NCBI RefSeq assembly: GCF_900199375.1
Contig: NZ_LT900217.1
Location: 1,674,001-1,738,000, forward strand
Origin: Gordonibacter urolithinfaciens
GTDB lineage: Bacteria > Actinomycetota > Coriobacteriia > Coriobacteriales > Eggerthellaceae
Length of the DNA stretch: 64,000 nt
Direction: 5' to 3'
Shown one piece after another: positions 1 through 64,000 of this stretch. A model generated the notes under the pieces. It did not search any database and was not told the origin of the DNA. It worked only from the letters and a program-made list of their open reading frames with translations. Made by a program: the position numbers and the translations under genes. Within the stretch, counting starts at the first letter, position 1. The number at the start of each line of letters is the position of its first letter.

Positions 1-218
1 TCATCAACGAGCTCACCGGCGAGGGCATCAACCTGGCCGGCGTCATCCGCATCCTGGACTTGCAGGGGCGGCTGGACGAGCGCGACAACGAGCTGGACGA
101 CCTGCACAAACGCGTGCGCCGATTGGCCGATCGCGTGCACGAGCTGGAAACGCGCGAGAGCGTGAACTCGCTCGTGCGGGCATCCGACATGCCCACGGCG
201 CTGCGGCGCCTTCCCTGA
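1..218 (+). CDS. hspR: HspR-type MerR-family heat-shock repressor, C-terminal part
   Basis: The window opens inside a reading frame (first full codon at 3) of about 71 codons that ends at TGA 216-218. The start of the fragment, ELTGEGINLAGVIRILDL, matches the end of the winged-helix region in HspR repressors. It is followed by a charged helix rich in R, E and L that would be the dimerising coiled coil. HspR is known to repress dnaK and clpB operons in actinobacteria through HAIR operators. Here it lies 52 bp upstream of clpB on the same strand, which fits that regulation. The DNA-binding N-terminus is outside the window, so the call rests on the C-terminal half and on context. Confidence 0.82.
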   Translation, partial: INELTGEGINLAGVIRILDLQGRLDERDNELDDLHKRVRRLADRVHELETRESVNSLVRASDMPTALRRLP

Positions 219-270
219 CCTTGCATTCTCGGCTTTTGCCATTGGACGAAAGCGAAGGAGGAACGAACCT

Positions 271-2931
<2,661 letters not shown>

Positions 2932-2982
2932 CCGTTGTCCGCTTAGGAGCCTCGTGTCCCAGCGGTGAGCGAAAAAGACTTG

Positions 2983-3019
2983 AAACGACCCGTCCGCCAG
3001 CTGCGCGGCGGGTCGTTTT
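2983..3019 (+). terminator. Rho-independent terminator after clpB
   Basis: AAACGACCCG (2983-2992) pairs with CGGGTCGTTT (3009-3018), with further G-C pairing inside, and the stem ends in a short T run. It lies 52 bp past the clpB stop. Confidence 0.8.
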
Positions 3020-3182
3020 GCGTCTTGCGACGTTTGTGCGGTTTTTCGGGAGCGGTGCGGCCCGGCGCCATCCTTTACCTCGATTTGATCTTCGTGCTGC
3101 ACGGTTCTGCTACCGTGGTCCCAACGTTTGCAACGATTCTCGCCGCGCCGAGGTGCGGGGCGACCTTCGAAAGGCGGCATTC

Positions 3183-3587
3183 ATGGGCATGTTCTCGTTC
3201 AGCAGCAAGAAGAAGCGCAAGTACGGCCAGGGCGGCAGCACCCAGTACCAGCAGAAGGGCTTCCTGTCCGGTCTGGGCTTCGGCTCGTTCAGCAGCTCCG
3301 ACCGTCGCAAGGCGGCTTACCGCCAACAGGGGTACGGCCAGCATCCGGCGCAGGTGCAGGCGCACCAGCAGCCTGGCCCGATGGGCGGCATGCCGACGGC
3401 CGTCGCGCCCATGGCCGCCCCCGCCGCCGGCACGGCTTGCGCGCAGTGCGGCACGGCCATCCCGGCCGGGTCCAAATTCTGCCTCCAGTGCGGTGCGAAG
3501 GTGAACCAGGGCGGTTTCTGCGCCTCGTGCGGATCGCAACTGCCGCCGGGCGCGAAGTTCTGTCCCTCCTGCGGCATGCCGCGGTAG
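3183..3587 (+). CDS. Double zinc-ribbon protein
   Basis: A 134-residue protein. The start at 3183 is chosen because the coding pattern (MGMFSFSSKKKRKYGQGG) begins there; the frame is open further upstream but runs through the clpB terminator. The N-terminal half is basic and rich in Gly, Gln and Ser. The C-terminal half holds two consecutive zinc ribbons: CAQCGTAIPAGSKFCLQCG and CASCGSQLPPGAKFCPSCG. Such tandem ribbons usually serve as structural zinc modules. The next gene, 25 bp downstream, is kinase-like, and the two may be co-transcribed. No enzymatic function can be assigned. Confidence 0.8.
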   Translation: MGMFSFSSKKKRKYGQGGSTQYQQKGFLSGLGFGSFSSSDRRKAAYRQQGYGQHPAQVQAHQQPGPMGGMPTAVAPMAAPAAGTACAQCGTAIPAGSKFCLQCGAKVNQGGFCASCGSQLPPGAKFCPSCGMPR

Positions 3588-3612
3588 CGCCGCGCGCGCC
3601 GGGAGGCCTCCC

Positions 3613-4380
3613 GTGTCCCGCGTTGCCGAGCACCTCGTGGCGTTGCCGTACCGGCGCTTCTGCGGGCGCACGGTGCAGGGCTACCGCATAGGAAGGCTGA
3701 CGGGCATCGGCGGCTCGGGCGCCGTGTTCGACGCCGTCGGTCCCGGCGGCGCCCCGGCGGCGCTGAAGCTCCTGCGTCCCCTTCGCCCTGCCTACGACCT
3801 CGCCTCCGTGTGGCGCGAGGTGGCGCCGCTCTCCCGCGTTGACCATCCAGCCGTGCCGGCGTGGCGCGGCATCGTGCGCGCAGGATGCGCCTACTTCATC
3901 GTGCTTGAGCGCATGCCGGGCGACTCGCTCGCCACCTGGCTGTTCGAACGACACCATGCGTTCGGAGCCGTAGAAGTCGCGGGCATGGGCGCGCAACTGG
4001 CCGACGCGCTCATCGCCCTCCACGAGGCCGGCGCGGCTCACGGCGACCTGCGCCCGGCAAACATCCTGTACGATGGAGAGCGGGTCTCGCTCGTCGACTT
4101 CGGTCTTAGCCGGCTCGTGGAGGAAGGTGCGGAGGCGTTCGCTGCCGCCTGCGCCGCGGACATCGCCGGTTTCGCCGATCTTGTGCTTTACCTGCGGTAC
4201 TCGTCATTCGACTCCTCGCGCCAGGGAGGCTCCTGGCGTGACGAGCTGCCGCTTGCTCCTGATCAGCGGTGCTTTCTCGAGGAGGCGTTCGCCGGTGCGG
4301 ATGCACCGGGCACCGCCCTTTCCGCCCGCGAGGCCCGCGCCCGCTTTCTCGGCGCATTCGCGTCCCGGTGTTTCACGTGA
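3613..4380 (+). CDS. Small protein-kinase-like protein with atypical catalytic loop
   Basis: A 255-residue protein with the outline of a Hanks-type kinase. It has a glycine loop (GIGGSGAVFDA), a lysine in AALKLL, a catalytic loop HGDLRPANIL and the metal motif VDFGLSR. The usual HRDLKPEN loop is altered: Arg becomes Gly, Lys becomes Arg and Glu becomes Ala. The protein is shorter than typical kinases, with a reduced region after DFG. It may be an active atypical kinase or a pseudokinase. No membrane segment or sensor domain is visible. It lies 25 bp after the zinc-ribbon gene. The stop codon (TGA 4378-4380) falls inside a perfect parS palindrome, so the last residues (CFT) are fixed by that DNA site. 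Confidence 0.75.
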   Translation: MSRVAEHLVALPYRRFCGRTVQGYRIGRLTGIGGSGAVFDAVGPGGAPAALKLLRPLRPAYDLASVWREVAPLSRVDHPAVPAWRGIVRAGCAYFIVLERMPGDSLATWLFERHHAFGAVEVAGMGAQLADALIALHEAGAAHGDLRPANILYDGERVSLVDFGLSRLVEEGAEAFAAACAADIAGFADLVLYLRYSSFDSSRQGGSWRDELPLAPDQRCFLEEAFAGADAPGTALSAREARARFLGAFASRCFT

Positions 4381-4389
4381 AACACCGGG
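4364..4389. promoter_or_regulatory. parS centromere site (ParB binding) within a 26-bp perfect palindrome
   Basis: Bases 4369-4384 read TGTTTCACGTGAAACA, identical to the widely conserved bacterial parS consensus bound by ParB (Spo0J). The symmetry extends to a perfect 26-bp palindrome (CCCGG and CCGGG at the ends). The site overlaps the stop codon of the kinase-like gene. A second perfect copy lies at 41184-41199. parS sites cluster near chromosomal origins. Confidence 0.85.
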
Positions 4390-4479
4390 ACGGCTTTCCC
4401 GAGTAGACGAACGAGAAGCGCCGCATCAACGTTTAGCGGTGTTGGCACGTGAGGCGTATCGCGCGCGGGGCTTTTGTAC

Positions 4480-4485
4480 TAGAAT
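4480..4485 (+). promoter_or_regulatory. -10 box (TAGAAT) placed for a leaderless transcript
   Basis: TAGAAT ends 6 bases before the ATG at 4492, so transcription would begin at or next to the start codon. There is no ribosome-binding sequence between them. The -35 box is not clear. Confidence 0.5.
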
Positions 4486-4491
4486 ACCGGC

Positions 4492-4629
4492 ATGCGCACT
4501 TCGAAGCAGAGCATACGGCAGGCTATCACCACCCCGCTGATCGGGTTCGGCGTCGTGTTGCTGGCGCTCGCGTGCTTCCTGCTGCTGCTATGGACGCTCA
4601 TCATCGTGGTGAGGGTTGTGCTGGGATGA
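4492..4629 (+). CDS. 45-residue single-pass membrane peptide upstream of trkH
   Basis: The ATG at 4492 opens a 45-codon frame ending at TGA 4627-4629. A polar, basic N-terminus (MRTSKQSIRQAITT) is followed by one long hydrophobic helix rich in Leu, Val and Ala with a Trp. This is the profile of a small inner-membrane protein. It has no Shine-Dalgarno sequence but a -10 box just upstream (4480-4485), which suggests leaderless translation. It ends 50 bp before trkH and could be an accessory peptide of the potassium transporter, but that rests only on position. Confidence 0.55.
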   Translation: MRTSKQSIRQAITTPLIGFGVVLLALACFLLLLWTLIIVVRVVLG

Positions 4630-4679
4630 CGACGGACAACCAGGCTGCACCGTGCGCCGGCCTTCGGAGGGGATAGGCC

Positions 4680-6218
4680 ATGTGGCAGCGGTTCTCCCTC
4701 TACGACATACGTGTCATCGGGCACTATCTGGGCGTGCTCGTCCTGTTCTCCACCATTGCGCTGCTCGTGCCGCTGGCCACGGCCATCGCGTGCGGCGAGT
4801 GGGAACCGGCCTCGCACTACCTGCTGACCATCGGCATCTCGCTAATCCTGGGCTCGGGCCTGCGCTTCCTGCGCATTGAGCCCGGTCGGCTCGGCCGCCA
4901 GCAGGCGCTGGCCGTGACCGGCTTCGCGTGGATCGTGCTTGCGTTTGTGGCGAGCATACCGCTGTACCTCTCCGGCCATTTTGCCAGCTACCTCGACGCG
5001 TTGTTCGACGGCGTGTCGGGTATCACCACCACGGGCGCCAGCATCATCCTCGATCTCGACCATCTTTCGAATGCCGACAACATGTGGCGTTTCATGATGC
5101 ACCTTTTAGGAGGATTCGGCCTGATCGTGGTGGCGCTGTCGTTCGGGTTGTTCGGCAAGCGCTCGGGTGCGAGCCTGTACTCGTCGGAGGGGCGCAGCGA
5201 GCACGTCGTGCCCAACGTGGTGCAAACGTCGCAGTTCATCGCCAAGATCGGCATGGGGTTCATCATTGTTGCCACGGCTATACTCTCCCTTATGTGCCTG
5301 TTCGTCGGTATGGAACCGCTGCGCGCCGTCCTGCAATCGCTCTGGCTGTCCATATCCGGCTTCACGACAGGCGGCTTCGCTCCTATGAGCCAGAGCATCA
5401 TGTACTACCACTCGTTCCCCATCGAGGTGGTGCTCATGATGCTCATGCTACTGGGCTCCGTCAACTTCGTGCTGCACTCCGAGATATGGAAAGGCCACGT
5501 GGCCGTGTTCTTCCGGGATCTGGAGATACGCACCATGGTGCTGTGGCTTGCCGTGATGACGTGCGTGTTCGCGGCCTCGCTGTCCGCCAGCCTGAACTTC
5601 TCCGACCTGCCGGCCATGCTGAGGCGCGGCGGGTTCATGGTCATCTCGGCATTCTCCACCACCGGCTTTCAGAACATCACCACGAACCAGCTCACCGGCG
5701 CGCTGTCGTCGGGCGCGTTCCTCGTGGTGGCCCTGCTCATGGCCGTGGGTGGCAGCGGAGGGTCCACGTCGGGCGGCGTGAAGTTCAGCCGCGTGGGCAT
5801 CATAGCGAAATCCATCGTGGCCACCATCAAGGAGGCGCTCGCGCCTGACTCCGCGCGTGTGGTGGTGTCGTACAACCACGTGGGCCGTCGCATGGTGACG
5901 CCCGAGGTGGTGAAGGAGGCCATGACGGTGTTCACGCTGTACGTGCTCACCTACGTCATCGGCGCGCTCGTGGGCATCTCGCACGGGTACGAGGCCACGC
6001 AGGCCATTTTCGAGTCGGTGGCCATGGCATCGAACGGCGGCGTGTCTTCGGGGCTGGCCGCGCCTGGCATGCCGGCCACGCTGGAGGTGTTCTATATCGT
6101 GCAGATGTGGGCCGGCCGTCTGGAGTTCGTGACGCTGCTCGCGCTGATCGTGGAGATATTCGTGTCGTTCAAGCCGCGCCGGCGCGCGCCGCAGATACGG
6201 ACAGGTGAGGTGCTGTGA
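4680..6218 (+). CDS. trkH: TrkH-family potassium transporter, membrane subunit
   Basis: A 512-residue polytopic membrane protein of the TrkH/KtrB superfamily, which imports K+ through four pseudo-repeated M1-P-M2 units. Selectivity-filter-like segments are visible: GVSGITTTGASI near residue 112, then ISGFTTGGFA, ISAFSTTGFQNIT, and SNGGVSSGL near the C-terminus. The start has GGAGGGG just upstream. The usual cytoplasmic partner TrkA is not in the window. The stop overlaps the next start by one base (TGATG at 6216-6220), so the two are translationally coupled. Confidence 0.92.
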   Translation: MWQRFSLYDIRVIGHYLGVLVLFSTIALLVPLATAIACGEWEPASHYLLTIGISLILGSGLRFLRIEPGRLGRQQALAVTGFAWIVLAFVASIPLYLSGHFASYLDALFDGVSGITTTGASIILDLDHLSNADNMWRFMMHLLGGFGLIVVALSFGLFGKRSGASLYSSEGRSEHVVPNVVQTSQFIAKIGMGFIIVATAILSLMCLFVGMEPLRAVLQSLWLSISGFTTGGFAPMSQSIMYYHSFPIEVVLMMLMLLGSVNFVLHSEIWKGHVAVFFRDLEIRTMVLWLAVMTCVFAASLSASLNFSDLPAMLRRGGFMVISAFSTTGFQNITTNQLTGALSSGAFLVVALLMAVGGSGGSTSGGVKFSRVGIIAKSIVATIKEALAPDSARVVVSYNHVGRRMVTPEVVKEAMTVFTLYVLTYVIGALVGISHGYEATQAIFESVAMASNGGVSSGLAAPGMPATLEVFYIVQMWAGRLEFVTLLALIVEIFVSFKPRRRAPQIRTGEVL

Positions 6219-6919
6219 TGCGGGCGACCGACCAGGCAAGGGAGCGCGCCTGCGGGGCGCGGAGCGCCGAAGGCGAGGGGGCTTGCGGTTGCCGTGCGCC
6301 TCACGGCCGTGAGGCAGGTTTCTTCTACGGTGAAGCCCTTGGGTGGCTGCGCCGCGCCCTTGCCGCGCTCGTGCTGGCTGGGGCGCTGACGACGACGCTC
6401 GTGCCAGGCTCGGCGTTCGCGGACGACGACGAGAACCTGGTGAACCCCCAGCAGCGTCCCGACAGCTCGTTCATCTACGACACCTCCATCGCGGCGCTCG
6501 GCAACGCCGATGCATACTACGACAACCAGACCGTGCAGGTGGTGGGCGAGGCCATCGGGGACAGCATCCGCGAGGGCTTGGACAACCGCCACCGGTGGAT
6601 CACGCTCGCCGCCAACGAGAAGGACTCCACCGCAACGGTGTCGGTGCTGATGACCGTCGAGCAGGCGGCGAAGATAGACACGTTTGGCAAGTACGGCACC
6701 ACCGGCACGAAGCTGCAGGTGCGCGGTACGTTCCACCTGGTGTGCACCGAGCACGAGGGACTCACCGACCTGCACGCCGACATCGTGACCGTGGTGGATA
6801 AGGGCAAGCACCATGAAGACGAGTTCGACGTGAATGCGTTCGTTCCCGGCGCCATTGCCACAGCGTTGGGGCTCGCGCTCATGGGCGTGTTCTACTATCT
6901 GCGCGAACGGCAGCGCTAG
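6218..6919 (+). CDS. Secreted or membrane-anchored protein of unknown function, possible OB-fold
   Basis: A protein of about 233 residues, coupled to trkH by a one-base overlap. A hydrophilic N-terminus of about 40 residues precedes a hydrophobic segment (ALAALVLAGALTTTLVPGSAFA) that resembles a signal peptide ending in an AFA-like cleavage site. The mature part contains YDNQTVQVVGEAIGDSIREG and KLQVRGTFHLVCTEHEG. This strand pattern recalls OB-fold domains of extracytoplasmic proteins. A C-terminal hydrophobic helix followed by RERQR suggests an anchor. The unusually long basic leader leaves the true start uncertain. The role is unknown; the neighbours are trkH and rsgA. Confidence 0.7.
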   Translation: MRATDQARERACGARSAEGEGACGCRAPHGREAGFFYGEALGWLRRALAALVLAGALTTTLVPGSAFADDDENLVNPQQRPDSSFIYDTSIAALGNADAYYDNQTVQVVGEAIGDSIREGLDNRHRWITLAANEKDSTATVSVLMTVEQAAKIDTFGKYGTTGTKLQVRGTFHLVCTEHEGLTDLHADIVTVVDKGKHHEDEFDVNAFVPGAIATALGLALMGVFYYLRERQR

Positions 6920-6934
6920 GCAAGGAGGGTACGT

Positions 6935-7939
6935 TTGCAGAAGGGCCAGGTCGTCAAGCTGGATCGCGGGTATCCGCTCGTGCGGATGGACGAGGGGCGG
7001 CTCGTGCGCTGCGAGCACGCCACGGCGCTTGTGAAGGGCGAGCAGGTGCGGGCCGTCATCGGCGACTGGGTGGAGGTGACGGTTCCCGCGGGCCACGACA
7101 AGGGCATCATCGAGGCCATCCTGCCTCGTACGCGCGCGTTCGTGCGCAAGGACCCCACGGAGCGGGCGCTGCCCCAGGTGCTGGCTGCGAACTTCGACCG
7201 CGTGTTCGTGGCACAGCCGCTCTCCGATATGAATTTCAAGCGGCTCGAGCGCGAGCTCGTGCTGGCCTACGAGACGGGCGCCGCCGTGACCGTGGTGCTC
7301 ACAAAGGCCGACCTCGCCGAAAGCGAGGATGCCGTGCGCACCGTGCGCGACCACGTGCGCGAGCTGGCAGGGCCCGCTGCGGAGACGGTGGTGGTGTCGG
7401 CGGCGGAGCCGGCAAGCGTGGAGGCCGTGCGTGCCCTCGTGCCTCCCGGCACGACGGCTGTCTTCATCGGCAAGAGCGGCGTGGGGAAGTCGAGCCTGGT
7501 GAACCTGCTGGTTGGTCATGAGGTGCAGGAGACGGCCGAAGTGCGCGAGGGCGACGGCAAAGGCCGCCATACCACGGTGAGCCGCGAGATGATTCCCGTG
7601 CCAGGCGGCGGCTTCGTGGTGGACATGCCCGGCGTGAGGGGCTTGGGCCTCTGGGATGCCGATGCGGGCATCGAGGCCGCGTTCGCCGACGTCGAGCAGC
7701 TGGCCGAGCAGTGCCGCTTCCGCGACTGCCGCCATCAGGACGAGCCCGGCTGCGCCGTGCGCGCCGCCGTTGACTCGGGCGAGCTAAGCGAGGCCCGCTT
7801 CGCCTCCTACCAGGGCCTGCGCCAGGAGACTGCCCAGGTGAAGGAGCGCCGCGAGGAAGCCCGACGCCTGCGCGGCGAGAAAGCCTCCACCAGCGGCAAG
7901 CGCCGCCCACCCAAATCCCGCAAGGGAAAGAGGGGCTAG
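6935..7939 (+). CDS. rsgA: RsgA, ribosome small-subunit-dependent GTPase
   Basis: RsgA is a circularly permuted GTPase that acts late in 30S ribosome assembly. The 334 residues show an N-terminal OB domain (1-70), G4 TKAD (123-126), the P-loop GKSGVGKSS (179-187), G3 DMPGVRG, and the C-terminal zinc module CRFRDCRHQDEPGC. The Lys/Arg-rich tail is common in this family. The start is TTG at 6935, supported by AAGGAGGGT 6 bases upstream. It follows the secreted-protein gene by 15 bp and probably belongs to the same transcription unit as trkH. Confidence 0.95.
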   Translation: MQKGQVVKLDRGYPLVRMDEGRLVRCEHATALVKGEQVRAVIGDWVEVTVPAGHDKGIIEAILPRTRAFVRKDPTERALPQVLAANFDRVFVAQPLSDMNFKRLERELVLAYETGAAVTVVLTKADLAESEDAVRTVRDHVRELAGPAAETVVVSAAEPASVEAVRALVPPGTTAVFIGKSGVGKSSLVNLLVGHEVQETAEVREGDGKGRHTTVSREMIPVPGGGFVVDMPGVRGLGLWDADAGIEAAFADVEQLAEQCRFRDCRHQDEPGCAVRAAVDSGELSEARFASYQGLRQETAQVKERREEARRLRGEKASTSGKRRPPKSRKGKRG

Positions 7940-8372
7940 CGCCCGTTGCCGCCTCTGCGAAAGACCCTCCTAGATTTTTCTCGGGCAGCCTGTTCGTCAA
8001 AGAAGATCGTGCGGAATGCTCCGACCAGTTGGGAGCCCAGCTTAGATGAGTGCCCCTCTTTATCATCCAAAAACATCGAAGGTCGATGTAGATTCGCCCG
8101 ACCGCGTATGACCTGCGAAAACCTGCACAGCCACGCTTCGCACGCACCCGATCCTCTTTATCTTTCGCAATCATCCTGGATGTCGAAGAGCTTGCGTAAC
8201 CATGGCAGCGGCTTCTTGATCAAGGTTTCTGCTATACTTCGCTGCGGCGGTTCGGCTGTGCGTTGCGCATGGCGGGGGCGCTCCGCGTTTGCATCGTTGG
8301 GCCCTGCACTCGCGGTTTACCCGTTGCCCAAAGCCCGCGGCCGATAGGTCGTGTGGAGACAAGGAGAAACCC
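7940..8372. other. Intergenic region and long leader before queT
   Basis: There is no convincing gene in these 433 bases, which are less GC-rich than the flanks up to about 8230. A probable extended -10 box (TGCTATACT, hexamer 8233-8238) would give a leader of about 128 bases before queT. The leader is GC-rich with potential for local pairing, but I do not recognise any of the known preQ1 riboswitch patterns in it. Confidence 0.45.
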
Positions 8373-8948
8373 ATGAACAAGGGAAGATCGTCGTACGTCG
8401 CCCAGGCGGGCATGATCGCGGCCGTGTACGCCGCCGCCACGCTCGTCGCGTTGCTGCTTTTGCAGGGGTTGGCATGGGGGCCGGTCCAGTTCCGCATATC
8501 GGAGGCGGTGTGCGTGCTGGCCGTGCTCACGCCGGCGGCCGTGCCGGGGCTCACGGTGGGCTGCATCGTGGCGAACCTCATCGCGCTGGCCGTGAACGGA
8601 ACGGGGGCGCTCGGCTTGCTGGACGTGGTGTTCGGCAGCCTGGCCACGTTCCTGGGCGCGCTGTGGTGTTGGAAGATGCGCGAGCGTCCGAAGCTCGCGC
8701 TGCTCGGGCCGGTGATCGCGAACGCGGTGATCGTGCCCGCGTACCTGCCGCTCTTGCTGCAGGGCTTGGGCTTCTACACCATCCCGTTCACGAGCATCGC
8801 GTTGGACGGCGCCTACGTGCCCATGTACCTGTTCGGCTTGATAGCCACCGGTATCGGCGAGGCGCTGGTCATGTACGTGCTGGGTTTGCCGCTGCTTTCG
8901 GCGCTCAAGCGCTTCCGTGTGGTGAAGCAGCCGGCGAAGGCGTCGTAG
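8373..8948 (+). CDS. queT: QueT-family queuosine-precursor transporter
   Basis: A 191-residue, very hydrophobic protein with about five membrane helices. The segment VQFRISEAVCVLAVLTP is characteristic of the QueT (DUF988) family, which acts as the substrate-specific S component of an energy-coupling-factor importer for preQ1/preQ0. The start at 8373 has AAGGAG 7 bases upstream. No ECF ATPase or T component is encoded nearby, so it would have to share a common ECF module elsewhere. It is transcribed alone, with a leader of about 128 bases. Confidence 0.85.
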   Translation: MNKGRSSYVAQAGMIAAVYAAATLVALLLLQGLAWGPVQFRISEAVCVLAVLTPAAVPGLTVGCIVANLIALAVNGTGALGLLDVVFGSLATFLGALWCWKMRERPKLALLGPVIANAVIVPAYLPLLLQGLGFYTIPFTSIALDGAYVPMYLFGLIATGIGEALVMYVLGLPLLSALKRFRVVKQPAKAS

Positions 8949-9142
8949 GCGTACCTTCTCGATCGTGCCTCTCCGGGCCGCTTTCGCCCTCGGTGCCCGG
9001 ATGGGCGTATCGGCGGTGCCGGCGGCCGCTCCACAGGCGGCGCGCCTTTCCGAGCATGCACTGGCCGGGATGGTGCGTTCGCGTCCCCTTCGCAAATTCG
9101 GTGTAATCAAGAGGGTGCAGGGCCAAAGCGCGGGCCGCGCGG

Positions 9143-9148
9143 TACAAT
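9143..9148 (+). promoter_or_regulatory. -10 box (TACAAT) for the glycosyltransferase-like gene
   Basis: TACAAT lies 59 bases upstream of the ATG at 9208. No convincing -35 box is present at the expected spacing. Confidence 0.4.
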
Positions 9149-9207
9149 AGATCAGTTTTGAGGGCGGTCGAAGGGGACCGTCGGCTCGCCGATTTCAAAG
9201 GAAGCGC

Positions 9208-10506
9208 ATGAACCCGGTTATCGTCATACCGACCTTCGTCTCTGCCCGTCGCCGCAAGGAAGGCGGCGGCGTTTTGACCACCTACGACCACGCCACGCCC
9301 ATCTCGGCCCCGGGCGAGCTGCCGCGCCTGCTGCACTCGCTGCAGAAGGTGCGCGGCATCGGTCAGATCGTGGTGCTGGTGGTGAGCGAGCCGTCCATCG
9401 AGAACCAGGCGGCCGAGAAGGTGCAGACGCAGGTATCGCAGTACCCTTCTCTCAACGTGGCCGTGGTGGGAGCGCCCGAGCTCGCGCTCATCCAGCAGCG
9501 CATGGAGCAGCTGGGCCTGGGCAAGCTTCAGAAGGAGATCGGCCTGTCGGGCTACGGCGCCATCCGCAACCTGGGTCTCGTGGTGGCGAACACGCTCGGC
9601 TTCGACTCGGTGGTCTTCCTGGACGACGACGAGGTGGTGGACGACGCCGATTTCCTGCAGAAAGCCATGTACGGCCTGGGCAAGCTCACGAAGAAGGGCA
9701 TCCCCATCCTGGCCAAGACGGGCTTCTACTTCAACTCCGAGGGCACGTACCTCTCGAAGAGCCAGGACAAGTGGTACAACCACTTCTGGCAGCAGGGCAA
9801 GGCGTTCAACAAGATGATGACGAAGGCCATGCGCGGCCCGCGCCTGTCGCGCTCGAACCACGTGTGCGGCGGCTGCCTGGCGCTGCACAAAGAGGCATTC
9901 AAGCGCCTGTCGTTCGACCCGTGGATCGCGCGCGGCGAGGATCTGGATTACATGCTGGACCTGCGCATGTACGGATCGGACATCTGGCTGGACAACCAGT
10001 GGAGCCTGCGCCACCTGCCGCCCGAGACCGAGAGCGAGGGCACGCGCTTCCGCCAGGATATCTTCCGCTGGCTCTACGAGTTCCGCAAGATGGAGTACAG
10101 CCGCACGCAGATCGACCTCTTGCAGGTGAAGCCCTCCTCGCTCGAGCCGTATCCGGGGCCGTTCCTGGAGCCCGGCATCACGCGACGCATCCGCCTGACG
10201 GCGTTTTTGCGCAGCCTGGCGCGTCCCGACAAGAAGGCCTATCGCCGCGCCGCGAAGGCTGCGACGGGAGAGGCCACCACGTACGCGCAGCGCAACTGCT
10301 CGAAGTACTTCGAGTTCCAGTTCGTCTGGCCCGAGCTCATGGCGCGCATGGAGAACGACCAGATCCTGCGCACGGCGCTCATCCAGTCGGCCGCGCAACG
10401 ACAGCTGGGTGTGGACTCCCCGCGCCAAGCGGCGGCAGTGGCTGCTCAGGCGGCCGGCATCGACCCCGGCGTGACGAGCGAGATCCGCCTCAACATCGCC
10501 GAGTAG
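9208..10506 (+). CDS. Glycosyltransferase-like protein (GT-A fold, family 2-like)
   Basis: A 432-residue protein, probably cytoplasmic. The N-terminus (MNPVIVIPTFVSARR) resembles the first strand of GT-A nucleotide-sugar transferases. SVVFLDDDEVVDD near residue 135 is the expected DxD-type metal site, and SNHVCGGCLALHKEAF with ARGEDLDYMLDLRM resembles the acceptor-side ED motif of family 2 enzymes. About 180 C-terminal residues lack a recognised domain. The start has AAAGGAAG upstream. It stands alone, so donor and acceptor cannot be inferred. Confidence 0.7.
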   Translation: MNPVIVIPTFVSARRRKEGGGVLTTYDHATPISAPGELPRLLHSLQKVRGIGQIVVLVVSEPSIENQAAEKVQTQVSQYPSLNVAVVGAPELALIQQRMEQLGLGKLQKEIGLSGYGAIRNLGLVVANTLGFDSVVFLDDDEVVDDADFLQKAMYGLGKLTKKGIPILAKTGFYFNSEGTYLSKSQDKWYNHFWQQGKAFNKMMTKAMRGPRLSRSNHVCGGCLALHKEAFKRLSFDPWIARGEDLDYMLDLRMYGSDIWLDNQWSLRHLPPETESEGTRFRQDIFRWLYEFRKMEYSRTQIDLLQVKPSSLEPYPGPFLEPGITRRIRLTAFLRSLARPDKKAYRRAAKAATGEATTYAQRNCSKYFEFQFVWPELMARMENDQILRTALIQSAAQRQLGVDSPRQAAAVAAQAAGIDPGVTSEIRLNIAE

Positions 10507-10790
10507 CGCTCGAGCTGCCGGAAGCGCGGCGGGTGCCGGACCATCGCCGGTCGGGCAACCGCCAGAGCGGCTTGCTGCAAGCCGAGCGCGTGCGGCGACC
10601 TGCCTGCGCGTAGGTTCAGCAAGCTGCCGCATCCTCCGGGGCCGCCCGTCGGCGACGCGGCGGCAACGTTGGGCAACGCATGCCTGACGCTTGCGGAATT
10701 GACGCGCCTTTAACGTGCGTGCAGTGCCGTTTCCGTTAAACTGGGTCGCGGACATATCGTTGATCGGGGAAGGGACTGGCAGGCGCGCCC

Positions 10791-11711
10791 ATGGACATCT
10801 TCACTTCGCTCGTGATACCCGCCCTTGTGGGCATCGGAATCGGTATTCTCTCGGGCATGCTGGGAATCGGCGGCGGCACGGTTCTCGTGCCGATATTCCG
10901 CCTGGCGTTCGGCATGAGCCCCATAATGTCCACGGCCACGTCGCTTTTCACCATCATCCCCACCTCCGTTTCGGGAGCCGTGTCGCACGTGCGGCATAAG
11001 ACGTGCGTGCCGTCCCTCGGCCTGGCGGCCGGTCTGGGCGGTGCCTGCACCTCGCCCATCGGCGTGTGGCTTGCCACCATATCCCCGGCCTGGATGGTCA
11101 TGCTGGCGGCTGCGCTCATCATCGGCTACTCGGCGGTGAACATGCTGCGTAAGGCGTGGAAGATGAAGCCCGCCCGCTCCGCGGCGCCCGCGCAGGCGGA
11201 GCCTGCGGGCGAGACCCCCGCGGAGGCCGCCGTGGAGCAGGCGGGCGACGCCGCGGCGAACGACGACGTGGAGCCGGATGTGCCGGCCGGCTCGTCGGAG
11301 ATCGCTGCGGACACGGGCAAGTCGTTCCCCAAGCTCTCGCGCAAGCAGCTGGCCATCGGCGCCGCCATCGGCCTGGGCGCCGGCCTGGCGTCCGGGTACG
11401 TGGGCGTGGGAGGCGGGTTCATCATGGTGCCGCTCATGCTGTCGCTCGTGGGCATCTCCATGAAGCAGGCGTCGGGCACGTCGCTCATCGCCGTCATGCT
11501 GCTGGCCATACCGGGCACCATCGAGCAGGGGCTGCTCGGCAATATCGACTATATGGCCGGCATCGCGGTGGCTGTGGGCTCCATCCCCGGCGCCGTGGTC
11601 GGTGCCCGCCTCGTGCGTCTCGTGCCCGAGCGCACGCTGCGCTTCATCTTCGGCGGCTTCCTCATCGTGGCCGCAGTCGTGCTCGTGCTGAACGAGGTGG
11701 GGGTGCTCTGA
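10791..11711 (+). CDS. TSUP (TauE/SafE) family membrane exporter
   Basis: A 306-residue protein with the two-repeat architecture of TSUP transporters, linked to export of sulfite, sulfoacetate and related anions. The repeats are recognisable as GILSGMLGIGGGTVLVPIF at residues 20-38 and LASGYVGVGGGFIMVPL after residue 200. They are separated by an acidic, Ala/Glu-rich cytoplasmic linker of about 60 residues, longer than usual. It has about eight membrane helices. The ribosome-binding site is weak. It lies 69 bp upstream of the sensor kinase on the same strand. The substrate is unknown. Confidence 0.85.
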   Translation: MDIFTSLVIPALVGIGIGILSGMLGIGGGTVLVPIFRLAFGMSPIMSTATSLFTIIPTSVSGAVSHVRHKTCVPSLGLAAGLGGACTSPIGVWLATISPAWMVMLAAALIIGYSAVNMLRKAWKMKPARSAAPAQAEPAGETPAEAAVEQAGDAAANDDVEPDVPAGSSEIAADTGKSFPKLSRKQLAIGAAIGLGAGLASGYVGVGGGFIMVPLMLSLVGISMKQASGTSLIAVMLLAIPGTIEQGLLGNIDYMAGIAVAVGSIPGAVVGARLVRLVPERTLRFIFGGFLIVAAVVLVLNEVGVL

Positions 11712-11780
11712 CAAACGGGCGTGCATTGCACGCCGGATGCTGGTAGGATGGTGCCTTCAGACACGACGAGGAGGTTCGCC

Positions 11781-13100
11781 TTGCAGCAGGTGCAACAGGA
11801 AACGACGGAGAAGACCGCCCTGCCCCGTTTCTTCACGCTCGAGATGTTCATGTTCACCGTAGCGGTGCTGTCGGGCCTCGTGCTCATCTGGTCGTCCGTG
11901 TCGCCGTACCGCAGCATCGCCGTGCTCATCGTGGCAGGCATCGTGTTCACCCTCTCGCTCGTCATCGTCATCCGGCTGCTCATGGATCCCGATTCCGTGC
12001 GCGCGCGCCAGTCCGATGCCATGCTGCGCCTGGCCAGCCAGACGCTCGACTGCATGAAGGAGGGGATGACCAGCGAAGCTGCACAGCGCATCTGCCAGCT
12101 GCTGCTGCCCTCGACGGCGGCCATTGCCGTGGCAGTGACCGACAAGGACCATATCCTGGGCTACGCCGGCTACGAGGAGGCCGACAACCCCTCCGGCAGC
12201 GTTATCCGCACGCACGCAACCCATGCCACGCTCTCCGATGGGCGCGGTCGTATCTTGTTCACACCAGAGGAGATCGGCTTCCCGTCCGGCTCGTCCACCA
12301 TCCAGGCCGCCATCATCGTCCCGTTGGTGGTGGGCCGCACGGTGGAGGGCACGCTGAAGTTCTATTACCGCCGAGCTCGTCATATCTCCGAGACGCAGAA
12401 GTCCATCGCCGAGGGTTTCGGCCAGCTTTTGTCCACCCAGATGGCGGCTTCGGCGTTGGAGGAGCAGACGAAGCTGGCCACCAGCATGGAGCTGAAGGCG
12501 CTGCAGAGCCAGATCAACCCGCATTTCCTGTTCAACACCATCAACACCATCGCCTCGCTCATCCGCACGAACCCCGAGAAGGCGCGCATCCTGCTGCGCG
12601 AGTTCGCCGTGTTCTACCGCCGCACGTTGGAAGACTCCACCGACCTCATCTTGTTCGCGCGCGAGATAGAGCAGACGAAGCGCTACTTTACGTTCGAGAT
12701 CGCGCGTTTCGGCGAGGACCGGGTAGCCATGGAAGTGGACATCGAGCCGGACGTCGACGACATGATGGTGCCGCCCTTCCTCATCCAGCCGCTCGTGGAG
12801 AACGCCGTGCGCCATGCCATGCCGTCGGAAGGCAAGCTCACCATCAGCGTGACGGGCCAGGTGAAAGGCGACGACGTTATCGTGTGCGTGGCGGACGACG
12901 GCGTGGGCATGACCGAGGAAGCGCGCCTGAACATCCTGCACCCCGAATCGTCCACCGGATGCGGCATCGCCGTGAAGAACGTCCATGACCGCATCTGCGG
13001 CTACTTCGGCTCCGACACCCACATGGAAGTGGAGAGCGAGCTGGGCGTGGGAACGAAGGTCACGCTCGTGCTGATAGGCGGCGCAAAGCGCGAGTACTGA
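11781..13100 (+). CDS. LytS/YehU-type sensor histidine kinase, no adjacent response regulator
   Basis: A membrane histidine kinase of the LytS class, about 439 residues from the preferred TTG start at 11781 (GAGGAGG 6-8 bases upstream; the frame is open 20 codons further back without a ribosome site). Two close N-terminal membrane helices are followed by a GAF-like cytoplasmic domain (IAVAVTDKDHILGYAGYEEA region). The LytS phosphorylation motif is QINPHFLFNTINTIASLIR, and the ATPase part has FLIQPLVENAVRHAM and DDGVGM. LytS kinases normally sit beside a LytTR regulator. None is found here, so the partner must be encoded elsewhere. Confidence 0.88.
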   Translation: MQQVQQETTEKTALPRFFTLEMFMFTVAVLSGLVLIWSSVSPYRSIAVLIVAGIVFTLSLVIVIRLLMDPDSVRARQSDAMLRLASQTLDCMKEGMTSEAAQRICQLLLPSTAAIAVAVTDKDHILGYAGYEEADNPSGSVIRTHATHATLSDGRGRILFTPEEIGFPSGSSTIQAAIIVPLVVGRTVEGTLKFYYRRARHISETQKSIAEGFGQLLSTQMAASALEEQTKLATSMELKALQSQINPHFLFNTINTIASLIRTNPEKARILLREFAVFYRRTLEDSTDLILFAREIEQTKRYFTFEIARFGEDRVAMEVDIEPDVDDMMVPPFLIQPLVENAVRHAMPSEGKLTISVTGQVKGDDVIVCVADDGVGMTEEARLNILHPESSTGCGIAVKNVHDRICGYFGSDTHMEVESELGVGTKVTLVLIGGAKREY

Positions 13101-13410
13101 GGCGCGGCGGCGGACGGGCAGGGGCATCCCCCTTTCCCCTTTGGCGATCGCAAGCAAAGATGCGCGCCGAAATCTCGTTTTCATGGCAGGATTCTCAACC
13201 TTCGTCGACGGGGGGCGGCCGCAAGATCCGCCCGATTCTGCCATCGCAGTCCAAATTCCTTTCCAGCACCGTGCTATCCTGCTCCACCGTCGCAACGAAC
13301 GGTTGGGGGGAGTGGGATCGTTCGTTGTTTGTCCCCTTGTCGGCATTTTTCTATAGTGAAAACGTCGAACGACGTTCCTCGCATCTACGCGAGGGGGAAA
13401 GGGGACTGCC
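13101..13410. other. Intergenic region with hairpin and -10 box
   Basis: These 310 bases hold no supported gene. A 9-bp inverted repeat (CAACGAACG 13293-13301 with CGTTCGTTG 13319-13327), followed by TTTG, could end the kinase transcript. TATAGT at 13352-13357 is a good -10 box for the small zinc-ribbon gene at 13411. A GCGATCGC palindrome sits near 13144. Confidence 0.45.
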
Positions 13411-13641
13411 ATGTGCTTCAGACCACCTGATACGACCTCGGGACCGCTAATCTGCCCGGCCTGCGGGAAGAAGATCGTGTCGCCTAACTTCCGACCGGTG
13501 ACCTGCCCGTTCTGCAAGGAGCCGCTGCCGCCGGCCGACGAGCCTGCGGCGCCTGCCATGCCGGGGCAGAAGATGCCTGCCACGCCGGGCGCGCCCACGG
13601 CGCCCAAGCCTTCGGGGCCGCCCTCCGCTCCCCAAGCGTAA
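13411..13641 (+). CDS. Small zinc-ribbon protein with Pro-rich tail
   Basis: A 76-residue protein. CPACGKKIVSPNFRPVTCPFC forms one four-cysteine zinc ribbon. The rest is low-complexity Pro, Ala and Gly. A purine-rich stretch (GAGGGGGAAAGGGGAC) precedes the ATG, and a -10 box lies at 13352-13357. It is the second of three small zinc-ribbon proteins in the window. No function is assigned. Confidence 0.65.
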   Translation: MCFRPPDTTSGPLICPACGKKIVSPNFRPVTCPFCKEPLPPADEPAAPAMPGQKMPATPGAPTAPKPSGPPSAPQA

Positions 13642-13817
13642 CCGCACGTCGGATGCGCAGAAGCGGCTCTCCCGGCCAACGGGCGTTATCTTGACGCCGC
13701 TTCTCAGGAAATTGCCGGTGCGACGAACCTCGGGTAGACTGGGGAGGCTATCCGGGGCCGTCGCGTTTGAGCGCTGCACACATACGTTTCAGGGGAAGAC
13801 GAGAAGGTGTGGTCGCA

Positions 13818-14780
13818 ATGCATATCGAGTACCTGTACTATTTCAAGGATTTCTCGCGCACGCTATCGATCTCCAAGACGGCCGCCCACTACTTCATGAC
13901 GCCGCAAGGGCTGAGCCGGGCCCTGCACCAGTTGGAGAAAGACTTCGGCGTCACGCTCATGACCTACCAGAACAACCTGATATCGCTCACGCCTGCCGGC
14001 GAGGAGCTCAGCCGCCGCATCGACGCCATCGTGGAGCTGTACGACGAGGCGAAGGGATCGCTCACCGAGTACAAGCTGGCCGACATGGCGCCGTCGAAGG
14101 GCCTCGTGCGCATCACGGTGACATCCTGCGTGTCCCAGTACCTCATCTCGCTGCTGAACCTGCAGCGGCCGGGCCAGTTCCCGTTCGAGGTGAAGCTCAA
14201 CGAGTCGAACCTCTACCGCATTGTGCCGCATATCCTGTCGCGCGACCAGGAGGAGTCGTTCGGCATCATATCGCTGCCCATGACGGAGAAGTACCGCAGC
14301 TACGTGGACGAGCTCGTGGAGGACGGAGGCATGGTGTACGAGCCGCTGTTCACGTCGCCGCTCGTGGCGATGGTGTCGTCGTTCTCGCCGTTGGCCCGGC
14401 GCGACGCGGTACGACCGCGCGACGTGGATCCTTACCCGGTGGCACGCTACAAGGACACCGTGCTGGGCGATGCGCTCGACGACTACATCCTCGAGGACAA
14501 CGTGAAGACGGTCACGAACGCAGGAGCCATCATCTTCGTGCAGATCATGGAGCACCAGGCCGTTGGCTTCGCACCGAAGCTGGTCGAGGGCCTGCGCACG
14601 CTGCCGGACCGCGTGGTGACCAAGCCCACCGAGGGCTTCTTCAGCACGGAGTTCGGGCTGCTCTCCACGCCGGAGAACCGTTCCCGGGAACACGTGGACG
14701 CCGTGATCCGCTACATAAGGAAGACGGTTGCCGAGAAGAACCTGCAGCCGCGTTACCTGGACACCTACGAGCTGGTGTAG
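13818..14780 (+). CDS. LysR-family transcriptional regulator
   Basis: A 320-residue regulator from the ATG at 13818, with GAGAAGG upstream; the frame continues back to 13767 without a ribosome site. The N-terminal winged helix-turn-helix (about residues 3-60) includes LSISKTAAHYFMTPQGLSRAL and the LysR-typical LEKDFGV. The remainder is the two-lobed effector-binding domain. It lies directly upstream of, and in the same direction as, the MFS/molybdoenzyme/ferredoxin operon at 15187. It is therefore the obvious candidate regulator of that operon, perhaps sensing its aromatic substrate. That link is inference. Confidence 0.88.
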   Translation: MHIEYLYYFKDFSRTLSISKTAAHYFMTPQGLSRALHQLEKDFGVTLMTYQNNLISLTPAGEELSRRIDAIVELYDEAKGSLTEYKLADMAPSKGLVRITVTSCVSQYLISLLNLQRPGQFPFEVKLNESNLYRIVPHILSRDQEESFGIISLPMTEKYRSYVDELVEDGGMVYEPLFTSPLVAMVSSFSPLARRDAVRPRDVDPYPVARYKDTVLGDALDDYILEDNVKTVTNAGAIIFVQIMEHQAVGFAPKLVEGLRTLPDRVVTKPTEGFFSTEFGLLSTPENRSREHVDAVIRYIRKTVAEKNLQPRYLDTYELV

Positions 14781-14833
14781 CGCGGAAGGGTTGTGCCGAA
14801 AGCCCGAAACGCAGGTTCGCCATGGAGGCTGTC

Positions 14834-14921
14834 CCGTAGGGCAAGGGAAGAGCCTCTGCCCTTGCCACAGCCTGCTGGGCGACCTCTGTTGAGCGGCAAG
14901 GGCAGAGCTCCTGCCCTACGG
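14834..14921. repeat. Large imperfect inverted repeat with alternative hairpins
   Basis: CCGTAGGGCA (14834-14843) pairs with TGCCCTACGG (14912-14921). The inner part 14850-14866 pairs with 14895-14910 through GCCCTTGCC and GGCAAGGGC. Each arm can also fold alone: GGCAAGGG 14840-14847 with CCCTTGCC 14859-14866, and GGGCAG with CTGCCC inside 14900-14916. It lies between the LysR stop and the MFS gene. It may be a terminator or attenuator, or a small mobile-repeat remnant. Confidence 0.55.
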
Positions 14922-14948
14922 ATAGACTTTGCAGGAAATCCTGCCAGA

Positions 14949-14967
14949 GACCTCGTTTACCGAGGTC
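14949..14967 (+). terminator. Short hairpin in the LysR-MFS gap
   Basis: GACCTCG (14949-14955) pairs with CGAGGTC (14961-14967), loop TTTAC, followed by ATAGCGTTTTATG. It is a possible weak terminator for the LysR transcript. The rest of the 406-base gap (14781-15186) holds the larger inverted repeat and no gene. Confidence 0.4.
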
Positions 14968-15186
14968 ATAGCGTTTTATGCTCCGGTACAAGCACCCTGC
15001 CAATTCGTTTAACCGTTGCAACGATCCATTGATCGACCGCCGCCGGGCCGCCGCGTATCTTGGGTGGCACAAGGTTTGACGCGGATTGAGCGGGGAAGGG
15101 GGAAGGCGCGCATCCGCTCCGATTCGGCCGCACCGCCAGCGCGGTGAGGCAAAGGGGAGATCCAATTCTTTAAGGAGGTTGATCGT

Positions 15187-16569
15187 ATGGCAGATGCCGT
15201 CGCCGCCGGAGGATCCGCACCGCCCGCGGCCAAGGGGAGCGAGCGTGGCGGGCAGGACGGGCGCGTTTCGGTCGCCGATCGCATGAACCGCATTCCGACC
15301 TCGCCGCATACGGCGCTTATCATCTTCTTCGTGCTCATGGGCTGGTTCGCCGAGACCATCGACCTGGGAGGCACCAGCTTTCTGATGCCGGCCATTCGCG
15401 AATACTTCGGCATGGACGCCACGACGGGCGGGTATTACTCGTCCATCTGCTTCCTCGGCATGTTCTTCGGCGCCATCGCCGCCGGCCGCATAGCCGACAA
15501 GGTGGGCCGCAAGAAGACCATCGTTGCCTCGATGCTCATCTGGGGCGTCGCCGGGTTCGCGCTCGTGTTCTCGCCCAACGTCTACTACCTGTTCGCCATG
15601 CGCTTCGTGCTGGGCCTGGGTCTGGGGGCGCAGTTCCCGGTGGCCTTGAGCTACCTGAGCGAGATCGTGTCGGGCAAGGACCGTCCAAAGTTCATGACGC
15701 TCTACCAGCTTATGACGCCGGTCGGGTTCGCCGTGGCGGGCGTGCTCACCGTGCTCATCCTGCCGCACTTCGACTGGCGCGGCGTGTACCTGGCCGAGGC
15801 GCTGCCGGCGTTCTTCGTCATCGGCATCATCAAGACCTGCCCCGAGTCGCCGCTGTGGCTGGAGGCGAAGGGACGCTACGAGGAGGCCGATGCCATCTGC
15901 ACGAAGTTCGAGCAGGAGGCTATCGCGCGGCACAAGGAGCTGCCGCCCGTCGAGGTCATCGTGCGCTCCGATGTGAAAATGTCGTTCAAAGACCTGTTCA
16001 AGTCAAAGTACCTGAAGGTCACCGTGCTGTGCTTCTTCGTGTGGTTCATCTCCATGTTCAGCGACTACGGCCTGACCACGTGGCTCACCACCATCCTCAT
16101 CGAGAAGGGCTTCGACGTGGTGCAATCCACCGGGTTCGTGACCATCGGCATATTGGGCGGGATCCCGGCATGGTTCTTCGCCAGCTGGTCGGCCAAGAAG
16201 TTCGGACGTAAGAAGACGTTCCTCATCGCAGGCTTGTGCACGTCCATCTTCGGCATCGCCTACGGCGCGTCCACCACGCTCGTCATGCTCATCGTCACGG
16301 GCATCCTCTACCAGTTCGGCAAGTACCTGAACGCCATGATGATGGCGCTCTACACGCCCGAGCTGTACGAGACGGCCATCCGCACGACGGGCAACGGCCT
16401 GGCTACCTCGTGGGGGCGCATGGGCTCCATCGTCGGCCCCATCGTGCTTGCCGGCGTCATGACCAGCTTCGGGGTGTACGTGACCATGTACATCGCCGCC
16501 GCCATGGTCATCATTCCCGGCCTGCTCGTGTTCCTGTTCGGGCCCGAGACGAAGGACAAGAAGTTCTAG
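15187..16569 (+). CDS. MFS transporter, aromatic-acid/sugar symporter type
   Basis: A 460-residue, 12-helix major facilitator protein. It shows the loop 2-3 motif GRIADKVGRKKT, the second copy SAKKFGRKKT, and PESPLWLEAKGR at the central loop, typical of the sugar-porter and aromatic-acid:H+ symporter branch. The start has a near-ideal ribosome site (AAGGAGGTTGATC). It heads an operon with the molybdoenzyme (61-bp gap) and its ferredoxin. This suggests that it imports the substrate, or exports the product, of that cytoplasmic enzyme. An aromatic substrate is an inference from family and context. Confidence 0.88.
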   Translation: MADAVAAGGSAPPAAKGSERGGQDGRVSVADRMNRIPTSPHTALIIFFVLMGWFAETIDLGGTSFLMPAIREYFGMDATTGGYYSSICFLGMFFGAIAAGRIADKVGRKKTIVASMLIWGVAGFALVFSPNVYYLFAMRFVLGLGLGAQFPVALSYLSEIVSGKDRPKFMTLYQLMTPVGFAVAGVLTVLILPHFDWRGVYLAEALPAFFVIGIIKTCPESPLWLEAKGRYEEADAICTKFEQEAIARHKELPPVEVIVRSDVKMSFKDLFKSKYLKVTVLCFFVWFISMFSDYGLTTWLTTILIEKGFDVVQSTGFVTIGILGGIPAWFFASWSAKKFGRKKTFLIAGLCTSIFGIAYGASTTLVMLIVTGILYQFGKYLNAMMMALYTPELYETAIRTTGNGLATSWGRMGSIVGPIVLAGVMTSFGVYVTMYIAAAMVIIPGLLVFLFGPETKDKKF

Positions 16570-16630
16570 CTCGCTTGTCCGGGAAAGCGGACGAGCGTGA
16601 AGAGACAAGAGAAACGATACGGAGGTAATC

Positions 16631-19039
16631 ATGGAGAAGAAAGTCAGGACCGTCTGTTTCGACTGCCATTCCAAGTGCGGCGTCATCCTCACGGTCAACG
16701 ACAACGACGAGATCGTGCGCGTGGAGGGCGATAAGAACAATCCGGTGAACGACGGCATCCTGTGCGTCAAGGCGTTCTCGGCCCAGGAGATCCACGCGCA
16801 TCCCGACCGCCTCAAGTACCCCCTGAAGCGCGCCGGCAAGCGCGGCGAGGGCAAGTGGGAGCGCATTACCTGGGACGAGGCGCTCGACATCATCGAGAAG
16901 AAGATCCGCGAGACCATCGAGGAGTACGGCCCGCAGTCGGTCATCATCTCGCAGGGCACGGGCCGTGGCTCGAACCACTTCCTCGACCGCCTGAACAACA
17001 CGTGGAACGGCGGCGGCAAGGTGTGGCCGACGCACGTGTGCTTGCTGCCGAACCTGGCCCAGACGCACGTGACCTACGGGCGCATGTTCCATCCGCACGA
17101 GGCGTGCGACTACCGCAACGCCGGCTCCATCGTCATGTGGGGCACGAACCCCATCCGCTCGCGCCAGTACAGCGGCCTGCGCATCATGGACGCGAAGCGC
17201 AACGGCTCGCGCGTCGTGGTGGTGGACCCCGTGTTCCGCGACATCGCCGCGAAGGCCGATCTTTGGGTGCCCGTGCGCCCTGGCACCGACGGCGCGCTGG
17301 CGCTGGGACTCACGAACCTTATGTTCCAGAGCGGCAAGTTCCTGGCCGCCGAGGAGATGCTTACCACGTGGACGAACGCCCCGTTCCTCGTGGACAACGA
17401 GGCCCGCATGATGATGCGCGAGTCCGACCTGGTTGAAGGCGGGTCCGACGAGCACTACGTGGTGTGGGACAAGACCGCCGGCGCCCCGGCTATCTGGCGT
17501 CCCGAGACCGAGGACTTCGACCGCGCGGGCGTGAAGCCCTCGCTCATGGGCGCCTTCGAGGTCACGCTCAAGGACGGCAGCACCAAGATGTGCAAGACCG
17601 GCCTCGAGACGTACAAGGACGAGGTGGCCGCCTGGACGCCCGAGAAGGTGTCGGCCGTCACGTGGGCCCCGGTGGAGAAGATCCTGGAGATGTTCGACAT
17701 CATCACGAACCCGACTGATGACAAGCCCTCGCTGCTCACCGCGTACCTGGGTGCCTGCATGATGACGTCGAACGCGCTGCAGTCCGGCCGCGCCATCACC
17801 ATCCTGCAGCTGCTGCTGAACCCGCCGCTGGACGACAAGGGCGGCATCTACTTCAACACGTTCTGGGAGTTCATGCTCGACCCGAAGATCACGGCCTACG
17901 ACCGCGTGCCTCCGAAGCTGCGCCTGGGTTATGACAAGTATCCCATGTACACCCAAGTGTACGGCAACGCTAACATCCCGAACGACGTGTGGGACGCCAT
18001 GCTCACCGGCCAGCCTTGGCCCGTGAAGGTCATGATCTCGGTGGCGAACGACCCGCTGGGCTGCTTCGAGAACGCCACGAAGATCCACGAGGCGCTCATG
18101 TCCGACGTGCTGGAGCTCAACGTGAACATGGACTACTTCATGACGCCGGGCGCCGAGCTGGCCGACATCGTGCTGCCGGCCGCGCACTGGTCCGAGCGCG
18201 TGGGCAACTTCGACGAGGAGCTGTATCCCGAGCCGTGCCCGTTCAATATCCCGCAGAAGGCCGTGAAGGCCCCCGGCGAGGCGTGGGACGACTGGGACTT
18301 CATGCGCAACCTGGGCAAGCGCTTCGACCCGGAGCTGTGGCCGTGGGAGAGCTCCGAGGAGATGCAGCTGTGGCGTCTGAACGAGTTCCATCTGATCCCC
18401 AACGGCAAGGAGCCTATCACCGACTACGAGGTGGCGGCGAAGCAGGGATACTTCATCGAGTACGGCGGCGAGAGCCGCACGACGCGGCAGCATGAGAAGG
18501 GCCTCGTGAAGTTCCAGACGCCCACGATGCGCATCGAGGTGTACTCCGAGCAGATGCCGTCCTATGGCTACGACTCGCCGCTGCCCAGCTACAACGAGCC
18601 GTTCGAGAGCCCGTACTCCACGCCCGAGCTGTACAAGGAATACGACCTGTGCCTGACCACGGGCGCGCGCGACTACGCCTTCTACCACTCCGCGTGGACG
18701 AACATCGCCCACCAGCGCATCCTGGAGCCGTGGCCCTACATCGAGCTGAACGAGGAGGATGCCCGCGAGCGCCAGATCTCCGAGGGAGAGTGGCTGTGGG
18801 TGGAGAGCCTGCGCGGCAAGATCAAGGCGAAGGCCCGCATCTCCAAGGGCGTCATCAAGGGAGCGGTGAGCATGTGCCGCCCGAACTACAAGCACGCCTG
18901 CAAGGAGCTGAACCTGCCCGGCTTCGACTGGGACCAGGCCAACCCGAACGTGCTGACCACGGCGGAAGGCTCCGACCCCGGTTTCGGCGCTGCCCCCATG
19001 CGCAGCAGCCTGTGCAAGATCAGCAAGTTCAGCGAATAG
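16631..19039 (+). CDS. Cytoplasmic molybdopterin oxidoreductase, catechol-dehydroxylase/acetylene-hydratase-like
   Basis: An 802-residue member of the DMSO-reductase superfamily, which binds bis-MGD molybdenum or tungsten and one 4Fe-4S cluster. The cluster ligands are C9, C12, C16 and C45. HVCLLPNLAQTHVTYG places C137 where acetylene hydratase has its metal-ligating cysteine. There is no Tat signal, so it acts in the cytoplasm. Known gut catechol dehydroxylases and pyrogallol transhydroxylase belong to this branch. The layout MFS, soluble catalytic subunit, small ferredoxin resembles what I recall of Gordonibacter-type catechol dehydroxylase loci. The start has GGAGGT 7 bases upstream. The substrate cannot be read from sequence; dehydroxylation of a plant or drug catechol is the leading guess. 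Confidence 0.85.
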   Translation: MEKKVRTVCFDCHSKCGVILTVNDNDEIVRVEGDKNNPVNDGILCVKAFSAQEIHAHPDRLKYPLKRAGKRGEGKWERITWDEALDIIEKKIRETIEEYGPQSVIISQGTGRGSNHFLDRLNNTWNGGGKVWPTHVCLLPNLAQTHVTYGRMFHPHEACDYRNAGSIVMWGTNPIRSRQYSGLRIMDAKRNGSRVVVVDPVFRDIAAKADLWVPVRPGTDGALALGLTNLMFQSGKFLAAEEMLTTWTNAPFLVDNEARMMMRESDLVEGGSDEHYVVWDKTAGAPAIWRPETEDFDRAGVKPSLMGAFEVTLKDGSTKMCKTGLETYKDEVAAWTPEKVSAVTWAPVEKILEMFDIITNPTDDKPSLLTAYLGACMMTSNALQSGRAITILQLLLNPPLDDKGGIYFNTFWEFMLDPKITAYDRVPPKLRLGYDKYPMYTQVYGNANIPNDVWDAMLTGQPWPVKVMISVANDPLGCFENATKIHEALMSDVLELNVNMDYFMTPGAELADIVLPAAHWSERVGNFDEELYPEPCPFNIPQKAVKAPGEAWDDWDFMRNLGKRFDPELWPWESSEEMQLWRLNEFHLIPNGKEPITDYEVAAKQGYFIEYGGESRTTRQHEKGLVKFQTPTMRIEVYSEQMPSYGYDSPLPSYNEPFESPYSTPELYKEYDLCLTTGARDYAFYHSAWTNIAHQRILEPWPYIELNEEDARERQISEGEWLWVESLRGKIKAKARISKGVIKGAVSMCRPNYKHACKELNLPGFDWDQANPNVLTTAEGSDPGFGAAPMRSSLCKISKFSE

Positions 19040-19082
19040 CCTGACTTCATGAGAAAACCGACGATGACGAAGGGAAGAAACC

Positions 19083-19415
19083 ATGGCTAAGAAGATTGGC
19101 GTGCTCGTTGAGCTCGATTACTGCGTGGGCTGCTCCGCTTGCCAGCTCGCGTGTCAGGACTACTACCAGCTGCCCGTGACGGAGACGTACATGCGCTGTT
19201 TCCTGGGCAAGCCCGATGTGGTGGACGGGCGCCACGAGATGTTCATGTCGCCGTACGCCTACCGCCTGGACAAGTGTGCTAACTGCCTGGAGAAGGAGGA
19301 GGGCAACGCACCGTGCGCGGCCATCTGCATCTCGAAGGCGCTGCACGTGGGCGAGCTCGAGGAGATGAAGCAGCTAGCCGACCAGACCGACGGGCATTTG
19401 GCGCTGTACCGGTAG
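19083..19415 (+). CDS. Two-cluster ferredoxin partner of the molybdoenzyme
   Basis: A 110-residue iron-sulfur protein. C14, C17, C20 and C24 form one 4Fe-4S site. A second set (CANC, then a gap, then CAAIC around residue 65-80) forms another. Normal DmsB-type electron-transfer subunits are about 200 residues with four clusters, so this is a shortened version. It lacks any export signal, matching the cytoplasmic catalytic subunit encoded 43 bp upstream. It probably passes electrons to the molybdenum centre. The start has GAAGGGAAG upstream. Confidence 0.88.
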   Translation: MAKKIGVLVELDYCVGCSACQLACQDYYQLPVTETYMRCFLGKPDVVDGRHEMFMSPYAYRLDKCANCLEKEEGNAPCAAICISKALHVGELEEMKQLADQTDGHLALYR

Positions 19416-19473
19416 CGCCATGCTCTCGGCGGTGGCCGACCGCATCCCCCCGCGGGCGGCCACCGTTGCTTTC

Positions 19474-19507
19474 GTTGCCGGCACGGCGTTGCTGTCGTGC
19501 CGGCAAC
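19474..19507 (+). terminator. 12-bp hairpin after the ferredoxin gene
   Basis: GTTGCCGGCACG (19474-19485) pairs perfectly with CGTGCCGGCAAC (19496-19507), with a 10-base loop. There is no long T run after it, so termination is only probable. Confidence 0.5.
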
Positions 19508-19544
19508 CGTTCGTTCTCGGAGGATGCCAAGGAGATGGTTGATT

Positions 19545-19823
19545 ATGACGTTCGCGTGCACCGATTGCTCGCGTTGCGGCAAGTGCTACGACAAGCATGG
19601 CGTGTGCGCCGCATGCGGCGGTGCGATCAACCTGCTCGACGACGCGTGCCCGGCCTGTGGAGAGCCCATCACCGACGCCATGCGCGAGCGTGCCAAGCAG
19701 GCGTACCTGGAGCAGAAGAAAGCGGAGCACGCGCGCATCTTGGAATTGGCGGCTGCCGCGAAGGCACGGCGGGAGGAGCGCCCCGCACCGGTGTACCCGT
19801 GGGACGAGCCGGCGCAGCCGTAG
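19545..19823 (+). CDS. Small zinc-ribbon protein upstream of the CoA-activase genes
   Basis: A 92-residue protein from the ATG at 19545 (AAGGAG upstream). Cysteine pairs near the start (CTDCSRCGKC, CAACGG, CPACGE) could form zinc ribbons or bind a cluster. A charged helix (KQAYLEQKKAEHARILELAA) and a short tail follow. It lies 32 bp before the large CoA-activase gene and is probably co-transcribed with it. No function is assigned; a metallochaperone or regulatory role for the activase is conceivable. Confidence 0.65.
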   Translation: MTFACTDCSRCGKCYDKHGVCAACGGAINLLDDACPACGEPITDAMRERAKQAYLEQKKAEHARILELAAAAKARREERPAPVYPWDEPAQP

Positions 19824-19855
19824 CGTGCGGCGCCCGAGAGGGGAGGGAGGCGGAC

Positions 19856-22800
19856 ATGCTGCACGCCGGCGTGGACATAGGCTCGAAGACCGTGAAGCTC
19901 GTCGTGCTCGATGACGACAGGGAGCTGCTCTACGACTCGTACGAGCGCCATCTGTCGAACGTGAGGGAGACGCTTGGCTACACGCTTGCGCGGGCGCGGA
20001 TGCGCTTCCCGGAAGAGCGGATGACGATAGGCGTCACGGGGTCGGCAGGCATGCAGTTCGCCGACCTGCTGGACCTGCCGTTCGCCCAGGAGGTCGTCGC
20101 CGCGCGCACGGCCGTCGAGCGGCGCATCCCTCAGGTGGATGTGGCTATCGAGATAGGCGGGGAGGACTCGAAGATCCTGTTCCTCACCGGCGGGGAGGAA
20201 CTGCGCATGAACAGCACCTGCGCAGGAGGCACCGGCGGCTTCATCGACACCATCGCCGGTATGCTGGACATGAACGCGGAGGCGTTGAACTACTGCGCGC
20301 ATGGCTGTCGCACCGTCCACGCCATCGCCTCGCGCTGCGCCGTGTTCGCGCAGATGGACGTTCGCCCCCTGCTGAACGAGGGTGTGCCGAAGGAGGACAT
20401 CGCGGGATCCGTGTTCGATGCCGTGGCGGCCCAGTGCATCGCCGGCCTGGCTTGCGGGCGGCCCATTTCCGGAACCGTGGCCCTGCTGGGAGGGCCCCTG
20501 CACTTCCTTTCGGCTCTGCGCGAACGGTTCAGGCTGCGCCTGGGGCTGGACGACGCGCACCTGGAAGTGCCGCCCGACGGCCACCTCTTCGTGTCCGAGG
20601 GCGCTGCGTTCGAGGCGTGGGACAGCGTGCCGTATGGGCTCGGGGAGCTCATCGGGAGGCTGGAGTCCGTACCCTGGGACCGGGGCGCCACGCTGGAGCG
20701 CCTGCCCGCGCTGTTCGCCACGGATGCCGAGCACGATGCGTTCGTGCGGCGCCATGGCGCCCTCGCGGCGCCGCGGGCCGACTTGAGCAGCGCCGAGGGG
20801 CGCGTGTTCTTGGGGATAGACTCGGGTTCCGAGGCTATCAAGTACGTGCTGGTGGACGAGCAGGGCCGCGTGCTGCGAACGTACTACGAGCGCTCGGCCG
20901 GCAGCGTGGTGGAGGCAGCCCAGGCGATGCTCGTAGACCTGTGGAAGCATCTGCCGCTGCGCCACGACGGCACGCTGGCGGTGGAGGTGGCGCACGCGTG
21001 CGTGACGGGCTACGGCGAGGAGCTGCTGAAGCGGGCGTTTGCCCTCGACTCGGGCGAGGTGGAGACGGTGGCGCACGTGCGCGCGGCGCGCGAGCTGGTG
21101 CCCGACGCCGACTTCATCCTGGATATCGGCGGGCAGGACATCAAGTGTGTGTGGCTGCGCGACGGCGCGGTGGACGACATCGTGCTGAACGAGGCCTGCT
21201 CGAGCGGATGCGGCGCGTTGCTCAGCGGCATGGCGTGGTCCATGAACGTGCGCCTCGACCGTTTCCTCGAGGCGGCGGTACATGCGCAGCGCCCCGTCGA
21301 CCTGGGCACGCGCTGCACCGTGTTCATGACGTCACGGGTGAGGCATGCCCAGAAGGAGGGTGCCGAGCTGGGCGATATCGCGGCTGGGCTGGCGTATTCC
21401 GTCGTGCGCAACGCCGTGTACAAGGTTATCAGGGCGCGCGACGCCGCCTCGCTCGGCAGGCGCGTGGTCGTGCAGGGCGGCACGTTCATGAACGATGCCG
21501 TGCTGAGGGCGTTCGAGAACCTGTACGGCGCCGAGGTGGCGCGGCCGGCCCTCGCCGCGCACATGGGCGCGTACGGCGCGGCGCTCATCGCCCGCGACCG
21601 GGCCGCGGCAGGCGGGCGTTCCGGCCTGCTGTCGCGCGCGAAGGTGGAGCGCCTGGCAAGCAGCAAGCGCACGGAGGTGTGCGGCCGGTGCGGCAACGCC
21701 TGCCGCCTGACGGTGACGTCGTTCGACGACGGCGACGCGGTGCGCACGTTCACGGTGGGTAACCGCTGCGAGCGCGGGCTGGGGGACGGTGCCGAGGACA
21801 ACGGGCTGCCGGACCTGTTCGCGTACCGGTACAAGCGGCTGTTCGCGTACCGGGCGCTGCCGGAGGACGCTGCGCCACGCGGCGTTATCGGGCTGCCGCG
21901 CGCGCTGGGCATGTACGACCTCTACCCGTTCTGGCACACGCTGCTCACGCGCCTTGGCTTCCGGGTGGTGCCGTCGCGCCTGCCGCCCGCGGCCCTGCGC
22001 GGCCGTGCGCTCGAGACTATCCCCTCCGAGTCGCTGTGCTACCCGGCGAAGCTCATGCACGCGCACCTCGTGGACCTGGCCGAGCGCGGCGTGCCGGCGG
22101 CGTTCCTGCCGTACGTGCGCGCCGAGGGGCCGGAAGGCCGGTCGTGCCCGGTGCTCGCCGGCTATCCCTTCGTGCTGGACGCGAACGTGGGCTTCGTGCA
22201 CGAGCGGGGCATGCAGCTGGTGATGCCGCAGGTGGAAGCCGTTCTCGGTGATGACGGCCCCGATGGCCGGCTCGCGGCGGCGCTGCAGGAGGCGCTGGAG
22301 CCGGTGGCGTGCGGCCTGGGCTTGGAAGAGGTGGAGCGCGCGGCCCGCGCGGCGGCGTGCGAGCAGGCGCGGTTCCGCGCCGATATGGTGTCCGCCGGAA
22401 GGGCGGCGCTTGCCCTCATGGCCGAGCGCGGCGTGCCGGGCGTCGTGTTGGCGGGGCGGCCGTACCACGGCGACCCGGCGGCGAACCATGCGATTCCGGG
22501 GTTGCTGCGCTCCTACGGGTTCGCCGTGCTGACCGAGGACGCGCTGCCGGCAGGGGCTTGCGGCGGAGGGGCGGGCAAGGGGGAAAGTGGCCCTGCGAAG
22601 GGCGGTCGGCAAGGCGAGGCGGTTGGCGGAGACGCGGCGCCCGTGAGGGCGGGCAGCGCGGATGACGGGGGCACGAGCCGCTGGGAGCACCCAGCGCGCA
22701 TCTTGCGCGCTGCGCGGTTTGCCGCCGGGAGGGATGACCTGGAGTTCGTGGTGCTTTACTCGTTCGGGTGCGGTCTGGATGCCGTGACCGTCGACCAGGC

Positions 22801-22942
22801 GCGCGCCGTGCTGAAGAAGCGGGGGCGGTCGCTCACCGCGCTCAAGATAGACGAGATGGTGGACCTTGCCGCCACGCGCATCCGCGTGCGGTCGATGGTC
22901 GCGGCGCGCGAGGAACGGCTGGGAAGGGGAGATGCGCGATGA
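19856..22942 (+). CDS. Tandem CoA-enzyme activase (BadF/HgdC-like ATPase x2) plus COG3580-like region
   Basis: A 1028-residue protein from the ATG at 19856 (GGGAGGGAGG upstream). The first ASKHA ATPase domain (about 1-260) has DIGSKT, GGEDSK and STCAGGTGG; C122 and C161 match the cluster-binding cysteines of 2-hydroxyglutaryl-CoA dehydratase activase. A second copy (about 317-590) has DSGSEAIKY, DIGGQDIK and NEACSSGCG. A DUF2229/COG3580-like region (GVIGLPRALGMYDLYPFWHT) follows. Such ATPases fire electrons into difficult reductions. Residues near 900-940 form an inserted Gly-rich stretch. Its stop overlaps the next gene (ATGA). In many anaerobes the same domains form one polypeptide of about 1400 residues; here it is split in two. 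Confidence 0.82.
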   Translation: MLHAGVDIGSKTVKLVVLDDDRELLYDSYERHLSNVRETLGYTLARARMRFPEERMTIGVTGSAGMQFADLLDLPFAQEVVAARTAVERRIPQVDVAIEIGGEDSKILFLTGGEELRMNSTCAGGTGGFIDTIAGMLDMNAEALNYCAHGCRTVHAIASRCAVFAQMDVRPLLNEGVPKEDIAGSVFDAVAAQCIAGLACGRPISGTVALLGGPLHFLSALRERFRLRLGLDDAHLEVPPDGHLFVSEGAAFEAWDSVPYGLGELIGRLESVPWDRGATLERLPALFATDAEHDAFVRRHGALAAPRADLSSAEGRVFLGIDSGSEAIKYVLVDEQGRVLRTYYERSAGSVVEAAQAMLVDLWKHLPLRHDGTLAVEVAHACVTGYGEELLKRAFALDSGEVETVAHVRAARELVPDADFILDIGGQDIKCVWLRDGAVDDIVLNEACSSGCGALLSGMAWSMNVRLDRFLEAAVHAQRPVDLGTRCTVFMTSRVRHAQKEGAELGDIAAGLAYSVVRNAVYKVIRARDAASLGRRVVVQGGTFMNDAVLRAFENLYGAEVARPALAAHMGAYGAALIARDRAAAGGRSGLLSRAKVERLASSKRTEVCGRCGNACRLTVTSFDDGDAVRTFTVGNRCERGLGDGAEDNGLPDLFAYRYKRLFAYRALPEDAAPRGVIGLPRALGMYDLYPFWHTLLTRLGFRVVPSRLPPAALRGRALETIPSESLCYPAKLMHAHLVDLAERGVPAAFLPYVRAEGPEGRSCPVLAGYPFVLDANVGFVHERGMQLVMPQVEAVLGDDGPDGRLAAALQEALEPVACGLGLEEVERAARAAACEQARFRADMVSAGRAALALMAERGVPGVVLAGRPYHGDPAANHAIPGLLRSYGFAVLTEDALPAGACGGGAGKGESGPAKGGRQGEAVGGDAAPVRAGSADDGGTSRWEHPARILRAARFAAGRDDLEFVVLYSFGCGLDAVTVDQARAVLKKRGRSLTALKIDEMVDLAATRIRVRSMVAAREERLGRGDAR

Positions 22943-24255
22943 TCGTCGTGCCGTTCTTCTCGGCGTGGCACGCGCCGTTGGTGGAGGCCGCCCTCTCGGC
23001 CGGCGGCGAGGAGTGCCGCGTGCTTGCGGCCGGCGGCGAGGAGGTGGTGCGCGCCGGTTTGGAAACGGTCAACAACGACGCCTGCTATGCGGCCCTCCTT
23101 GCCGCCGGCCGCACGGTTGGGTTCCTGCGCGAGGGCGCCGCAGCCGGCGCAGCCCTGGCAGGGCGTGGCACCTGCCTGCCGAAACAACGCATGCATGCGC
23201 GGCCGGCGGCCGCGCGCCCAGGAGTTGATTTGGCGCACGGCGAAGCTGCGCAGCCCATGGCCGAGAAGCCTCTCGGCCCTCTTGCCGACCCGGTCGCCGG
23301 GCCGCTGCGCGTGGCGGTGCCGACGCCCTGCGTGCGCTGCCGCGGTGACGACGCGCCGTACCTTCTGGCGCAGGCGCTCGCAGCGTCCGGCCTCGAAGCG
23401 CGTGCGTCGGTGATCAGCGGCACCGATGCACTCGAGGCGCTTGCCGCCGATGCGCGTGCGGCCGCGCGCCTTGCCGATGCTCTGGCGTTCGGGGATGCGC
23501 TGCTCCAAGCGCGCTTGCGCGTGCGGCCGTACACGCGTCCCGCCGATGCGCCGGTTTTCGATGCCCTCCTTGCCGCGTCGAGCGCCCGCGCCTGCCGTGC
23601 GCTGGCCGCCAACGCGTTCGTCCTCGAAGGAAGCCTGCGCGCATTCGGGGCGGCGCTCGCAGGTTTCGGCGTGTCCGAGCGCGACGGCCGGCCCATCGTG
23701 GGCGTCGTGGGTGCGGCCCCTGCCGTGTTCGACGAGCGCATGAACGCGGGGCTCGTCGCGTGCATCGAGCGCGAGGGGTGCGAGGCTGCGCTGCCGTACC
23801 TGCTGCCCCTGGCCGCCGCCGCGCTGCGCGAGAAGGGCGCCGCGGTACCGTTGCACGCCGCGCTCGACGAGCGGTGCCGCGTGCTGCAGCGCCATGCGGG
23901 CGCCTGCCTGCGCTGCCCAACCGTGCAGGATTTGGAACGCGCCGGCACAGAGGTCGTCCCGCGCTTCTTGGTGCAGGGCGCCGGCTGGACTATCGCGGGT
24001 TCCGCGCTGCTGTTCGTGCGCGCGGGCGTGCGCGACCTCGTGTACGCCCGCGCGTTCGGCTGCCTGGCAGGCCATGTGGTGGGACAGGGAGCGATAAAGC
24101 CCTTGCGCACGTGGTGCGCAGCCGACGGCGTGGACGCGAACATAGCCACGATCGAGGTTGACCCCGGCACGAGCGAGGTCAACCAGGTGAATAGAATCAA
24201 GCTGATGACGGCCGTCGCGAAGCGCGCGGCGGCGCGAAGGAGGAGCAACCCATGA
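22939..24255 (+). CDS. HgdB/COG3581-like partner of the CoA activase
   Basis: A 438-residue protein whose start overlaps the activase stop (ATGA, 22939-22942). Its C-terminal section (FGCLAGHVVGQGAIKPLRT, then DPGTSEVNQVNRIKLM) is typical of the COG3581 half of large acyl-CoA-dehydratase-activase-related proteins. Scattered cysteines (PCVRCRG, CLRCP, FGC, WC) could hold an Fe-S cluster. It is interpreted as the reductase-like or substrate-side component, receiving electrons from the ATPase. No dehydratase alpha/beta subunits or CoA-transferase lie nearby, so the physiological reaction is unknown. Its stop overlaps the next start (ATGA). Confidence 0.75.
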   Translation: MIVVPFFSAWHAPLVEAALSAGGEECRVLAAGGEEVVRAGLETVNNDACYAALLAAGRTVGFLREGAAAGAALAGRGTCLPKQRMHARPAAARPGVDLAHGEAAQPMAEKPLGPLADPVAGPLRVAVPTPCVRCRGDDAPYLLAQALAASGLEARASVISGTDALEALAADARAAARLADALAFGDALLQARLRVRPYTRPADAPVFDALLAASSARACRALAANAFVLEGSLRAFGAALAGFGVSERDGRPIVGVVGAAPAVFDERMNAGLVACIEREGCEAALPYLLPLAAAALREKGAAVPLHAALDERCRVLQRHAGACLRCPTVQDLERAGTEVVPRFLVQGAGWTIAGSALLFVRAGVRDLVYARAFGCLAGHVVGQGAIKPLRTWCAADGVDANIATIEVDPGTSEVNQVNRIKLMTAVAKRAAARRRSNP

Positions 24256-25576
24256 ACCACCGTATGCGCTATCTTGCCGCCGGCGTGCTGTCGCTGCTTT
24301 TTCTCGGCCTTATCTACTCGTGGTCGAACTTCTCCAGCGCGATAGGGCAGGAGTTCGGATGGGATCGCGAGAGCATGCGCCTCGTGTTCACGCTGTCCAT
24401 CATCACGTTCTGCTTCGGCGGGTTCTTCGGAGCGAAGCTGAACGAGCGCCTGTCGTTCAGGGCCACGCTGCTGGTGGCGGCCGTTCTTCTGGCCGGGGGC
24501 TTCGCGGGCACGGCTGCGGCGGTCGATGCGGGCGGCCTCCCGGTGCTGTACGTGGGCTACGGCGTGCTGTGCGGCGCGGGCTGCGGCATCGCCTACAACA
24601 CCGTTATCGCCACGGTGAACGCGTGGTTCCCCGACCGCGTGGGCTTCTCGTCGGGCGCCCTCATGATGGGCTTCGGAATAGGCGGCCTGGTGTTGGGTAC
24701 GGCGGCGGCCGCCTGCATAGAGGTGGCGGGATGGAGGGCGGTGTTCGTCGGCCTGGCCGTGCTCATCGCGCTCGTGCTGGTTGCGACGACGCTCGTAGTC
24801 CGGCCGCGGCCCCAGGACCGGGGCGCAGCTGCCGCGGACGGGGTTCGTGGCGGGGAGACCGTGCCGGTTCGGCTTGCTTCCGGCTTGGTTCCCGCGCCCG
24901 ACGCGGGAGCACCTGCGCCTTCCCGCCGCGCCTCCGCCGCGGCTGCGCCGCGCAGCGAGCGCCTTCCATGGCGCGTTCGCCGCTGTTCTGGGTGTACTGC
25001 CTATGGGCGACGTGCGCCATCTGCGCGGGGCTCATGATCATCGGCGACGCGAAGTCGTCCGCCCTGGCCGTGGGGCTGGAGGCGGGCTTCGCGACGCTGC
25101 TCGTGGGGTTGGTCTCAACGACGAACGGCGCGGCCCGCATCGTCATCGGCATGCTGTACGATAGGAAGGGCCTCGTGGCGGTCATGGCTGCGGCGTCTCT
25201 CGCCGCGCTGGCAGGTGCGACGGCCCTTGCCGGCTCGTTCGCTCCCGGGATGCGCGTGCCCGGCCTGTTCGTGGCGGGCGCGCTGCTCGTCGGCTTCTCG
25301 TACGGTTGCGTGCCCGTCATCGCCTCGGCGTTCGCCCGCAGCCTGTTCGGCGAGCAGAAGTACGCCGGAAACCTGGCGCTCGCCAACTTCAACATGGCAA
25401 GCGCCGCCGTGCTGAGCTCGCTCGCCGCCGGCTTTGCCCGCGGAGCCGGCGGTACCGAGAACGGCGACTTCGCCGTATACGCCGCTGTGGTGGCCATCGT
25501 GGTGCTGGCGCTGCTCGGTTTCGCGGCGTTCGTGCGGCTGTTGCACCGCCGGGCGCGGACCGACGGTCGGAGCTAG
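24252..25576 (+). pseudogene. MFS transporter (OFA-like) split by a frameshift in the central loop
   Basis: The frame from ATG 24252 encodes six membrane helices of an oxalate/formate-antiporter-like MFS protein (RYLAAGVLSLLFLGLIYSWS onward) and then runs into a meaningless tail ending at 25037. The second six helices (SPLFWVYCLWATCAICAGL onward) continue in another frame to the stop at 25576. The switch corresponds to loss of one base (or gain of two) near 24940-24970, inside the loop between halves. An ATG at 24968 could start the second half on its own, but it has no ribosome-binding site. Thus it is either a recent pseudogene, a sequencing error, or a two-piece transporter. It is coupled to the HgdB-like gene by ATGA. 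Confidence 0.75.
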
Positions 25577-25587
25577 GGTAGGCGGCT

Positions 25588-26553
25588 ATGGAAGGCGGAA
25601 GGGACGCAGGCGCGAAGCCGCGCATCGGGCAGGAAGGTCGCCGTGCGCTGGTGCAGGCCGCGTTCTGCTACGCCATCTGGGGCGTCGTTCCGGTTTACTG
25701 GAAGCTGTTCTCGGCGGTTCCGCCGCTTCAGGCGCTGGCCACGCGCATGGTGTGGTCGTGCGCGTTCTCGGTGGTGCTTTGCCTGGCGATGCGCGTGCGC
25801 TTCCTGCCGCTGCTGCACGACCGCCGTGCATGGGCGACGTTCGGCGCTTCGAGCGTGCTCATCGCCGCCAACTGGGGCGTCTACATCTGGGCGTCCACGA
25901 GCGGCCATCTGCTGGAGACGAGCCTCGGGTTCTTCCTCAGCCCTCTCACGAGCATCGTGCTGGGGGTCGTGTGCTTCCGCGAGCGCCTGACGCGTGCGCA
26001 GAAGGCTGCCACGATGCTGGCTACCTGCGGGGCGTTGCTGTTCGCGGCAACGCACGGCGGATCGGTTTGGATAGCGCTCGTGCTTGCCGCGACGTTCAGC
26101 GCATACGGCGCCGTGAAGAAACGCGGCGGCTACGATGCGCTGCCCGGCATGGCCGTCGAATCACTGTTCGCGGCCGTCCTCGGCGCGGGCCTGTTCGCCG
26201 TCGGCTGGGCCGATCCCGGTTTCTGGGAGCTTGCGCATACGGCTCCCGATGCCCTGGCACTCACGTCGCCCGCGGGAATCGCCTTATTGGCGGTGGGAAC
26301 CGGGGTGGTTACGGCGGGCCCGCTGGCGCTGTACTCGGCCGCCGCGAATCGGGCGCCGCTGTCGCTCTTGGGCCTGCTGCAATATCTCAGCCCCACGCTC
26401 GTCATGCTGCTTGCCGTGACGTGCTTCGGCGAGCTTCCCGACGCTTGGCAGCTTGCGAGCTTCCTCCTCATATGGGTTGGCTTGGCCGCTGTTGCCTGCG
26501 AGACCGTGCGCGGACGGGAGGCGCGCTCCCGTTCGTGCCGGCGGGGGCTCTAG
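25588..26553 (+). CDS. rarD: RarD-type EamA-superfamily permease
   Basis: A 321-residue protein with about ten membrane helices in two EamA repeats. AAFCYAIWGVVPVYWKLF and NWGVYIWASTSGHLLETSLG are hallmarks of RarD, whose substrate is not established but which belongs to the drug/metabolite transporter superfamily. The start is 12 bp after the disrupted MFS gene, so it is probably the last gene of the 19545-26553 transcription unit. Confidence 0.87.
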   Translation: MEGGRDAGAKPRIGQEGRRALVQAAFCYAIWGVVPVYWKLFSAVPPLQALATRMVWSCAFSVVLCLAMRVRFLPLLHDRRAWATFGASSVLIAANWGVYIWASTSGHLLETSLGFFLSPLTSIVLGVVCFRERLTRAQKAATMLATCGALLFAATHGGSVWIALVLAATFSAYGAVKKRGGYDALPGMAVESLFAAVLGAGLFAVGWADPGFWELAHTAPDALALTSPAGIALLAVGTGVVTAGPLALYSAAANRAPLSLLGLLQYLSPTLVMLLAVTCFGELPDAWQLASFLLIWVGLAAVACETVRGREARSRSCRRGL

Positions 26554-26725
26554 CGCGGGGCGATCGAGGGCACTCGTGCAGGGCACGTGCTTCGCGCGGC
26601 CTGCGGCGCATGGCCGCCAGGTTGCTGAAATGGGGCGCTGGCTCGTTGCCGATGGCTGTTGCTGCCGTGCGCCTTGCGAAAGCCGCCAGCTGGTTCGGTC
26701 CCTATCATTCGGCCGAGGGGCACCG

Positions 26726-26731
26726 TATAAT
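26726..26731 (+). promoter_or_regulatory. Consensus -10 box (TATAAT) for a leaderless EamA gene
   Basis: A perfect TATAAT ends 8 bases before the GTG start at 26740. The transcript would therefore begin at or within a base or two of the start codon. There is no ribosome-binding sequence. Confidence 0.6.
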
Positions 26732-26739
26732 GGGCGGCT

Positions 26740-27813
26740 GTGGAAAAACTAGACGGCATAGCGCATCGCATTCCGACAGGCGTTTACAAGCTCCTGTTGG
26801 TTGTGGCCACCGTCATCTGGGGTTTGAGCTTCGTGGTCATGAAAGATGCCGTGGATGTTCTGCAGCCGGCCTACCTCATAGGGTTTCGGTTCCTGGCCAC
26901 GGGTGCGATCCTGGCCGCGCTGTTCTTCCGCCGTCTGCGCGCGGCACTCTCGGGCGAGAGAGCTCTCGACTACCTGGTTAAGGGGACGATTCTCGGCGTG
27001 GTGTGCTATCTGGCGTTCTGGGTGCAGACCATCGGGCTCGACCATACCACGCCGGGCAAGAACGCCTTCCTCACGGCCACGTACTGCGTCATCGTGCCGT
27101 TCGCCTGGTGGGCCATCGCCCGCAAGCGGCCGACGGCGTTCAACCTCGTGGCAGCCGTCATGGCCGTGTGCGGCATAGGGCTCGTGTCGCTCGCGGGCTC
27201 GCTTTCCGAGCTGACCATGGGCTTCGGCGACGCCATGACGCTCGTGTCGGCGCTGCTGTTCGCCGTGCACATCGTGTACGTGTCGAAGTTTTCCGAGAAG
27301 AGCGACGTGCTCGTGCTCACCCTGCTGCAGTTCGCGGTGGGCGGCGTGTGCGGCGTGGCATACGGGGCCTGCTTCGAGACGCTGCCCCCGGCCGAGTCCC
27401 TCACGCCGGCGTTCTGGATGAACATGGCCTACCTCGTGGTCTTCGCGTCCTGCGTGGCCCTCGTCATCCAGAACGTGGCCCTGGCGCACGTGCCGCCTGC
27501 GCAGGCCTCGCTGTTCCTGAGCCTGGAGAGCGTGTTCGGCGTGCTGTTCAGCGTGCTGCTGTATGGGGAAGAGATAGGGCTTCGCCTGGTGGGCGGCTTC
27601 GCCCTCATCTTCGTTGCTATAGTGGTGAGCGAAACGTTCCCGCTGAAAAGCAAGGCGGGCGACGACGCCCCTGCCTTGGCCCTGGAAACCCCCGGCGGCC
27701 CGGTGGTGTCGCCGGAGCCGTTGGGCATGCTGGGCGCCCGAGACGCCGACGGCAGGGCAGCTGTCGAATCGATGCAAGAGGAGGCATCATGGAGCAAGAG
27801 CGGAACAACATAG
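26740..27813 (+). CDS. EamA-family (DMT) transporter
   Basis: A 357-residue drug/metabolite transporter with ten predicted helices in two EamA repeats (LLVVATVIWGLSFVVMKD; ASLFLSLESVFGVLFSVLLY) and a polar C-terminal tail of about 50 residues. The most upstream start is GTG 26740, directly after a TATAAT box, so a leaderless message is likely. It overlaps the shikimate kinase gene by 25 bp. It is closely similar in layout to the EamA gene at 61946 (compare FLTATYCVIVPF with FLTSLYCVIIPF), so the two are paralogues. Confidence 0.88.
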   Translation: MEKLDGIAHRIPTGVYKLLLVVATVIWGLSFVVMKDAVDVLQPAYLIGFRFLATGAILAALFFRRLRAALSGERALDYLVKGTILGVVCYLAFWVQTIGLDHTTPGKNAFLTATYCVIVPFAWWAIARKRPTAFNLVAAVMAVCGIGLVSLAGSLSELTMGFGDAMTLVSALLFAVHIVYVSKFSEKSDVLVLTLLQFAVGGVCGVAYGACFETLPPAESLTPAFWMNMAYLVVFASCVALVIQNVALAHVPPAQASLFLSLESVFGVLFSVLLYGEEIGLRLVGGFALIFVAIVVSETFPLKSKAGDDAPALALETPGGPVVSPEPLGMLGARDADGRAAVESMQEEASWSKSGTT

Positions 27814-28301
27814 TGCTGATCGGCATGCCGAGTGCGGGCAAGTCGACGCTGGGCATCGTGCTGGCGAAGATACTGAACTACCAGTTCGTCGACGCTGACC
27901 TCGTCATCCAGAACCAGTGCGACAAAACGCTGCAGAAGCTCATCGACGCGTGCGGCCCGGAGGGCTTCATCCAGGTGGAGAACGAGATCCTGCGCGATAT
28001 AGAGGCGGAGAACTCGATCATTGCCACGGGTGGATCGGCCGTGTACTCCGACGAGGCCATGAAGCACCTCGCCGAGATCGGCCGCGTGGTGTACCTGCAG
28101 ATATCCTACGAGGAGCTGGTGAGCCGCCTGCACGATTTGCAGGAGCGCGGCGTGGTGCTGAAGGGCGGCATCGGCATGAGCCTGCGCGAGCTCTACGACG
28201 AGCGCAAGCCGCTCTACGAGCAGTACGCCGAGATCACCGTGAACATCGACGACCTGTCCATTACCGCGGCGGCCCGCAAAGTGGCCGACGCGCTGCGCTA
28301 G
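27789..28301 (+). CDS. aroK: Shikimate kinase
   Basis: AroK phosphorylates shikimate at the 3-OH using ATP, in the aromatic amino-acid pathway. The 170-residue length is typical. The P-loop is GMPSAGKST near residue 12, the shikimate-binding GGS motif is ATGGSAVY, and DADLVI follows the P-loop. The ATG at 27789 is preceded by GAGGAGG and lies inside the end of the EamA gene in another frame, implying translational coupling. No other aro genes are present in the window. Confidence 0.9.
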   Translation: MEQERNNIVLIGMPSAGKSTLGIVLAKILNYQFVDADLVIQNQCDKTLQKLIDACGPEGFIQVENEILRDIEAENSIIATGGSAVYSDEAMKHLAEIGRVVYLQISYEELVSRLHDLQERGVVLKGGIGMSLRELYDERKPLYEQYAEITVNIDDLSITAAARKVADALR

Positions 28302-28310
28302 GACGCTGCC

Positions 28311-28676
28311 GTGGAGACCATCGAGACGGCGCCGGTCAAGCCGCCCATCACGATCGACGACCTGGACAAGCTGGACATCCGCGTGGGGCGCATCGTGCGG
28401 GTGGACGACGTGGAGGGTTCCAAGAAGCTCATCAAGATGACGGTGAGCTTCGGTGGGTTCACGCGCACGATCCTCTCCGGTATGAAGGAGGAGCGCGCAG
28501 ATTGCAAGGCCGAGCTGGAGGGCCGCCAAGCGTTGTTCGTGGTGAACATGGCGCCCCGCAAGATGGCCGGCGAGGTGTCCGAGGGAATGATCTACGACAT
28601 CGGCTACGAGGACGGCATCCTCCCTGCCCTCGCCGTCCCCGAGCGCGAGGTTCCCGACGGCGCACGCCTGGGGTAA
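28311..28676 (+). CDS. tRNA-binding OB-fold protein (CsaA/MetG-beta-like)
   Basis: A 121-residue protein with the tRNA_bind OB-fold found in CsaA and in the C-terminus of methionyl-tRNA synthetase. The signature LDIRVGRIVRVDDVEGSKK is followed by a MAPRKMAGEVSEGM motif near the C-terminus. It starts with GTG 9 bp after aroK. It is a stand-alone module that may act as a tRNA- or export-related chaperone. A strong hairpin terminator follows at 28708-28745. Confidence 0.88.
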   Translation: METIETAPVKPPITIDDLDKLDIRVGRIVRVDDVEGSKKLIKMTVSFGGFTRTILSGMKEERADCKAELEGRQALFVVNMAPRKMAGEVSEGMIYDIGYEDGILPALAVPEREVPDGARLG

Positions 28677-28707
28677 GGCAGAAACAGCTCCCCGCTGCCT
28701 TTTCGAG

Positions 28708-28745
28708 GAAAGACCCCGTGTTTCGCATGAAACACGGGGTCTTTC
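28708..28745. terminator. 17-bp stem terminator containing a near-parS sequence
   Basis: The arms 28708-28724 and 28729-28745 pair perfectly around the loop GCAT, and the 3' arm ends in TCTTTC. The central TGTTTCGCATGAAACA (28719-28734) differs from parS at two central positions. It ends the aroK transcript. ParB binding is doubtful but worth testing. Confidence 0.75.
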
Positions 28746-28860
28746 TGCGTGGGATCCCAAGACAAGACGCCCCTGCAAGGACCGCCGGCGCCACAGGTTG
28801 ATGTGGGAAAAGAGCACAATGCATCAAAAACGATGTCATGCGCTCTGGGCCGTCTTATGG

Positions 28861-28890
28861 AGAAAATAATAAGTTAACTTATTATTTTCT
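28861..28890. promoter_or_regulatory. Perfect 30-bp AT-rich palindrome, likely MarR operator
   Basis: The two 15-bp halves (AGAAAATAATAAGTT and its complement) are exact. The core TAAGTTAACTTA resembles MarR-family operators. It lies 75 bp upstream of the MATE gene, in strikingly AT-rich DNA for this genome, and the same operon encodes a MarR regulator (30492). Autoregulation is the simplest reading. Confidence 0.7.
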
Positions 28891-28964
28891 TTCCTCGACA
28901 CTGAATCGGGATAAACTGGAGGGGACGTACATCAGGTATCACGGAAGCGCGAAAGAGGCAGTGC

Positions 28965-30461
28965 ATGGCGAACGAGGTTGAAGCGGTGGGCGGCGCCGGG
29001 GCGGCGAAAGGGACGGACCGGTTGGGGACGGAGCGGATCGGCAGGCTGTTGCTGGAGTTCTCCATCCCAGCCATTATCAGCATGGTGTTCAACTCGCTTT
29101 ACAACGTGGTGGACACCGCCTTCCTCGGCCAGGCGTTCCCCGACGGCACGGGCGTGGCCGTCACCACGCTGGCGCTGCCGGTCATGACCATCCTCATGGG
29201 CTTCTCCATGGTCGCCGGCCAGGGCGGCAACGCGCTCGCGGCCATCCAGCTGGGCGAGGGCCGCAAGGCGCAGGTGGAGAAGACGCTGGGGAACTCGGCT
29301 GTGCTGTTGTTCGGGCTGGCCGTGCTGGTGGCGGTGGCAGCGGTCACGGCCATCGACCCCATCCTCGCGCTTATCGGCACGAGTAACGAGCTGTGGGAGC
29401 CTACCAAGACGTTCGTGCAGATCATCTGCGTGGGTTTCGCCTTCCAGTCGCTCGGCATGGGCCTGAACAACTTCCTGCGCACGGCAGGCAAGCCGAACCT
29501 GGCGCTGGGCACCATGGTGTTCGGCACCGTGATGTGCATCGTGCTGAACTACCTGTTCGTGCTCGTGCTCGGCTGGGGCGTTGCGGGCAGCGCCGGCGCC
29601 ACCGTGCTGGGGCAGGCGTGCGGCATGGTGCCGGTGGTGTGGTACTTCACGATGTGCAAGGGCGCGCCGTTCCGCCTGCGCCTGTCGTGTTGCCGCCCCG
29701 ATGCGCGTCTCATGGGGCGCATCCTCACGCTGGGTCTGGCGTCGTTCGTCATGCAGGTGGCCTCCACGGTGGTGAGCGTGGTGTTGAACCAGGTCATCGA
29801 CATTTACGGCGCGCAGGATCCCATCGGCGTGACGGGCGCGCTTGCGGCCATCGGCGTGGCGCAGAAGGCCACGTTGTTCGCCATCACGCCGCTCATCGGC
29901 CTGATCATGGGAGCGCAGCCCATCATCGGGTACAACTACGGGGCCCGCTCGTGGCAGCGCGTGCTCGACGCGCTCAAGTGGGCGTCGGTTGCGGGCGTGG
30001 CCATCGGGGCGTTCTTCCTCGTGCTCTCGCACGCGATACCGGTGCAGATCGTGGCGCTGTTCGGCGTGACGGGCGACCTGGAGTCGTTCGCGGTCACGGC
30101 GCTGCAGATCTACACGCTGCTGTATCCGCTGGTCGGGTTCCAGATCGTGGGGTCGAGCTACTTCCAGTCCAGCGGCCAGCCGTTCAAGGCCGCCATCCTG
30201 GAGATGACGCGCCAGGTGATCTTCCTCATCCCGCTGTATCTGCTGTTGCCTCCGGTGCTGACGTCCGTGTTCGGGCTCACGGGGCTGCAGGGCGTGGTGG
30301 TGAGCGCGCCTGTTTCAGACGGCCTGGCCACGCTCATGACGACGGTGTTCGTGGTCCGCGAGGTGCGCAAGCTGCGCGGCCTGCGCGAAGCCTCGGGTGG
30401 CGCAGCGCGTCCCGCCGTTGCGGCGGGCGAGCTGGGCGAGGCTGCCGCGCAACAGGCGTAG
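28965..30461 (+). CDS. MATE-family efflux transporter
   Basis: A 498-residue, 12-helix multidrug and toxin extrusion protein. The N-terminus RIGRLLLEFSIPAIISMVFNSLYNVVDTAF is split here only by description; its SIPAIISMVFNSLYNVVDT part is diagnostic, and PIIGYNYGAR marks the second half. Family members export cationic drugs in exchange for Na+ or H+. The gene is preceded by the 30-bp palindrome and followed 30 bp later by a MarR gene, a standard substrate-inducible efflux arrangement. Confidence 0.93.
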   Translation: MANEVEAVGGAGAAKGTDRLGTERIGRLLLEFSIPAIISMVFNSLYNVVDTAFLGQAFPDGTGVAVTTLALPVMTILMGFSMVAGQGGNALAAIQLGEGRKAQVEKTLGNSAVLLFGLAVLVAVAAVTAIDPILALIGTSNELWEPTKTFVQIICVGFAFQSLGMGLNNFLRTAGKPNLALGTMVFGTVMCIVLNYLFVLVLGWGVAGSAGATVLGQACGMVPVVWYFTMCKGAPFRLRLSCCRPDARLMGRILTLGLASFVMQVASTVVSVVLNQVIDIYGAQDPIGVTGALAAIGVAQKATLFAITPLIGLIMGAQPIIGYNYGARSWQRVLDALKWASVAGVAIGAFFLVLSHAIPVQIVALFGVTGDLESFAVTALQIYTLLYPLVGFQIVGSSYFQSSGQPFKAAILEMTRQVIFLIPLYLLLPPVLTSVFGLTGLQGVVVSAPVSDGLATLMTTVFVVREVRKLRGLREASGGAARPAVAAGELGEAAAQQA

Positions 30462-30491
30462 CGGGCGCCGGGCGAAGGGAGGGGATGGGCC

Positions 30492-30935
30492 ATGGAGCCT
30501 CTAAGCGACGACTCCATCATGCGCGAGATGGCGCATATGAGCCAGGTGATCGCGCGCCGATCGCGCCAGGCGGGCGGCGCGACAGGGGCCTCGTTCGTGC
30601 TGGCGGTGCTGGCGAGCCATGAGGAGGCGATGGCCGAGGGGTTCGCACCGCGTCCGCTGTCGCAGGTGGAGCTGGCCGATATCGTGGGCATCCGCCCGCA
30701 GTCGCTCGGGGCGCTGCTGGCCCGGCTGGAAGCCGACGGCTGCATCGAGCGCGCCGCCGGCGAGCAGGACCGCCGTGCCCGGCGGGTCGCGCTCACCGAT
30801 CACGGCCGCGATCAGGCGCAGGAAGCTCGCGACCACCAGCGCGCGTTCGCGCGCGAGACACTGGCGGTGCTTGACGGTGCGGAAAAGCAGCAGCTGGCGG
30901 CCATTGTGTTGAAGATCAACGCCGCGCTAGGCTAG
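30492..30935 (+). CDS. MarR-family regulator of the MATE operon
   Basis: A 147-residue winged-helix regulator. LSQVELADIVGIRPQSLGALLARLEADG is the helix-turn-helix region; the core VELADIVGIRPQSLGALLA is diagnostic. EQDRRARRVALTDHGR is the wing motif DRRxxxxxLT. It is co-transcribed with the MATE exporter and probably represses the operon through the palindrome at 28861-28890. The start has GGGAGGGG upstream. Confidence 0.9.
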   Translation: MEPLSDDSIMREMAHMSQVIARRSRQAGGATGASFVLAVLASHEEAMAEGFAPRPLSQVELADIVGIRPQSLGALLARLEADGCIERAAGEQDRRARRVALTDHGRDQAQEARDHQRAFARETLAVLDGAEKQQLAAIVLKINAALG

Positions 30936-30969
30936 CACCGTCCCTCCAAGCTGTACCGGCGTCAAACGC

Positions 30970-30998
30970 CGCGCGCCGAGCGGGAAGGCTCGGCGCGC
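30970..30998. terminator. 12-bp GC hairpin between convergent genes
   Basis: CGCGCGCCGAGC (30970-30981) pairs perfectly with GCTCGGCGCGCG (30987/30988-30998) around a short purine loop. It lies between the MarR stop and the end of the symporter gene on the other strand, so it may serve both. Confidence 0.6.
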
Positions 30999-31035
30999 GA
31001 TGGAAAAGCTATGGGCGCATATGCCCCTGCGGTCG

Positions 31036-32570
31036 CTATGCCCGCGCGCCGGCCGTATCGGAGTCGGGGGCGTTCAGCGGGTCGATGGGCGGGATGTCCC
31101 AGTTGTCACCGGGAAGGTGCGGCTCCATGGCATCCTCGTCGCCGGCAGCCTTCAGGCGCTCGAAGTAGTCCTTCGTCTCCTTCACCACCACGCCGGACAG
31201 CGCGATGAGCGCGATCATGTTCGGCAACGCCATGAGCCCGTTGAAGATGTCGGCGATGGTCCACACGGCCGCCACGGTCATGTAGGGGCCGATGAACACG
31301 CAGAAGATGTAAAGCCAGCGGTACACCTTCACGGCCTTCATGTTGCCGTTGCTGAAATACTCCAGGCAACGCTCGCCATAGTAGTCCCAACCGAGGATCG
31401 TGGTGAACCCGAACAGCACCAGGCATGCCATGAGCACGAACGACACCACCTCGGGCGGCAGGAACGGCAGGCCCGCCTGGAATGCGGCCGTGGTCACGGC
31501 GGCGCCTTCGAGGCCGGGGATCTGGTACGCGCCGGTCATGACCAGCGCCAGGCCGGTCATGGAGCACACCACGATGGTATCCAGGAACGTGCCGGTCATT
31601 TCATGGACACGAGGCCCTGGCGCACCGGCTCCTTCGTCTGCGCGGCCGCAGCGGCGATGGGCGCGGAACCAAGGCCCGCCTCGTTCGAGAAGATGCCGCG
31701 CGCAATGCCCTTCTGCATGGCCACGATGATGGCGCCGAGCATGCCGCCGGCCGCAGCCTGCAGGCCGAACGCGCTCTGGAAGATGACGGCGAACGCACCG
31801 GGCACCTTGTCCAGGTTCGTGAAGATGAGCACGAGCGAGAAGCCCACGTACAGCACCACCATGGCGGGGATCACGCGCTCGGACACCTTGGCGATGCGCT
31901 TCAGGCCGCCGATGACCACGAGGCCCACCAGCAGGGCCAGCAGCAGCGAGCCGATGACGGTGAAGATGGAGTAGTCCATGCCCAGAATGCTCACGGTGGC
32001 GTTCTTCTCGGGGTCGAAGAAGCCGGTGATAGCGCTGGAAATAGAGTTGACCTGCGTGAACGTGCCGATGCCGAACAGGCCCACGCACATGCCGAAGAAC
32101 GCGAACACCTTCGCCAGCCAGCGCCACCTCATGCCCATGCCGCGCTCGATGTAGTAGAACGGGCCGCCCAGAACGTGCCCCGTCTTCTTGTCGACGCGAC
32201 GGTACTTCACGGCCAGCAGGCCCTCGGAGAACTTCGTGGCCATGCCGAACAAGGCGGCCAGCCACATCCAGAACAGCGCGCCCGGGCCTCCGGCGACGAT
32301 GGCCGTGGCCACGCCGACTATGTTGCCCGTGCCGATGGTAGCCGACAGGGCCGTGCACAGCGCGCCGAAGCTCGACACCTCGCCGGCGCCGCCCTTCTCG
32401 TTCTTCACCATGTAGCGCAGGGCGCGCGGCAGCTGCCGGAACTGCACGGCGCGCAACCGTACCGTCAGCAGGATGCCGCCGAACAGGATGAGCACCATGA
32501 GCGGCACCCCCCAGATGAAGTCGTCGATAGCGACGAGCCCATCGTTGATAACGCTGAAAAAGCCTTCCAC
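31036..32570 (-). pseudogene. Glycine/alanine:cation symporter (AGCS), frameshifted
   Basis: The gene starts at GTG 32570 (GAGGAGG 6 bases upstream) and encodes an AGCS-family sodium/amino-acid symporter: SATIGTGNIVGVATAIVAGG near residue 75 and IFSNEAGLGSAPIAAAAAQT are signatures. After QGLVSM the frame meets K and then TGA at 31596-31598. The rest of the protein (TGTFLDTIVVCSMTGLALV onward) continues in another frame to TAG at 31036. Comparing ATGAAATGACC with the expected ATGACC indicates a 5-bp insertion at 31597-31604. The truncated product would lose the last four or so helices. A glycine riboswitch precedes it, so the ancestral gene imported glycine. Confidence 0.85.
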
Positions 32571-32693
32571 CAGTTTCCTCCTCGATACAAGCATGTACGT
32601 GCAATTTCGGCGAACCCCGTCCATGGACGCGGCACTCTGGAGGATATATGCGGGAAAAAGGGAAGGCGCGTGCGCGCAACAAGCTGCAGCTTT

Positions 32694-32787
32694 GCTCTGT
32701 CCTTTTGCCTGAGAGTTTCGGCGATGCGGCCTTCGGCCATCCGCCTTGCCCCTTCGGCACCCGACGATCGGGATTCTCCAGAGGCCC
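32694..32787 (-). ncRNA. Glycine riboswitch (single aptamer)
   Basis: Read on the minus strand, the leader contains CTCTGGAGAATCCCG, then GTGCCGAAGGGGCAAG, then CTCTCAGGCAAAAGGACAGAG. These are the conserved blocks of the gcvT-type glycine aptamer, with the CTCTG/CAGAG closing stem. It lies about 125 bases upstream of the AGCS symporter start and identifies glycine as the likely substrate. Only one aptamer is visible. Confidence 0.92.
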
Positions 32788-32854
32788 CTCCTCGTCCAGT
32801 CTCGTGCGATCCAGGACGTATCAACGGGGTGATGCTATGAAATTGTGCCGGCAT

Positions 32855-32883
32855 ATTGTAGCAGGGGAAAGGCCTGCGGACAA
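32855..32883 (-). promoter_or_regulatory. Promoter of the glycine-riboswitch transcript
   Basis: On the minus strand TTGTCC (32883-32878), a 17-base spacer and TACAAT (32860-32855) form a good promoter. The transcript would start near 32848, about 60 bases before the aptamer. Confidence 0.55.
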
Positions 32884-33044
32884 CGGGGCAATTTCGGAAA
32901 GCTGTCGCCGTCCTGACTTCGCCCGCCCGCCTCTGTTCGGCCCCAAAGCGGGACTACCCTGTAGGCAGGCTCTGCGGGTAATACCCTGTCGGGCTGGTTG
33001 ATCCGTTTGCGCGGCCTGAGCCGCCGTACCCGAAGGAGGCTGCC

Positions 33045-33140
33045 ATGGCCGATCTGCTCTATGCGCTGGCGGCGCTTGCCGTTTCGTTGGCGGCGCTCGG
33101 AATATCCCTTTACGCCGCGTACCGGATCGGTCGGCGCTGA
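33045..33140 (+). CDS. 31-residue membrane peptide
   Basis: The ATG at 33045 has a very strong ribosome site (CGAAGGAGG, 6 bases upstream) and opens a 31-codon frame ending at TGA 33138-33140. The peptide is one hydrophobic helix (LLYALAALAVSLAALGISLY) followed by a basic end (YRIGRR), the classic layout of small single-pass inner-membrane proteins. TAATAC at 32979-32984 may be its -10 box. It converges with the MarR gene at 33150. Function unknown. Confidence 0.65.
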   Translation: MADLLYALAALAVSLAALGISLYAAYRIGRR

Positions 33141-33149
33141 GGCGCTGCG

Positions 33150-33590
33150 CTAGTTGCCGGAAATGGTCTCAGCGTTCTGCTTGAGGGCGGTCAGCACCTC
33201 CACGAACGTGTCGATGTCCTGCTGGTCGATGCCCTCTATCAGCCGGTTCGCCGTGATGGCGGTAAGGGGCAGCACGGTGCGGATGAGCTCGTGGGCCTTG
33301 TCGGTGGTGCTCACCACATGCGAGCGACGGTCGGTCTTGTGCTTGTTGCGCACCACGAGCCCCTTGCGCTCGAGCGTGTCCAGGTACCGCGTGATGGTCG
33401 CCTGCTCTTTGTGCGTGATGGTAGCCAGCTCTTTCTGTGACAGCTCGCCCGCCTGATCGAGCTGGTTGATGAGGTTCCACTGGCCAGGGGTGATATCGTA
33501 GGGCTTAAGCGTGACCTCGAGCGATTTCGTGATGTGCTTCTGCGCGTCGTACACCAGATAACCTATGAGACGGTTGTGCTTGCTCTCCAT
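33150..33590 (-). CDS. MarR-family transcriptional regulator
   Basis: A 146-residue winged-helix protein from the ATG at 33590 (GGAAGGG upstream). LSQKELATITHKEQATITRYL is the recognition region and KTDRRSHVVSTTDKA the wing. The frame is open for a further 57 codons upstream, without the pattern or a ribosome site. It points away from the Tat-exported molybdoenzyme operon, whose promoter region (33865-33896) contains an inverted repeat. It is therefore a good candidate to control that operon, possibly in response to the enzyme's substrate. Confidence 0.88.
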   Translation of the reverse strand: MESKHNRLIGYLVYDAQKHITKSLEVTLKPYDITPGQWNLINQLDQAGELSQKELATITHKEQATITRYLDTLERKGLVVRNKHKTDRRSHVVSTTDKAHELIRTVLPLTAITANRLIEGIDQQDIDTFVEVLTALKQNAETISGN

Positions 33591-34104
33591 GTTGAACCCT
33601 TCCGATATGCGCAGGGCGGCTTTTGCGTTGTCGCGTGCGGTGGGGCGCATCGCGCCGGGCGACGGGAAGGCGACCATGCAAGGGAAGTGGCAGGATCGTT
33701 CGGTCGCGGCGTTTCGCATTCTCTCGCCTACAAGAAACCATAAGCGGCTGGGCCCCGTCAAGAACGCGGAAGATTATCGGTCGAATCTCCTCTTTCATTG
33801 CCGTGCGAATCGGTTGCTCTACGCACGCTTGTAGCAGTTCAGGACTATTCTTTGCAAATACCTGTTGCGCTAATAGTTGTGGTTAATATAATTAGCATTG
33901 CAAGTAATTTGCCAAGGATGGGAGGGCGCGTGGGGACGCGCCGGGTGAACGAGGGGCCGTGCGCATCGGAGTGGTGCACGCGCTCGATTCGCCAAGGGGA
34001 GCGGCCAGCGTTGTGCATGAACCGTCGCCAGTCCCAGCGGGATCTGCCCGCGGCCTTCCTCCTGAAGCAGATCTTGGCCACGAGAGGCAAAAGGAGGAGG
34101 AGAG
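33591..34104. other. Divergent control region between marR and the molybdoenzyme operon
   Basis: These 514 bases contain no supported gene. The stretch 33840-33915 is strongly AT-rich against its surroundings and contains the operon promoter and inverted repeats. It is followed by a leader of about 205 bases. Confidence 0.5.
33865..33896 (+). promoter_or_regulatory. Promoter and overlapping inverted repeat of the molybdoenzyme operon
   Basis: TTGCGC (33865-33870), 16 bases, then TATAAT (33887-33892). The arms GCTAAT (33869-33874) and ATTAGC (33891-33896) of an inverted repeat lie exactly over the -35/-10 region, as expected for a repressor site. The divergent MarR protein is the natural candidate to bind it. 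Confidence 0.6.
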
Positions 34105-37014
34105 ATGTCACTTAAGATGAGCCGCCGCGGCTTCGTGAAGGCAACCGCCGCCGCGACCGCATCGACGCTGCTGCTGGGTTCGCAGGCTGCCACGGCCTTT
34201 GCGGACGATGCAGCGGGCGCCGCAGGGGCGACCGCATCCGACGACGTGAAGAAGATCCCCAGTGCGTGCCGCCAATGTTACGGCCGCTGCGCGCTGTTCG
34301 GTCACGTCAAGGACGGCCGCGTGGTGAAGATCGAGGGCAACCCCGATCTGTTCAGCGAGGGAACGCTGTGCTCGCGCGCGTTTGCCATTCCGCAGGAGCT
34401 GTACAACCCGCTGCGCGTGCGCTACCCGCAGAAGCGCGTGGGCGAGAAGGGCTCCGGCCAGTGGAAGCGCATCACGTGGGAGGAAGCCTACCAGGAGGCC
34501 GCCGACCGCTTCACCAAGATAGGCGAGGAGCACGGCTGGCACACCATCGCGCACCAGTACGGCACAGGTCGCGACATGCTGCAGTTCCAGGCCATCAACA
34601 AGCTATGGCTGGAGCTGGGCTCCACGGCCACGTTCGGCGTGGGCAACCTGTGCTGGGTGGGCTCGTACTTCACCAGCCAGCGCCTGTACGGCGACGAGAC
34701 GCAGTACACCGGTTGGGACGGCAACAATACGAACTGCATCCTTATCTGGTGCCGCCAGGAGCGCAGCCGCGGCTACTACGACTGGCTCACCGTCAAGCGC
34801 GCCCAGGAGCGCGGCGCCAAGGTTATCTGCGTGGATCCGCGCTACACCTGCACGGCCAGCAAGGCAGACCTGTGGCTGCCTATCCGCCCCGGTTCCGACA
34901 TGGCGCTGGTGTTGGCGTTCATCAACGAGATCATTCACTCGGACAAGTGCGCCGAAGACTTCGCGCGCTTCTACACCAACGCCCCGTTCTTCATCGACGA
35001 GGAGGGCACCGGCTACCAGCTGCGCGAGTCAATGATCAAAGAAGGCGGCAACGAGGAGCTGTACCCCGCTTGGGACGAGGCGCACGACCAGCTGATCTCC
35101 TGGTCCGGCGACTGGCAGAACAAGCAGGGCGTGGGCGGCCCGAAGGCCTTCCAGTGGCTCGATGCCGAGGGCAACATCGTGGCGGACGCGAAGCCGGCGC
35201 TTTCCGGTAGCCGCGAGATCAACGGCAAGACGTACCGCACTTCCTGGGATATCCTGGTCGAGCACGTCACGCCGTGGACCGTGGAGCGCGCTGCCGAGTT
35301 CTGCGAACTGCCCGAAGACAAGATTCGCGAGGCTATCGATATCTACATCGAGGCCAGTCCCTCGGCGTGCTTCTGCCGCGGCCAGAAGGTGGAGTTCTCC
35401 ATCAACACATCGGGCATCTCGCAGGCGTTCACCATCATGATGGCGCTCGCCGGCAACTTCGACTCGAAGGGCGGCCAGAACATCGGCCGCGAGCCCGCCA
35501 CCGGCTACGACTCGTTCATGTTCGACGTCGTGCCGAACAAGGAAGGCCGGATGGGCAAGCGCCGCCTGGAAACGGCGAAGAACATCAAGAAGCTCTCCGT
35601 GTGCCAGAACACCGGTTACCAGCAGATTCTCGTTGCCGACGATGCCACGGGCGAGCTGCGCGAAACCACGCAGAACTCCGGCGGCCAGGTCATCTACGGC
35701 CAGCAGGGCGGATTCGGCGCGGCCACCACGAAGGCCATGGCAAAGGGCGATCCGTTCCAGATCCACGGTTACTGGCAGCAGACGTCCGAGCCCATCCTCT
35801 CCATCGAGGGCGGTCGCGAGATCGTGGAGGGCTTCAAGAACCTGGACTTCTTCGTGAACGTGGACATCTACATGACCCCCTCGGGCGAGCTCGCCGACAT
35901 CATCCTGCCGGCCGCGCACCCCAACGAGGTGGACCGCGTGGAGTGGGCTCACTCGGGCCACGGCTATCCCACCAGCCACACCTACCTCATCCGCCAGCCG
36001 TTCCACGAGCCGCTGGGCGAGAGCAAAGACGACATGGACATCTGCTTCGAGTTCGCGAAGTACATGGACGTGGACATGTACTGGAAGGACAAGTACGAGT
36101 TCTTCGATTACATGGTGAAGGGCCCCGAAATGCTGCCTCCGCAGTTGAGCTGTGCAAGCTTCGAGGAATTCCGCGAGCGCATCAGCGTGACCGGCGTCGA
36201 GATGGCCACCGTAAAGGGCGCGCCGAAGTACGAGACGGGTTTCATGCGCAAGACGAGCGACTTCCGCCCCGGTTTCAACACCATGTACCGTGGCAACAAG
36301 ATGGGGACGGTGTACCGCTTCCCCGGCACGAAGACGCCGGATGGCAAGGTAATTCCTGCGCACCCGCAGTCGGACAACGGCAAGATGGAAATGTGGTCCG
36401 AAGACCTGCTGCTGTACGGCAACGGCCCGCTGCCGCTGTACATCGAGCCGCCCATCACGCCGCTGGCCCGCCCCGACATGCTGGAGGACTTCCCGTACAC
36501 GCTTATCACGGGAGGGCGCTCCCATGCGTTCTTCCACACCGAGTACCGCAACAGCCCGTGGATGCGCGAGGTGCACATGTTCCCGACCGTGGACATCAAC
36601 CCCGCCACCGCTGCCGAGCACGGCATCGAGCAGGACGACTGGGTGGTCATCGAGACGTACGTGGACAAGATTCGCCAGCGTGCGAACCTCACCGAGGCCA
36701 TCAAGCCGGGCATGATCCACGTGGAGCACGACTGGTGGTTCCCCGAGCGCGAGGCCACGGACGACCTGCACGGCGCTTTCGACTCGAACTGCAACGTGCT
36801 GTTCGAGAACAACGGCCCCTACGACCCGGCGGTCGGTACCGACAACTACGGCGGCCTCTGCAGGATCTACAAGGCTGAGGAGGGCGCGCCGGCGAACATC
36901 TGCATGAACGAGGAAGACCTGAAGATATTCCTGCCCATGAGCGCCGAGGCCCTGGCTTCCGACAGCCAGGAGAACGGCGTGGCGCAGGTGACGGTGAAGG
37001 GAGGTGCGAAGTAG
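34105..37014 (+). CDS. Tat-exported molybdopterin oxidoreductase, catalytic subunit
   Basis: A 969-residue DMSO-reductase superfamily enzyme. A twin-arginine signal (SRRGFVKATAAATAS) ends near AFA at residue 33, so the enzyme acts outside the cytoplasmic membrane. C55, C58, C62 and C89 bind the proximal 4Fe-4S cluster. GNLCWVGSYFT offers C183 as a possible molybdenum ligand, unlike the serine of true DMSO reductases. Known Eggerthella catechol dehydroxylases share this size, Tat signal and family. The ATG at 34105 has AAGGAGGAGG upstream. It is followed by Fe-S and membrane subunits, a chaperone and two Nap-like ferredoxin proteins. The substrate is unknown; catechol dehydroxylation or another organic-acceptor reduction is likely. 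Confidence 0.87.
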   Translation: MSLKMSRRGFVKATAAATASTLLLGSQAATAFADDAAGAAGATASDDVKKIPSACRQCYGRCALFGHVKDGRVVKIEGNPDLFSEGTLCSRAFAIPQELYNPLRVRYPQKRVGEKGSGQWKRITWEEAYQEAADRFTKIGEEHGWHTIAHQYGTGRDMLQFQAINKLWLELGSTATFGVGNLCWVGSYFTSQRLYGDETQYTGWDGNNTNCILIWCRQERSRGYYDWLTVKRAQERGAKVICVDPRYTCTASKADLWLPIRPGSDMALVLAFINEIIHSDKCAEDFARFYTNAPFFIDEEGTGYQLRESMIKEGGNEELYPAWDEAHDQLISWSGDWQNKQGVGGPKAFQWLDAEGNIVADAKPALSGSREINGKTYRTSWDILVEHVTPWTVERAAEFCELPEDKIREAIDIYIEASPSACFCRGQKVEFSINTSGISQAFTIMMALAGNFDSKGGQNIGREPATGYDSFMFDVVPNKEGRMGKRRLETAKNIKKLSVCQNTGYQQILVADDATGELRETTQNSGGQVIYGQQGGFGAATTKAMAKGDPFQIHGYWQQTSEPILSIEGGREIVEGFKNLDFFVNVDIYMTPSGELADIILPAAHPNEVDRVEWAHSGHGYPTSHTYLIRQPFHEPLGESKDDMDICFEFAKYMDVDMYWKDKYEFFDYMVKGPEMLPPQLSCASFEEFRERISVTGVEMATVKGAPKYETGFMRKTSDFRPGFNTMYRGNKMGTVYRFPGTKTPDGKVIPAHPQSDNGKMEMWSEDLLLYGNGPLPLYIEPPITPLARPDMLEDFPYTLITGGRSHAFFHTEYRNSPWMREVHMFPTVDINPATAAEHGIEQDDWVVIETYVDKIRQRANLTEAIKPGMIHVEHDWWFPEREATDDLHGAFDSNCNVLFENNGPYDPAVGTDNYGGLCRIYKAEEGAPANICMNEEDLKIFLPMSAEALASDSQENGVAQVTVKGGAK

Positions 37015-37015
37015 C

Positions 37016-37588
37016 ATGACCCGCAACATTATCTCAATCGATCTGGACAGCTGCATCGGGTGCCATTCCTGCGCGGTGGTCTGCAAGCAAGAAAACGGCG
37101 TGGGCCTGGGCACCTATTACAACAAGGTGCTCACCGTAGGTCCCTCGGGAACCTACCCCGACCTGGAGATGTACTACCTGCCCGTGGCGTGCCAGCACTG
37201 CGACAACCCCGAGTGCGTGAGCGTGTGCCCCACCGGCGCCAGCTACAAGCGCGAGGACGGCGTGGTCCTGGTGGACCACAGCAAGTGCATCGGGTGCCAG
37301 TACTGCGTCATGGCCTGCCCTTACGGCGTGCGCGCCTACGACGAGGGCCGCGACAAGGGCGTTATCGAGAAGTGCACCATGTGCGCCCACCTTATCGACA
37401 AGGGCGAGCAGCCGGCGTGCGTGCGCCACTGCCCCGGCCAGGCGCGCCTGTTCGGCGACTTGGACGATCCCGAGTCCGCGCCTTCGAAGATGAGGGCGTC
37501 CAAGAAGACGCATAAGCTCACCGACGTGGGGAACCATCCGGGAGTGGACTACGGCTTGGACAAGTTCACTTGGAAAGGCGGTGAGTAG
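37016..37588 (+). CDS. DmsB-like four-cluster Fe-S electron-transfer subunit
   Basis: A 190-residue ferredoxin-like subunit starting one base after the catalytic gene's stop. Four cysteine sets are visible: CIGCHSCAVVC, CQHCDNPECVSVC, CIGCQYCVMAC and CTMCAHLIDKGEQPACVRHC. These are the 4x[4Fe-4S] pattern of DmsB/NrfC/PhsB proteins that relay electrons from a quinol-oxidising membrane subunit to the molybdenum enzyme. It has no signal peptide and would be exported together with its Tat-bearing partner. Confidence 0.93.
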   Translation: MTRNIISIDLDSCIGCHSCAVVCKQENGVGLGTYYNKVLTVGPSGTYPDLEMYYLPVACQHCDNPECVSVCPTGASYKREDGVVLVDHSKCIGCQYCVMACPYGVRAYDEGRDKGVIEKCTMCAHLIDKGEQPACVRHCPGQARLFGDLDDPESAPSKMRASKKTHKLTDVGNHPGVDYGLDKFTWKGGE

Positions 37589-37590
37589 CC

Positions 37591-38466
37591 ATGGCAATTC
37601 AGTGGCCTCTGCTGATCTTCAGCGTGCTCTTGGGCATTACCGGCGGCATCTTCGTGTTCTTGGGCGCAGGCGAGCTCAAGGGCAAGTTCAAGGAAGTCCG
37701 CTTCATAGGCGCGCTCATCGCGCTGGCGTGCCTGGCGGTTGGCGGCTGCGTGTCGGTGCTGCACATGGGGCATCCGGAGCGCGCGACGCACCTGCTGGGC
37801 AACTTCGGCTCCGGCTTGTCCAAGGAGCTGCTGGTGGTGGCGCTCATGGGCATCGTGTCTTTGGTGTACGTCGTCTTGGCGAAGAAGGACTACCCCGGTG
37901 CCAGCAAGGTGTTCGGCATCCTGGGCGCGGTTTTGGGTCTGGTGCTGCCGGTGGTGGCCGGCGCCTCTTACCTGATCGCAGCCCGTCCTGCCTGGGACAG
38001 CGCGGCGCTGCCGCTCATGTACCTGGGTGCCGGCCTGGCCATGGGCGCGCTTTTGATGTGCGGTCTGGTATTGCTTCGCGGCAACGCAAAGGAAGACGGC
38101 GGGTTTGCCCTGCGCATTGCGTTGGCGGCCGTTGTCATCATGGCAGTGACGTCGGTGGCCTACGTAATATGGATAGCCATCGCGCCGTACCAGGCACCGT
38201 CGCGTTCCATCGAGCGTTTGTTGGCGGGCGACCTGGCGGTCATGTTCTGGCTGGGCGTGGTGCTGGTGGGGCTCGCGGCCCCTGTGGCGCTCACTGCTTT
38301 GGCCTGCGTAAAGTCCACGAAGGGCGATGCGGGCTCCGGCTTGGCTGATCCGAAGAAGCTGGCTGCCTTTATGTTCGCGGCGTTTGCCTGCTCGGTGGTG
38401 GGCGCGGTGTGCTTGCGCGTCATCATGTACGGTGTGGGCACGAGCGTGGAGTCGTTCATCTACTAG
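37591..38466 (+). CDS. DmsC-like membrane anchor subunit
   Basis: A 291-residue protein with about eight membrane helices, of the DmsC family that oxidises menaquinol and anchors the catalytic complex. SVLHMGHPERATHLLGNFG is a DmsC-type motif after helix 2. The start is 2 bp past the Fe-S subunit stop (AAGGCGG upstream). With the two preceding genes it makes a complete ABC-type membrane oxidoreductase for anaerobic respiration. Confidence 0.88.
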   Translation: MAIQWPLLIFSVLLGITGGIFVFLGAGELKGKFKEVRFIGALIALACLAVGGCVSVLHMGHPERATHLLGNFGSGLSKELLVVALMGIVSLVYVVLAKKDYPGASKVFGILGAVLGLVLPVVAGASYLIAARPAWDSAALPLMYLGAGLAMGALLMCGLVLLRGNAKEDGGFALRIALAAVVIMAVTSVAYVIWIAIAPYQAPSRSIERLLAGDLAVMFWLGVVLVGLAAPVALTALACVKSTKGDAGSGLADPKKLAAFMFAAFACSVVGAVCLRVIMYGVGTSVESFIY

Positions 38467-38661
38467 CGATGCCTCGAGGCGGGCGATGCCGGTACGTGGC
38501 ATCGCCCGCTCCCGCAAAGGTGCGGGCAAACCATGCGGCGAGCGCGCCGCCGGTCACAGAGCCGTGACGGACAAGGCGCGCTCGCCGCATGGCTTGCGCA
38601 CGAGGGAAGGCGTTCGCAGCGAGCGGGCGTCTTCGCAAGACGGAGAAGAAGGGGAAGCATC

Positions 38662-39339
38662 ATGGAGAATGCCTTGCCGACCGAGCTGGTCGAGAACTTA
38701 ACCGACTTTTGCGAAAACCGCGGGCGGGTGTATACGCTGCTTTCGCGCTGCTATGAGAAAGAGATAGATGCTGCGTTCGCTGCCGATTTCGCGGGACATG
38801 CAGCCCTCGAGTCTGACGACGCGGCATTAGCAGACGGCTTTGCTGCCTTGCAGGCTTGCCTGGCCGACCTTGACGAGGCGGCGCTCGAGCAGTTGGCCGT
38901 GGTGTTCAACCGCGTGTTCTTCGGCATGGGGCCGCGCACCGCACAGAAGGCGTTTCCTTACGAGTCGGTGTACACCAGCCCGGACGGGCTCATGATGCAG
39001 GAAGCGTATGCCCAAGTAAGGACGCTCTATCATGCAGCGCGATTCGCGAAGGACCCCACCTTCCCGGAGCCGGAAGACCATCTGGCGGTCGAGCTGGCAT
39101 TCATGGCACGCTTGTGCGAACAGGCTGCCGGTGCACTGCGGGCGGGCGAGGGCCAGGCGGCGGAGGACTTGCTGGGCGGCCAGCTGGCATTTTTGCGCGA
39201 TCACCTGTTGCGGTGGATAGAGCCGTTCGCGGCTGACGCCTGCGCATCGGCAGAAACCGGCTTCTATGCCCATTTGGCCACCTTCACCGAAACCTACCTT
39301 AAAGCCGACGAGAGCGCGCTGGACGAGGTTGTGGGGTAG
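38662..39339 (+). CDS. TorD/DmsD-family molybdoenzyme chaperone
   Basis: A 225-residue, mostly helical cytoplasmic protein from the ATG at 38662. The frame is open for 43 further codons upstream without a protein-like pattern. FNRVFFGMGPRTAQKAFPYESVYTS carries the family pattern; the PYESVYTS part is typical, as is the late FYAHLATFTETYL. Such chaperones guard the Tat signal and assist cofactor insertion in the catalytic subunit, here probably the 34105 product. A gap of 195 bp separates it from the anchor gene. Confidence 0.85.
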   Translation: MENALPTELVENLTDFCENRGRVYTLLSRCYEKEIDAAFAADFAGHAALESDDAALADGFAALQACLADLDEAALEQLAVVFNRVFFGMGPRTAQKAFPYESVYTSPDGLMMQEAYAQVRTLYHAARFAKDPTFPEPEDHLAVELAFMARLCEQAAGALRAGEGQAAEDLLGGQLAFLRDHLLRWIEPFAADACASAETGFYAHLATFTETYLKADESALDEVVG

Positions 39340-39414
39340 CCTCGCGCGCAAGAGCGTTTTCTTAAGGGAGCTTCCGATGCTTCTTTGTCGGCGTTGGACA
39401 GGTGAGAGGGGTTG

Positions 39415-40182
39415 ATGGGTGTGGATACTATTTCCCGGCGCGGGTTTCTCGCCGCCGGTGCGGTCGGGGCGATAACCATAGGGGCAGGGGGGTTCGGCGC
39501 GGCGACCAAGCAGGCCGACGCTGCCTTCGTGCGCCCGCCTGGCGTGGAGTCCAACGCGCGGTTGGCGGCGGCGTGCAACCGCTGCCAGCGCTGCCTGCAG
39601 GCATGCCCGTACGGCATCATCACGCCGGTGCCGCTCTCTGGCGGATTCGTGGCCTACGGGACGCCAACGTTGGCGTTCGAGCAGGCCCACTGCGACTTTT
39701 GCATGAAGTGCGTCGAGGCGTGCCCTACCGGCGCGCTGGCGTTCGGCGGTGCGCGCGAGCGCGACCTGGGTGTGGCGGTAGTGGTAAAGGATGCCTGCGT
39801 GGCCTGGGACTGGTCCGGCTGCACCGTGTGCAAGGACGAGTGCCCGGTGGAGGGCGCCATCTCGCTGGACGACCATGATCGGCCGGTAGTGCACGCCGAT
39901 CTTTGCGACGGCTGCGGGAAGTGCGAGACGTCATGCCCGTCTTCGTCGTTGCGTGCCTACAACCCCAGCATCGCAAACAAGGGAATCGTGGTGGTCTCAC
40001 GCGAGAGCGAGGCTGCGCACGCATCGGGCGCGGTGGCCGACGCGGAGCTTACCTCCTTGCGCACAACTGCCGCAGCCGAAGCATTGCCCCCGCATTCGCG
40101 AGGCATGCACCCCGATGGTCCGGACGGTTCCTTGAGGCCGGCTTCAGGAGAGGGGAAGGGGGCCACCCATGAAAACGCGTAG
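39415..40182 (+). CDS. NapG-like Tat-exported ferredoxin
   Basis: A 255-residue protein with a twin-arginine signal (SRRGFLAAGAVGA) and four 4Fe-4S cysteine sets (CNRCQRCLQAC, CDFCMKCVEAC, CTVCKDEC, CDGCGKCETSC). This matches NapG/MauM ferredoxins, which with NapH pass quinol electrons to a periplasmic acceptor. The ATG at 39415 follows GAGAGGGG. The C-terminal 60 residues are low-complexity. Together with the next gene it may form a second electron route into the molybdoenzyme. Confidence 0.88.
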   Translation: MGVDTISRRGFLAAGAVGAITIGAGGFGAATKQADAAFVRPPGVESNARLAAACNRCQRCLQACPYGIITPVPLSGGFVAYGTPTLAFEQAHCDFCMKCVEACPTGALAFGGARERDLGVAVVVKDACVAWDWSGCTVCKDECPVEGAISLDDHDRPVVHADLCDGCGKCETSCPSSSLRAYNPSIANKGIVVVSRESEAAHASGAVADAELTSLRTTAAAEALPPHSRGMHPDGPDGSLRPASGEGKGATHENA

Positions 40183-41164
40183 CAAGGCTCTCCGCATAGT
40201 CGTTGCCACTGCCTTGCTGGTTGCGGCGGTTGGAGCGGCGCATGTTGGCGGGGGCGCGGCAATCGGAACGCTGTGCGTGCTGTGTCCGGTAGGCTTCGCC
40301 CAGATAGCTGCCGCATCGGGCAGCATCCCGTGGCAGTTGCTGCCGGGTGTCCTTGCAGTGCTGCTCATCGTGTTTTTGGTGGGACGGGCGTTTTGCGCCT
40401 GGGCGTGTCCCTCCCAGCTGCTCAAGAACGTCTTCGGCGGCCACGCGCCGCGCGGTCTGCGCGGGCGCAGGGGCGAAGACCGCGCCCCGGCCCCCTCGCA
40501 AGCATCTGAAGAGGCCGGGAAGGCGGCTGGCTGCTCTGCATGCGCCGGGGCAGGGCCCGGCATCAAAACGCAAGGTGCGGTGTTGGCCGTTCTGCTGCTG
40601 GTGTCGTTTGTCGTCAAGTTCCCGGTTTTCTGCCTGCTGTGCCCTATCGGGCTTGTATTCGGCACCTTGTGGGCCTTGAACCGCGTGTTCGTGCTGTTGC
40701 AGCCGGGTTGGGAGCTTGTCGTGTTCCCGCTCATGTTGCTGGCGGAGCTGTTCTTGTTCAAGCGCTGGTGCTCGGCCATCTGTCCTTTGGGCTTCTTCTT
40801 CGGCCTGGTGGGCAAGCTGCGCGCCAGGCTCGGTTTCGGCGTGCGGCCGCAGGCAAGCTGCGCCACCTGCGTTTCAAGCGAGGGATGCCGCACGTGCTCG
40901 ACCGTGTGCCCGGAGAACATCGACGTGGCCCATTCCTCGACAGAGACGCTCGAGTCATGCACGTTCTGCCTCGACTGCGTGGAGAACTGCCCCACGAAGT
41001 CCATCTCCCTCGCGCTCGGCACGCGGAAGCCGGACGCTCCCGTTTCGAACCCTGTCCGAGCCGACGAGCCCGCTTCAGCCCACGAGCCTGCCTCCGTCGG
41101 CGAGATAACCTCCGTCGCTTCGGGCCCTCTCGAAGATTGCGACGACGACCTCGCCGTTCGCTAG
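40169..41164 (+). CDS. NapH-like membrane ferredoxin
   Basis: A 331-residue membrane protein that overlaps the NapG-like gene by 14 bp. It has four or five helices, the paired CxxxCP motifs typical of NapH/CcoG (LCVLCPVGF, CAWACPSQ, CLLCPIGL, CSAICPLGF), and a cytoplasmic ferredoxin domain (CTFCLDCVENCPTKS). An extra Gly/Ala/Glu-rich loop near residues 90-125 and an acidic tail are unusual. It is the last gene of the operon, ending 12 bp before a parS palindrome. Confidence 0.87.
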   Translation: MKTRSKALRIVVATALLVAAVGAAHVGGGAAIGTLCVLCPVGFAQIAAASGSIPWQLLPGVLAVLLIVFLVGRAFCAWACPSQLLKNVFGGHAPRGLRGRRGEDRAPAPSQASEEAGKAAGCSACAGAGPGIKTQGAVLAVLLLVSFVVKFPVFCLLCPIGLVFGTLWALNRVFVLLQPGWELVVFPLMLLAELFLFKRWCSAICPLGFFFGLVGKLRARLGFGVRPQASCATCVSSEGCRTCSTVCPENIDVAHSSTETLESCTFCLDCVENCPTKSISLALGTRKPDAPVSNPVRADEPASAHEPASVGEITSVASGPLEDCDDDLAVR

Positions 41165-41176
41165 CCTGCCCGCACC

Positions 41177-41206
41177 AAGGGAGTGTTTCACGTGAAACAC
41201 TCCCTT
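41177..41206. promoter_or_regulatory. Second parS site within a 30-bp perfect palindrome
   Basis: TGTTTCACGTGAAACA at 41184-41199 is identical to the parS consensus and to the site at 4369-4384. The flanks (AAGGGAG and CTCCCTT) differ from the first copy but extend the symmetry to 30 bp. It lies just after the NapH-like stop. Confidence 0.85.
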
Positions 41207-41606
41207 ACTAATAAGGTCATGGAAGAAAGAGCAGGCTGTGGCAGGAGTTTGCCAAGGCTATCATTTATTGCCGCAAACGGAAATAATATTGATCTGGCAC
41301 GATGTACTTCTCCTTTCAAGTTCCCGCGACCAGTTCTTTGAAACGTCCGACCAGATCGGCCATAGCCTCCAATCTCGTCCCACCTTCCACCGTGCAGCGG
41401 TGCCTGCCTTGTGCACGGGAATGCCCCGTCGCCACTATGGTCGCACGAGGGAAGTATTCGCCCTGTCCGCAGGTGAGGGGTGCGCATCGCCCTCGCCTTC
41501 ACGGCAATGCGCCCTCGTCCCTTCTGCAGCTGCAGTCAACAGGGGGACTCTCGTCCTTTTCCCTGCAGCAGCTAGCGAGCCCCCCCCCTCACGCTGCAGC
41601 AGGTCC
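41207..41606. other. Intergenic region with a possible short minus-strand coding remnant
   Basis: These 400 bases lie between converging transcription units. On the minus strand a frame of about 57 codons, from after a stop near 41502 to TGA near 41325, reads protein-like (CGQGEYFPRATIVATG, then LEAMADLVGRFKELVAGT). It lacks a clear start, so it may be a gene remnant. A run of nine C residues (41580-41588) and three CTGCAG palindromes (41524-41597) lie next to the permease gene. Confidence 0.35.
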
Positions 41607-42767
41607 TCATTCCTGCCGCAGCGCTTCGATGGGCGTGAGGCGGGAGGCTCGATAGGCGGGGAAGATGCCGAACGACAACCCGATGACGGTGCTGGCGGCA
41701 ACGGCAACGGCAACGACGCCCCAAGAAGCCGAAAATGCCATCCCCATGCTTTCTGCCAGCATGCCGAACGCAAGCCCAGCCGCGATGCCTGCCGCGCCTC
41801 CCATGAGGCTTACCAGCAACGCCTCCATCAGGAACTGCCGCAGGATGTCGGAGCGGCGCGCGCCGAGCGCCTTCTTGATGCCTATCTCGCGGGTGCGCTC
41901 CGTCACCGACACCAGCATCACGTTCATCACGCCGATACCGGCTACCACGAGCGAGATGCTGGCAATGCCGGCCAGCATGAGCGTCATGGTCTGATTGATC
42001 TCGTTAGAGGCGCTTAACATGTCGTCCTGCGAAACGACGGCGAACTGTTCGGCCGACAGCCCCTTCTCGCCCGACAGGAAGTGGAGCAGAGCCGCCTTTG
42101 CCGTATCGACGCTTCCTTTGACGGCGGGCCGCGCATACACGGTCTCGATCTTCGTTTCCTCTCCCAGGCTCGGGAGGGCCGAGAAGGGCACGAGCGCAAG
42201 AGCGTCGGCATTGAGGCCCATGGCTTGGCCGATGGGTTCCAGCACGCCCACGACCACGAACGGCACGCCCGCTATTTTGAGCGTTTTGCCCAGGCATTCC
42301 ACCGTCCCGAACAGGTCGTTGGCCGTGGTGGCTCCTATTACGCACACATTGGAGCGGTTCTCGCGGTCCACGGGCGACAGGTTGCGTCCGGTTGCGAGCC
42401 GCAGGTTGCGTGTGGGGAGGTAGTGCTCGTCCGAGGCCTCTGTCATGCTGCGCTTCGTGGAGCGCCCCTCGGCTGTCAGGTCGCCGCCGACCCTCTTCGA
42501 GGGGGCGACCGGTCCCAGGCCTGGCAAACCGCGCAGGGCGACTATGTCGTCGTAGTCGAGCGATTCCTTGAACACGTAGGCCGACACCATGTCGCCGCCC
42601 AGCGCCTTCATGCGCTCCTCCACCTGCCGGTTCGAGCCGTCGCCGATGCCAACCAGCACGATGACCGACGAGACGCCTATCACCAGCCCCAACATGGTGA
42701 GGGCGGTGCGCAGCCGGTTGCGGGAGATGCTTGAAAGCGCGGTTTTAGCGGTTTGCGTCCGTCGCAC
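41607..42767 (-). CDS. MacB/FtsX-type ABC transporter permease
   Basis: A permease of about 386 residues from the GTG at 42767, chosen because AAAGGAGG lies 5 bases upstream. It has the four-helix MacB layout: an N-terminal helix (LRTALTMLGLVIGVSSVIVL), a large extracytoplasmic domain, and three C-terminal helices. The coupling motif TERTREIGIKKALGA is clear. It overlaps the ATPase gene by 23 bp. With the ATPase and adaptor it forms a MacAB-like tripartite-style exporter, which in Gram-positive bacteria commonly handles peptides or antimicrobial compounds. Confidence 0.9.
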   Translation of the reverse strand: MRRTQTAKTALSSISRNRLRTALTMLGLVIGVSSVIVLVGIGDGSNRQVEERMKALGGDMVSAYVFKESLDYDDIVALRGLPGLGPVAPSKRVGGDLTAEGRSTKRSMTEASDEHYLPTRNLRLATGRNLSPVDRENRSNVCVIGATTANDLFGTVECLGKTLKIAGVPFVVVGVLEPIGQAMGLNADALALVPFSALPSLGEETKIETVYARPAVKGSVDTAKAALLHFLSGEKGLSAEQFAVVSQDDMLSASNEINQTMTLMLAGIASISLVVAGIGVMNVMLVSVTERTREIGIKKALGARRSDILRQFLMEALLVSLMGGAAGIAAGLAFGMLAESMGMAFSASWGVVAVAVAASTVIGLSFGIFPAYRASRLTPIEALRQE

Positions 42768-43629
42768 GCCGACCTCCTTTCCCTGCAAGGCCCTGGGGCT
42801 GCAGTGCTATCTGACGCGTGGCCTCGCCTGCTGCCGTCTTCGAACTGGGATCGTCCTCTTCCTGCAGCCGCCCGTCGGCGATGCTCGCCGTGCGCTCGGC
42901 CCGGGCTGCCAAGCTCGGGTTGTGGGTGATGAGGACGACGGTCTGCCCTTCGCGGTGCAAGTCCTCGAACAGCTCCATGATCTCGGTGCTCGTGCGCGAG
43001 TCCAGCGCTCCCGTGGGCTCGTCGGCCAGTAGGATGGACGGGCTGCCCACGAGTGCGCGGGCGATGGCCACACGCTGCTGCTGGCCTCCCGACAGCTGGT
43101 GAGGCAGATGCCCTTCGCGGCCCCCGAGGCCGACCTTCTCCAGGTAGCGGCGGGCGAGGGCGTCGGCCTCGCGCAGCCTCGTGCCGCGATAGGACAAGGG
43201 CAGCCTCACGTTCTCCAGCGCCGTGAGCGAGTCCAGCAGGTTGAAGCTCTGGAAAACGAATCCGATGGTGCGGTTGCGTAGGTCGGCCAGCGCGTTGTCC
43301 GCCAGATCCGCAACGTTGAGCCCGTTCAGCCAATAGGTGCCGTCGTCGGGCATGTCCAGCAATCCTATGATGTTCATGAGGGTGGACTTTCCCGAGCCGG
43401 AAGGGCCCACGATGGCCACGAATTCGCCCTTTTGCACGGCGAAGTCGACGTTTTCCAGTGCGTGAACCGTCTCCTCGCCCATGGGGTAGCGCTTGGCCAG
43501 CCCTTCCATGCTTATGACCGGTTCGCCCATGCCCCGTGCCTTCCCGGGCCCCGCGCCCGCGGCCCGGGCATTGCCGGTTGCGGCCGTGCGCCTTGCGGCA
43601 TAGCGCGGGCTTGTCGTCCCGGCGGTCAT
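42745..43629 (-). CDS. MacB/LolD-type ABC transporter ATPase
   Basis: A 294-residue ATP-binding protein. Walker A is GPSGSGKST, the signature is LSGGQQQR, Walker B is ILLADEPTGALD, with the H-loop in LITHNP. The start overlaps the adaptor stop (ATGA at 43626-43629). About 35 Ala/Arg-rich residues precede the core, so an internal start at MGEPVISMEGLAKRY is possible. It energises the permease encoded by the next gene. Confidence 0.93.
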   Translation of the reverse strand: MTAGTTSPRYAARRTAATGNARAAGAGPGKARGMGEPVISMEGLAKRYPMGEETVHALENVDFAVQKGEFVAIVGPSGSGKSTLMNIIGLLDMPDDGTYWLNGLNVADLADNALADLRNRTIGFVFQSFNLLDSLTALENVRLPLSYRGTRLREADALARRYLEKVGLGGREGHLPHQLSGGQQQRVAIARALVGSPSILLADEPTGALDSRTSTEIMELFEDLHREGQTVVLITHNPSLAARAERTASIADGRLQEEDDPSSKTAAGEATRQIALQPQGLAGKGGRRATDANR

Positions 43630-44564
43630 GCTGCCGCCGTCATGGTCACGATAGCGTTCCCGGCGTCCCCGCCCGGCGCGGTTGCGGATTCGTGGAGCAC
43701 GACGACGTCGCTCTCCTTGATCTCGCCCGCCACCTCGACCTTAGTGCCGTCCGACAGGCCGGTGGATACGCCGACGGTGCGCAGCGAGCCGTCGGGATCC
43801 AGCACGGTCACGGTTTTGGCGTCTCCGTCGCCCTGCACGGCGCTTACGGGAACGGTGAGCACGTCGATCGCTTGGGCCACCTTGACCGAGAGGGTGGCCG
43901 ACATGCCCAGCCAGATGCTGCCGTCGTTGGGCACCTCCACGGTCACGGTGAACCTTGAGCCGCTGGCCTGGTAGGCTCCCACCTGGTTGATGTTCGAGAT
44001 CACGCCCGTGCGCGCCCCTTGGCTGCCCACGACAACGCCGACCTCCTGGCCCTCGGCCAGGCTCGCCAGGTCGCTTTCGGCTACCGGCATCTCCACATGG
44101 ACGGTGTCCACGCGCTCCACCTCCACGAAGTGGTCGTCTTGGGAAAGCGCCTCCCGGGTTTTCGGCACGGTGCGGGATTTCGCCACCAAGTCGTACGGCG
44201 CCGACATGACCTCGCCGTTCGTGTAGGTCATCAGCGGTTCCCCCGCGCGGACGAGCTTGTTCAGCGGCGCGTCGAACGATTTAAAGTAACGCCAGGGGGC
44301 GGGTTTGAGCTTCTCGGAAGCGCTGCCTTTCACCTCTCCGGTGCCGGAGATGGTTTTTTCAATGTTGCCCCTGCTCACAGGAGCGGTGGAAACAGGGGCG
44401 GGGTCGGATTGTCCGCGGGGTGCCAGGCTGCCCAACGCACCTCCGAACGCCTCCTCGCCCGCTGCGAGCCACCAGGCGGCCGCGCCGAGCGCGAGGGCCA
44501 GCACCGCCGCCAAGGCGATCAGGCCGACCGATACCCTTCCTTGCCGTTTGCTGTTGTCTGACAT
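43626..44564 (-). CDS. MacA/HlyD-like adaptor of the ABC exporter
   Basis: A 312-residue protein with one N-terminal membrane helix (VGLIALAAVLALALGAAAWWL) and an extracytoplasmic part resembling membrane-fusion proteins. RGNIEKTISGTGEVKGSAS is the first beta-barrel/lipoyl half, EGQEVGVVVGSQGARTGVIS the second, and LTVPVSAVQGDGDAKTVTVL the membrane-proximal domain. It lacks the long coiled-coil hairpin of Gram-negative MacA, as expected without an outer membrane partner. ATGA overlap couples it to the ATPase. Confidence 0.88.
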   Translation of the reverse strand: MSDNSKRQGRVSVGLIALAAVLALALGAAAWWLAAGEEAFGGALGSLAPRGQSDPAPVSTAPVSRGNIEKTISGTGEVKGSASEKLKPAPWRYFKSFDAPLNKLVRAGEPLMTYTNGEVMSAPYDLVAKSRTVPKTREALSQDDHFVEVERVDTVHVEMPVAESDLASLAEGQEVGVVVGSQGARTGVISNINQVGAYQASGSRFTVTVEVPNDGSIWLGMSATLSVKVAQAIDVLTVPVSAVQGDGDAKTVTVLDPDGSLRTVGVSTGLSDGTKVEVAGEIKESDVVVLHESATAPGGDAGNAIVTMTAAA

Positions 44565-44585
44565 GGGATGCTCCTTGCCGGTGGT

Positions 44586-44813
44586 CTACTCGCCGTCGCT
44601 CGCGTCGGTCAGGGTGTCGTAGCCGACGGAGGCGCTTCCGGCGGTGTCCGGCTCTGCCAGGCCCGATTCGAGAGCCTGCTCGCGCTGTCTTTGGGTACCG
44701 TCTTCGCTCCCGCCGTGCTGCAGTCCCAGATTCTTCAGGACGGCCAGCCCGCCCACGATCACAAGGGCGACGGCCAAAACGCCTATTACGATCTTCATGG
44801 TCTTGGTGCTCAT
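44586..44813 (-). CDS. Small membrane-anchored protein heading the ABC exporter operon
   Basis: 75 residues from the ATG at 44813, which has GGAAGGAG upstream; the frame is open for 37 further codons without support. One helix (IVIGVLAVALVIVGGLAVL) is followed by a polar, Gln/Glu/Asp-rich extracytoplasmic tail. It ends 21 bp before the adaptor gene, so it belongs to the exporter operon. It may be an accessory or immunity-like peptide; there is no recognisable family. Confidence 0.65.
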   Translation of the reverse strand: MSTKTMKIVIGVLAVALVIVGGLAVLKNLGLQHGGSEDGTQRQREQALESGLAEPDTAGSASVGYDTLTDASDGE

Positions 44814-44981
44814 GGTTCTCCTTCCGGTAGCTGCCGATTGCGTGGGCATCTTAGCGGAGGCCGCCTTAAAACTTCCTGAAATACCAGAAGGTCCCTTCAA
44901 CGAGGGGTGCGGGTGCCTGAGCATCGGTGCGGTAGCCCTCGCACCGCGCCACGTTTCAGCGCTTTTTAAGGAAGCCGATGC

Positions 44982-44987
44982 TAGAAT
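44982..44987 (+). promoter_or_regulatory. -10 box (TAGAAT) for a leaderless response-regulator transcript
   Basis: TAGAAT ends 6 bases before the ATG at 44994, the same hexamer and spacing as at 4480-4485. No ribosome site is suitably placed. Confidence 0.55.
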
Positions 44988-44993
44988 GGCCGC

Positions 44994-45674
44994 ATGAAGA
45001 TACTCATCATCGAAGACGATCGCGCCATCTCCGGCGCCGTCGCCATGGCGCTGGGCTCTCGTTATGCCGTCGACCAGGCGTTCGACGGCGAAGAAGGGCT
45101 GTTCTTCGCGCGGCAGGACGTATACGACCTCGTGGTGCTCGACATCATGCTCCCCGTGCTCGACGGCTACGGCGTGCTGGAGCAGCTGCGCGCCGATGGC
45201 GTGGGCACCCCCGTGCTCATGCTGACGGCCAAAAACGCCCGCGATGACCGGGTGCGCGGCCTGCAGCTAGGTGCCGACGACTATTTGGCGAAACCGTTCG
45301 ACCGCGACGAACTGGTGTTGCGCGTAGAGGCCATCATCCGGCGCAGCTTGGGCGTGCGCAGGTTGGACGCCTTCGGGTTCCGCAGCCTGACGCTCGATCC
45401 GAACACGAGGTGCGCTGCCGTCGACGGCGTGCCGGTCGTGCTCAAGGGCAAGCAGTACAACGTGCTGGAGTACCTGGTGAGCCATGAGGGGCAGCTCGTT
45501 TCCAAGACGCAGCTGTTCGACCGGGTGTGGGGGTTTATGAACGACACGTCGTCGAATGTGGTGGAGGTGTATGTGAGCGCGCTGCGCAAGGCGCTGAAAG
45601 AGCACGGGTACGACTGCTTCCTCAAGACGATACGCGGGGCGGGCTATGTGTGGACGGCCGATGATGAGCTTTGA
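44994..45674 (+). CDS. OmpR/PhoB-family response regulator
   Basis: A 226-residue two-domain regulator. The receiver has the acidic pocket EDD (residues 8-10), phospho-acceptor Asp in LVVLDIMLP, and Lys in DDYLAKPFD. The C-terminal winged helix has the OmpR pattern (VLEYLVSHEGQLVSKTQLFD; TIRGAGYVW). It overlaps the kinase gene by 14 bp and is transcribed divergently from the ABC exporter, which it probably controls. The transcript appears leaderless. Confidence 0.95.
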   Translation: MKILIIEDDRAISGAVAMALGSRYAVDQAFDGEEGLFFARQDVYDLVVLDIMLPVLDGYGVLEQLRADGVGTPVLMLTAKNARDDRVRGLQLGADDYLAKPFDRDELVLRVEAIIRRSLGVRRLDAFGFRSLTLDPNTRCAAVDGVPVVLKGKQYNVLEYLVSHEGQLVSKTQLFDRVWGFMNDTSSNVVEVYVSALRKALKEHGYDCFLKTIRGAGYVWTADDEL

Positions 45675-47067
45675 GGAGCGGCGCGTTCGCCGTCTGCTCG
45701 CGCGGAACACCCTGCTGTTCTTCGTGACCTTCGCCGTGCTATTCTCGCTGTTCGGCGTGCTGATATTCCAGATGGTCAGCTCCAGCATCTACCGATCCGC
45801 CGACGACCAGCTGGCCGAGCTGCGCATCCTTACCTCCTCGGCCACGCTCGACTGGGCATCGGAGGACGGCGGAGGGGGCTACGAGGTGCTGTCGGACGGG
45901 AACCTTTCAGCCGAGGCTAAGGGGGCGGGCGCCGGGCTGGAGGAAGCGATGGCCGACAGTGCTTCCGACGGCGGTATTACTATCTTGAGCCGGACGTATG
46001 TGGCTTCGAACCCTCAGCTCATCTACTTGTGGCGCAGCGCCGACGGCAAGGCGGTGGGCACCGAGGGGTTTTACTCCAGCTATCCAGCCTATTTCGACGA
46101 CATACCGTTCGAAGTCGGCGACCTGGATCGCGTGTACGAGGTGCGAGCAGGTGGCCACGCATACCGCGGCATCAACTACGCCATGGGAAGCGGCGGAGCT
46201 GCCGAAGGGGAGGTTTCGAACAGGGCGTATCTGCAGGTGCTGGTGAACGTGGATTCCGAGATAGCGTTGCTCGAGCACTTCACGCAGGTGCTCGTTGTTT
46301 ACCTGGCCGTGGCTGTGGCCGTGGCGGCGGCGGTGAGCTTCCTGCTGTCGCACAGGACCGTCAAGCCCATCGTGGCCAGCATGAATCGCCAGACCGAGTT
46401 CGTGCAGAACGCCTCGCACGAGCTGCGCACGCCGCTGGCCATCATCCTTGCCGCGCAGGAGCGGTTGCTGGCGGAGCCGGGCGCCCGCATCGTTGACCGT
46501 TTCGAGGACGTGGGCGCGGTGGTAGACGAGACGAAGCGCCTCGCGCGCCTCGTGGACGACCTCATGACGCTGACGTCGGTCGATGCGAGCGCCGAAGACG
46601 AGTGCGAGGCGGCGCCCGTCGAGGTGAGCGGTCTGGTAGAGGACGTGGGCAGCCTGTATGCCGACGTGGCGGAGGTTGCCGGCAAGATGCTCACGGTTGC
46701 CGCGCTGCCTGCGGGAGAAGCGCACATCGAGGCGGACGCCCTGCGGCAGGTGTTGGGCATCCTGCTGGATAATGCGCTCAAATACACGGAAGAGGGCGAT
46801 GCCGTGATCGTGAGCTGCGAAGAGCGAGGCGGCCGGGTGGTGCTTTCGGTGACAGATACCGGATGCGGCATCTGCCCGGCGGATCGCGAGCGCGTGTTCG
46901 AGCGCTTCTACCGCGCCGATGCAGCGCGCACCACGCCTGGCAGCGGCCTTGGGCTCTCCATTGCCCGTGCTCTTGTCGAGCGTGCCCGCGGTACCATTGT
47001 CGTCGAGACCAACGAGCCGCGGGGAACCCGTATTACGGTCACTCTGCCGAAGGCGCGGGCGCATTGA
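45661..47067 (+). CDS. Sensor histidine kinase partner of the response regulator
   Basis: A 468-residue membrane kinase from the ATG at 45661 (overlapping the regulator's end). Helix 1 (LLFFVTFAVLFSLFGVLIF) and helix 2 (VVYLAVAVAVAAAVSFLL) flank an extracytoplasmic sensing domain of about 170 residues. The dimerisation motif is NASHELRTPLAIIL, with N-box DNALKYT, G1 DTGCGI and G2 GSGLGLSIA. No HAMP domain is obvious. Kinases of this type beside MacAB-like exporters usually sense cell-envelope stress or antimicrobial peptides. Confidence 0.93.
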   Translation: MMSFEERRVRRLLARNTLLFFVTFAVLFSLFGVLIFQMVSSSIYRSADDQLAELRILTSSATLDWASEDGGGGYEVLSDGNLSAEAKGAGAGLEEAMADSASDGGITILSRTYVASNPQLIYLWRSADGKAVGTEGFYSSYPAYFDDIPFEVGDLDRVYEVRAGGHAYRGINYAMGSGGAAEGEVSNRAYLQVLVNVDSEIALLEHFTQVLVVYLAVAVAVAAAVSFLLSHRTVKPIVASMNRQTEFVQNASHELRTPLAIILAAQERLLAEPGARIVDRFEDVGAVVDETKRLARLVDDLMTLTSVDASAEDECEAAPVEVSGLVEDVGSLYADVAEVAGKMLTVAALPAGEAHIEADALRQVLGILLDNALKYTEEGDAVIVSCEERGGRVVLSVTDTGCGICPADRERVFERFYRADAARTTPGSGLGLSIARALVERARGTIVVETNEPRGTRITVTLPKARAH

Positions 47068-47112
47068 CATCGTTCGTTGCTGCCGCTGTCTACGGTTGCG
47101 TTCGGGCATCGA

Positions 47113-47142
47113 AGAAAGAACGACGCCGCTCAAGGCGGCGTC
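47113..47142 (-). terminator. Rho-independent terminator of the tRNA-Arg transcript
   Basis: On the minus strand GACGCCGC pairs with GCGGCGTC (47142-47122) and is followed by GTTCTTTCTT. It lies 12 bases past the tRNA 3' end. Confidence 0.85.
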
Positions 47143-47154
47143 GCGAGAAATCGA

Positions 47155-47230
47155 TGGTGCCCCCGGCGCGATTCGAACGCGCGGCACCCGCTTTAGGAGA
47201 GCGGTGCTCTGTCCCCTGAGCTACGGAGGC
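47155..47230 (-). tRNA. tRNA-Arg (anticodon CCU)
   Basis: A 76-base cloverleaf on the minus strand. The acceptor arms GCCTCCG and CGGGGGC pair with one T-G wobble, the D-arm is GCTCAGGGGACAGAGC, the anticodon loop CTCCTAA gives CCU (codon AGG), and the T-arm is GCGCGTTCGAATCGCGC. The CCA end is encoded. Promoter and terminator are both present, so it is a single-gene transcript. Confidence 0.95.
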
Positions 47231-47239
47231 GCGGCAGCT

Positions 47240-47245
47240 ATTGTA
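47240..47245 (-). promoter_or_regulatory. -10 box (TACAAT) of tRNA-Arg
   Basis: On the minus strand TACAAT ends 9 bases before the first tRNA base, the expected distance for a very short 5' leader. The -35 box is weak. Confidence 0.6.
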
Positions 47246-47322
47246 GCATTCCCGACAGCGCTTATCCCAGAGAAATGGCCGAGTCCGCTGGCGGGCGTCG
47301 AGCCGTTCTCCTGTCGACGGTG

Positions 47323-48456
47323 CTAGAAGCGCAGGGCGCAGGTGAACTTCGACCAGGAGAGCGGGTCGGTATCGCGCACGAGCAGGCCCCTGTCGGGCGC
47401 ATGGACGTAGTGGGTGCCGCCGTTGCTGACGGCGATGCCCACGTGGCCGTAGCGCCACAGCACGTCACCGGGGCGGGCTTCGGAGACCGGAACGCGTTGA
47501 CGGGCTGCGTTGTACTGAGATTCGCTCTGATGCGGAACGTACATGCCGATCTGGCGGTACGCCCACGTCACCAGGCCGGAGCAGTCGAACGAGTTCGGAC
47601 CCTCCGCGCCCCATTCGTAGGGGCAGCCGATACGGCTCATGGCGTAATCGACCACGGAACCCTGCGATGGGATGTCCGCGCCGTTGCCGCCGCCTCCGCT
47701 CGGCGGGTTGCCGCCGCCGGTACCCCCGCCTCCGCCACCGCCCGTATTGCCGTTGTTCGCGGCCTCTCGCGCTGCCTCGGCTTCCATCTCGGCCTGCTTC
47801 TGCGCGGCGGCCGCCTCGGCGGCGGCGCGTTGCTCTTCCTCGAGCAGGACGCGCGCCTCGGCATCGAGCGAGTTCATGAGCGCATCGGCCTGGGCGATCT
47901 TCGCCTCGACCTCTTCCTTGATGGCCTTCGCCTCGGCTGCTTTGTCGGCGGCAATCTTCTCCTGCTTGGCGTACTCGGCCTTCGAGGCCTCCACGCTCTC
48001 GCGCAGCTCCTTGGTCTCGGCGACCATCTGGGAGTCGTTCTCGTTCAAGCCGTTCAGGATATCCCAGTTCTGGGTGAACTCGGCGAACGAGGTGGCACCC
48101 ATGAGGAAGTCCAGGAACGTGGCGGAGCCCGAGCGGTACATGCTGCGGGCGCGGGTGCCCAGGTGATCCTGCAGGTCGGCGATCTGGGCCGTGGCCTCGT
48201 CGATCTTGACCTGCTCGGCCTCCATGGCCGTGCGTGCGGCGTTCTGCTCGTCCAGCGCGCCGTAGTAGCGCTCGGCGGCGGCCTCCAGGTCGGCGTTCAG
48301 ACCGACCAGCTGGTTGCGGACGGCGTCGGCCTCTGCCTGCTTCTCGGCGGCGGTCACGGCGAACGCGGCCTGGGGGAAGGCGAGGGACGCGGCGGCGAGG
48401 GCGGTTGCTCCGCCGACGAACGTGCGCCGCGAAAGGGCGGGTGAGGGCTCTTGCAT
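47323..48456 (-). CDS. Tat-exported NlpC/P60 peptidoglycan endopeptidase
   Basis: A 377-residue cell-wall hydrolase. A twin-arginine-like signal (SRRTFVGGATALAAAS) ends near AFA at residue 33. Residues 35-220 form a long coiled coil like PcsB/RipC-type hydrolases, followed by a Gly-rich linker. The C-terminal NlpC/P60 domain carries catalytic Cys in SFDCSGLVTW and His in YGHVGIAVSN, with a further His in YVHAPD. The coiled coil suggests regulation by an envelope partner such as FtsEX. The start has AAGGAGGT 6 bases upstream. It fits the envelope-growth genes that follow on the same strand. Confidence 0.92.
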   Translation of the reverse strand: MQEPSPALSRRTFVGGATALAAASLAFPQAAFAVTAAEKQAEADAVRNQLVGLNADLEAAAERYYGALDEQNAARTAMEAEQVKIDEATAQIADLQDHLGTRARSMYRSGSATFLDFLMGATSFAEFTQNWDILNGLNENDSQMVAETKELRESVEASKAEYAKQEKIAADKAAEAKAIKEEVEAKIAQADALMNSLDAEARVLLEEEQRAAAEAAAAQKQAEMEAEAAREAANNGNTGGGGGGGTGGGNPPSGGGGNGADIPSQGSVVDYAMSRIGCPYEWGAEGPNSFDCSGLVTWAYRQIGMYVPHQSESQYNAARQRVPVSEARPGDVLWRYGHVGIAVSNGGTHYVHAPDRGLLVRDTDPLSWSKFTCALRF

Positions 48457-48717
48457 GCGGTACCTCCTTGATGGGCCTGGAGCATGTCCGAGCGAATGTA
48501 CCCTCTATCTTACCACGCAACCCATGCATGACGAAAATACCCGTCAATTATCCAGATACGAGGGAGGGTTTGCGGGAAGGCGAGGTAGCGAGGGGAAGGG
48601 CGGCGCGGCGCGAGCGGAGAGGCGAAAAGGGCGAGGTGTACCCGCTGTTCCCGGCCAGCTGCACGGCAGTCATGCGAGACGGGCGGGCTGGGCTCGGCGG
48701 CAGGTGCGGCTGGCTCC

Positions 48718-49416
48718 TTAACGGCGCCGCTCGTCGGTGCGATCGTCTATGGCGGCGTCGGCCATGGCGGAGGCCCAGAGCATCTGGGGGTTCATGACAT
48801 GCGGAGAGGCGTCGGCGAGCGAGGGGAGGCTCCCGCGCGTCCAGTCGAGCGCGGCGCGCCGGGCGGCCGCTTCCGACTCGTAGCGCTGCGGTTCGGACAG
48901 CCCCAGTCGCTTGGCGAACAGGAGGGCGGGGAAGGAGCGCTGCGCGTCCGTGGCGATGGTGGCCACGTTGTTGTAGATCTGCTGCTCGTGGGCGAGGGCT
49001 TCCATGGCCGCATCGAGCTGCGCGCTGGCCTTGCGGCTGGCAGGGCTTGCCACGAATTCCGGTTCGACTTCGGCCGCCGCGTAGACGCGCTCGATGGCCT
49101 GTACGAGCCGGTCGTCTGCTGCTGCGGCCGCATGCGGGTCCTCCGCAGAGGCGGAGGCGCGCGAGGCCGCGGCAACGTCGTCCAGGGCGCGGTGTACGAC
49201 CGAGGGACTGCTGGCTACGCGCTGCGCGGCAGCCTCGTCCTGAGAGACGGCGGCGACGAACGCCGGCACCGCCTCCATGCCGCGGCGACGCAATCCGTCC
49301 AAGCGGTTCCAGGCAGCCTGCACGTCTCGCTGCTGCGCCTTCAAGTTGGCTACGACGAGCCCGCAGAGCGCGGCGACAAGGCCCACGAGGACGATGGCAA
49401 TGAGGGAGAGGTTCAT
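48718..49416 (-). CDS. LemA-like membrane protein
   Basis: A 232-residue protein with an N-terminal membrane helix (LIAIVLVGLVAALCGLVVANL) and a helical body. AWNRLDGLRRRGMEAVPAF, and later HEQQIYNNVATIATD with YESEAAARRA, recall LemA proteins, but the match is loose and the C-terminus diverges. The role of LemA proteins is unclear. The upstream region holds a -10 box and a 12-bp palindrome (49430-49454). Confidence 0.65.
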   Translation of the reverse strand: MNLSLIAIVLVGLVAALCGLVVANLKAQQRDVQAAWNRLDGLRRRGMEAVPAFVAAVSQDEAAAQRVASSPSVVHRALDDVAAASRASASAEDPHAAAAADDRLVQAIERVYAAAEVEPEFVASPASRKASAQLDAAMEALAHEQQIYNNVATIATDAQRSFPALLFAKRLGLSEPQRYESEAAARRAALDWTRGSLPSLADASPHVMNPQMLWASAMADAAIDDRTDERRR

Positions 49417-49429
49417 CCTGGCGGTCCTT

Positions 49430-49454
49430 TCACACGTGTGATCCGCCCATTGTA
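49430..49454 (-). promoter_or_regulatory. -10 box plus palindromic operator-like site for the LemA-like gene
   Basis: On the minus strand TACAAT (49454-49449) would start transcription near 49442. TCACACGTGTGA (49441-49430), a perfect 12-bp palindrome, lies exactly at the start site and just before AAAGGA and the ATG at 49416. Its position suggests an operator. Confidence 0.5.
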
Positions 49455-49562
49455 GGGCTAGCTCGCATGCAGGACGAGGAGGGGCCTTGCTCGTTGGCGG
49501 CTTGACGGCGAAGCGTTGTCGTCAAACAGGCGCGATACAGGCGCGAGACAGGGGAATGAGAC

Positions 49563-49597
49563 GGAAAGAAAGGAGGACCGCCCGAGGCGATCCTCCT
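49563..49597 (-). terminator. Rho-independent terminator after pknB
   Basis: On the minus strand AGGAGGATCGCC pairs with GGCGGTCCTCCT (one mismatch) and is followed by TTCTTTCC. It closes the fhaA-pknB transcription unit. Confidence 0.85.
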
Positions 49598-49650
49598 AGA
49601 GATCCGAGCGTGAAGCCCCGAACGTGCGCGCACGGCACGAAAAGTGGCGG

Positions 49651-51651
49651 CTAGTTCGTCGGGTTAGGCGTCGGCGTCGGGTCGGGCGTCGACTGCTTGG
49701 CGAACACCACGGTGACGGCGATGCTGTTCTTCACGTTGCTGACGGTGAAGCTGCCGCCGCTTGGCGACACGCTGTAGCTGTTGCCGTTCGTGTCGGTGAC
49801 GGAGGACACCGTGTAGCCACTGTTAGGCGTTACCTGGAAGGTGATGCTACCGCCCTCGTCCACCTCCATGGACGATGGCGACACGTAGCCGCCCTCGCCC
49901 GAGACCGAGGCGGATACCGTGAACTTAGTGGGCTTCGCCTTGCCGTTGCTCACCACGATGTTCACCGTGCCGCCCTCTTTGCCCTTTTCGCCGGCGGAGG
50001 GGCTTTGGCTGATGACCAGGCCCTCGGCCACGGTGTCGCTGTTGGCGTAGTCGGTCGTCACGGAGAAGCCCGCATCGTTCAGCGTTGCGACCGCGGCGCC
50101 CTCGCGCTGGCCCACCACGTTGGGCACCTCAACGCCCTCGGAGCCGAGCGACACGATGTACTCCACGGTCGAGTTCTTCTCAACCTTGGTGCCGCTTTCA
50201 GGATTGGTGCTAATGACCAGGCCCTTTTCAACTGTGTCGGAATAGGCTGGCGTTCCCGCGCTCGGCACGAGCCCCTTGTCCTTGATCGCCTGCTTCGCCT
50301 TTTCCGCGTCGAGGCCTTTCACGTCGGGCACGGTGATCTGAGCCACGCCCTGCGATACGGTAACGTTGACTTTCGAGCCCTTCTCGCGCTTGTCGCCGGC
50401 CTTCGGGTCCTGGCCGACTATCTGCCCGGCCGGAACCTTGTCGTCGTACTTCTGGTCGGTGGTGCCCAGCTCGAAGCCGGCCTCCTTCAAGATGGCCGTG
50501 GCCTCCTCGACGGTCTTGCCCGTCACGTCGGGCACGGGGTCGCCCGTGGCGAAGCCGCCCATGAGGGCGAATGCCGCAAGGCCCACGATGGCCAGCGCGG
50601 CAACGATACCCACCACGATGCCGATGGTCTTCTTGTTGTTCTTCTTCTTGCCGTCGTCGGAACGGTAGTTCTTCGTGCCGCCGGGGGTTCCCGCGGGCTT
50701 CGTGCCGCCCGCGCCCATGCCGGCGGGCATGACGGCGGTGCCGTCTGCCATGCCCATGGGAGGAACGACGCCGCCCATGACGGCCGTCTCGGCGCTGGTG
50801 AAGCCGCCGCCCACGTTCACAGGGCGTCCGGCCAGGTAGTCGTTCAGCGCGTAGCGCATGTCCTGCGCGGTGGCGAAGCGCTCGGCGGGGTTCTTCGCCA
50901 TGGCGCGCATGATGATGGCTTCGAGCGCGGGGTCGATATCGGGGTTGATCTCTCGCGGCGGGGCCGGCAGGTCGTTCACCTGCTTCATGGCCACGCTCAC
51001 GGCATCGGGGCCGTCGAAGGGCAGCTTGCCCGTGGCGGCCTCGTACAGCACGATGCCGAGCGAGTAGATGTCGCTGGCGGCGGTGAGCTCCTTGCCCTGC
51101 GCCTGTTCCGGCGAGATATAGTGCGCCGTGCCCAGCACGGACGACGTCTGCGTCATGACCGAGTTCTTGGCGCGCGCGATGCCGAAGTCCATGACCTTCA
51201 CGTTGCCGTCGGGCTGCACCATGATGTTCTGCGGCTTGATGTCGCGGTGGATGATGTCCAGGTTGTGCGCCACCGAAAGGGCCTGGCACACCTGCGAGCC
51301 GATCTCGGCCACCTTGCGCTGGTTGATGGCGCCGCGCTCGTTGATGGCTGTCTTCAGGTCGCTGCCGCGCACGAACTCCATGACGATGTAGTACGTGCCG
51401 TCGTCCTGGCCCCAGTCGTACACGTTCACGATGTAGGGGCTCTGCAGGTTGGCCGCAGCGGCGGCCTCCTGCTTGAAGCGCTTGGTGAAGTTGGGATCGG
51501 CGGCGTACTGGGGCAGCATGACCTTCACCGCAACCAGGCGTCCGAGCACGTTGTCCTGCGCGCGGTACACCTCGGCCATGCCGCCGATACCGATGCGCTC
51601 GGTTATCTGGTAGCGGTTGTTGAACACCCTGCCTGTCATGTTTCCGGTCAC
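49651..51651 (-). CDS. pknB: PASTA-domain Ser/Thr protein kinase
   Basis: A 666-residue transmembrane kinase that couples peptidoglycan status to cell-division control. The kinase domain (about 12-280) has GIGGMAEVYRA, VAVKVM, HRDIKPQNIM and MDFGIAR. After a linker comes one helix (IGIVVGIVAALAIVGLAAF), then three extracellular PASTA repeats (PDVTGKTVEEA, PDVKGLDAEKA, PNVVGQREGAA). Unusually, a fourth extracellular module follows (FTVSASVSGEGGYVSPSS to SYSVSPSGG), resembling beta-rich bacterial-repeat domains of surface proteins, and then a Pro/Thr tail. It starts with GTG (AAAGGAG upstream), 79 bp after the SEDS-PBP fusion. Confidence 0.93.
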   Translation of the reverse strand: MTGNMTGRVFNNRYQITERIGIGGMAEVYRAQDNVLGRLVAVKVMLPQYAADPNFTKRFKQEAAAAANLQSPYIVNVYDWGQDDGTYYIVMEFVRGSDLKTAINERGAINQRKVAEIGSQVCQALSVAHNLDIIHRDIKPQNIMVQPDGNVKVMDFGIARAKNSVMTQTSSVLGTAHYISPEQAQGKELTAASDIYSLGIVLYEAATGKLPFDGPDAVSVAMKQVNDLPAPPREINPDIDPALEAIIMRAMAKNPAERFATAQDMRYALNDYLAGRPVNVGGGFTSAETAVMGGVVPPMGMADGTAVMPAGMGAGGTKPAGTPGGTKNYRSDDGKKKNNKKTIGIVVGIVAALAIVGLAAFALMGGFATGDPVPDVTGKTVEEATAILKEAGFELGTTDQKYDDKVPAGQIVGQDPKAGDKREKGSKVNVTVSQGVAQITVPDVKGLDAEKAKQAIKDKGLVPSAGTPAYSDTVEKGLVISTNPESGTKVEKNSTVEYIVSLGSEGVEVPNVVGQREGAAVATLNDAGFSVTTDYANSDTVAEGLVISQSPSAGEKGKEGGTVNIVVSNGKAKPTKFTVSASVSGEGGYVSPSSMEVDEGGSITFQVTPNSGYTVSSVTDTNGNSYSVSPSGGSFTVSNVKNSIAVTVVFAKQSTPDPTPTPNPTN

Positions 51652-51730
51652 GTTTCTGCTCCTTTAGGTCACATGCCCCGTGGCGGTACTGCGTGTCGAT
51701 GTTGATACGATTGCCACCAGCATACCTTAT

Positions 51731-54493
51731 TTACAAAAGCCCTTGCACCTGCAGGGCCGTTCTCAACACATTCTGCGCCCGCTCGGTGCCCATGCCCTCG
51801 TCGGCAAGCTCAAGGTTGATGGCCACCACGACGCGCGGGTTGTCGGCGGGCGCCATTCCCACGAACCAGCTGTCGTTGCCGTTCTCCTTCTCGGCCGTGC
51901 CGGTCTTGCCGGCCACCTCCACGCCGGGGAGGGCGGCGGCCGTGCCCGTGCCGTCCGTGACGACGCCCTTGAGCACGTCCTTCACGCGGTTGGCCGTTTC
52001 CTTGCTCACGGCCTGCAGGAACTTGTTCGGCGAGGCCGTGAAGCTGCGCTCGCCGTTGGCATTGTAGACGCCCTCTACCAGGTAGGGGTTCATGATAGCG
52101 CCGTCGTTGGCTATGGCGCAGCCCACCAGGGCCATCTCCAGCACGGTGGCCTGGGGTCCGGCGGGGCTGGGGTGGTTCTGGGGGTTCACCGGCTCGCCGG
52201 CGGCCGACCAGGCCAGCTCCCACTTCGTCATCTCGTCGGGCTCGGCCATGAGCGAGGTGGCGGTGTTCAGCGTGAAGTCGATCTTGCGGTTGAAACCGAA
52301 CTTGTCGGCGCCCTCCACGAGCTTCTCCGCGCCCATTTCCACGCCCAGCTGGCCGAACACGGTGTTGCTGGACAGTTCGGTGGCGCGGGCGAGCGTGATG
52401 TCGCCGTAGGAGTTCTTGTTGAAGTTCGTGACGGGCGCGTTGCCGATGTCCATGGTGCCCGGCGACGAGAACACGGTGTCCTCGCTGGCCACGCCGTCCT
52501 CGAGCGCCGTTGCCAGCGTGACGATCTTGAACGTGGAGCCGGGGGCGTAGAGCGTCTGTATCGCGCGGTTCAGCAGCGTGCTCTCGCCGTCGGGGTTGGC
52601 GTTGGCCTTCTCTATCTCGGCGGCGAAGTTGGCCGCGTCGTAGGTGGGCGACGACGCCATGCCCAGCACGGCTCCCGTCTCGGGGTCCATGACCACGCAC
52701 GCGCCGGCGTAGCCCGAGAGCGCGTCTTGGGCCGCCTGCTGTATCTTCGAGTTCAGCGTGAGCGTGACGTCGTTGCCCACGCCGCCGATGCCGGCCAGCG
52801 AGTTCAGCACGTCGGTCCAGCTGGCGTAGTTCTGCTGGCCCTTCAGCGTGTCGTTCTCGGCGGCCTCGATGCCGGACGTGCCGAACTGAGTGGACGCGTA
52901 GCCCACCACGTGGGTGGCCAGGTTGCCGGCCGGGTAGACGCGCTCGTAGGTGCCGTCCTCCTGCTGCACGCTCTGCGCGAGGATCACGCCGTCGTAGGTG
53001 GAGATGGTGCCGCGCTCGGTGCGCGATTCCTTCGCCAGCGTGTGGTTGTTGCCGGGCATGTTCTGGTAGTAGTTCGCCTGCACCACCATGATGAGCGTGA
53101 GGTTGGCCACGAGAAGCGCGAAAAGGGTGGAAAGGATGATCATGGCGTGCGTGAGCCGCTTGCCCAGCGACACGCGCCCGAGCACGCTGTTCGCATGCAG
53201 CGAGCTGGTGGCGCTGGCCACCTCGGAGCCTACGCCCGTGCCCTCGTCGCCGCAGCGCATGAGGAAACCCACCGCTATGAAGCTGGCCAGGAGCGACGAG
53301 CCGCCTTGGCTGATGAAGGGGAGCGTGAGGCCCGTGAGCGGGATGAGCCGCGTCACGCCGCCCACGATGATGAACGCCTGGAGCACGATCATGGTGGTGA
53401 GGCCCACGGTCACGAAAGAGCTGACGTCGCTCTTCGCGCGCGCCGCCGTCACGAAGCCGCGGATGGCCAGGCACAGGAACAGCAGCAGCACGCCCGCCGC
53501 GCCCAAAAGCCCGATCTCCTCGGCGATGGCGGCGAAGATGTAGTCGCTCTCCACGACGGGGATCTGCTCGGCCAGGCCGCGCCCGACGCCCACGCCGAAC
53601 AGGTCGCCATCGGCGATGGAGTAGATGCCCTGCACCAGCTGGTAGCCGGTGTTCTGGGCGTCCGCGAACGGGTCCAGCCAGTTGTCCACGCGCACCTGCA
53701 CGTGACCGAAGGCCAGGTAGGCTCCCACGCCGCCGATGGCAATGAGGCCCAAGCCCACCACCAGGTAGAACTTCTTGCCCGTGGCCACGTACAACATGAC
53801 CAGGAACAGGAAGAAGAACACGAGCGCGCTGCCCAGGTCCTTCTCGCACACGACGATGACCAACGCCACCAGCCACATGAGCAGCAGTGGCAGCAACGTA
53901 CGGATGTCCGGCAGGTTGAAGGGACCCACGCGCCACGTGAACACGGAGAGCATCTCTCGGTTCTGCGCGAGGTAACCGGCCAGGAACAGCACGATGGCGA
54001 TCTTCGCGATCTCGCCCGGCTGGAACGAGAACTTGCCGATGCCCAGCCAAATGCGGCTTCCGTAGATCTCCTGGCCGAGTCCCGGCACCAACGGCGAGAG
54101 CAGCAGCAGGAAGCCCACGATCATGAGCGTATACTTGTAGTTGGCCACCTTGTCGAGGTTGCGCACGAGCGCCATGACCAGCACCATGAACGCTACGCCC
54201 AGGAACAGCCACATGACCTGGTTCATTGCTAGGTTGGGTGCCAGGCGTTCCACGAAGCATATGCCGATGCCCGACAGCGCGAACACGATGGGCAGGATGG
54301 CCGGGTCGGCCTTGGGCGCGAACTTGCGCGTGGCCAGGTGCGCGATGATGAACGCCACGAAGATGCCGATAGGCACCCCCAGCGTGGTGGCGTTGAGGGC
54401 GAGCCCCTGGTTCACGGCCAGCATGGCGAACAGCAGCACCACGATGGGCGCCGCCACGCACAGCAGGACGAGCTCGATGTTGCGGCGCGTCAT
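51731..54493 (-). CDS. Natural fusion of SEDS glycosyltransferase (FtsW/RodA) and class B penicillin-binding protein
   Basis: One uninterrupted 920-residue frame. Residues 1-415 are a ten-helix SEDS peptidoglycan polymerase; ESDYIFAAIAEE holds D317, matching the catalytic Asp of FtsW/RodA. A linker of about 30 residues (415-445) leads to a membrane helix (MIILSTLFALLVANLTLIMV) and a class B PBP with active-site Ser653 in STFK, SSN 708-710 and KTG 863-865. In mycobacteria rodA and pbpA are separate neighbouring genes at this place. The start overlaps pstP (ATGA). The fused enzyme would polymerise and crosslink peptidoglycan as a single unit. Confidence 0.95.
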   Translation of the reverse strand: MTRRNIELVLLCVAAPIVVLLFAMLAVNQGLALNATTLGVPIGIFVAFIIAHLATRKFAPKADPAILPIVFALSGIGICFVERLAPNLAMNQVMWLFLGVAFMVLVMALVRNLDKVANYKYTLMIVGFLLLLSPLVPGLGQEIYGSRIWLGIGKFSFQPGEIAKIAIVLFLAGYLAQNREMLSVFTWRVGPFNLPDIRTLLPLLLMWLVALVIVVCEKDLGSALVFFFLFLVMLYVATGKKFYLVVGLGLIAIGGVGAYLAFGHVQVRVDNWLDPFADAQNTGYQLVQGIYSIADGDLFGVGVGRGLAEQIPVVESDYIFAAIAEEIGLLGAAGVLLLFLCLAIRGFVTAARAKSDVSSFVTVGLTTMIVLQAFIIVGGVTRLIPLTGLTLPFISQGGSSLLASFIAVGFLMRCGDEGTGVGSEVASATSSLHANSVLGRVSLGKRLTHAMIILSTLFALLVANLTLIMVVQANYYQNMPGNNHTLAKESRTERGTISTYDGVILAQSVQQEDGTYERVYPAGNLATHVVGYASTQFGTSGIEAAENDTLKGQQNYASWTDVLNSLAGIGGVGNDVTLTLNSKIQQAAQDALSGYAGACVVMDPETGAVLGMASSPTYDAANFAAEIEKANANPDGESTLLNRAIQTLYAPGSTFKIVTLATALEDGVASEDTVFSSPGTMDIGNAPVTNFNKNSYGDITLARATELSSNTVFGQLGVEMGAEKLVEGADKFGFNRKIDFTLNTATSLMAEPDEMTKWELAWSAAGEPVNPQNHPSPAGPQATVLEMALVGCAIANDGAIMNPYLVEGVYNANGERSFTASPNKFLQAVSKETANRVKDVLKGVVTDGTGTAAALPGVEVAGKTGTAEKENGNDSWFVGMAPADNPRVVVAINLELADEGMGTERAQNVLRTALQVQGLL

Positions 54494-55710
54494 GCGGCAC
54501 CGCCTTGCGAGTTGGCAGGCTCCGGCGGGTCCGCGTCGTGCGTGCCGCCGGTGCTGCCGGCTGCGTCGGTTGCGGGAGCGCCGGCATCCGCCGCATCGTC
54601 CCCGGTTGGCTTGCTCTTGGCGTCGATGTCCTCTTGGTACTCCTTGACCAGCGACTCGGCGGCCTCCACGCTGTCGACGCGCCAGCCTTCCTTCAGCCGT
54701 TCCTGGAACCCGGGCTGCAGATCGCTCACTGACACGTCGGTGGTCTTCACCAGCTCGGAGTAGCCGAGGCCGAACACGTTGCCCGGCACGCCGCGGTAGA
54801 TGGCCACCTTGCCATTGTCGTTTGCGAGGTAGGCGGCGTTGTGCAGGTACTCGTTCGTGCCCCAGGCCGTGCCGCCCACGATGGCGGCGAACAGCACGAG
54901 CACGAGCGCGATGGAGAGCTTCGTCTTGCGCGCCATCTTCTTGCGGCGCACCTCGGCGAAGCCGGTGACGTCCGCCACGATGACGGTGACGTTGTCGTGG
55001 CCGCCGTTGGCGATAGCCTCGTTCACCAGCTGCGATGCGCAGCGCTGTGGGTCGCGCACACGGGCGAGCGTCGATTCTATGTCGTTGTCGCACACCATGC
55101 CCGACAGGCCGTCGGAGCAGATGAGCAGGCGGTCGCCCGTCTCCACGTTGATCTCGTACAGATCGGGCTGCGTATGCGGGTCGCTCCCCAGCGCCCGCGT
55201 GATGACGGAGCGGTTCGGGTGCGTGCGCGCCTCCTCGGGCGTGAGCTGCCCCGCCTCTATCATGTCGGCCATCAGGCTGTGGTCGCGCGTGAGCTGTTGG
55301 AGCTTGCCCTGGTGCAGCAGGTAGGCACGCGAGTCGCCCACCTGGGCGATGATGAGCCGTTCGCCCTCCAGCATGGCAGCGGTCATGGTGGTGCCCATGC
55401 CCTCGCGGCCCCGCCCCTCGTGGGCAGCGACGATGATGGCGCGGTTCGCCTCCTCCACGGCGCGTCCCAGCGCCTCGGGGTCGGGATGCGCGGGCGCGCG
55501 CTCGGCCAGCACGTTCACGGCGATTTCCGAAGCCACCTCGCCGGCTGCGTGCCCGCCCATGCCGTCGGCGACGGCGAACAGGGGGGGTGCCACCACGAGG
55601 CTGTCCTCGTTGTGGTCGCGCAGGCAGCCGATGTCCGTGCGGCTCCCGAACGTGGTGGTGGCGCCCTTGCGCGTGTGTGGCGTGGACTTGTACGGGCGCT
55701 CGGCGGCCAT
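54490..55710 (-). CDS. pstP: PP2C-type Ser/Thr phosphatase (PstP-like)
   Basis: A 406-residue phosphatase that reverses PknB-type phosphorylation. The metal-binding PP2C motifs are visible: RDHNEDS, VADGMGGHAAGE, GTTMTAAML, QVGDSRAYL, LLICSDGLS and GGHDNVTVIV. After residue 260 comes a membrane helix (LSIALVLVLFAAIVGGTAWG) and an extracellular domain of about 120 residues ending in a Pro/Gly-rich tail. It is coupled by one-base or ATGA overlaps to fhaB upstream and the SEDS-PBP gene downstream. Confidence 0.95.
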   Translation of the reverse strand: MAAERPYKSTPHTRKGATTTFGSRTDIGCLRDHNEDSLVVAPPLFAVADGMGGHAAGEVASEIAVNVLAERAPAHPDPEALGRAVEEANRAIIVAAHEGRGREGMGTTMTAAMLEGERLIIAQVGDSRAYLLHQGKLQQLTRDHSLMADMIEAGQLTPEEARTHPNRSVITRALGSDPHTQPDLYEINVETGDRLLICSDGLSGMVCDNDIESTLARVRDPQRCASQLVNEAIANGGHDNVTVIVADVTGFAEVRRKKMARKTKLSIALVLVLFAAIVGGTAWGTNEYLHNAAYLANDNGKVAIYRGVPGNVFGLGYSELVKTTDVSVSDLQPGFQERLKEGWRVDSVEAAESLVKEYQEDIDAKSKPTGDDAADAGAPATDAAGSTGGTHDADPPEPANSQGGAA

Positions 55711-56123
55711 CAGGCAAACCTCACGCGGATGGCCACGTCGCCCACGTTGACCACGTCGCCGTTCTTGAGCGCTACCGGTTCGCCGATGACCTGGCCGTTC
55801 ACGGCAGTGCCGTTCGTCGATCCCAGGTCTTCCACGAACAGGTTCTGCCCCATGAGGGAGAAGCGCGCGTGGCGGCCGGACACGTAACCCGCGCCCACCA
55901 CGATGTCGGCGCCGGGGCTGCGGCCCACGATGACGGGCCCGCGCACGACGATGGACACGCCGCGCAGCTCCTTCGGCCCGCGCTCTACCGACAGGTTCCA
56001 GGTGCGCTCCTTTTTACGTTGGCCGCGCACGAGGCCTATCCCCGTCTTCATGAGGGCGAACAGGAACAGGTAGAGCAGCGCGACGAACAGCAGGCGTCCG
56101 ATCAGCAGTACGACGTCGATCAC
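55710..56123 (-). CDS. fhaB: FhaB-like membrane-anchored FHA-domain protein
   Basis: A 137-residue protein: an N-terminal membrane helix (VVLLIGRLLFVALLYLFLF), a basic linker (RGQRKKER), then a forkhead-associated domain with GRSPGADIV, SGRHARF and EDLGSTNGTAVNG. FHA domains bind phosphothreonine, and FhaB (FipA) in mycobacteria links kinase signalling to septal synthesis. Its stop overlaps the pstP start by one base. Confidence 0.93.
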   Translation of the reverse strand: MIDVVLLIGRLLFVALLYLFLFALMKTGIGLVRGQRKKERTWNLSVERGPKELRGVSIVVRGPVIVGRSPGADIVVGAGYVSGRHARFSLMGQNLFVEDLGSTNGTAVNGQVIGEPVALKNGDVVNVGDVAIRVRFA

Positions 56124-56177
56124 GAGTACACCCCTCGCTCTGTGCGGTTAACAACTTTCACGCATGCGCCTTTCGCG

Positions 56178-57554
56178 TTATTGGGCCTGGGTGAACACAT
56201 AGTTCGTCATGCCGATGGTGATACGGTCGCCCTCGCGCAGCGGGTGCGTGGCGATCTCCGCGCCGTTGACGAGCGTGCCGTTCGTGGAGCCCAGGTCGGT
56301 GATGGTCCAGACGCCCTGGGGTTCGAAGCGCAGCTCGGCATGGGTGCGGCTGGCGTTGATGTCGTGGACGACGATGTCGTTCTTCGACTCGCGGCCCATG
56401 AGCAGGCGCGCCGAAGCCAGCGAGTAGGTGCGGTTGTTCGTGGTGTCGATGAGGCTGGCGCGCACGGCTGCCTGGTTCGGCACGGGGCTCGCCTGCGCCG
56501 CGCCGCCTGCGAACACCACCGTGTCGGCGGCGACGGGAGCGCCGGCGGGTACGGCTGCGCCGGGCTGGGCAGCGTAGGAGGCGGCGGCGCCTGCCATGCC
56601 AGCTGCGGCGGCCCCCATGGCGGCGCCGGCCGCACCGGAGACGGGCGCACCCTGCGAGCGGCCGTTCTGGCGGTAGTCGTCGAAATCCTGGCTGTCGAAC
56701 GTGTACTCGCCGTAGTCGATGGAGTAGTCGATCTCGTCCTCGGGCACATAGGGCAGCGGCGGCTTGCCGTTCGGGTCGAAGTCGCCGTAGGCATCTTGTG
56801 CGCCGAACTCATCGAAACCGGCGTCGAGGTCCTGGTAAGGCTGGGGCTGCGGGTGGGCGGGCGCCGCTGCAGCGTTGGGGTAGCCTGCGGCATTCGGGGC
56901 GGGATATTCCGGCGCCGGCTGTGCGGCCGGGGCATAGCCCTGCTCGACCGCCCCGGGAAAGCCGGGGTAGGCGGCATCATCGTAGGCGTCAACTGCATAG
57001 GCGGGCGCCGGGGCGCCGTAGCCGCCGGCGGGGGATGCGGGGGCGGGCTGGCCGTAGCCGTAGGGCTGTGCGGGCGCGGCGCCGTAGCCGGGCGCGGGCG
57101 CTGGGGCGCCGTATCCGGCCGGGGCCTGACCGCCGCCGATGCCGTAGCGCTGCATCTCCTCGGCGCGCAGCTGGGCGATGATGGGCGCCGCCACCGGTTC
57201 GGCGATGACGTCGAACTTGCCGTGCTTCAGCCCGTCGTCCACGATGAAACGCACGAGCGGCTGGCCGTCCATGACCAGGCCCTCGTCCGCGGCCTTCGCC
57301 GCCAGATACGTCTCCGTCTCGCCGGCCAACGTGGGGTAGTAGCCGAACAGGCGCTGGTCGTCGTCGGGGTTCACCAGCACCGTGTAGAGCGTGGGGGCGT
57401 ACTGCTTGCCGGCGCCCACCATCTTCTCGCGGCGCATCTGCTTCTCGGCCTTCTTGGCAATCTGCACGGGCGAGATGGGCGCGTTGGCCATGCGGTCGGC
57501 CGCGCCCTCGAACGTGTCCTCCATCTTGCCCTCGAACCTCGAAAGAAAGCCCAT
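56178..57554 (-). CDS. fhaA: FhaA-like protein (DUF3662 plus FHA)
   Basis: A 458-residue cytoplasmic protein from the ATG at 57554 (AAAGGAG upstream). The N-terminal domain (1-125, beginning MGFLSRFEGKMEDTFEG) is the DUF3662 of FhaA. A long Pro/Ala/Gly/Tyr/Gln-rich flexible segment follows (130-370). The C-terminal FHA domain has GRESKND, SRTHAEL and DLGSTNGTLVNG. In mycobacteria FhaA binds kinase-phosphorylated MviN and controls lipid II supply. It is first in the block fhaA-fhaB-pstP-SEDS/PBP-pknB. Confidence 0.93.
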   Translation of the reverse strand: MGFLSRFEGKMEDTFEGAADRMANAPISPVQIAKKAEKQMRREKMVGAGKQYAPTLYTVLVNPDDDQRLFGYYPTLAGETETYLAAKAADEGLVMDGQPLVRFIVDDGLKHGKFDVIAEPVAAPIIAQLRAEEMQRYGIGGGQAPAGYGAPAPAPGYGAAPAQPYGYGQPAPASPAGGYGAPAPAYAVDAYDDAAYPGFPGAVEQGYAPAAQPAPEYPAPNAAGYPNAAAAPAHPQPQPYQDLDAGFDEFGAQDAYGDFDPNGKPPLPYVPEDEIDYSIDYGEYTFDSQDFDDYRQNGRSQGAPVSGAAGAAMGAAAAGMAGAAASYAAQPGAAVPAGAPVAADTVVFAGGAAQASPVPNQAAVRASLIDTTNNRTYSLASARLLMGRESKNDIVVHDINASRTHAELRFEPQGVWTITDLGSTNGTLVNGAEIATHPLREGDRITIGMTNYVFTQAQ

Positions 57555-58092
57555 TGCGTCTCCTTTATAGCACGCGCCCGGCCCGGGAGGGCTGCCTCGC
57601 GGGGGCGGCGCCGAGCGTCGCATCGTGCGCGGGGCGGGCATTGTGTGCGCATCAACGGTTCGCGCCTGCGCGACCCTGGTTGCCGTGTGTCCCTGCATAT
57701 GACTATGCAATGCTCCATCTTGCCATAAACCCGTTGCCTTCTCGGCATCCTTTACGCAATCGTCATTATTCTGAAGAGCAGGAATCTCTCCCGAATCTCT
57801 TTCCGGAATCTTCGATGGAGCCTCTCCTTGAACCTCTCCTGTCCGGGTTTTCGCCAAACTGCTTTGGCAGTGGCTTCCGACCGCGCCGCTTCGCCTTCCA
57901 GATCTTGAGATGCTCGCCAGGACTCGGTGTGCTCGCGCCGGGAGTTTCCTGAAAATCGTGTGCCACGCTACGAAGGGAGGGGCATGTCAAGTGCAGCGTA
58001 CTGCGCAGGATGAGCGGCCGTCGCTACGTGTGGCGGCCAGTGGGTGTGCGAGCATGGCCCGACCGCGCGGTGATCCGGCCGGGCCAAGCGCT
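57555..58092. other. Intergenic region between fhaA and the TetR gene
   Basis: These 538 bases must hold the fhaA promoter, which I cannot place firmly. Around 57779-57840 there is a run of degenerate purine-rich repeats on the minus strand (GGAGAGG, GGAAAGAGATTC, GGGAGAGATTC). A 74-codon minus frame (57990-57766) looks like noise. No gene is supported. Confidence 0.35.
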
Positions 58093-58695
58093 TTACTTGG
58101 CTGCGTCGTCCTCTTCCAGAATGAGGCTCACGGCTTTCTGGATGGTTTCGCGGTCGTAGGGAACTCCCATGAAGCAGGAGTTGATGATGGCGCCTTCCAT
58201 GAAAGCGCAGAGGATCTTCGCGCGCTGCTCGTCCATGAATGGCGCGCACCTTCGCAAAAACGACTCGAAGGCGCTCCTCGTGATGTCTTCGACGTCCGGA
58301 TCCTCGATGGCCGCAGCATAGAGGGCGGCGTCGGCGTGCACCCGCTGCTGGTCCGAGAGATACTCGTTGATGAAGTCGGCAAGCGCCGTCGCGTTCTGGA
58401 TTCCCTGCTCGGTGACGCGGAACGCCTCGTCGTACTCGTGCTCGATCCTGCGGGCGACCTCGGCTAAGCCCTCGCGGCGCAGCTCGTCGATGCTCTTGAA
58501 ATACTGGGTGGTCGAGCCCAAGGGCACGCTGGCCTCTTCCGCCACCCGCCTGTTGGTGATTTTGCTGCTTCCCTCACGTGCTATGAGGTTGGCAGCGGCG
58601 TCGATGATGGCCTGCCGTCGACCGGCAGGGTCTCGCGGCGCGCGCTTCTTCGGCTTCTTCCCGGACCTCTCTGTCTTCGTCGTGTCTTCTTCCAC
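58093..58695 (-). CDS. TetR-family repressor of the adjacent exporter operon
   Basis: A 200-residue regulator from the GTG at 58695, preferred over the TTG two codons earlier because AGGAGG lies 6 bases upstream of GTG. The helix-turn-helix is RRQAIIDAAANLIAREG with ITNRRVAEEASVPLGSTTQYF (shown in part). The helical remainder is a ligand-binding and dimer domain. It is divergent from a lipoprotein and a DHA2 drug exporter, and the intervening region contains two operator-like elements around the exporter promoter, a classic TetR-pump arrangement. Confidence 0.92.
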   Translation of the reverse strand: MEEDTTKTERSGKKPKKRAPRDPAGRRQAIIDAAANLIAREGSSKITNRRVAEEASVPLGSTTQYFKSIDELRREGLAEVARRIEHEYDEAFRVTEQGIQNATALADFINEYLSDQQRVHADAALYAAAIEDPDVEDITRSAFESFLRRCAPFMDEQRAKILCAFMEGAIINSCFMGVPYDRETIQKAVSLILEEDDAAK

Positions 58696-58744
58696 GGGCA
58701 ACCTCCTGTGCCGTCCGCTGTCTTACTGCTGTCTCCGTGATCCT

Positions 58745-58829
58745 ATTCTAGTCGAAATTTTTCTTAATGTACACTTGAACATTAACTTTCCAGCTGCTAT
58801 GCTTTGTAGTGTACATAAGTACATTAACT
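58745..58829. promoter_or_regulatory. Divergent promoters with two TetR operator-like elements
   Basis: Plus strand: TTGAAC (58775-58780), 17 bases, TATGCT (58798-58803). One element (58766-58783, AATGT...ACATT) covers the -35 box. The other (TGTACATAAGTACA, 58810-58823) lies right after the -10 box. ACATTAACT is repeated exactly 42 bp apart (58779 and 58821), four helical turns. Minus strand: TAGAAT at 58750-58745 is the probable -10 of the TetR gene. Confidence 0.72.
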
Positions 58830-58863
58830 AAGTTCCAAGGGTTTTCGAAGGGAGAAGAGGTCG

Positions 58864-59511
58864 ATGAACATGAAGAGGATAGGCACCCTGGCAGCCGCTT
58901 TCGCCTTGACCGCGTTTGCCGCCTGCGCGCTCGCCGGCTGCGGAGCGAGTCTGGACCGCGAAGTGACCGTGCAGGACATAACGTTCAAGGTCCCGAAAAC
59001 GTGGCTGGAAAGCCCGGGCGGCAACGGCTCGAGCGGAGCGGTCGTGTTCACGGAGGACAACGAGGACTTGGATGAGGACGAGACGGGCAACAGCCTGACT
59101 ATCAGCTACGAGAAGCTTGGTGCGCCGACGGCCGCCGTTGTCGAGGAACAGGTCGGGGCCGCCGAGCAAGAGGGCGAGGTCATCGAGGAAGAGGGTGCCA
59201 AGCCGGCTGAGAAGGCCGAAAGCGCCAAGCCCGTTGCCCGCACGGCAGCCGAGGCCATCGCGGCCAAGCAGGCCGATCTGGAGAAGAAGTATGGAATTAC
59301 CGCGTGGAGCATCGACAAGGAGAAGTCCAAGGTGATCGACGGTGCCCAGGTTACGGTGTACGAGTACAGCTTCGTCAAGGACATTGAGGGTCAGAAGCGT
59401 AAGTACGAGAGCAAGACGGCCTATGTCGTCACTACCGACACGCTCTACGAGATCGCGGTCGTGGGCGACAAGGCGGACATCAACGGCGTCGTGGACAGCA
59501 TCGAGCTGTAA
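58864..59511 (+). CDS. Lipoprotein of the TetR-controlled exporter operon
   Basis: A 215-residue secreted lipoprotein. The signal peptide ends in the lipobox ALAGC (Cys near residue 27). The mature part begins with a DUF-like strand pattern (VQDITFKVPKTWLES), contains an acidic/Ala-rich middle region (about 95-140), and ends in a beta-rich section (YVVTTDTLYEIAVVGDKAD). It has GAAGGGAGAAGAGG upstream and lies 57 bp before the exporter gene. It could bind substrate outside the membrane for the exporter; this is inference from position. Confidence 0.82.
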   Translation: MNMKRIGTLAAAFALTAFAACALAGCGASLDREVTVQDITFKVPKTWLESPGGNGSSGAVVFTEDNEDLDEDETGNSLTISYEKLGAPTAAVVEEQVGAAEQEGEVIEEEGAKPAEKAESAKPVARTAAEAIAAKQADLEKKYGITAWSIDKEKSKVIDGAQVTVYEYSFVKDIEGQKRKYESKTAYVVTTDTLYEIAVVGDKADINGVVDSIEL

Positions 59512-59568
59512 GCGTCGAGAAGGAGAGCAACGTATCTGAGAGAACACCGGTAGGAAGGTACACCCATT

Positions 59569-61863
59569 ATGGATGATTCTATTGTTATCAAGCCGCAAAC
59601 GCTCTCGAAGGGCCGTTTGTGGACAGCTCTCATCGCGATATTGTTGGGACAGTTCGTGGTCGCCATCGACCTCACCGTTCTCAACATCGCGCTGCCCGAG
59701 CTCACTCGGGACCTCAGTCCCTCGTCAGACCAGCTTCTCTGGGTGGTCGACGTCTACTCGCTCGTCTTGGCGGGCTTCCTCGTTGCCACCAGCTCGCTTT
59801 CGGATAGGTTCGGCAGGAAGAAGATGCTCCTCGCGGGCTTCCTGATATTCGGCATCGGCTCGGTGCTGGTCATATTCATAAACGACGCAAGCCAGCTCAT
59901 TGCCATCCGGGCCTTCTTGGGTATCGGCGGTGCGATGATCATGCCCATCACCATATCCATGATCCGAAGCATCTTCACGGATTCGAAGGAGCGCGCGATA
60001 GCTGTGGCCGCCTGGTCGGCCATCAGCGCCATCGGCATGGCGGCCGGCCCGCTCATCGGCGGCTTTCTGCTGGAGCACTTCAATTGGCACTCGGCGTTCC
60101 TTGTGAACGTGCCCATCGTGGGCGTCGCCTTCCTGCTCGGCATGTTCGCCATGCCGGAAGTGAAGCTCAAGAACCCCGGGCGCTTCGACGTTCTGGGATC
60201 GGTGCTTGCCCTCGCCGGCATGGTAGCGCTTCTGTGGGGCATCAAGCACCTTGCGGCCGAACTCGCGTTCGACGTTCCCGGCGCGGCGGCAACCCTCGGC
60301 GGCCTGGCGCTCATGGCCCTGTTCGTCTTCCGATGCCTGAAATCGCCGCATCCCATCGTCGATCTTTCCCTGTTCCGCAGCCGGACGTTCTCGGCCGGCG
60401 TCATCGCCACCATGGCGTGCACGTTCGCCCTGGCCGTGCTCTTGTACATGCTGGCCCAGTGGCTGCAGCTGGTCAACGGCGACGGCACGCTCGAATCGGG
60501 CATCCACCTCATTCCCATGTCGGTGGCCACGCTGATCTCGAGCTTGGGCGCGGCCGCCCTTGCCATGCGCTATCAGGCGCGGCACGTGGTGGCGGCCGGC
60601 CTGGGGCTCGCTTCGGTGGCCATGCTCATGATGTTCTTCTTCCAGGATGACCTCTCCCTCACCGTCGTCATCGTGTCCACCTGCCTGGTGGGGCTGGGAA
60701 CCGGCGCCCTGGCAATCGGCGCATCGCTCATCATGGCCGAGACGCCCGTCGAGAAGGCGTCGAGTGCGGGCAGCCTCCAGGAGATATCCTACGACCTGGG
60801 CAACGTGCTGGGTGTGGCCATCCTGGGAAGCCTCGCCTCCATCATCTACCGCTCGGAGCTCGGCACCGGTGCCCTGCGCGCCATGGGCCTGGACGGGCAG
60901 CTGATCAACGCCGCGAAGCAGTCGTTCGCGGCGACCACCGAGATCGGCAACATGCTCGGACTGCCCGAGCTGATCCAACGAGGTGCGGACGCGTTCAACC
61001 AGTCCCTGGTCGTGACGTGCCTCGCGGGCGGCGTTATCATCCTGGTGGCGGCTGTTCTCGTGTGGAGGCTCATCCCTAAGGGGTTGAAGATCACCGAGGA
61101 AAGCGATGCGGAAGTCCCATCGGACGATCGCTCGCTGCCCGCATCGGGCGAAGGCCCGTCGGTTGACGGCGGCGATGTCGGTGCCGCCCAGCCTGAGCCT
61201 GCCGGGAACGCATCCGCCGCGAACCTGGACGACGTGAAGATGCTGCCCGGGGCCTTCCCCGTGCCTGTCGCGACCCTGTCCCGCGAGGGAGGCGCCCTGG
61301 CGCAGTCTGCGGCGATTGCCAAGATCATTGAGGATGCGGGGATAGGCGTGGTGAACGTGCCTCTCGACATCGCCACCTTGGATCGGATGGGGGAGATGTG
61401 CAACGACCTGGGGATCGACGTGACCACGGCGTTCATCGTGCTCGCCAAGAAGGCGGTGGAGGAAGGCCGGCTCCCGCTCGGCCTGCCCGCCGACGCGGGG
61501 TGCGGCGCCGAGGATCTGGCTCGCATCGAACGCAACGTGGAGGCCCTCGACGAGGGACGCGGGGTAATGCACGAGTCGGACGACCGGATGAGGACGTGGG
61601 CCCCCGAGGCATGGGCGGACTACCGCTCGTGGAAGAGCCAGGACGAGGATGTCCACCGCTTGGTCAAGACGCTCGTCACGAGCATCGAGTCCGACGGAGC
61701 GGGTGCGGGGATCGGCGATCCCCGGCCGCTGAAGGCAGGCGAGACGTCGCTCTGGACACGCCGCATAGCCGACGACCACCTGCTGGTGTACCGCATGGAC
61801 GGCGACGACCTGCAGATCGTCGCGTGCAGAAGCCACGCCAACACCCCGGTGCAGCCGTCGTAG
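59569..61863 (+). CDS. DHA2-type MFS exporter fused to DinJ/RelB-like antitoxin and YoeB-like toxin domains
   Basis: One continuous 764-codon frame. Residues 15-505 are a 14-helix EmrB/QacA-type drug:H+ antiporter (AIDLTVLNIALPEL; SDRFGRKKMLLAG; GPLIGGFL). A disordered acidic linker (506-560) follows. Residues 594-670 match DinJ/RelB antitoxins: VPLDIATLDRMGEMCNDLG, then IDVTTAFIVLAKKAVEEGRL, then NVEALDEGRGVMHE. Residues 677-757 match YoeB: WAPEAWADYRSW, PRPLKAG, LWTRRIADDHLLVY, IVACRSHA. Of the E. coli YoeB catalytic residues E46, R65, H83 and Y84, only His (H756) remains; the others are R719, L738 and A757. The tail would be cytoplasmic. Controlled by TetR. Confidence 0.85.
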   Translation: MDDSIVIKPQTLSKGRLWTALIAILLGQFVVAIDLTVLNIALPELTRDLSPSSDQLLWVVDVYSLVLAGFLVATSSLSDRFGRKKMLLAGFLIFGIGSVLVIFINDASQLIAIRAFLGIGGAMIMPITISMIRSIFTDSKERAIAVAAWSAISAIGMAAGPLIGGFLLEHFNWHSAFLVNVPIVGVAFLLGMFAMPEVKLKNPGRFDVLGSVLALAGMVALLWGIKHLAAELAFDVPGAAATLGGLALMALFVFRCLKSPHPIVDLSLFRSRTFSAGVIATMACTFALAVLLYMLAQWLQLVNGDGTLESGIHLIPMSVATLISSLGAAALAMRYQARHVVAAGLGLASVAMLMMFFFQDDLSLTVVIVSTCLVGLGTGALAIGASLIMAETPVEKASSAGSLQEISYDLGNVLGVAILGSLASIIYRSELGTGALRAMGLDGQLINAAKQSFAATTEIGNMLGLPELIQRGADAFNQSLVVTCLAGGVIILVAAVLVWRLIPKGLKITEESDAEVPSDDRSLPASGEGPSVDGGDVGAAQPEPAGNASAANLDDVKMLPGAFPVPVATLSREGGALAQSAAIAKIIEDAGIGVVNVPLDIATLDRMGEMCNDLGIDVTTAFIVLAKKAVEEGRLPLGLPADAGCGAEDLARIERNVEALDEGRGVMHESDDRMRTWAPEAWADYRSWKSQDEDVHRLVKTLVTSIESDGAGAGIGDPRPLKAGETSLWTRRIADDHLLVYRMDGDDLQIVACRSHANTPVQPS

Positions 61864-61896
61864 GAGCCTTCCCTCCCTCCTCTTCGGCTTGAGCAA

Positions 61897-61924
61897 GGCG
61901 GCCCTCCTATTCGGGAGGGCCGCC
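61897..61924. terminator. Bidirectional terminator between exporter and EamA genes
   Basis: GGCGGCCCTCC (61897-61907) pairs with GGAGGGCCGCC (61914-61924), loop TATTCG. Outer AGCAA and TTGCT also pair around a one-base bulge. It serves both converging genes. Confidence 0.85.
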
Positions 61925-61945
61925 ATTGCTTTGTAGGACACCCGG

Positions 61946-62977
61946 CTAATCGGACAGAGGGTTCGAATCGTCCGGTAAGAGCCGCTCGGTTGCCGGTGCA
62001 GCCTGCGCTTCGAGCTGCGTTTTGTCCGATTCCGCCTGTGACCCTACTTGCGCATTTGTCCTCGCGTCCGCCTTCCGCGCGGCACGCTGCGGCAGGTACT
62101 CGCTCACCACGATGCCGGCGAAGATGAGGGCGAAGCCGGCGAACAGCGGTGCCGAGAGCAGCTCGCCTAGGAACAGCACCGAGAACAGCACGCCGAACAC
62201 CGACTCCGTGGCCAGGAACAGCGAGGCGGGCGCCGGGTCCACGTGGGCCACCGCCACGTTCTGCAGCAGCAGCGCGACGCAGGAGGCGAATACGGCCAGG
62301 TAGGCCAGACTCGTCCACGTGTCGGCGCCGAGCGCTGCGAAGTTCGGCATCGGCTCGAGCGCCAGTCCGGCCGCGAGGCCCAGCAGGCCCGCCACCAAGA
62401 ACTGGATAACGGTAAGCAGCGTCATATCGCACCCGGGCGCGAACTTCGCCGTGTACACCACATGGAAGCTCAAAAATAGGGCGGACAGCAGCGTGATCAG
62501 GTCGCCGAAACGCAACGAGAACCCGGCCGCGCCCGCGAACGACACGCATCCCACGCCCGCCACGCACACCACGGCGGCAGCGAGGTTGAAGCGCGTGGGC
62601 CGCGGCCCGTGCAGCGCCCAGCCGAGGAACGGGATGATCACGCAGTACAGCGACGTGAGGAACGAGCTGTTCGACGCCGTGGTGTCGGTGAGCCCGGTGG
62701 AGTTGCTCCAGTAGGCCAGGAACACCATCACGCCCAGCACGGAGCCCTTGCACAGGTGCTCGGCGTCGATGCGCTTCCTGAAGCGGGGCAGCATGACCAC
62801 GCCCAGGATGATGCCCGCGGCCGTGAAGCGCACGCCCACGATCCAAGCGGGCGGGAACGCATCCACCGTCGACTTGATGACGACGGTTCCCAGCCCCCAG
62901 ATGGCGGCAGCCACCAGCAAGAACGCCTTGTACGTCCAGAGCGGCAGCGAAGCGGGTGTTTTCAGGATGCGGGCCAT
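61946..62977 (-). CDS. EamA-family (DMT) transporter, paralogue of the 26740 gene
   Basis: A 343-residue, ten-helix drug/metabolite transporter. The first repeat begins LLVAAAIWGLGTVVIKSTVD and the second contains ASLFLATESVFGVLFSVLF. The C-terminal 45 residues are polar (Gln/Glu/Ala-rich). The ATG at 62977 has no ribosome site, and TATGAT lies 9 bases upstream, so the message is nearly leaderless, like its paralogue. Substrate unknown. Confidence 0.88.
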   Translation of the reverse strand: MARILKTPASLPLWTYKAFLLVAAAIWGLGTVVIKSTVDAFPPAWIVGVRFTAAGIILGVVMLPRFRKRIDAEHLCKGSVLGVMVFLAYWSNSTGLTDTTASNSSFLTSLYCVIIPFLGWALHGPRPTRFNLAAAVVCVAGVGCVSFAGAAGFSLRFGDLITLLSALFLSFHVVYTAKFAPGCDMTLLTVIQFLVAGLLGLAAGLALEPMPNFAALGADTWTSLAYLAVFASCVALLLQNVAVAHVDPAPASLFLATESVFGVLFSVLFLGELLSAPLFAGFALIFAGIVVSEYLPQRAARKADARTNAQVGSQAESDKTQLEAQAAPATERLLPDDSNPLSD

Positions 62978-62986
62978 GGTCGCTGC

Positions 62987-62992
62987 ATCATA
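62987..62992 (-). promoter_or_regulatory. -10 box (TATGAT) immediately upstream of the EamA start
   Basis: On the minus strand TATGAT ends 9 bases before the ATG at 62977, leaving a 5' leader of only about two bases. Confidence 0.5.
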
Positions 62993-63113
62993 CCACGGCT
63001 GTTCCGACAGGGCGGCGTCCAGGTTTCAGCTTGCTGTTGAAAGAGGGCATCAGAAGCCTTGCCCGAACGGCGCATGCTACGATGGGGCGGTTACCATGAC
63101 GAGGAGGCGAAAC

Positions 63114-64000
63114 ATGCCCACGTTCCGCGAGGTGCTGCGTGCGGCCGAGATCACCATCAAAGACAACACGTCCGGTCGCCGCATGCATGAGATAGAGAAG
63201 ATACTCCGCGCCCATCACGCGTTCTCCGGCCTGACGCCCGAGAAGGCCACGGCCATTCTCGAGGATCTGGGACCCACATTCGTGAAGATGGGGCAGATCG
63301 CTTCGAATCGCAGCGATGTCATTCCCAAAGCCTATGCCGATGCGTTCAAGCAGCTGCGCGCCAACGTGGCGCCCGTGCCGTTCGAGGTGATCGTGCAGAC
63401 GATCGAGGAATCGCTCGGGCACCCATGGCGCGAGACGTTCGCCGACATCGAGGAGAAGCCCCTGGGCTCGGCCTCGGTAGCGCAGGTGCACCGTGCCCGG
63501 CTGGCGCAAGGGCCGGGCGACCCGGTGGCGGCGGGCGCACAAGAGGAGCGGCCCACGACGAACGCGGCAGGAGGCGGCGCCGTAACGGCGCAGGGGCCGG
63601 TGGTGGCCGTGAAGGTGCGCCGCCCGAACGTGGTGGAGCAGATGGCCGAGGACATCACGCTCATCCGGCACGTGCTGGCGCTGGCCGACCTCACGCACAT
63701 GACCGACGGCATCATGCTCACGCTGGGCGATTTGGTGGACGAGCTGGCGCGCACGACGGCCGAGGAGCTGGATTTCACCGTGGAGCTGGGAAACCTGGAG
63801 CGCTTCGGCGCCGAGCTGGCGAGCCAACCCCATGTGGAGAGCCCCCGCCCGTACCCTGAGTTCAGCACCGATGAGGTGCTGGTCATGGAGTACGTGGAGG
63901 GCGCGCACATCAACGACCTGCCCGCGCTGCGCGCCCAGGGCGACGACCCGGCCGCACTCGGGCGCCGGCTGGCGGAGAGCTACGTGACGCAGGTCATCGA
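63114..64000 (+). CDS. UbiB/AarF (ABC1) family atypical kinase, N-terminal part
   Basis: About 295 codons are visible from the ATG at 63114 (GAGGAGG 6 bases upstream; an in-frame ATG at 63096 lacks this). The frame runs off the window. The ABC1 family signature FVKMGQIASNRSDVIP carries the KxGQ motif, followed by the Ala-rich loop GSASVAQVHRA, the lysine in VVAVKVRRP, and EELDFTVELGNLERF. UbiB-type kinases support isoprenoid-quinone or lipid metabolism at the membrane; this organism type would use menaquinones. An insertion of about 25 Gly/Ala/Pro residues lies between VHRARLAQ and VVAVKV. TACGAT at 63078-63083 may be the -10 box. Confidence 0.9.
   Translation, partial: MPTFREVLRAAEITIKDNTSGRRMHEIEKILRAHHAFSGLTPEKATAILEDLGPTFVKMGQIASNRSDVIPKAYADAFKQLRANVAPVPFEVIVQTIEESLGHPWRETFADIEEKPLGSASVAQVHRARLAQGPGDPVAAGAQEERPTTNAAGGGAVTAQGPVVAVKVRRPNVVEQMAEDITLIRHVLALADLTHMTDGIMLTLGDLVDELARTTAEELDFTVELGNLERFGAELASQPHVESPRPYPEFSTDEVLVMEYVEGAHINDLPALRAQGDDPAALGRRLAESYVTQVI

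Follow-up and report, generated by a model that had tools for sequence, protein, structure and literature searches.

Chromosomal ParABS systems of the Streptomyces coelicolor type have a 16-bp palindromic parS, a parS-type ParB encoded near dnaA, and sites that are densest at the origin, all of which are also found in the Gordonibacter urolithinfaciens genome studied here. Copies of parS per genome are quoted as 1 to 20 in passages of one review (PMC10197239), with 20–23 at the high end in part of another (PMC7333895), which also raises the question of why parS number varies and why the sites cluster. In Caulobacter, according to passages of PMC5815017, extra parS insertions were progressively rarer between the origin and the middle of the arm, and the terminus was preferred to some degree. 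Clusters of parS have been used together with GC skew for origin placement in gut genomes, as stated in the same passages that quote copy numbers (PMC10197239). Noc of Bacillus is likewise a ParB-fold protein, and its NBS sites are scattered round the chromosome (described in part of PMC4331003), with two residue positions deciding between parS and NBS binding (in passages of PMC7383237). In Pseudomonas aeruginosa, ParB has targets beyond the origin cluster in the form of half-parS heptamers, GTTTCAC/GTTCCAC (excerpts of PMC10419367 and PMC7022226).

The G. urolithinfaciens genome shares the wide scatter of sites with the Noc system, but its scattered sites are built on the parS core, and its ParB differs from Noc at the deciding positions (R and G in place of Q and R) and scores below the Noc cut-off. 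It shares putative targets beyond the origin with P. aeruginosa, but these are complete 16-mers, flanked on one side by conserved bases. Unlike the usual ParABS clusters, it has copies almost opposite dnaA and a second class of site with an asymmetric extension. Among the matches listed in the PMC literature, none described parS arrays from Eggerthellaceae, and the passages of PMC4255298 that mention parS and Eggerthella hold nothing on such arrays there.

The parS Site at a Gene End

The window is a stretch of 64,000 bases (G000:C1:1674001-1738000) of the genome of G. urolithinfaciens (G000), a single contig of 3,294,868 bases. Its features of interest are, in window coordinates:

3613 to 4380, forward strand: protein-kinase-like gene of 255 amino acids with C-terminus SRCFT before the stop (Pfam Pkinase, E 3.5e-20)
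4378 to 4380, forward strand: TGA stop codon of the kinase-like gene, in frame inside the parS core, likewise in Gordonibacter pamelaeae
4369 to 4384, no strand: parS 16-mer core TGTTTCACGTGAAACA, exact, 0 mismatches
4361 to 4392, no strand: maximal perfect palindrome of 32 bp, with arms CGTCCCGG/CCGGGACG flanking the core
28719 to 28734, no strand: parS-like copy with 2 mismatches and centre GCAT for ACGT
41184 to 41199, no strand: second exact parS 16-mer, within a 30-bp perfect palindrome at 41177 to 41206

The sequence-only reading had described the 16-mer as identical to the parS consensus, and the bases at 4369–4384 are exactly that 16-bp chromosomal consensus. Allowing up to three mismatches to parS, the window holds three matches, where shuffled sequences average 0.03, and the 151-bp context of the site gave no match when compared with plasmids. 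The 26-bp palindrome that had been reported at 4364–4389 is indeed perfect, but it is not maximal, as pairing continues to 4361–4392 with 16 bases on each side. It was also correctly read as taking in the stop of the kinase-like gene, since the TGA lies within the core in the frame of the open reading frame at 3613–4380. This arises from the palindrome itself: on either strand its first frame closes with TGA, and a site in either orientation can therefore end a gene. This, along with the preference of the G. urolithinfaciens copies for intergenic and gene-end positions, accounts for a parS at the end of a gene. Only four of the 51 exact copies in this genome lie wholly within called genes. The remaining 47 include 21 that overlap a stop codon or lie no more than 60 bp past one, compared with 15.7 (sd 2.2) for random positions in the same gaps (p ~0.015), where gene ends were taken from a purpose-built gene caller and the genes of the origin stretch were set by hand from the list of open reading frames. 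The placement at a coding end, which had been singled out as notable, is therefore only mildly so, gene ends being a favoured place for these copies.

Two further copies in the window went unmentioned in the sequence-only reading. The second exact copy at 41184–41199 lies 19 bp beyond a gene with a 4Fe-4S domain (40169–41164). The copy at 28719–28734 is found within a long intact hairpin bordered by A and T runs, which suggests a terminator rather than a functional parS.

Copy Number, Distribution and ParB

With the position of dnaA taken as the origin, the dnaA domain lies at 1,637,710–1,638,189, the parB domain at 1,645,437–1,645,970 and the site at 1,678,369, that is, 40 kb from dnaA and ~32 kb from parB. 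Fourteen exact parS copies fall within a 16-kb segment that also contains dnaA, yidC, rsmG, a ParA-like gene and parB, and the gene adjoining dnaA is presumably dnaN, as named from its translation. A parS-specific ParB is encoded near dnaA beside a ParA gene, the latter assigned from matches below curated cut-offs. In an alignment, and in a comparison of five genomes, the ParB helix-turn-helix has R and G at the equivalents of positions 173 and 201; the NBS-type residues Q173 and R201 are absent from the G. urolithinfaciens ParB, and the printed helix-turn-helix stretch is identical among G000, G066 and G067. Ranked by E-value, the Noc model TIGR04285 comes first among the NCBIfam matches of this ParB, though its 246.1 bits fall short of the curated cut-off of 315. 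The parS-type residues and the retention of the site by G. pamelaeae join the exact sequence in backing the earlier identification as parS.

The genome holds 51 exact copies, or 66 with up to two mismatches, and a reversed control pattern gave no matches in it. An even scatter of the 16-mer round the chromosome, which the sequence-only reading had taken as evidence against its call, is not what was found: the 10% of the chromosome surrounding dnaA holds 28 of the 51 (KS p = 2e-14), and 19 lie within 50 kb of the gene. By distance from dnaA, 40 of the exact copies fall below 500 kb, one between 500 kb and 1 Mb, and 10 beyond, a distribution similar in shape to that of the Caulobacter insertions; six lie more than 1.4 Mb away, almost opposite dnaA. 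The earlier suggestion that the region is origin-proximal holds, as the window spans 36–100 kb from dnaA, but drawing it from one 16-mer was weak, with 11 of the 51 copies more than 500 kb away. A single 16-mer is a poor origin marker in Eggerthellaceae.

This abundance extends through the family. At least one exact copy was present in 125 of 138 genomes, and 28 had 20–148 copies (10 of them at least 100), compared with a median of 3 in the other 110. The five genomes of the genus Gordonibacter have 25 to 79 exact copies, and G053, taken as the Eggerthella lenta type strain, has 130. The 51 copies of G. urolithinfaciens, and the up to 148 of its relatives, stand against the 1 to 20 and 20–23 quoted in the passages cited above for ParABS clusters.

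ParB matches at E 1e-10 in the 28 high-copy genomes numbered exactly one in 15 and two or more in 11, with none in G061 and G132, which are 56% and 77% complete. A second ParB as the binder was rejected as a candidate on the ground of the 15 genomes with exactly one match. A weaker second ParB-like protein in G. urolithinfaciens (27.4 bits) was not counted under the E 1e-10 limit. As a separate observation, L059:100-1909 (G000:C1:795599-797408) and L017 carry a second ParA/ParB pair of plasmid type, with a DnaA-like ATPase ~17 kb off, which suggests an integrated element.

Two Classes of Site

The copies far from dnaA have a consensus of approximately CCGAA-parS-TYYGTTCG, with the extension on one side. 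With a 50-kb border between near and distal copies that was chosen after seeing the copy list, 24 of the 32 distal exact copies (23 on one side, one on both) and none of the 19 nearer ones carry GTTC at positions 4–7 outside the core (Fisher p = 5e-8). This test covers the 51 exact copies, leaving out the 13 with one or two mismatches, and two of the 66 were not fetched. The site at 4369–4384 is of the unextended, origin-near class. In stretches of 15–20 kb holding dnaA or parB from six other genomes, GTTC occurred at one of 56 copies, which lies ~14 kb from dnaA in E. lenta. Across the family the extension was found in 32 of 138 genomes: all 28 with at least 20 copies, and four of the 110 others.

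A logo of 30 loci (28 distinct sites) in genome G052 reads CCGAA-parS-TTCGTTCG, with conservation limited to ~5 bases left and 8 bases right of the core. The sites of G052 and G020 were picked by their GTTC pattern and so are uninformative on the frequency of GTTC there. All but one of the 28 distinct G052 sites lie outside called genes. Origin enrichment of the extended sites was not significant in G020 (p = 0.25) and weak in G052 (p = 0.013), while the G. urolithinfaciens copies beyond 50 kb are still enriched toward the origin (KS p = 6e-5).

No bias of orientation with replichore or transcription was visible by eye (53 forward and 44 reverse in G052), and outer stems did not distinguish the classes, with a mean folding z of −1.4 at 40 distal and −1.8 at 20 near sites. 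Of 84 genes listed beside sites, the 70 that flank distal sites, including sites with one or two mismatches, were scanned, and no Pfam family matched more than four, TetR_N being the top among the best 25 of 148 families, and a regulon operator was rejected as a candidate for this reason. Catalase, FeoA, rubrerythrin-domain and encapsulin genes are among these flanking genes, and there may be a redox theme. The extended motif was also seen in three stretches of viral contigs.

Seven pairs were found in which the copies, some of them mismatched, are 48–49 bp apart and have a common inner sequence of approximately TTTGTTC..TATCGCAnnACATTGCGACAA:

L070:3541-3604
L077:3437-3500
L092
L111
L188
L197
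L179:15814-15877

By their flanks these pairs represent some five distinct places across three genera, and two of the pairs seem to mark one shared place in separate genera (G000 with G020, and G000 with G052). In G020, the extended copies at L185, L186 and L190 have in common either ~100 bp of flank or a far-side TGTCCATGATG, as though they belonged to a longer repeat, with flank identity between copies of 89% over 99 bp and 84% over 98 bp. A dispersed repeat of ~80–110 bases at L077:2063-2180 (G000:C1:1873062-1873179) has many copies in all five genus genomes.

Conservation and Turnover Within the Genus

The only named relative found to have the kinase gene is Gordonibacter pamelaeae 7-10-1-b, treated here as equal to G067. 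It retains 16 of 16 core bases and the stop within parS, while the outer arms of the palindrome are partly broken and the sequence just past the inner arms differs between the two species. In G066 and G068 both the kinase gene and parS are missing at the locus, and in G065 no parS was found in the pieces read, which cover the locus apart from the middle of the ~10 kb that separates its two ends. The site at 4369–4384 therefore appears to be dispensable. Between clpB and the TrkH gene, G066 and G068 lack the equivalent of window positions 3183–4380, comprising the kinase-like gene and a small upstream gene with a match to a 4-Cys prefix domain, as if the two genes were gained or lost together.

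Four sites outside the window, from two stretches, were compared within the genus. G067, G066 and G068 all retain the site at L065:3526, extended on the same side as in G000, and its surrounding gap has, for G066 and G068, no blastn alignment to G000, so retention of the motif and its side looks like purifying selection. At L065:13019 the site, again with its extension on the matching side, occurs in G067 and G065 and is missing from G066 and G068. At L077:10933 it occurs in G067, also on the matching side, and is missing from G066, and the site at L077:3485 was found only in G. urolithinfaciens among the stretches compared. The side of the extension is thus kept in congeners at three of the four loci, and presence varies at three of the four. 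Such sequence comparisons suggest that sites turn over and that, where they are kept, they look selected.

Proposed Role and Alternative Explanations

The site at 4369–4384 is, at a probability of roughly 0.85 judged from sequence and context, a working chromosomal parS that ParB binds and from which it spreads. ParB would nucleate on the 16-bp core and, by the mechanism known for its family, would be expected to spread onto the flanking DNA; the site would help to mark and segregate the origin region as one member of an unusually large parS array spanning genera. Taken alone, the site is best read as an ordinary parS close to the origin, as the sequence-only reading had correctly recognised. 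The distal extended copies are probably ParB targets as well, because they have the same 16-base core and many high-copy genomes have only one clear ParB. A single function for all copies is not secured, since the two classes differ in their flanks, and that an extra factor reads the extension is speculative.

The palindrome at 4361–4392 could instead be chiefly a terminator or 3′-end hairpin to which ParB binding is irrelevant. RNA from 4355–4405 folds into a strong hairpin (−28.4 kcal/mol, z −5.25), and the palindrome has the GC-rich hairpin of an intrinsic terminator at the very end of a gene. Perfect arms of at least 14 occur at nine of the 51 exact copies (five of 19 near copies, including this one, and four of 32 distal ones) where ~0.01 would be expected from the core alone. 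A T run follows closely behind some copies by eye (the exact copy at 2133425 and the one with one mismatch at 1461891), and the copy at 28719 keeps its hairpin with the parS centre lost. Neisseria places DNA uptake sequences in terminator hairpins, which are similar to this site as short repeated recognition sequences doubling as gene-end hairpins; here, however, the motif is parS and arms of at least 14 are confined to the nine copies. Directly 3′ of the hairpin there is no T tract, GCTTTCCC coming next, and no terminator-like site was called at the palindrome. A hairpin at the end of the kinase mRNA that lacks a T tract leaves a terminator role unsupported, and as the main role of the palindrome it was rejected. 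In G. pamelaeae, moreover, it is the core that is retained in full and the outer arms that are partly broken, and this explanation is very improbable.

It is somewhat unlikely that only the origin-near copies, including that at 4369–4384, are true parS and that the distal extended copies are operators of another protein or parts of dispersed repeats. The sharp division of GTTC between near and distal copies, the confinement of the extension largely to high-copy genomes, the pairs with conserved inner sequence at about five places, and the absent or weak origin enrichment in G020 and G052 would all fit this. However, the distal core is parS over its 16 bases, so that ParB should bind regardless; the distal copies of G. 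urolithinfaciens remain enriched toward the origin, their flanking genes have no Pfam family in common beyond four of 70, and their orientation has no visible bias. If the high copy number had come instead from a mobile element carrying parS, with the copies as passengers, the ~100-bp common flanks in G020 and the variable presence among congeners would be expected. Conservation in G052 is nevertheless limited to the few bases beside the core, and at L065:3526 the motif and its side are kept in four genus genomes despite the unalignable gap in two of them, making a passenger origin improbable.

Implications

What a specialist would find surprising is the expansion of parS across genera together with an asymmetric distal class. 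Origin placement by parS clusters needs care in Eggerthellaceae. With 130 copies in a culturable gut species and a range of 25–79 within one genus, the questions of parS number and clustering are testable by ChIP-seq and Hi-C. A tentative possibility is that in a group of Eggerthellaceae genera, including Eggerthella, ParB has a genome-wide array of 20–148 full sites, plain ones at the origin for segregation and extended ones scattered out to the region opposite dnaA, the latter read with a putative TYYGTTCG partner. If this were true, ParB would organise the whole chromosome or act in occlusion, with no Noc-type paralogue involved.
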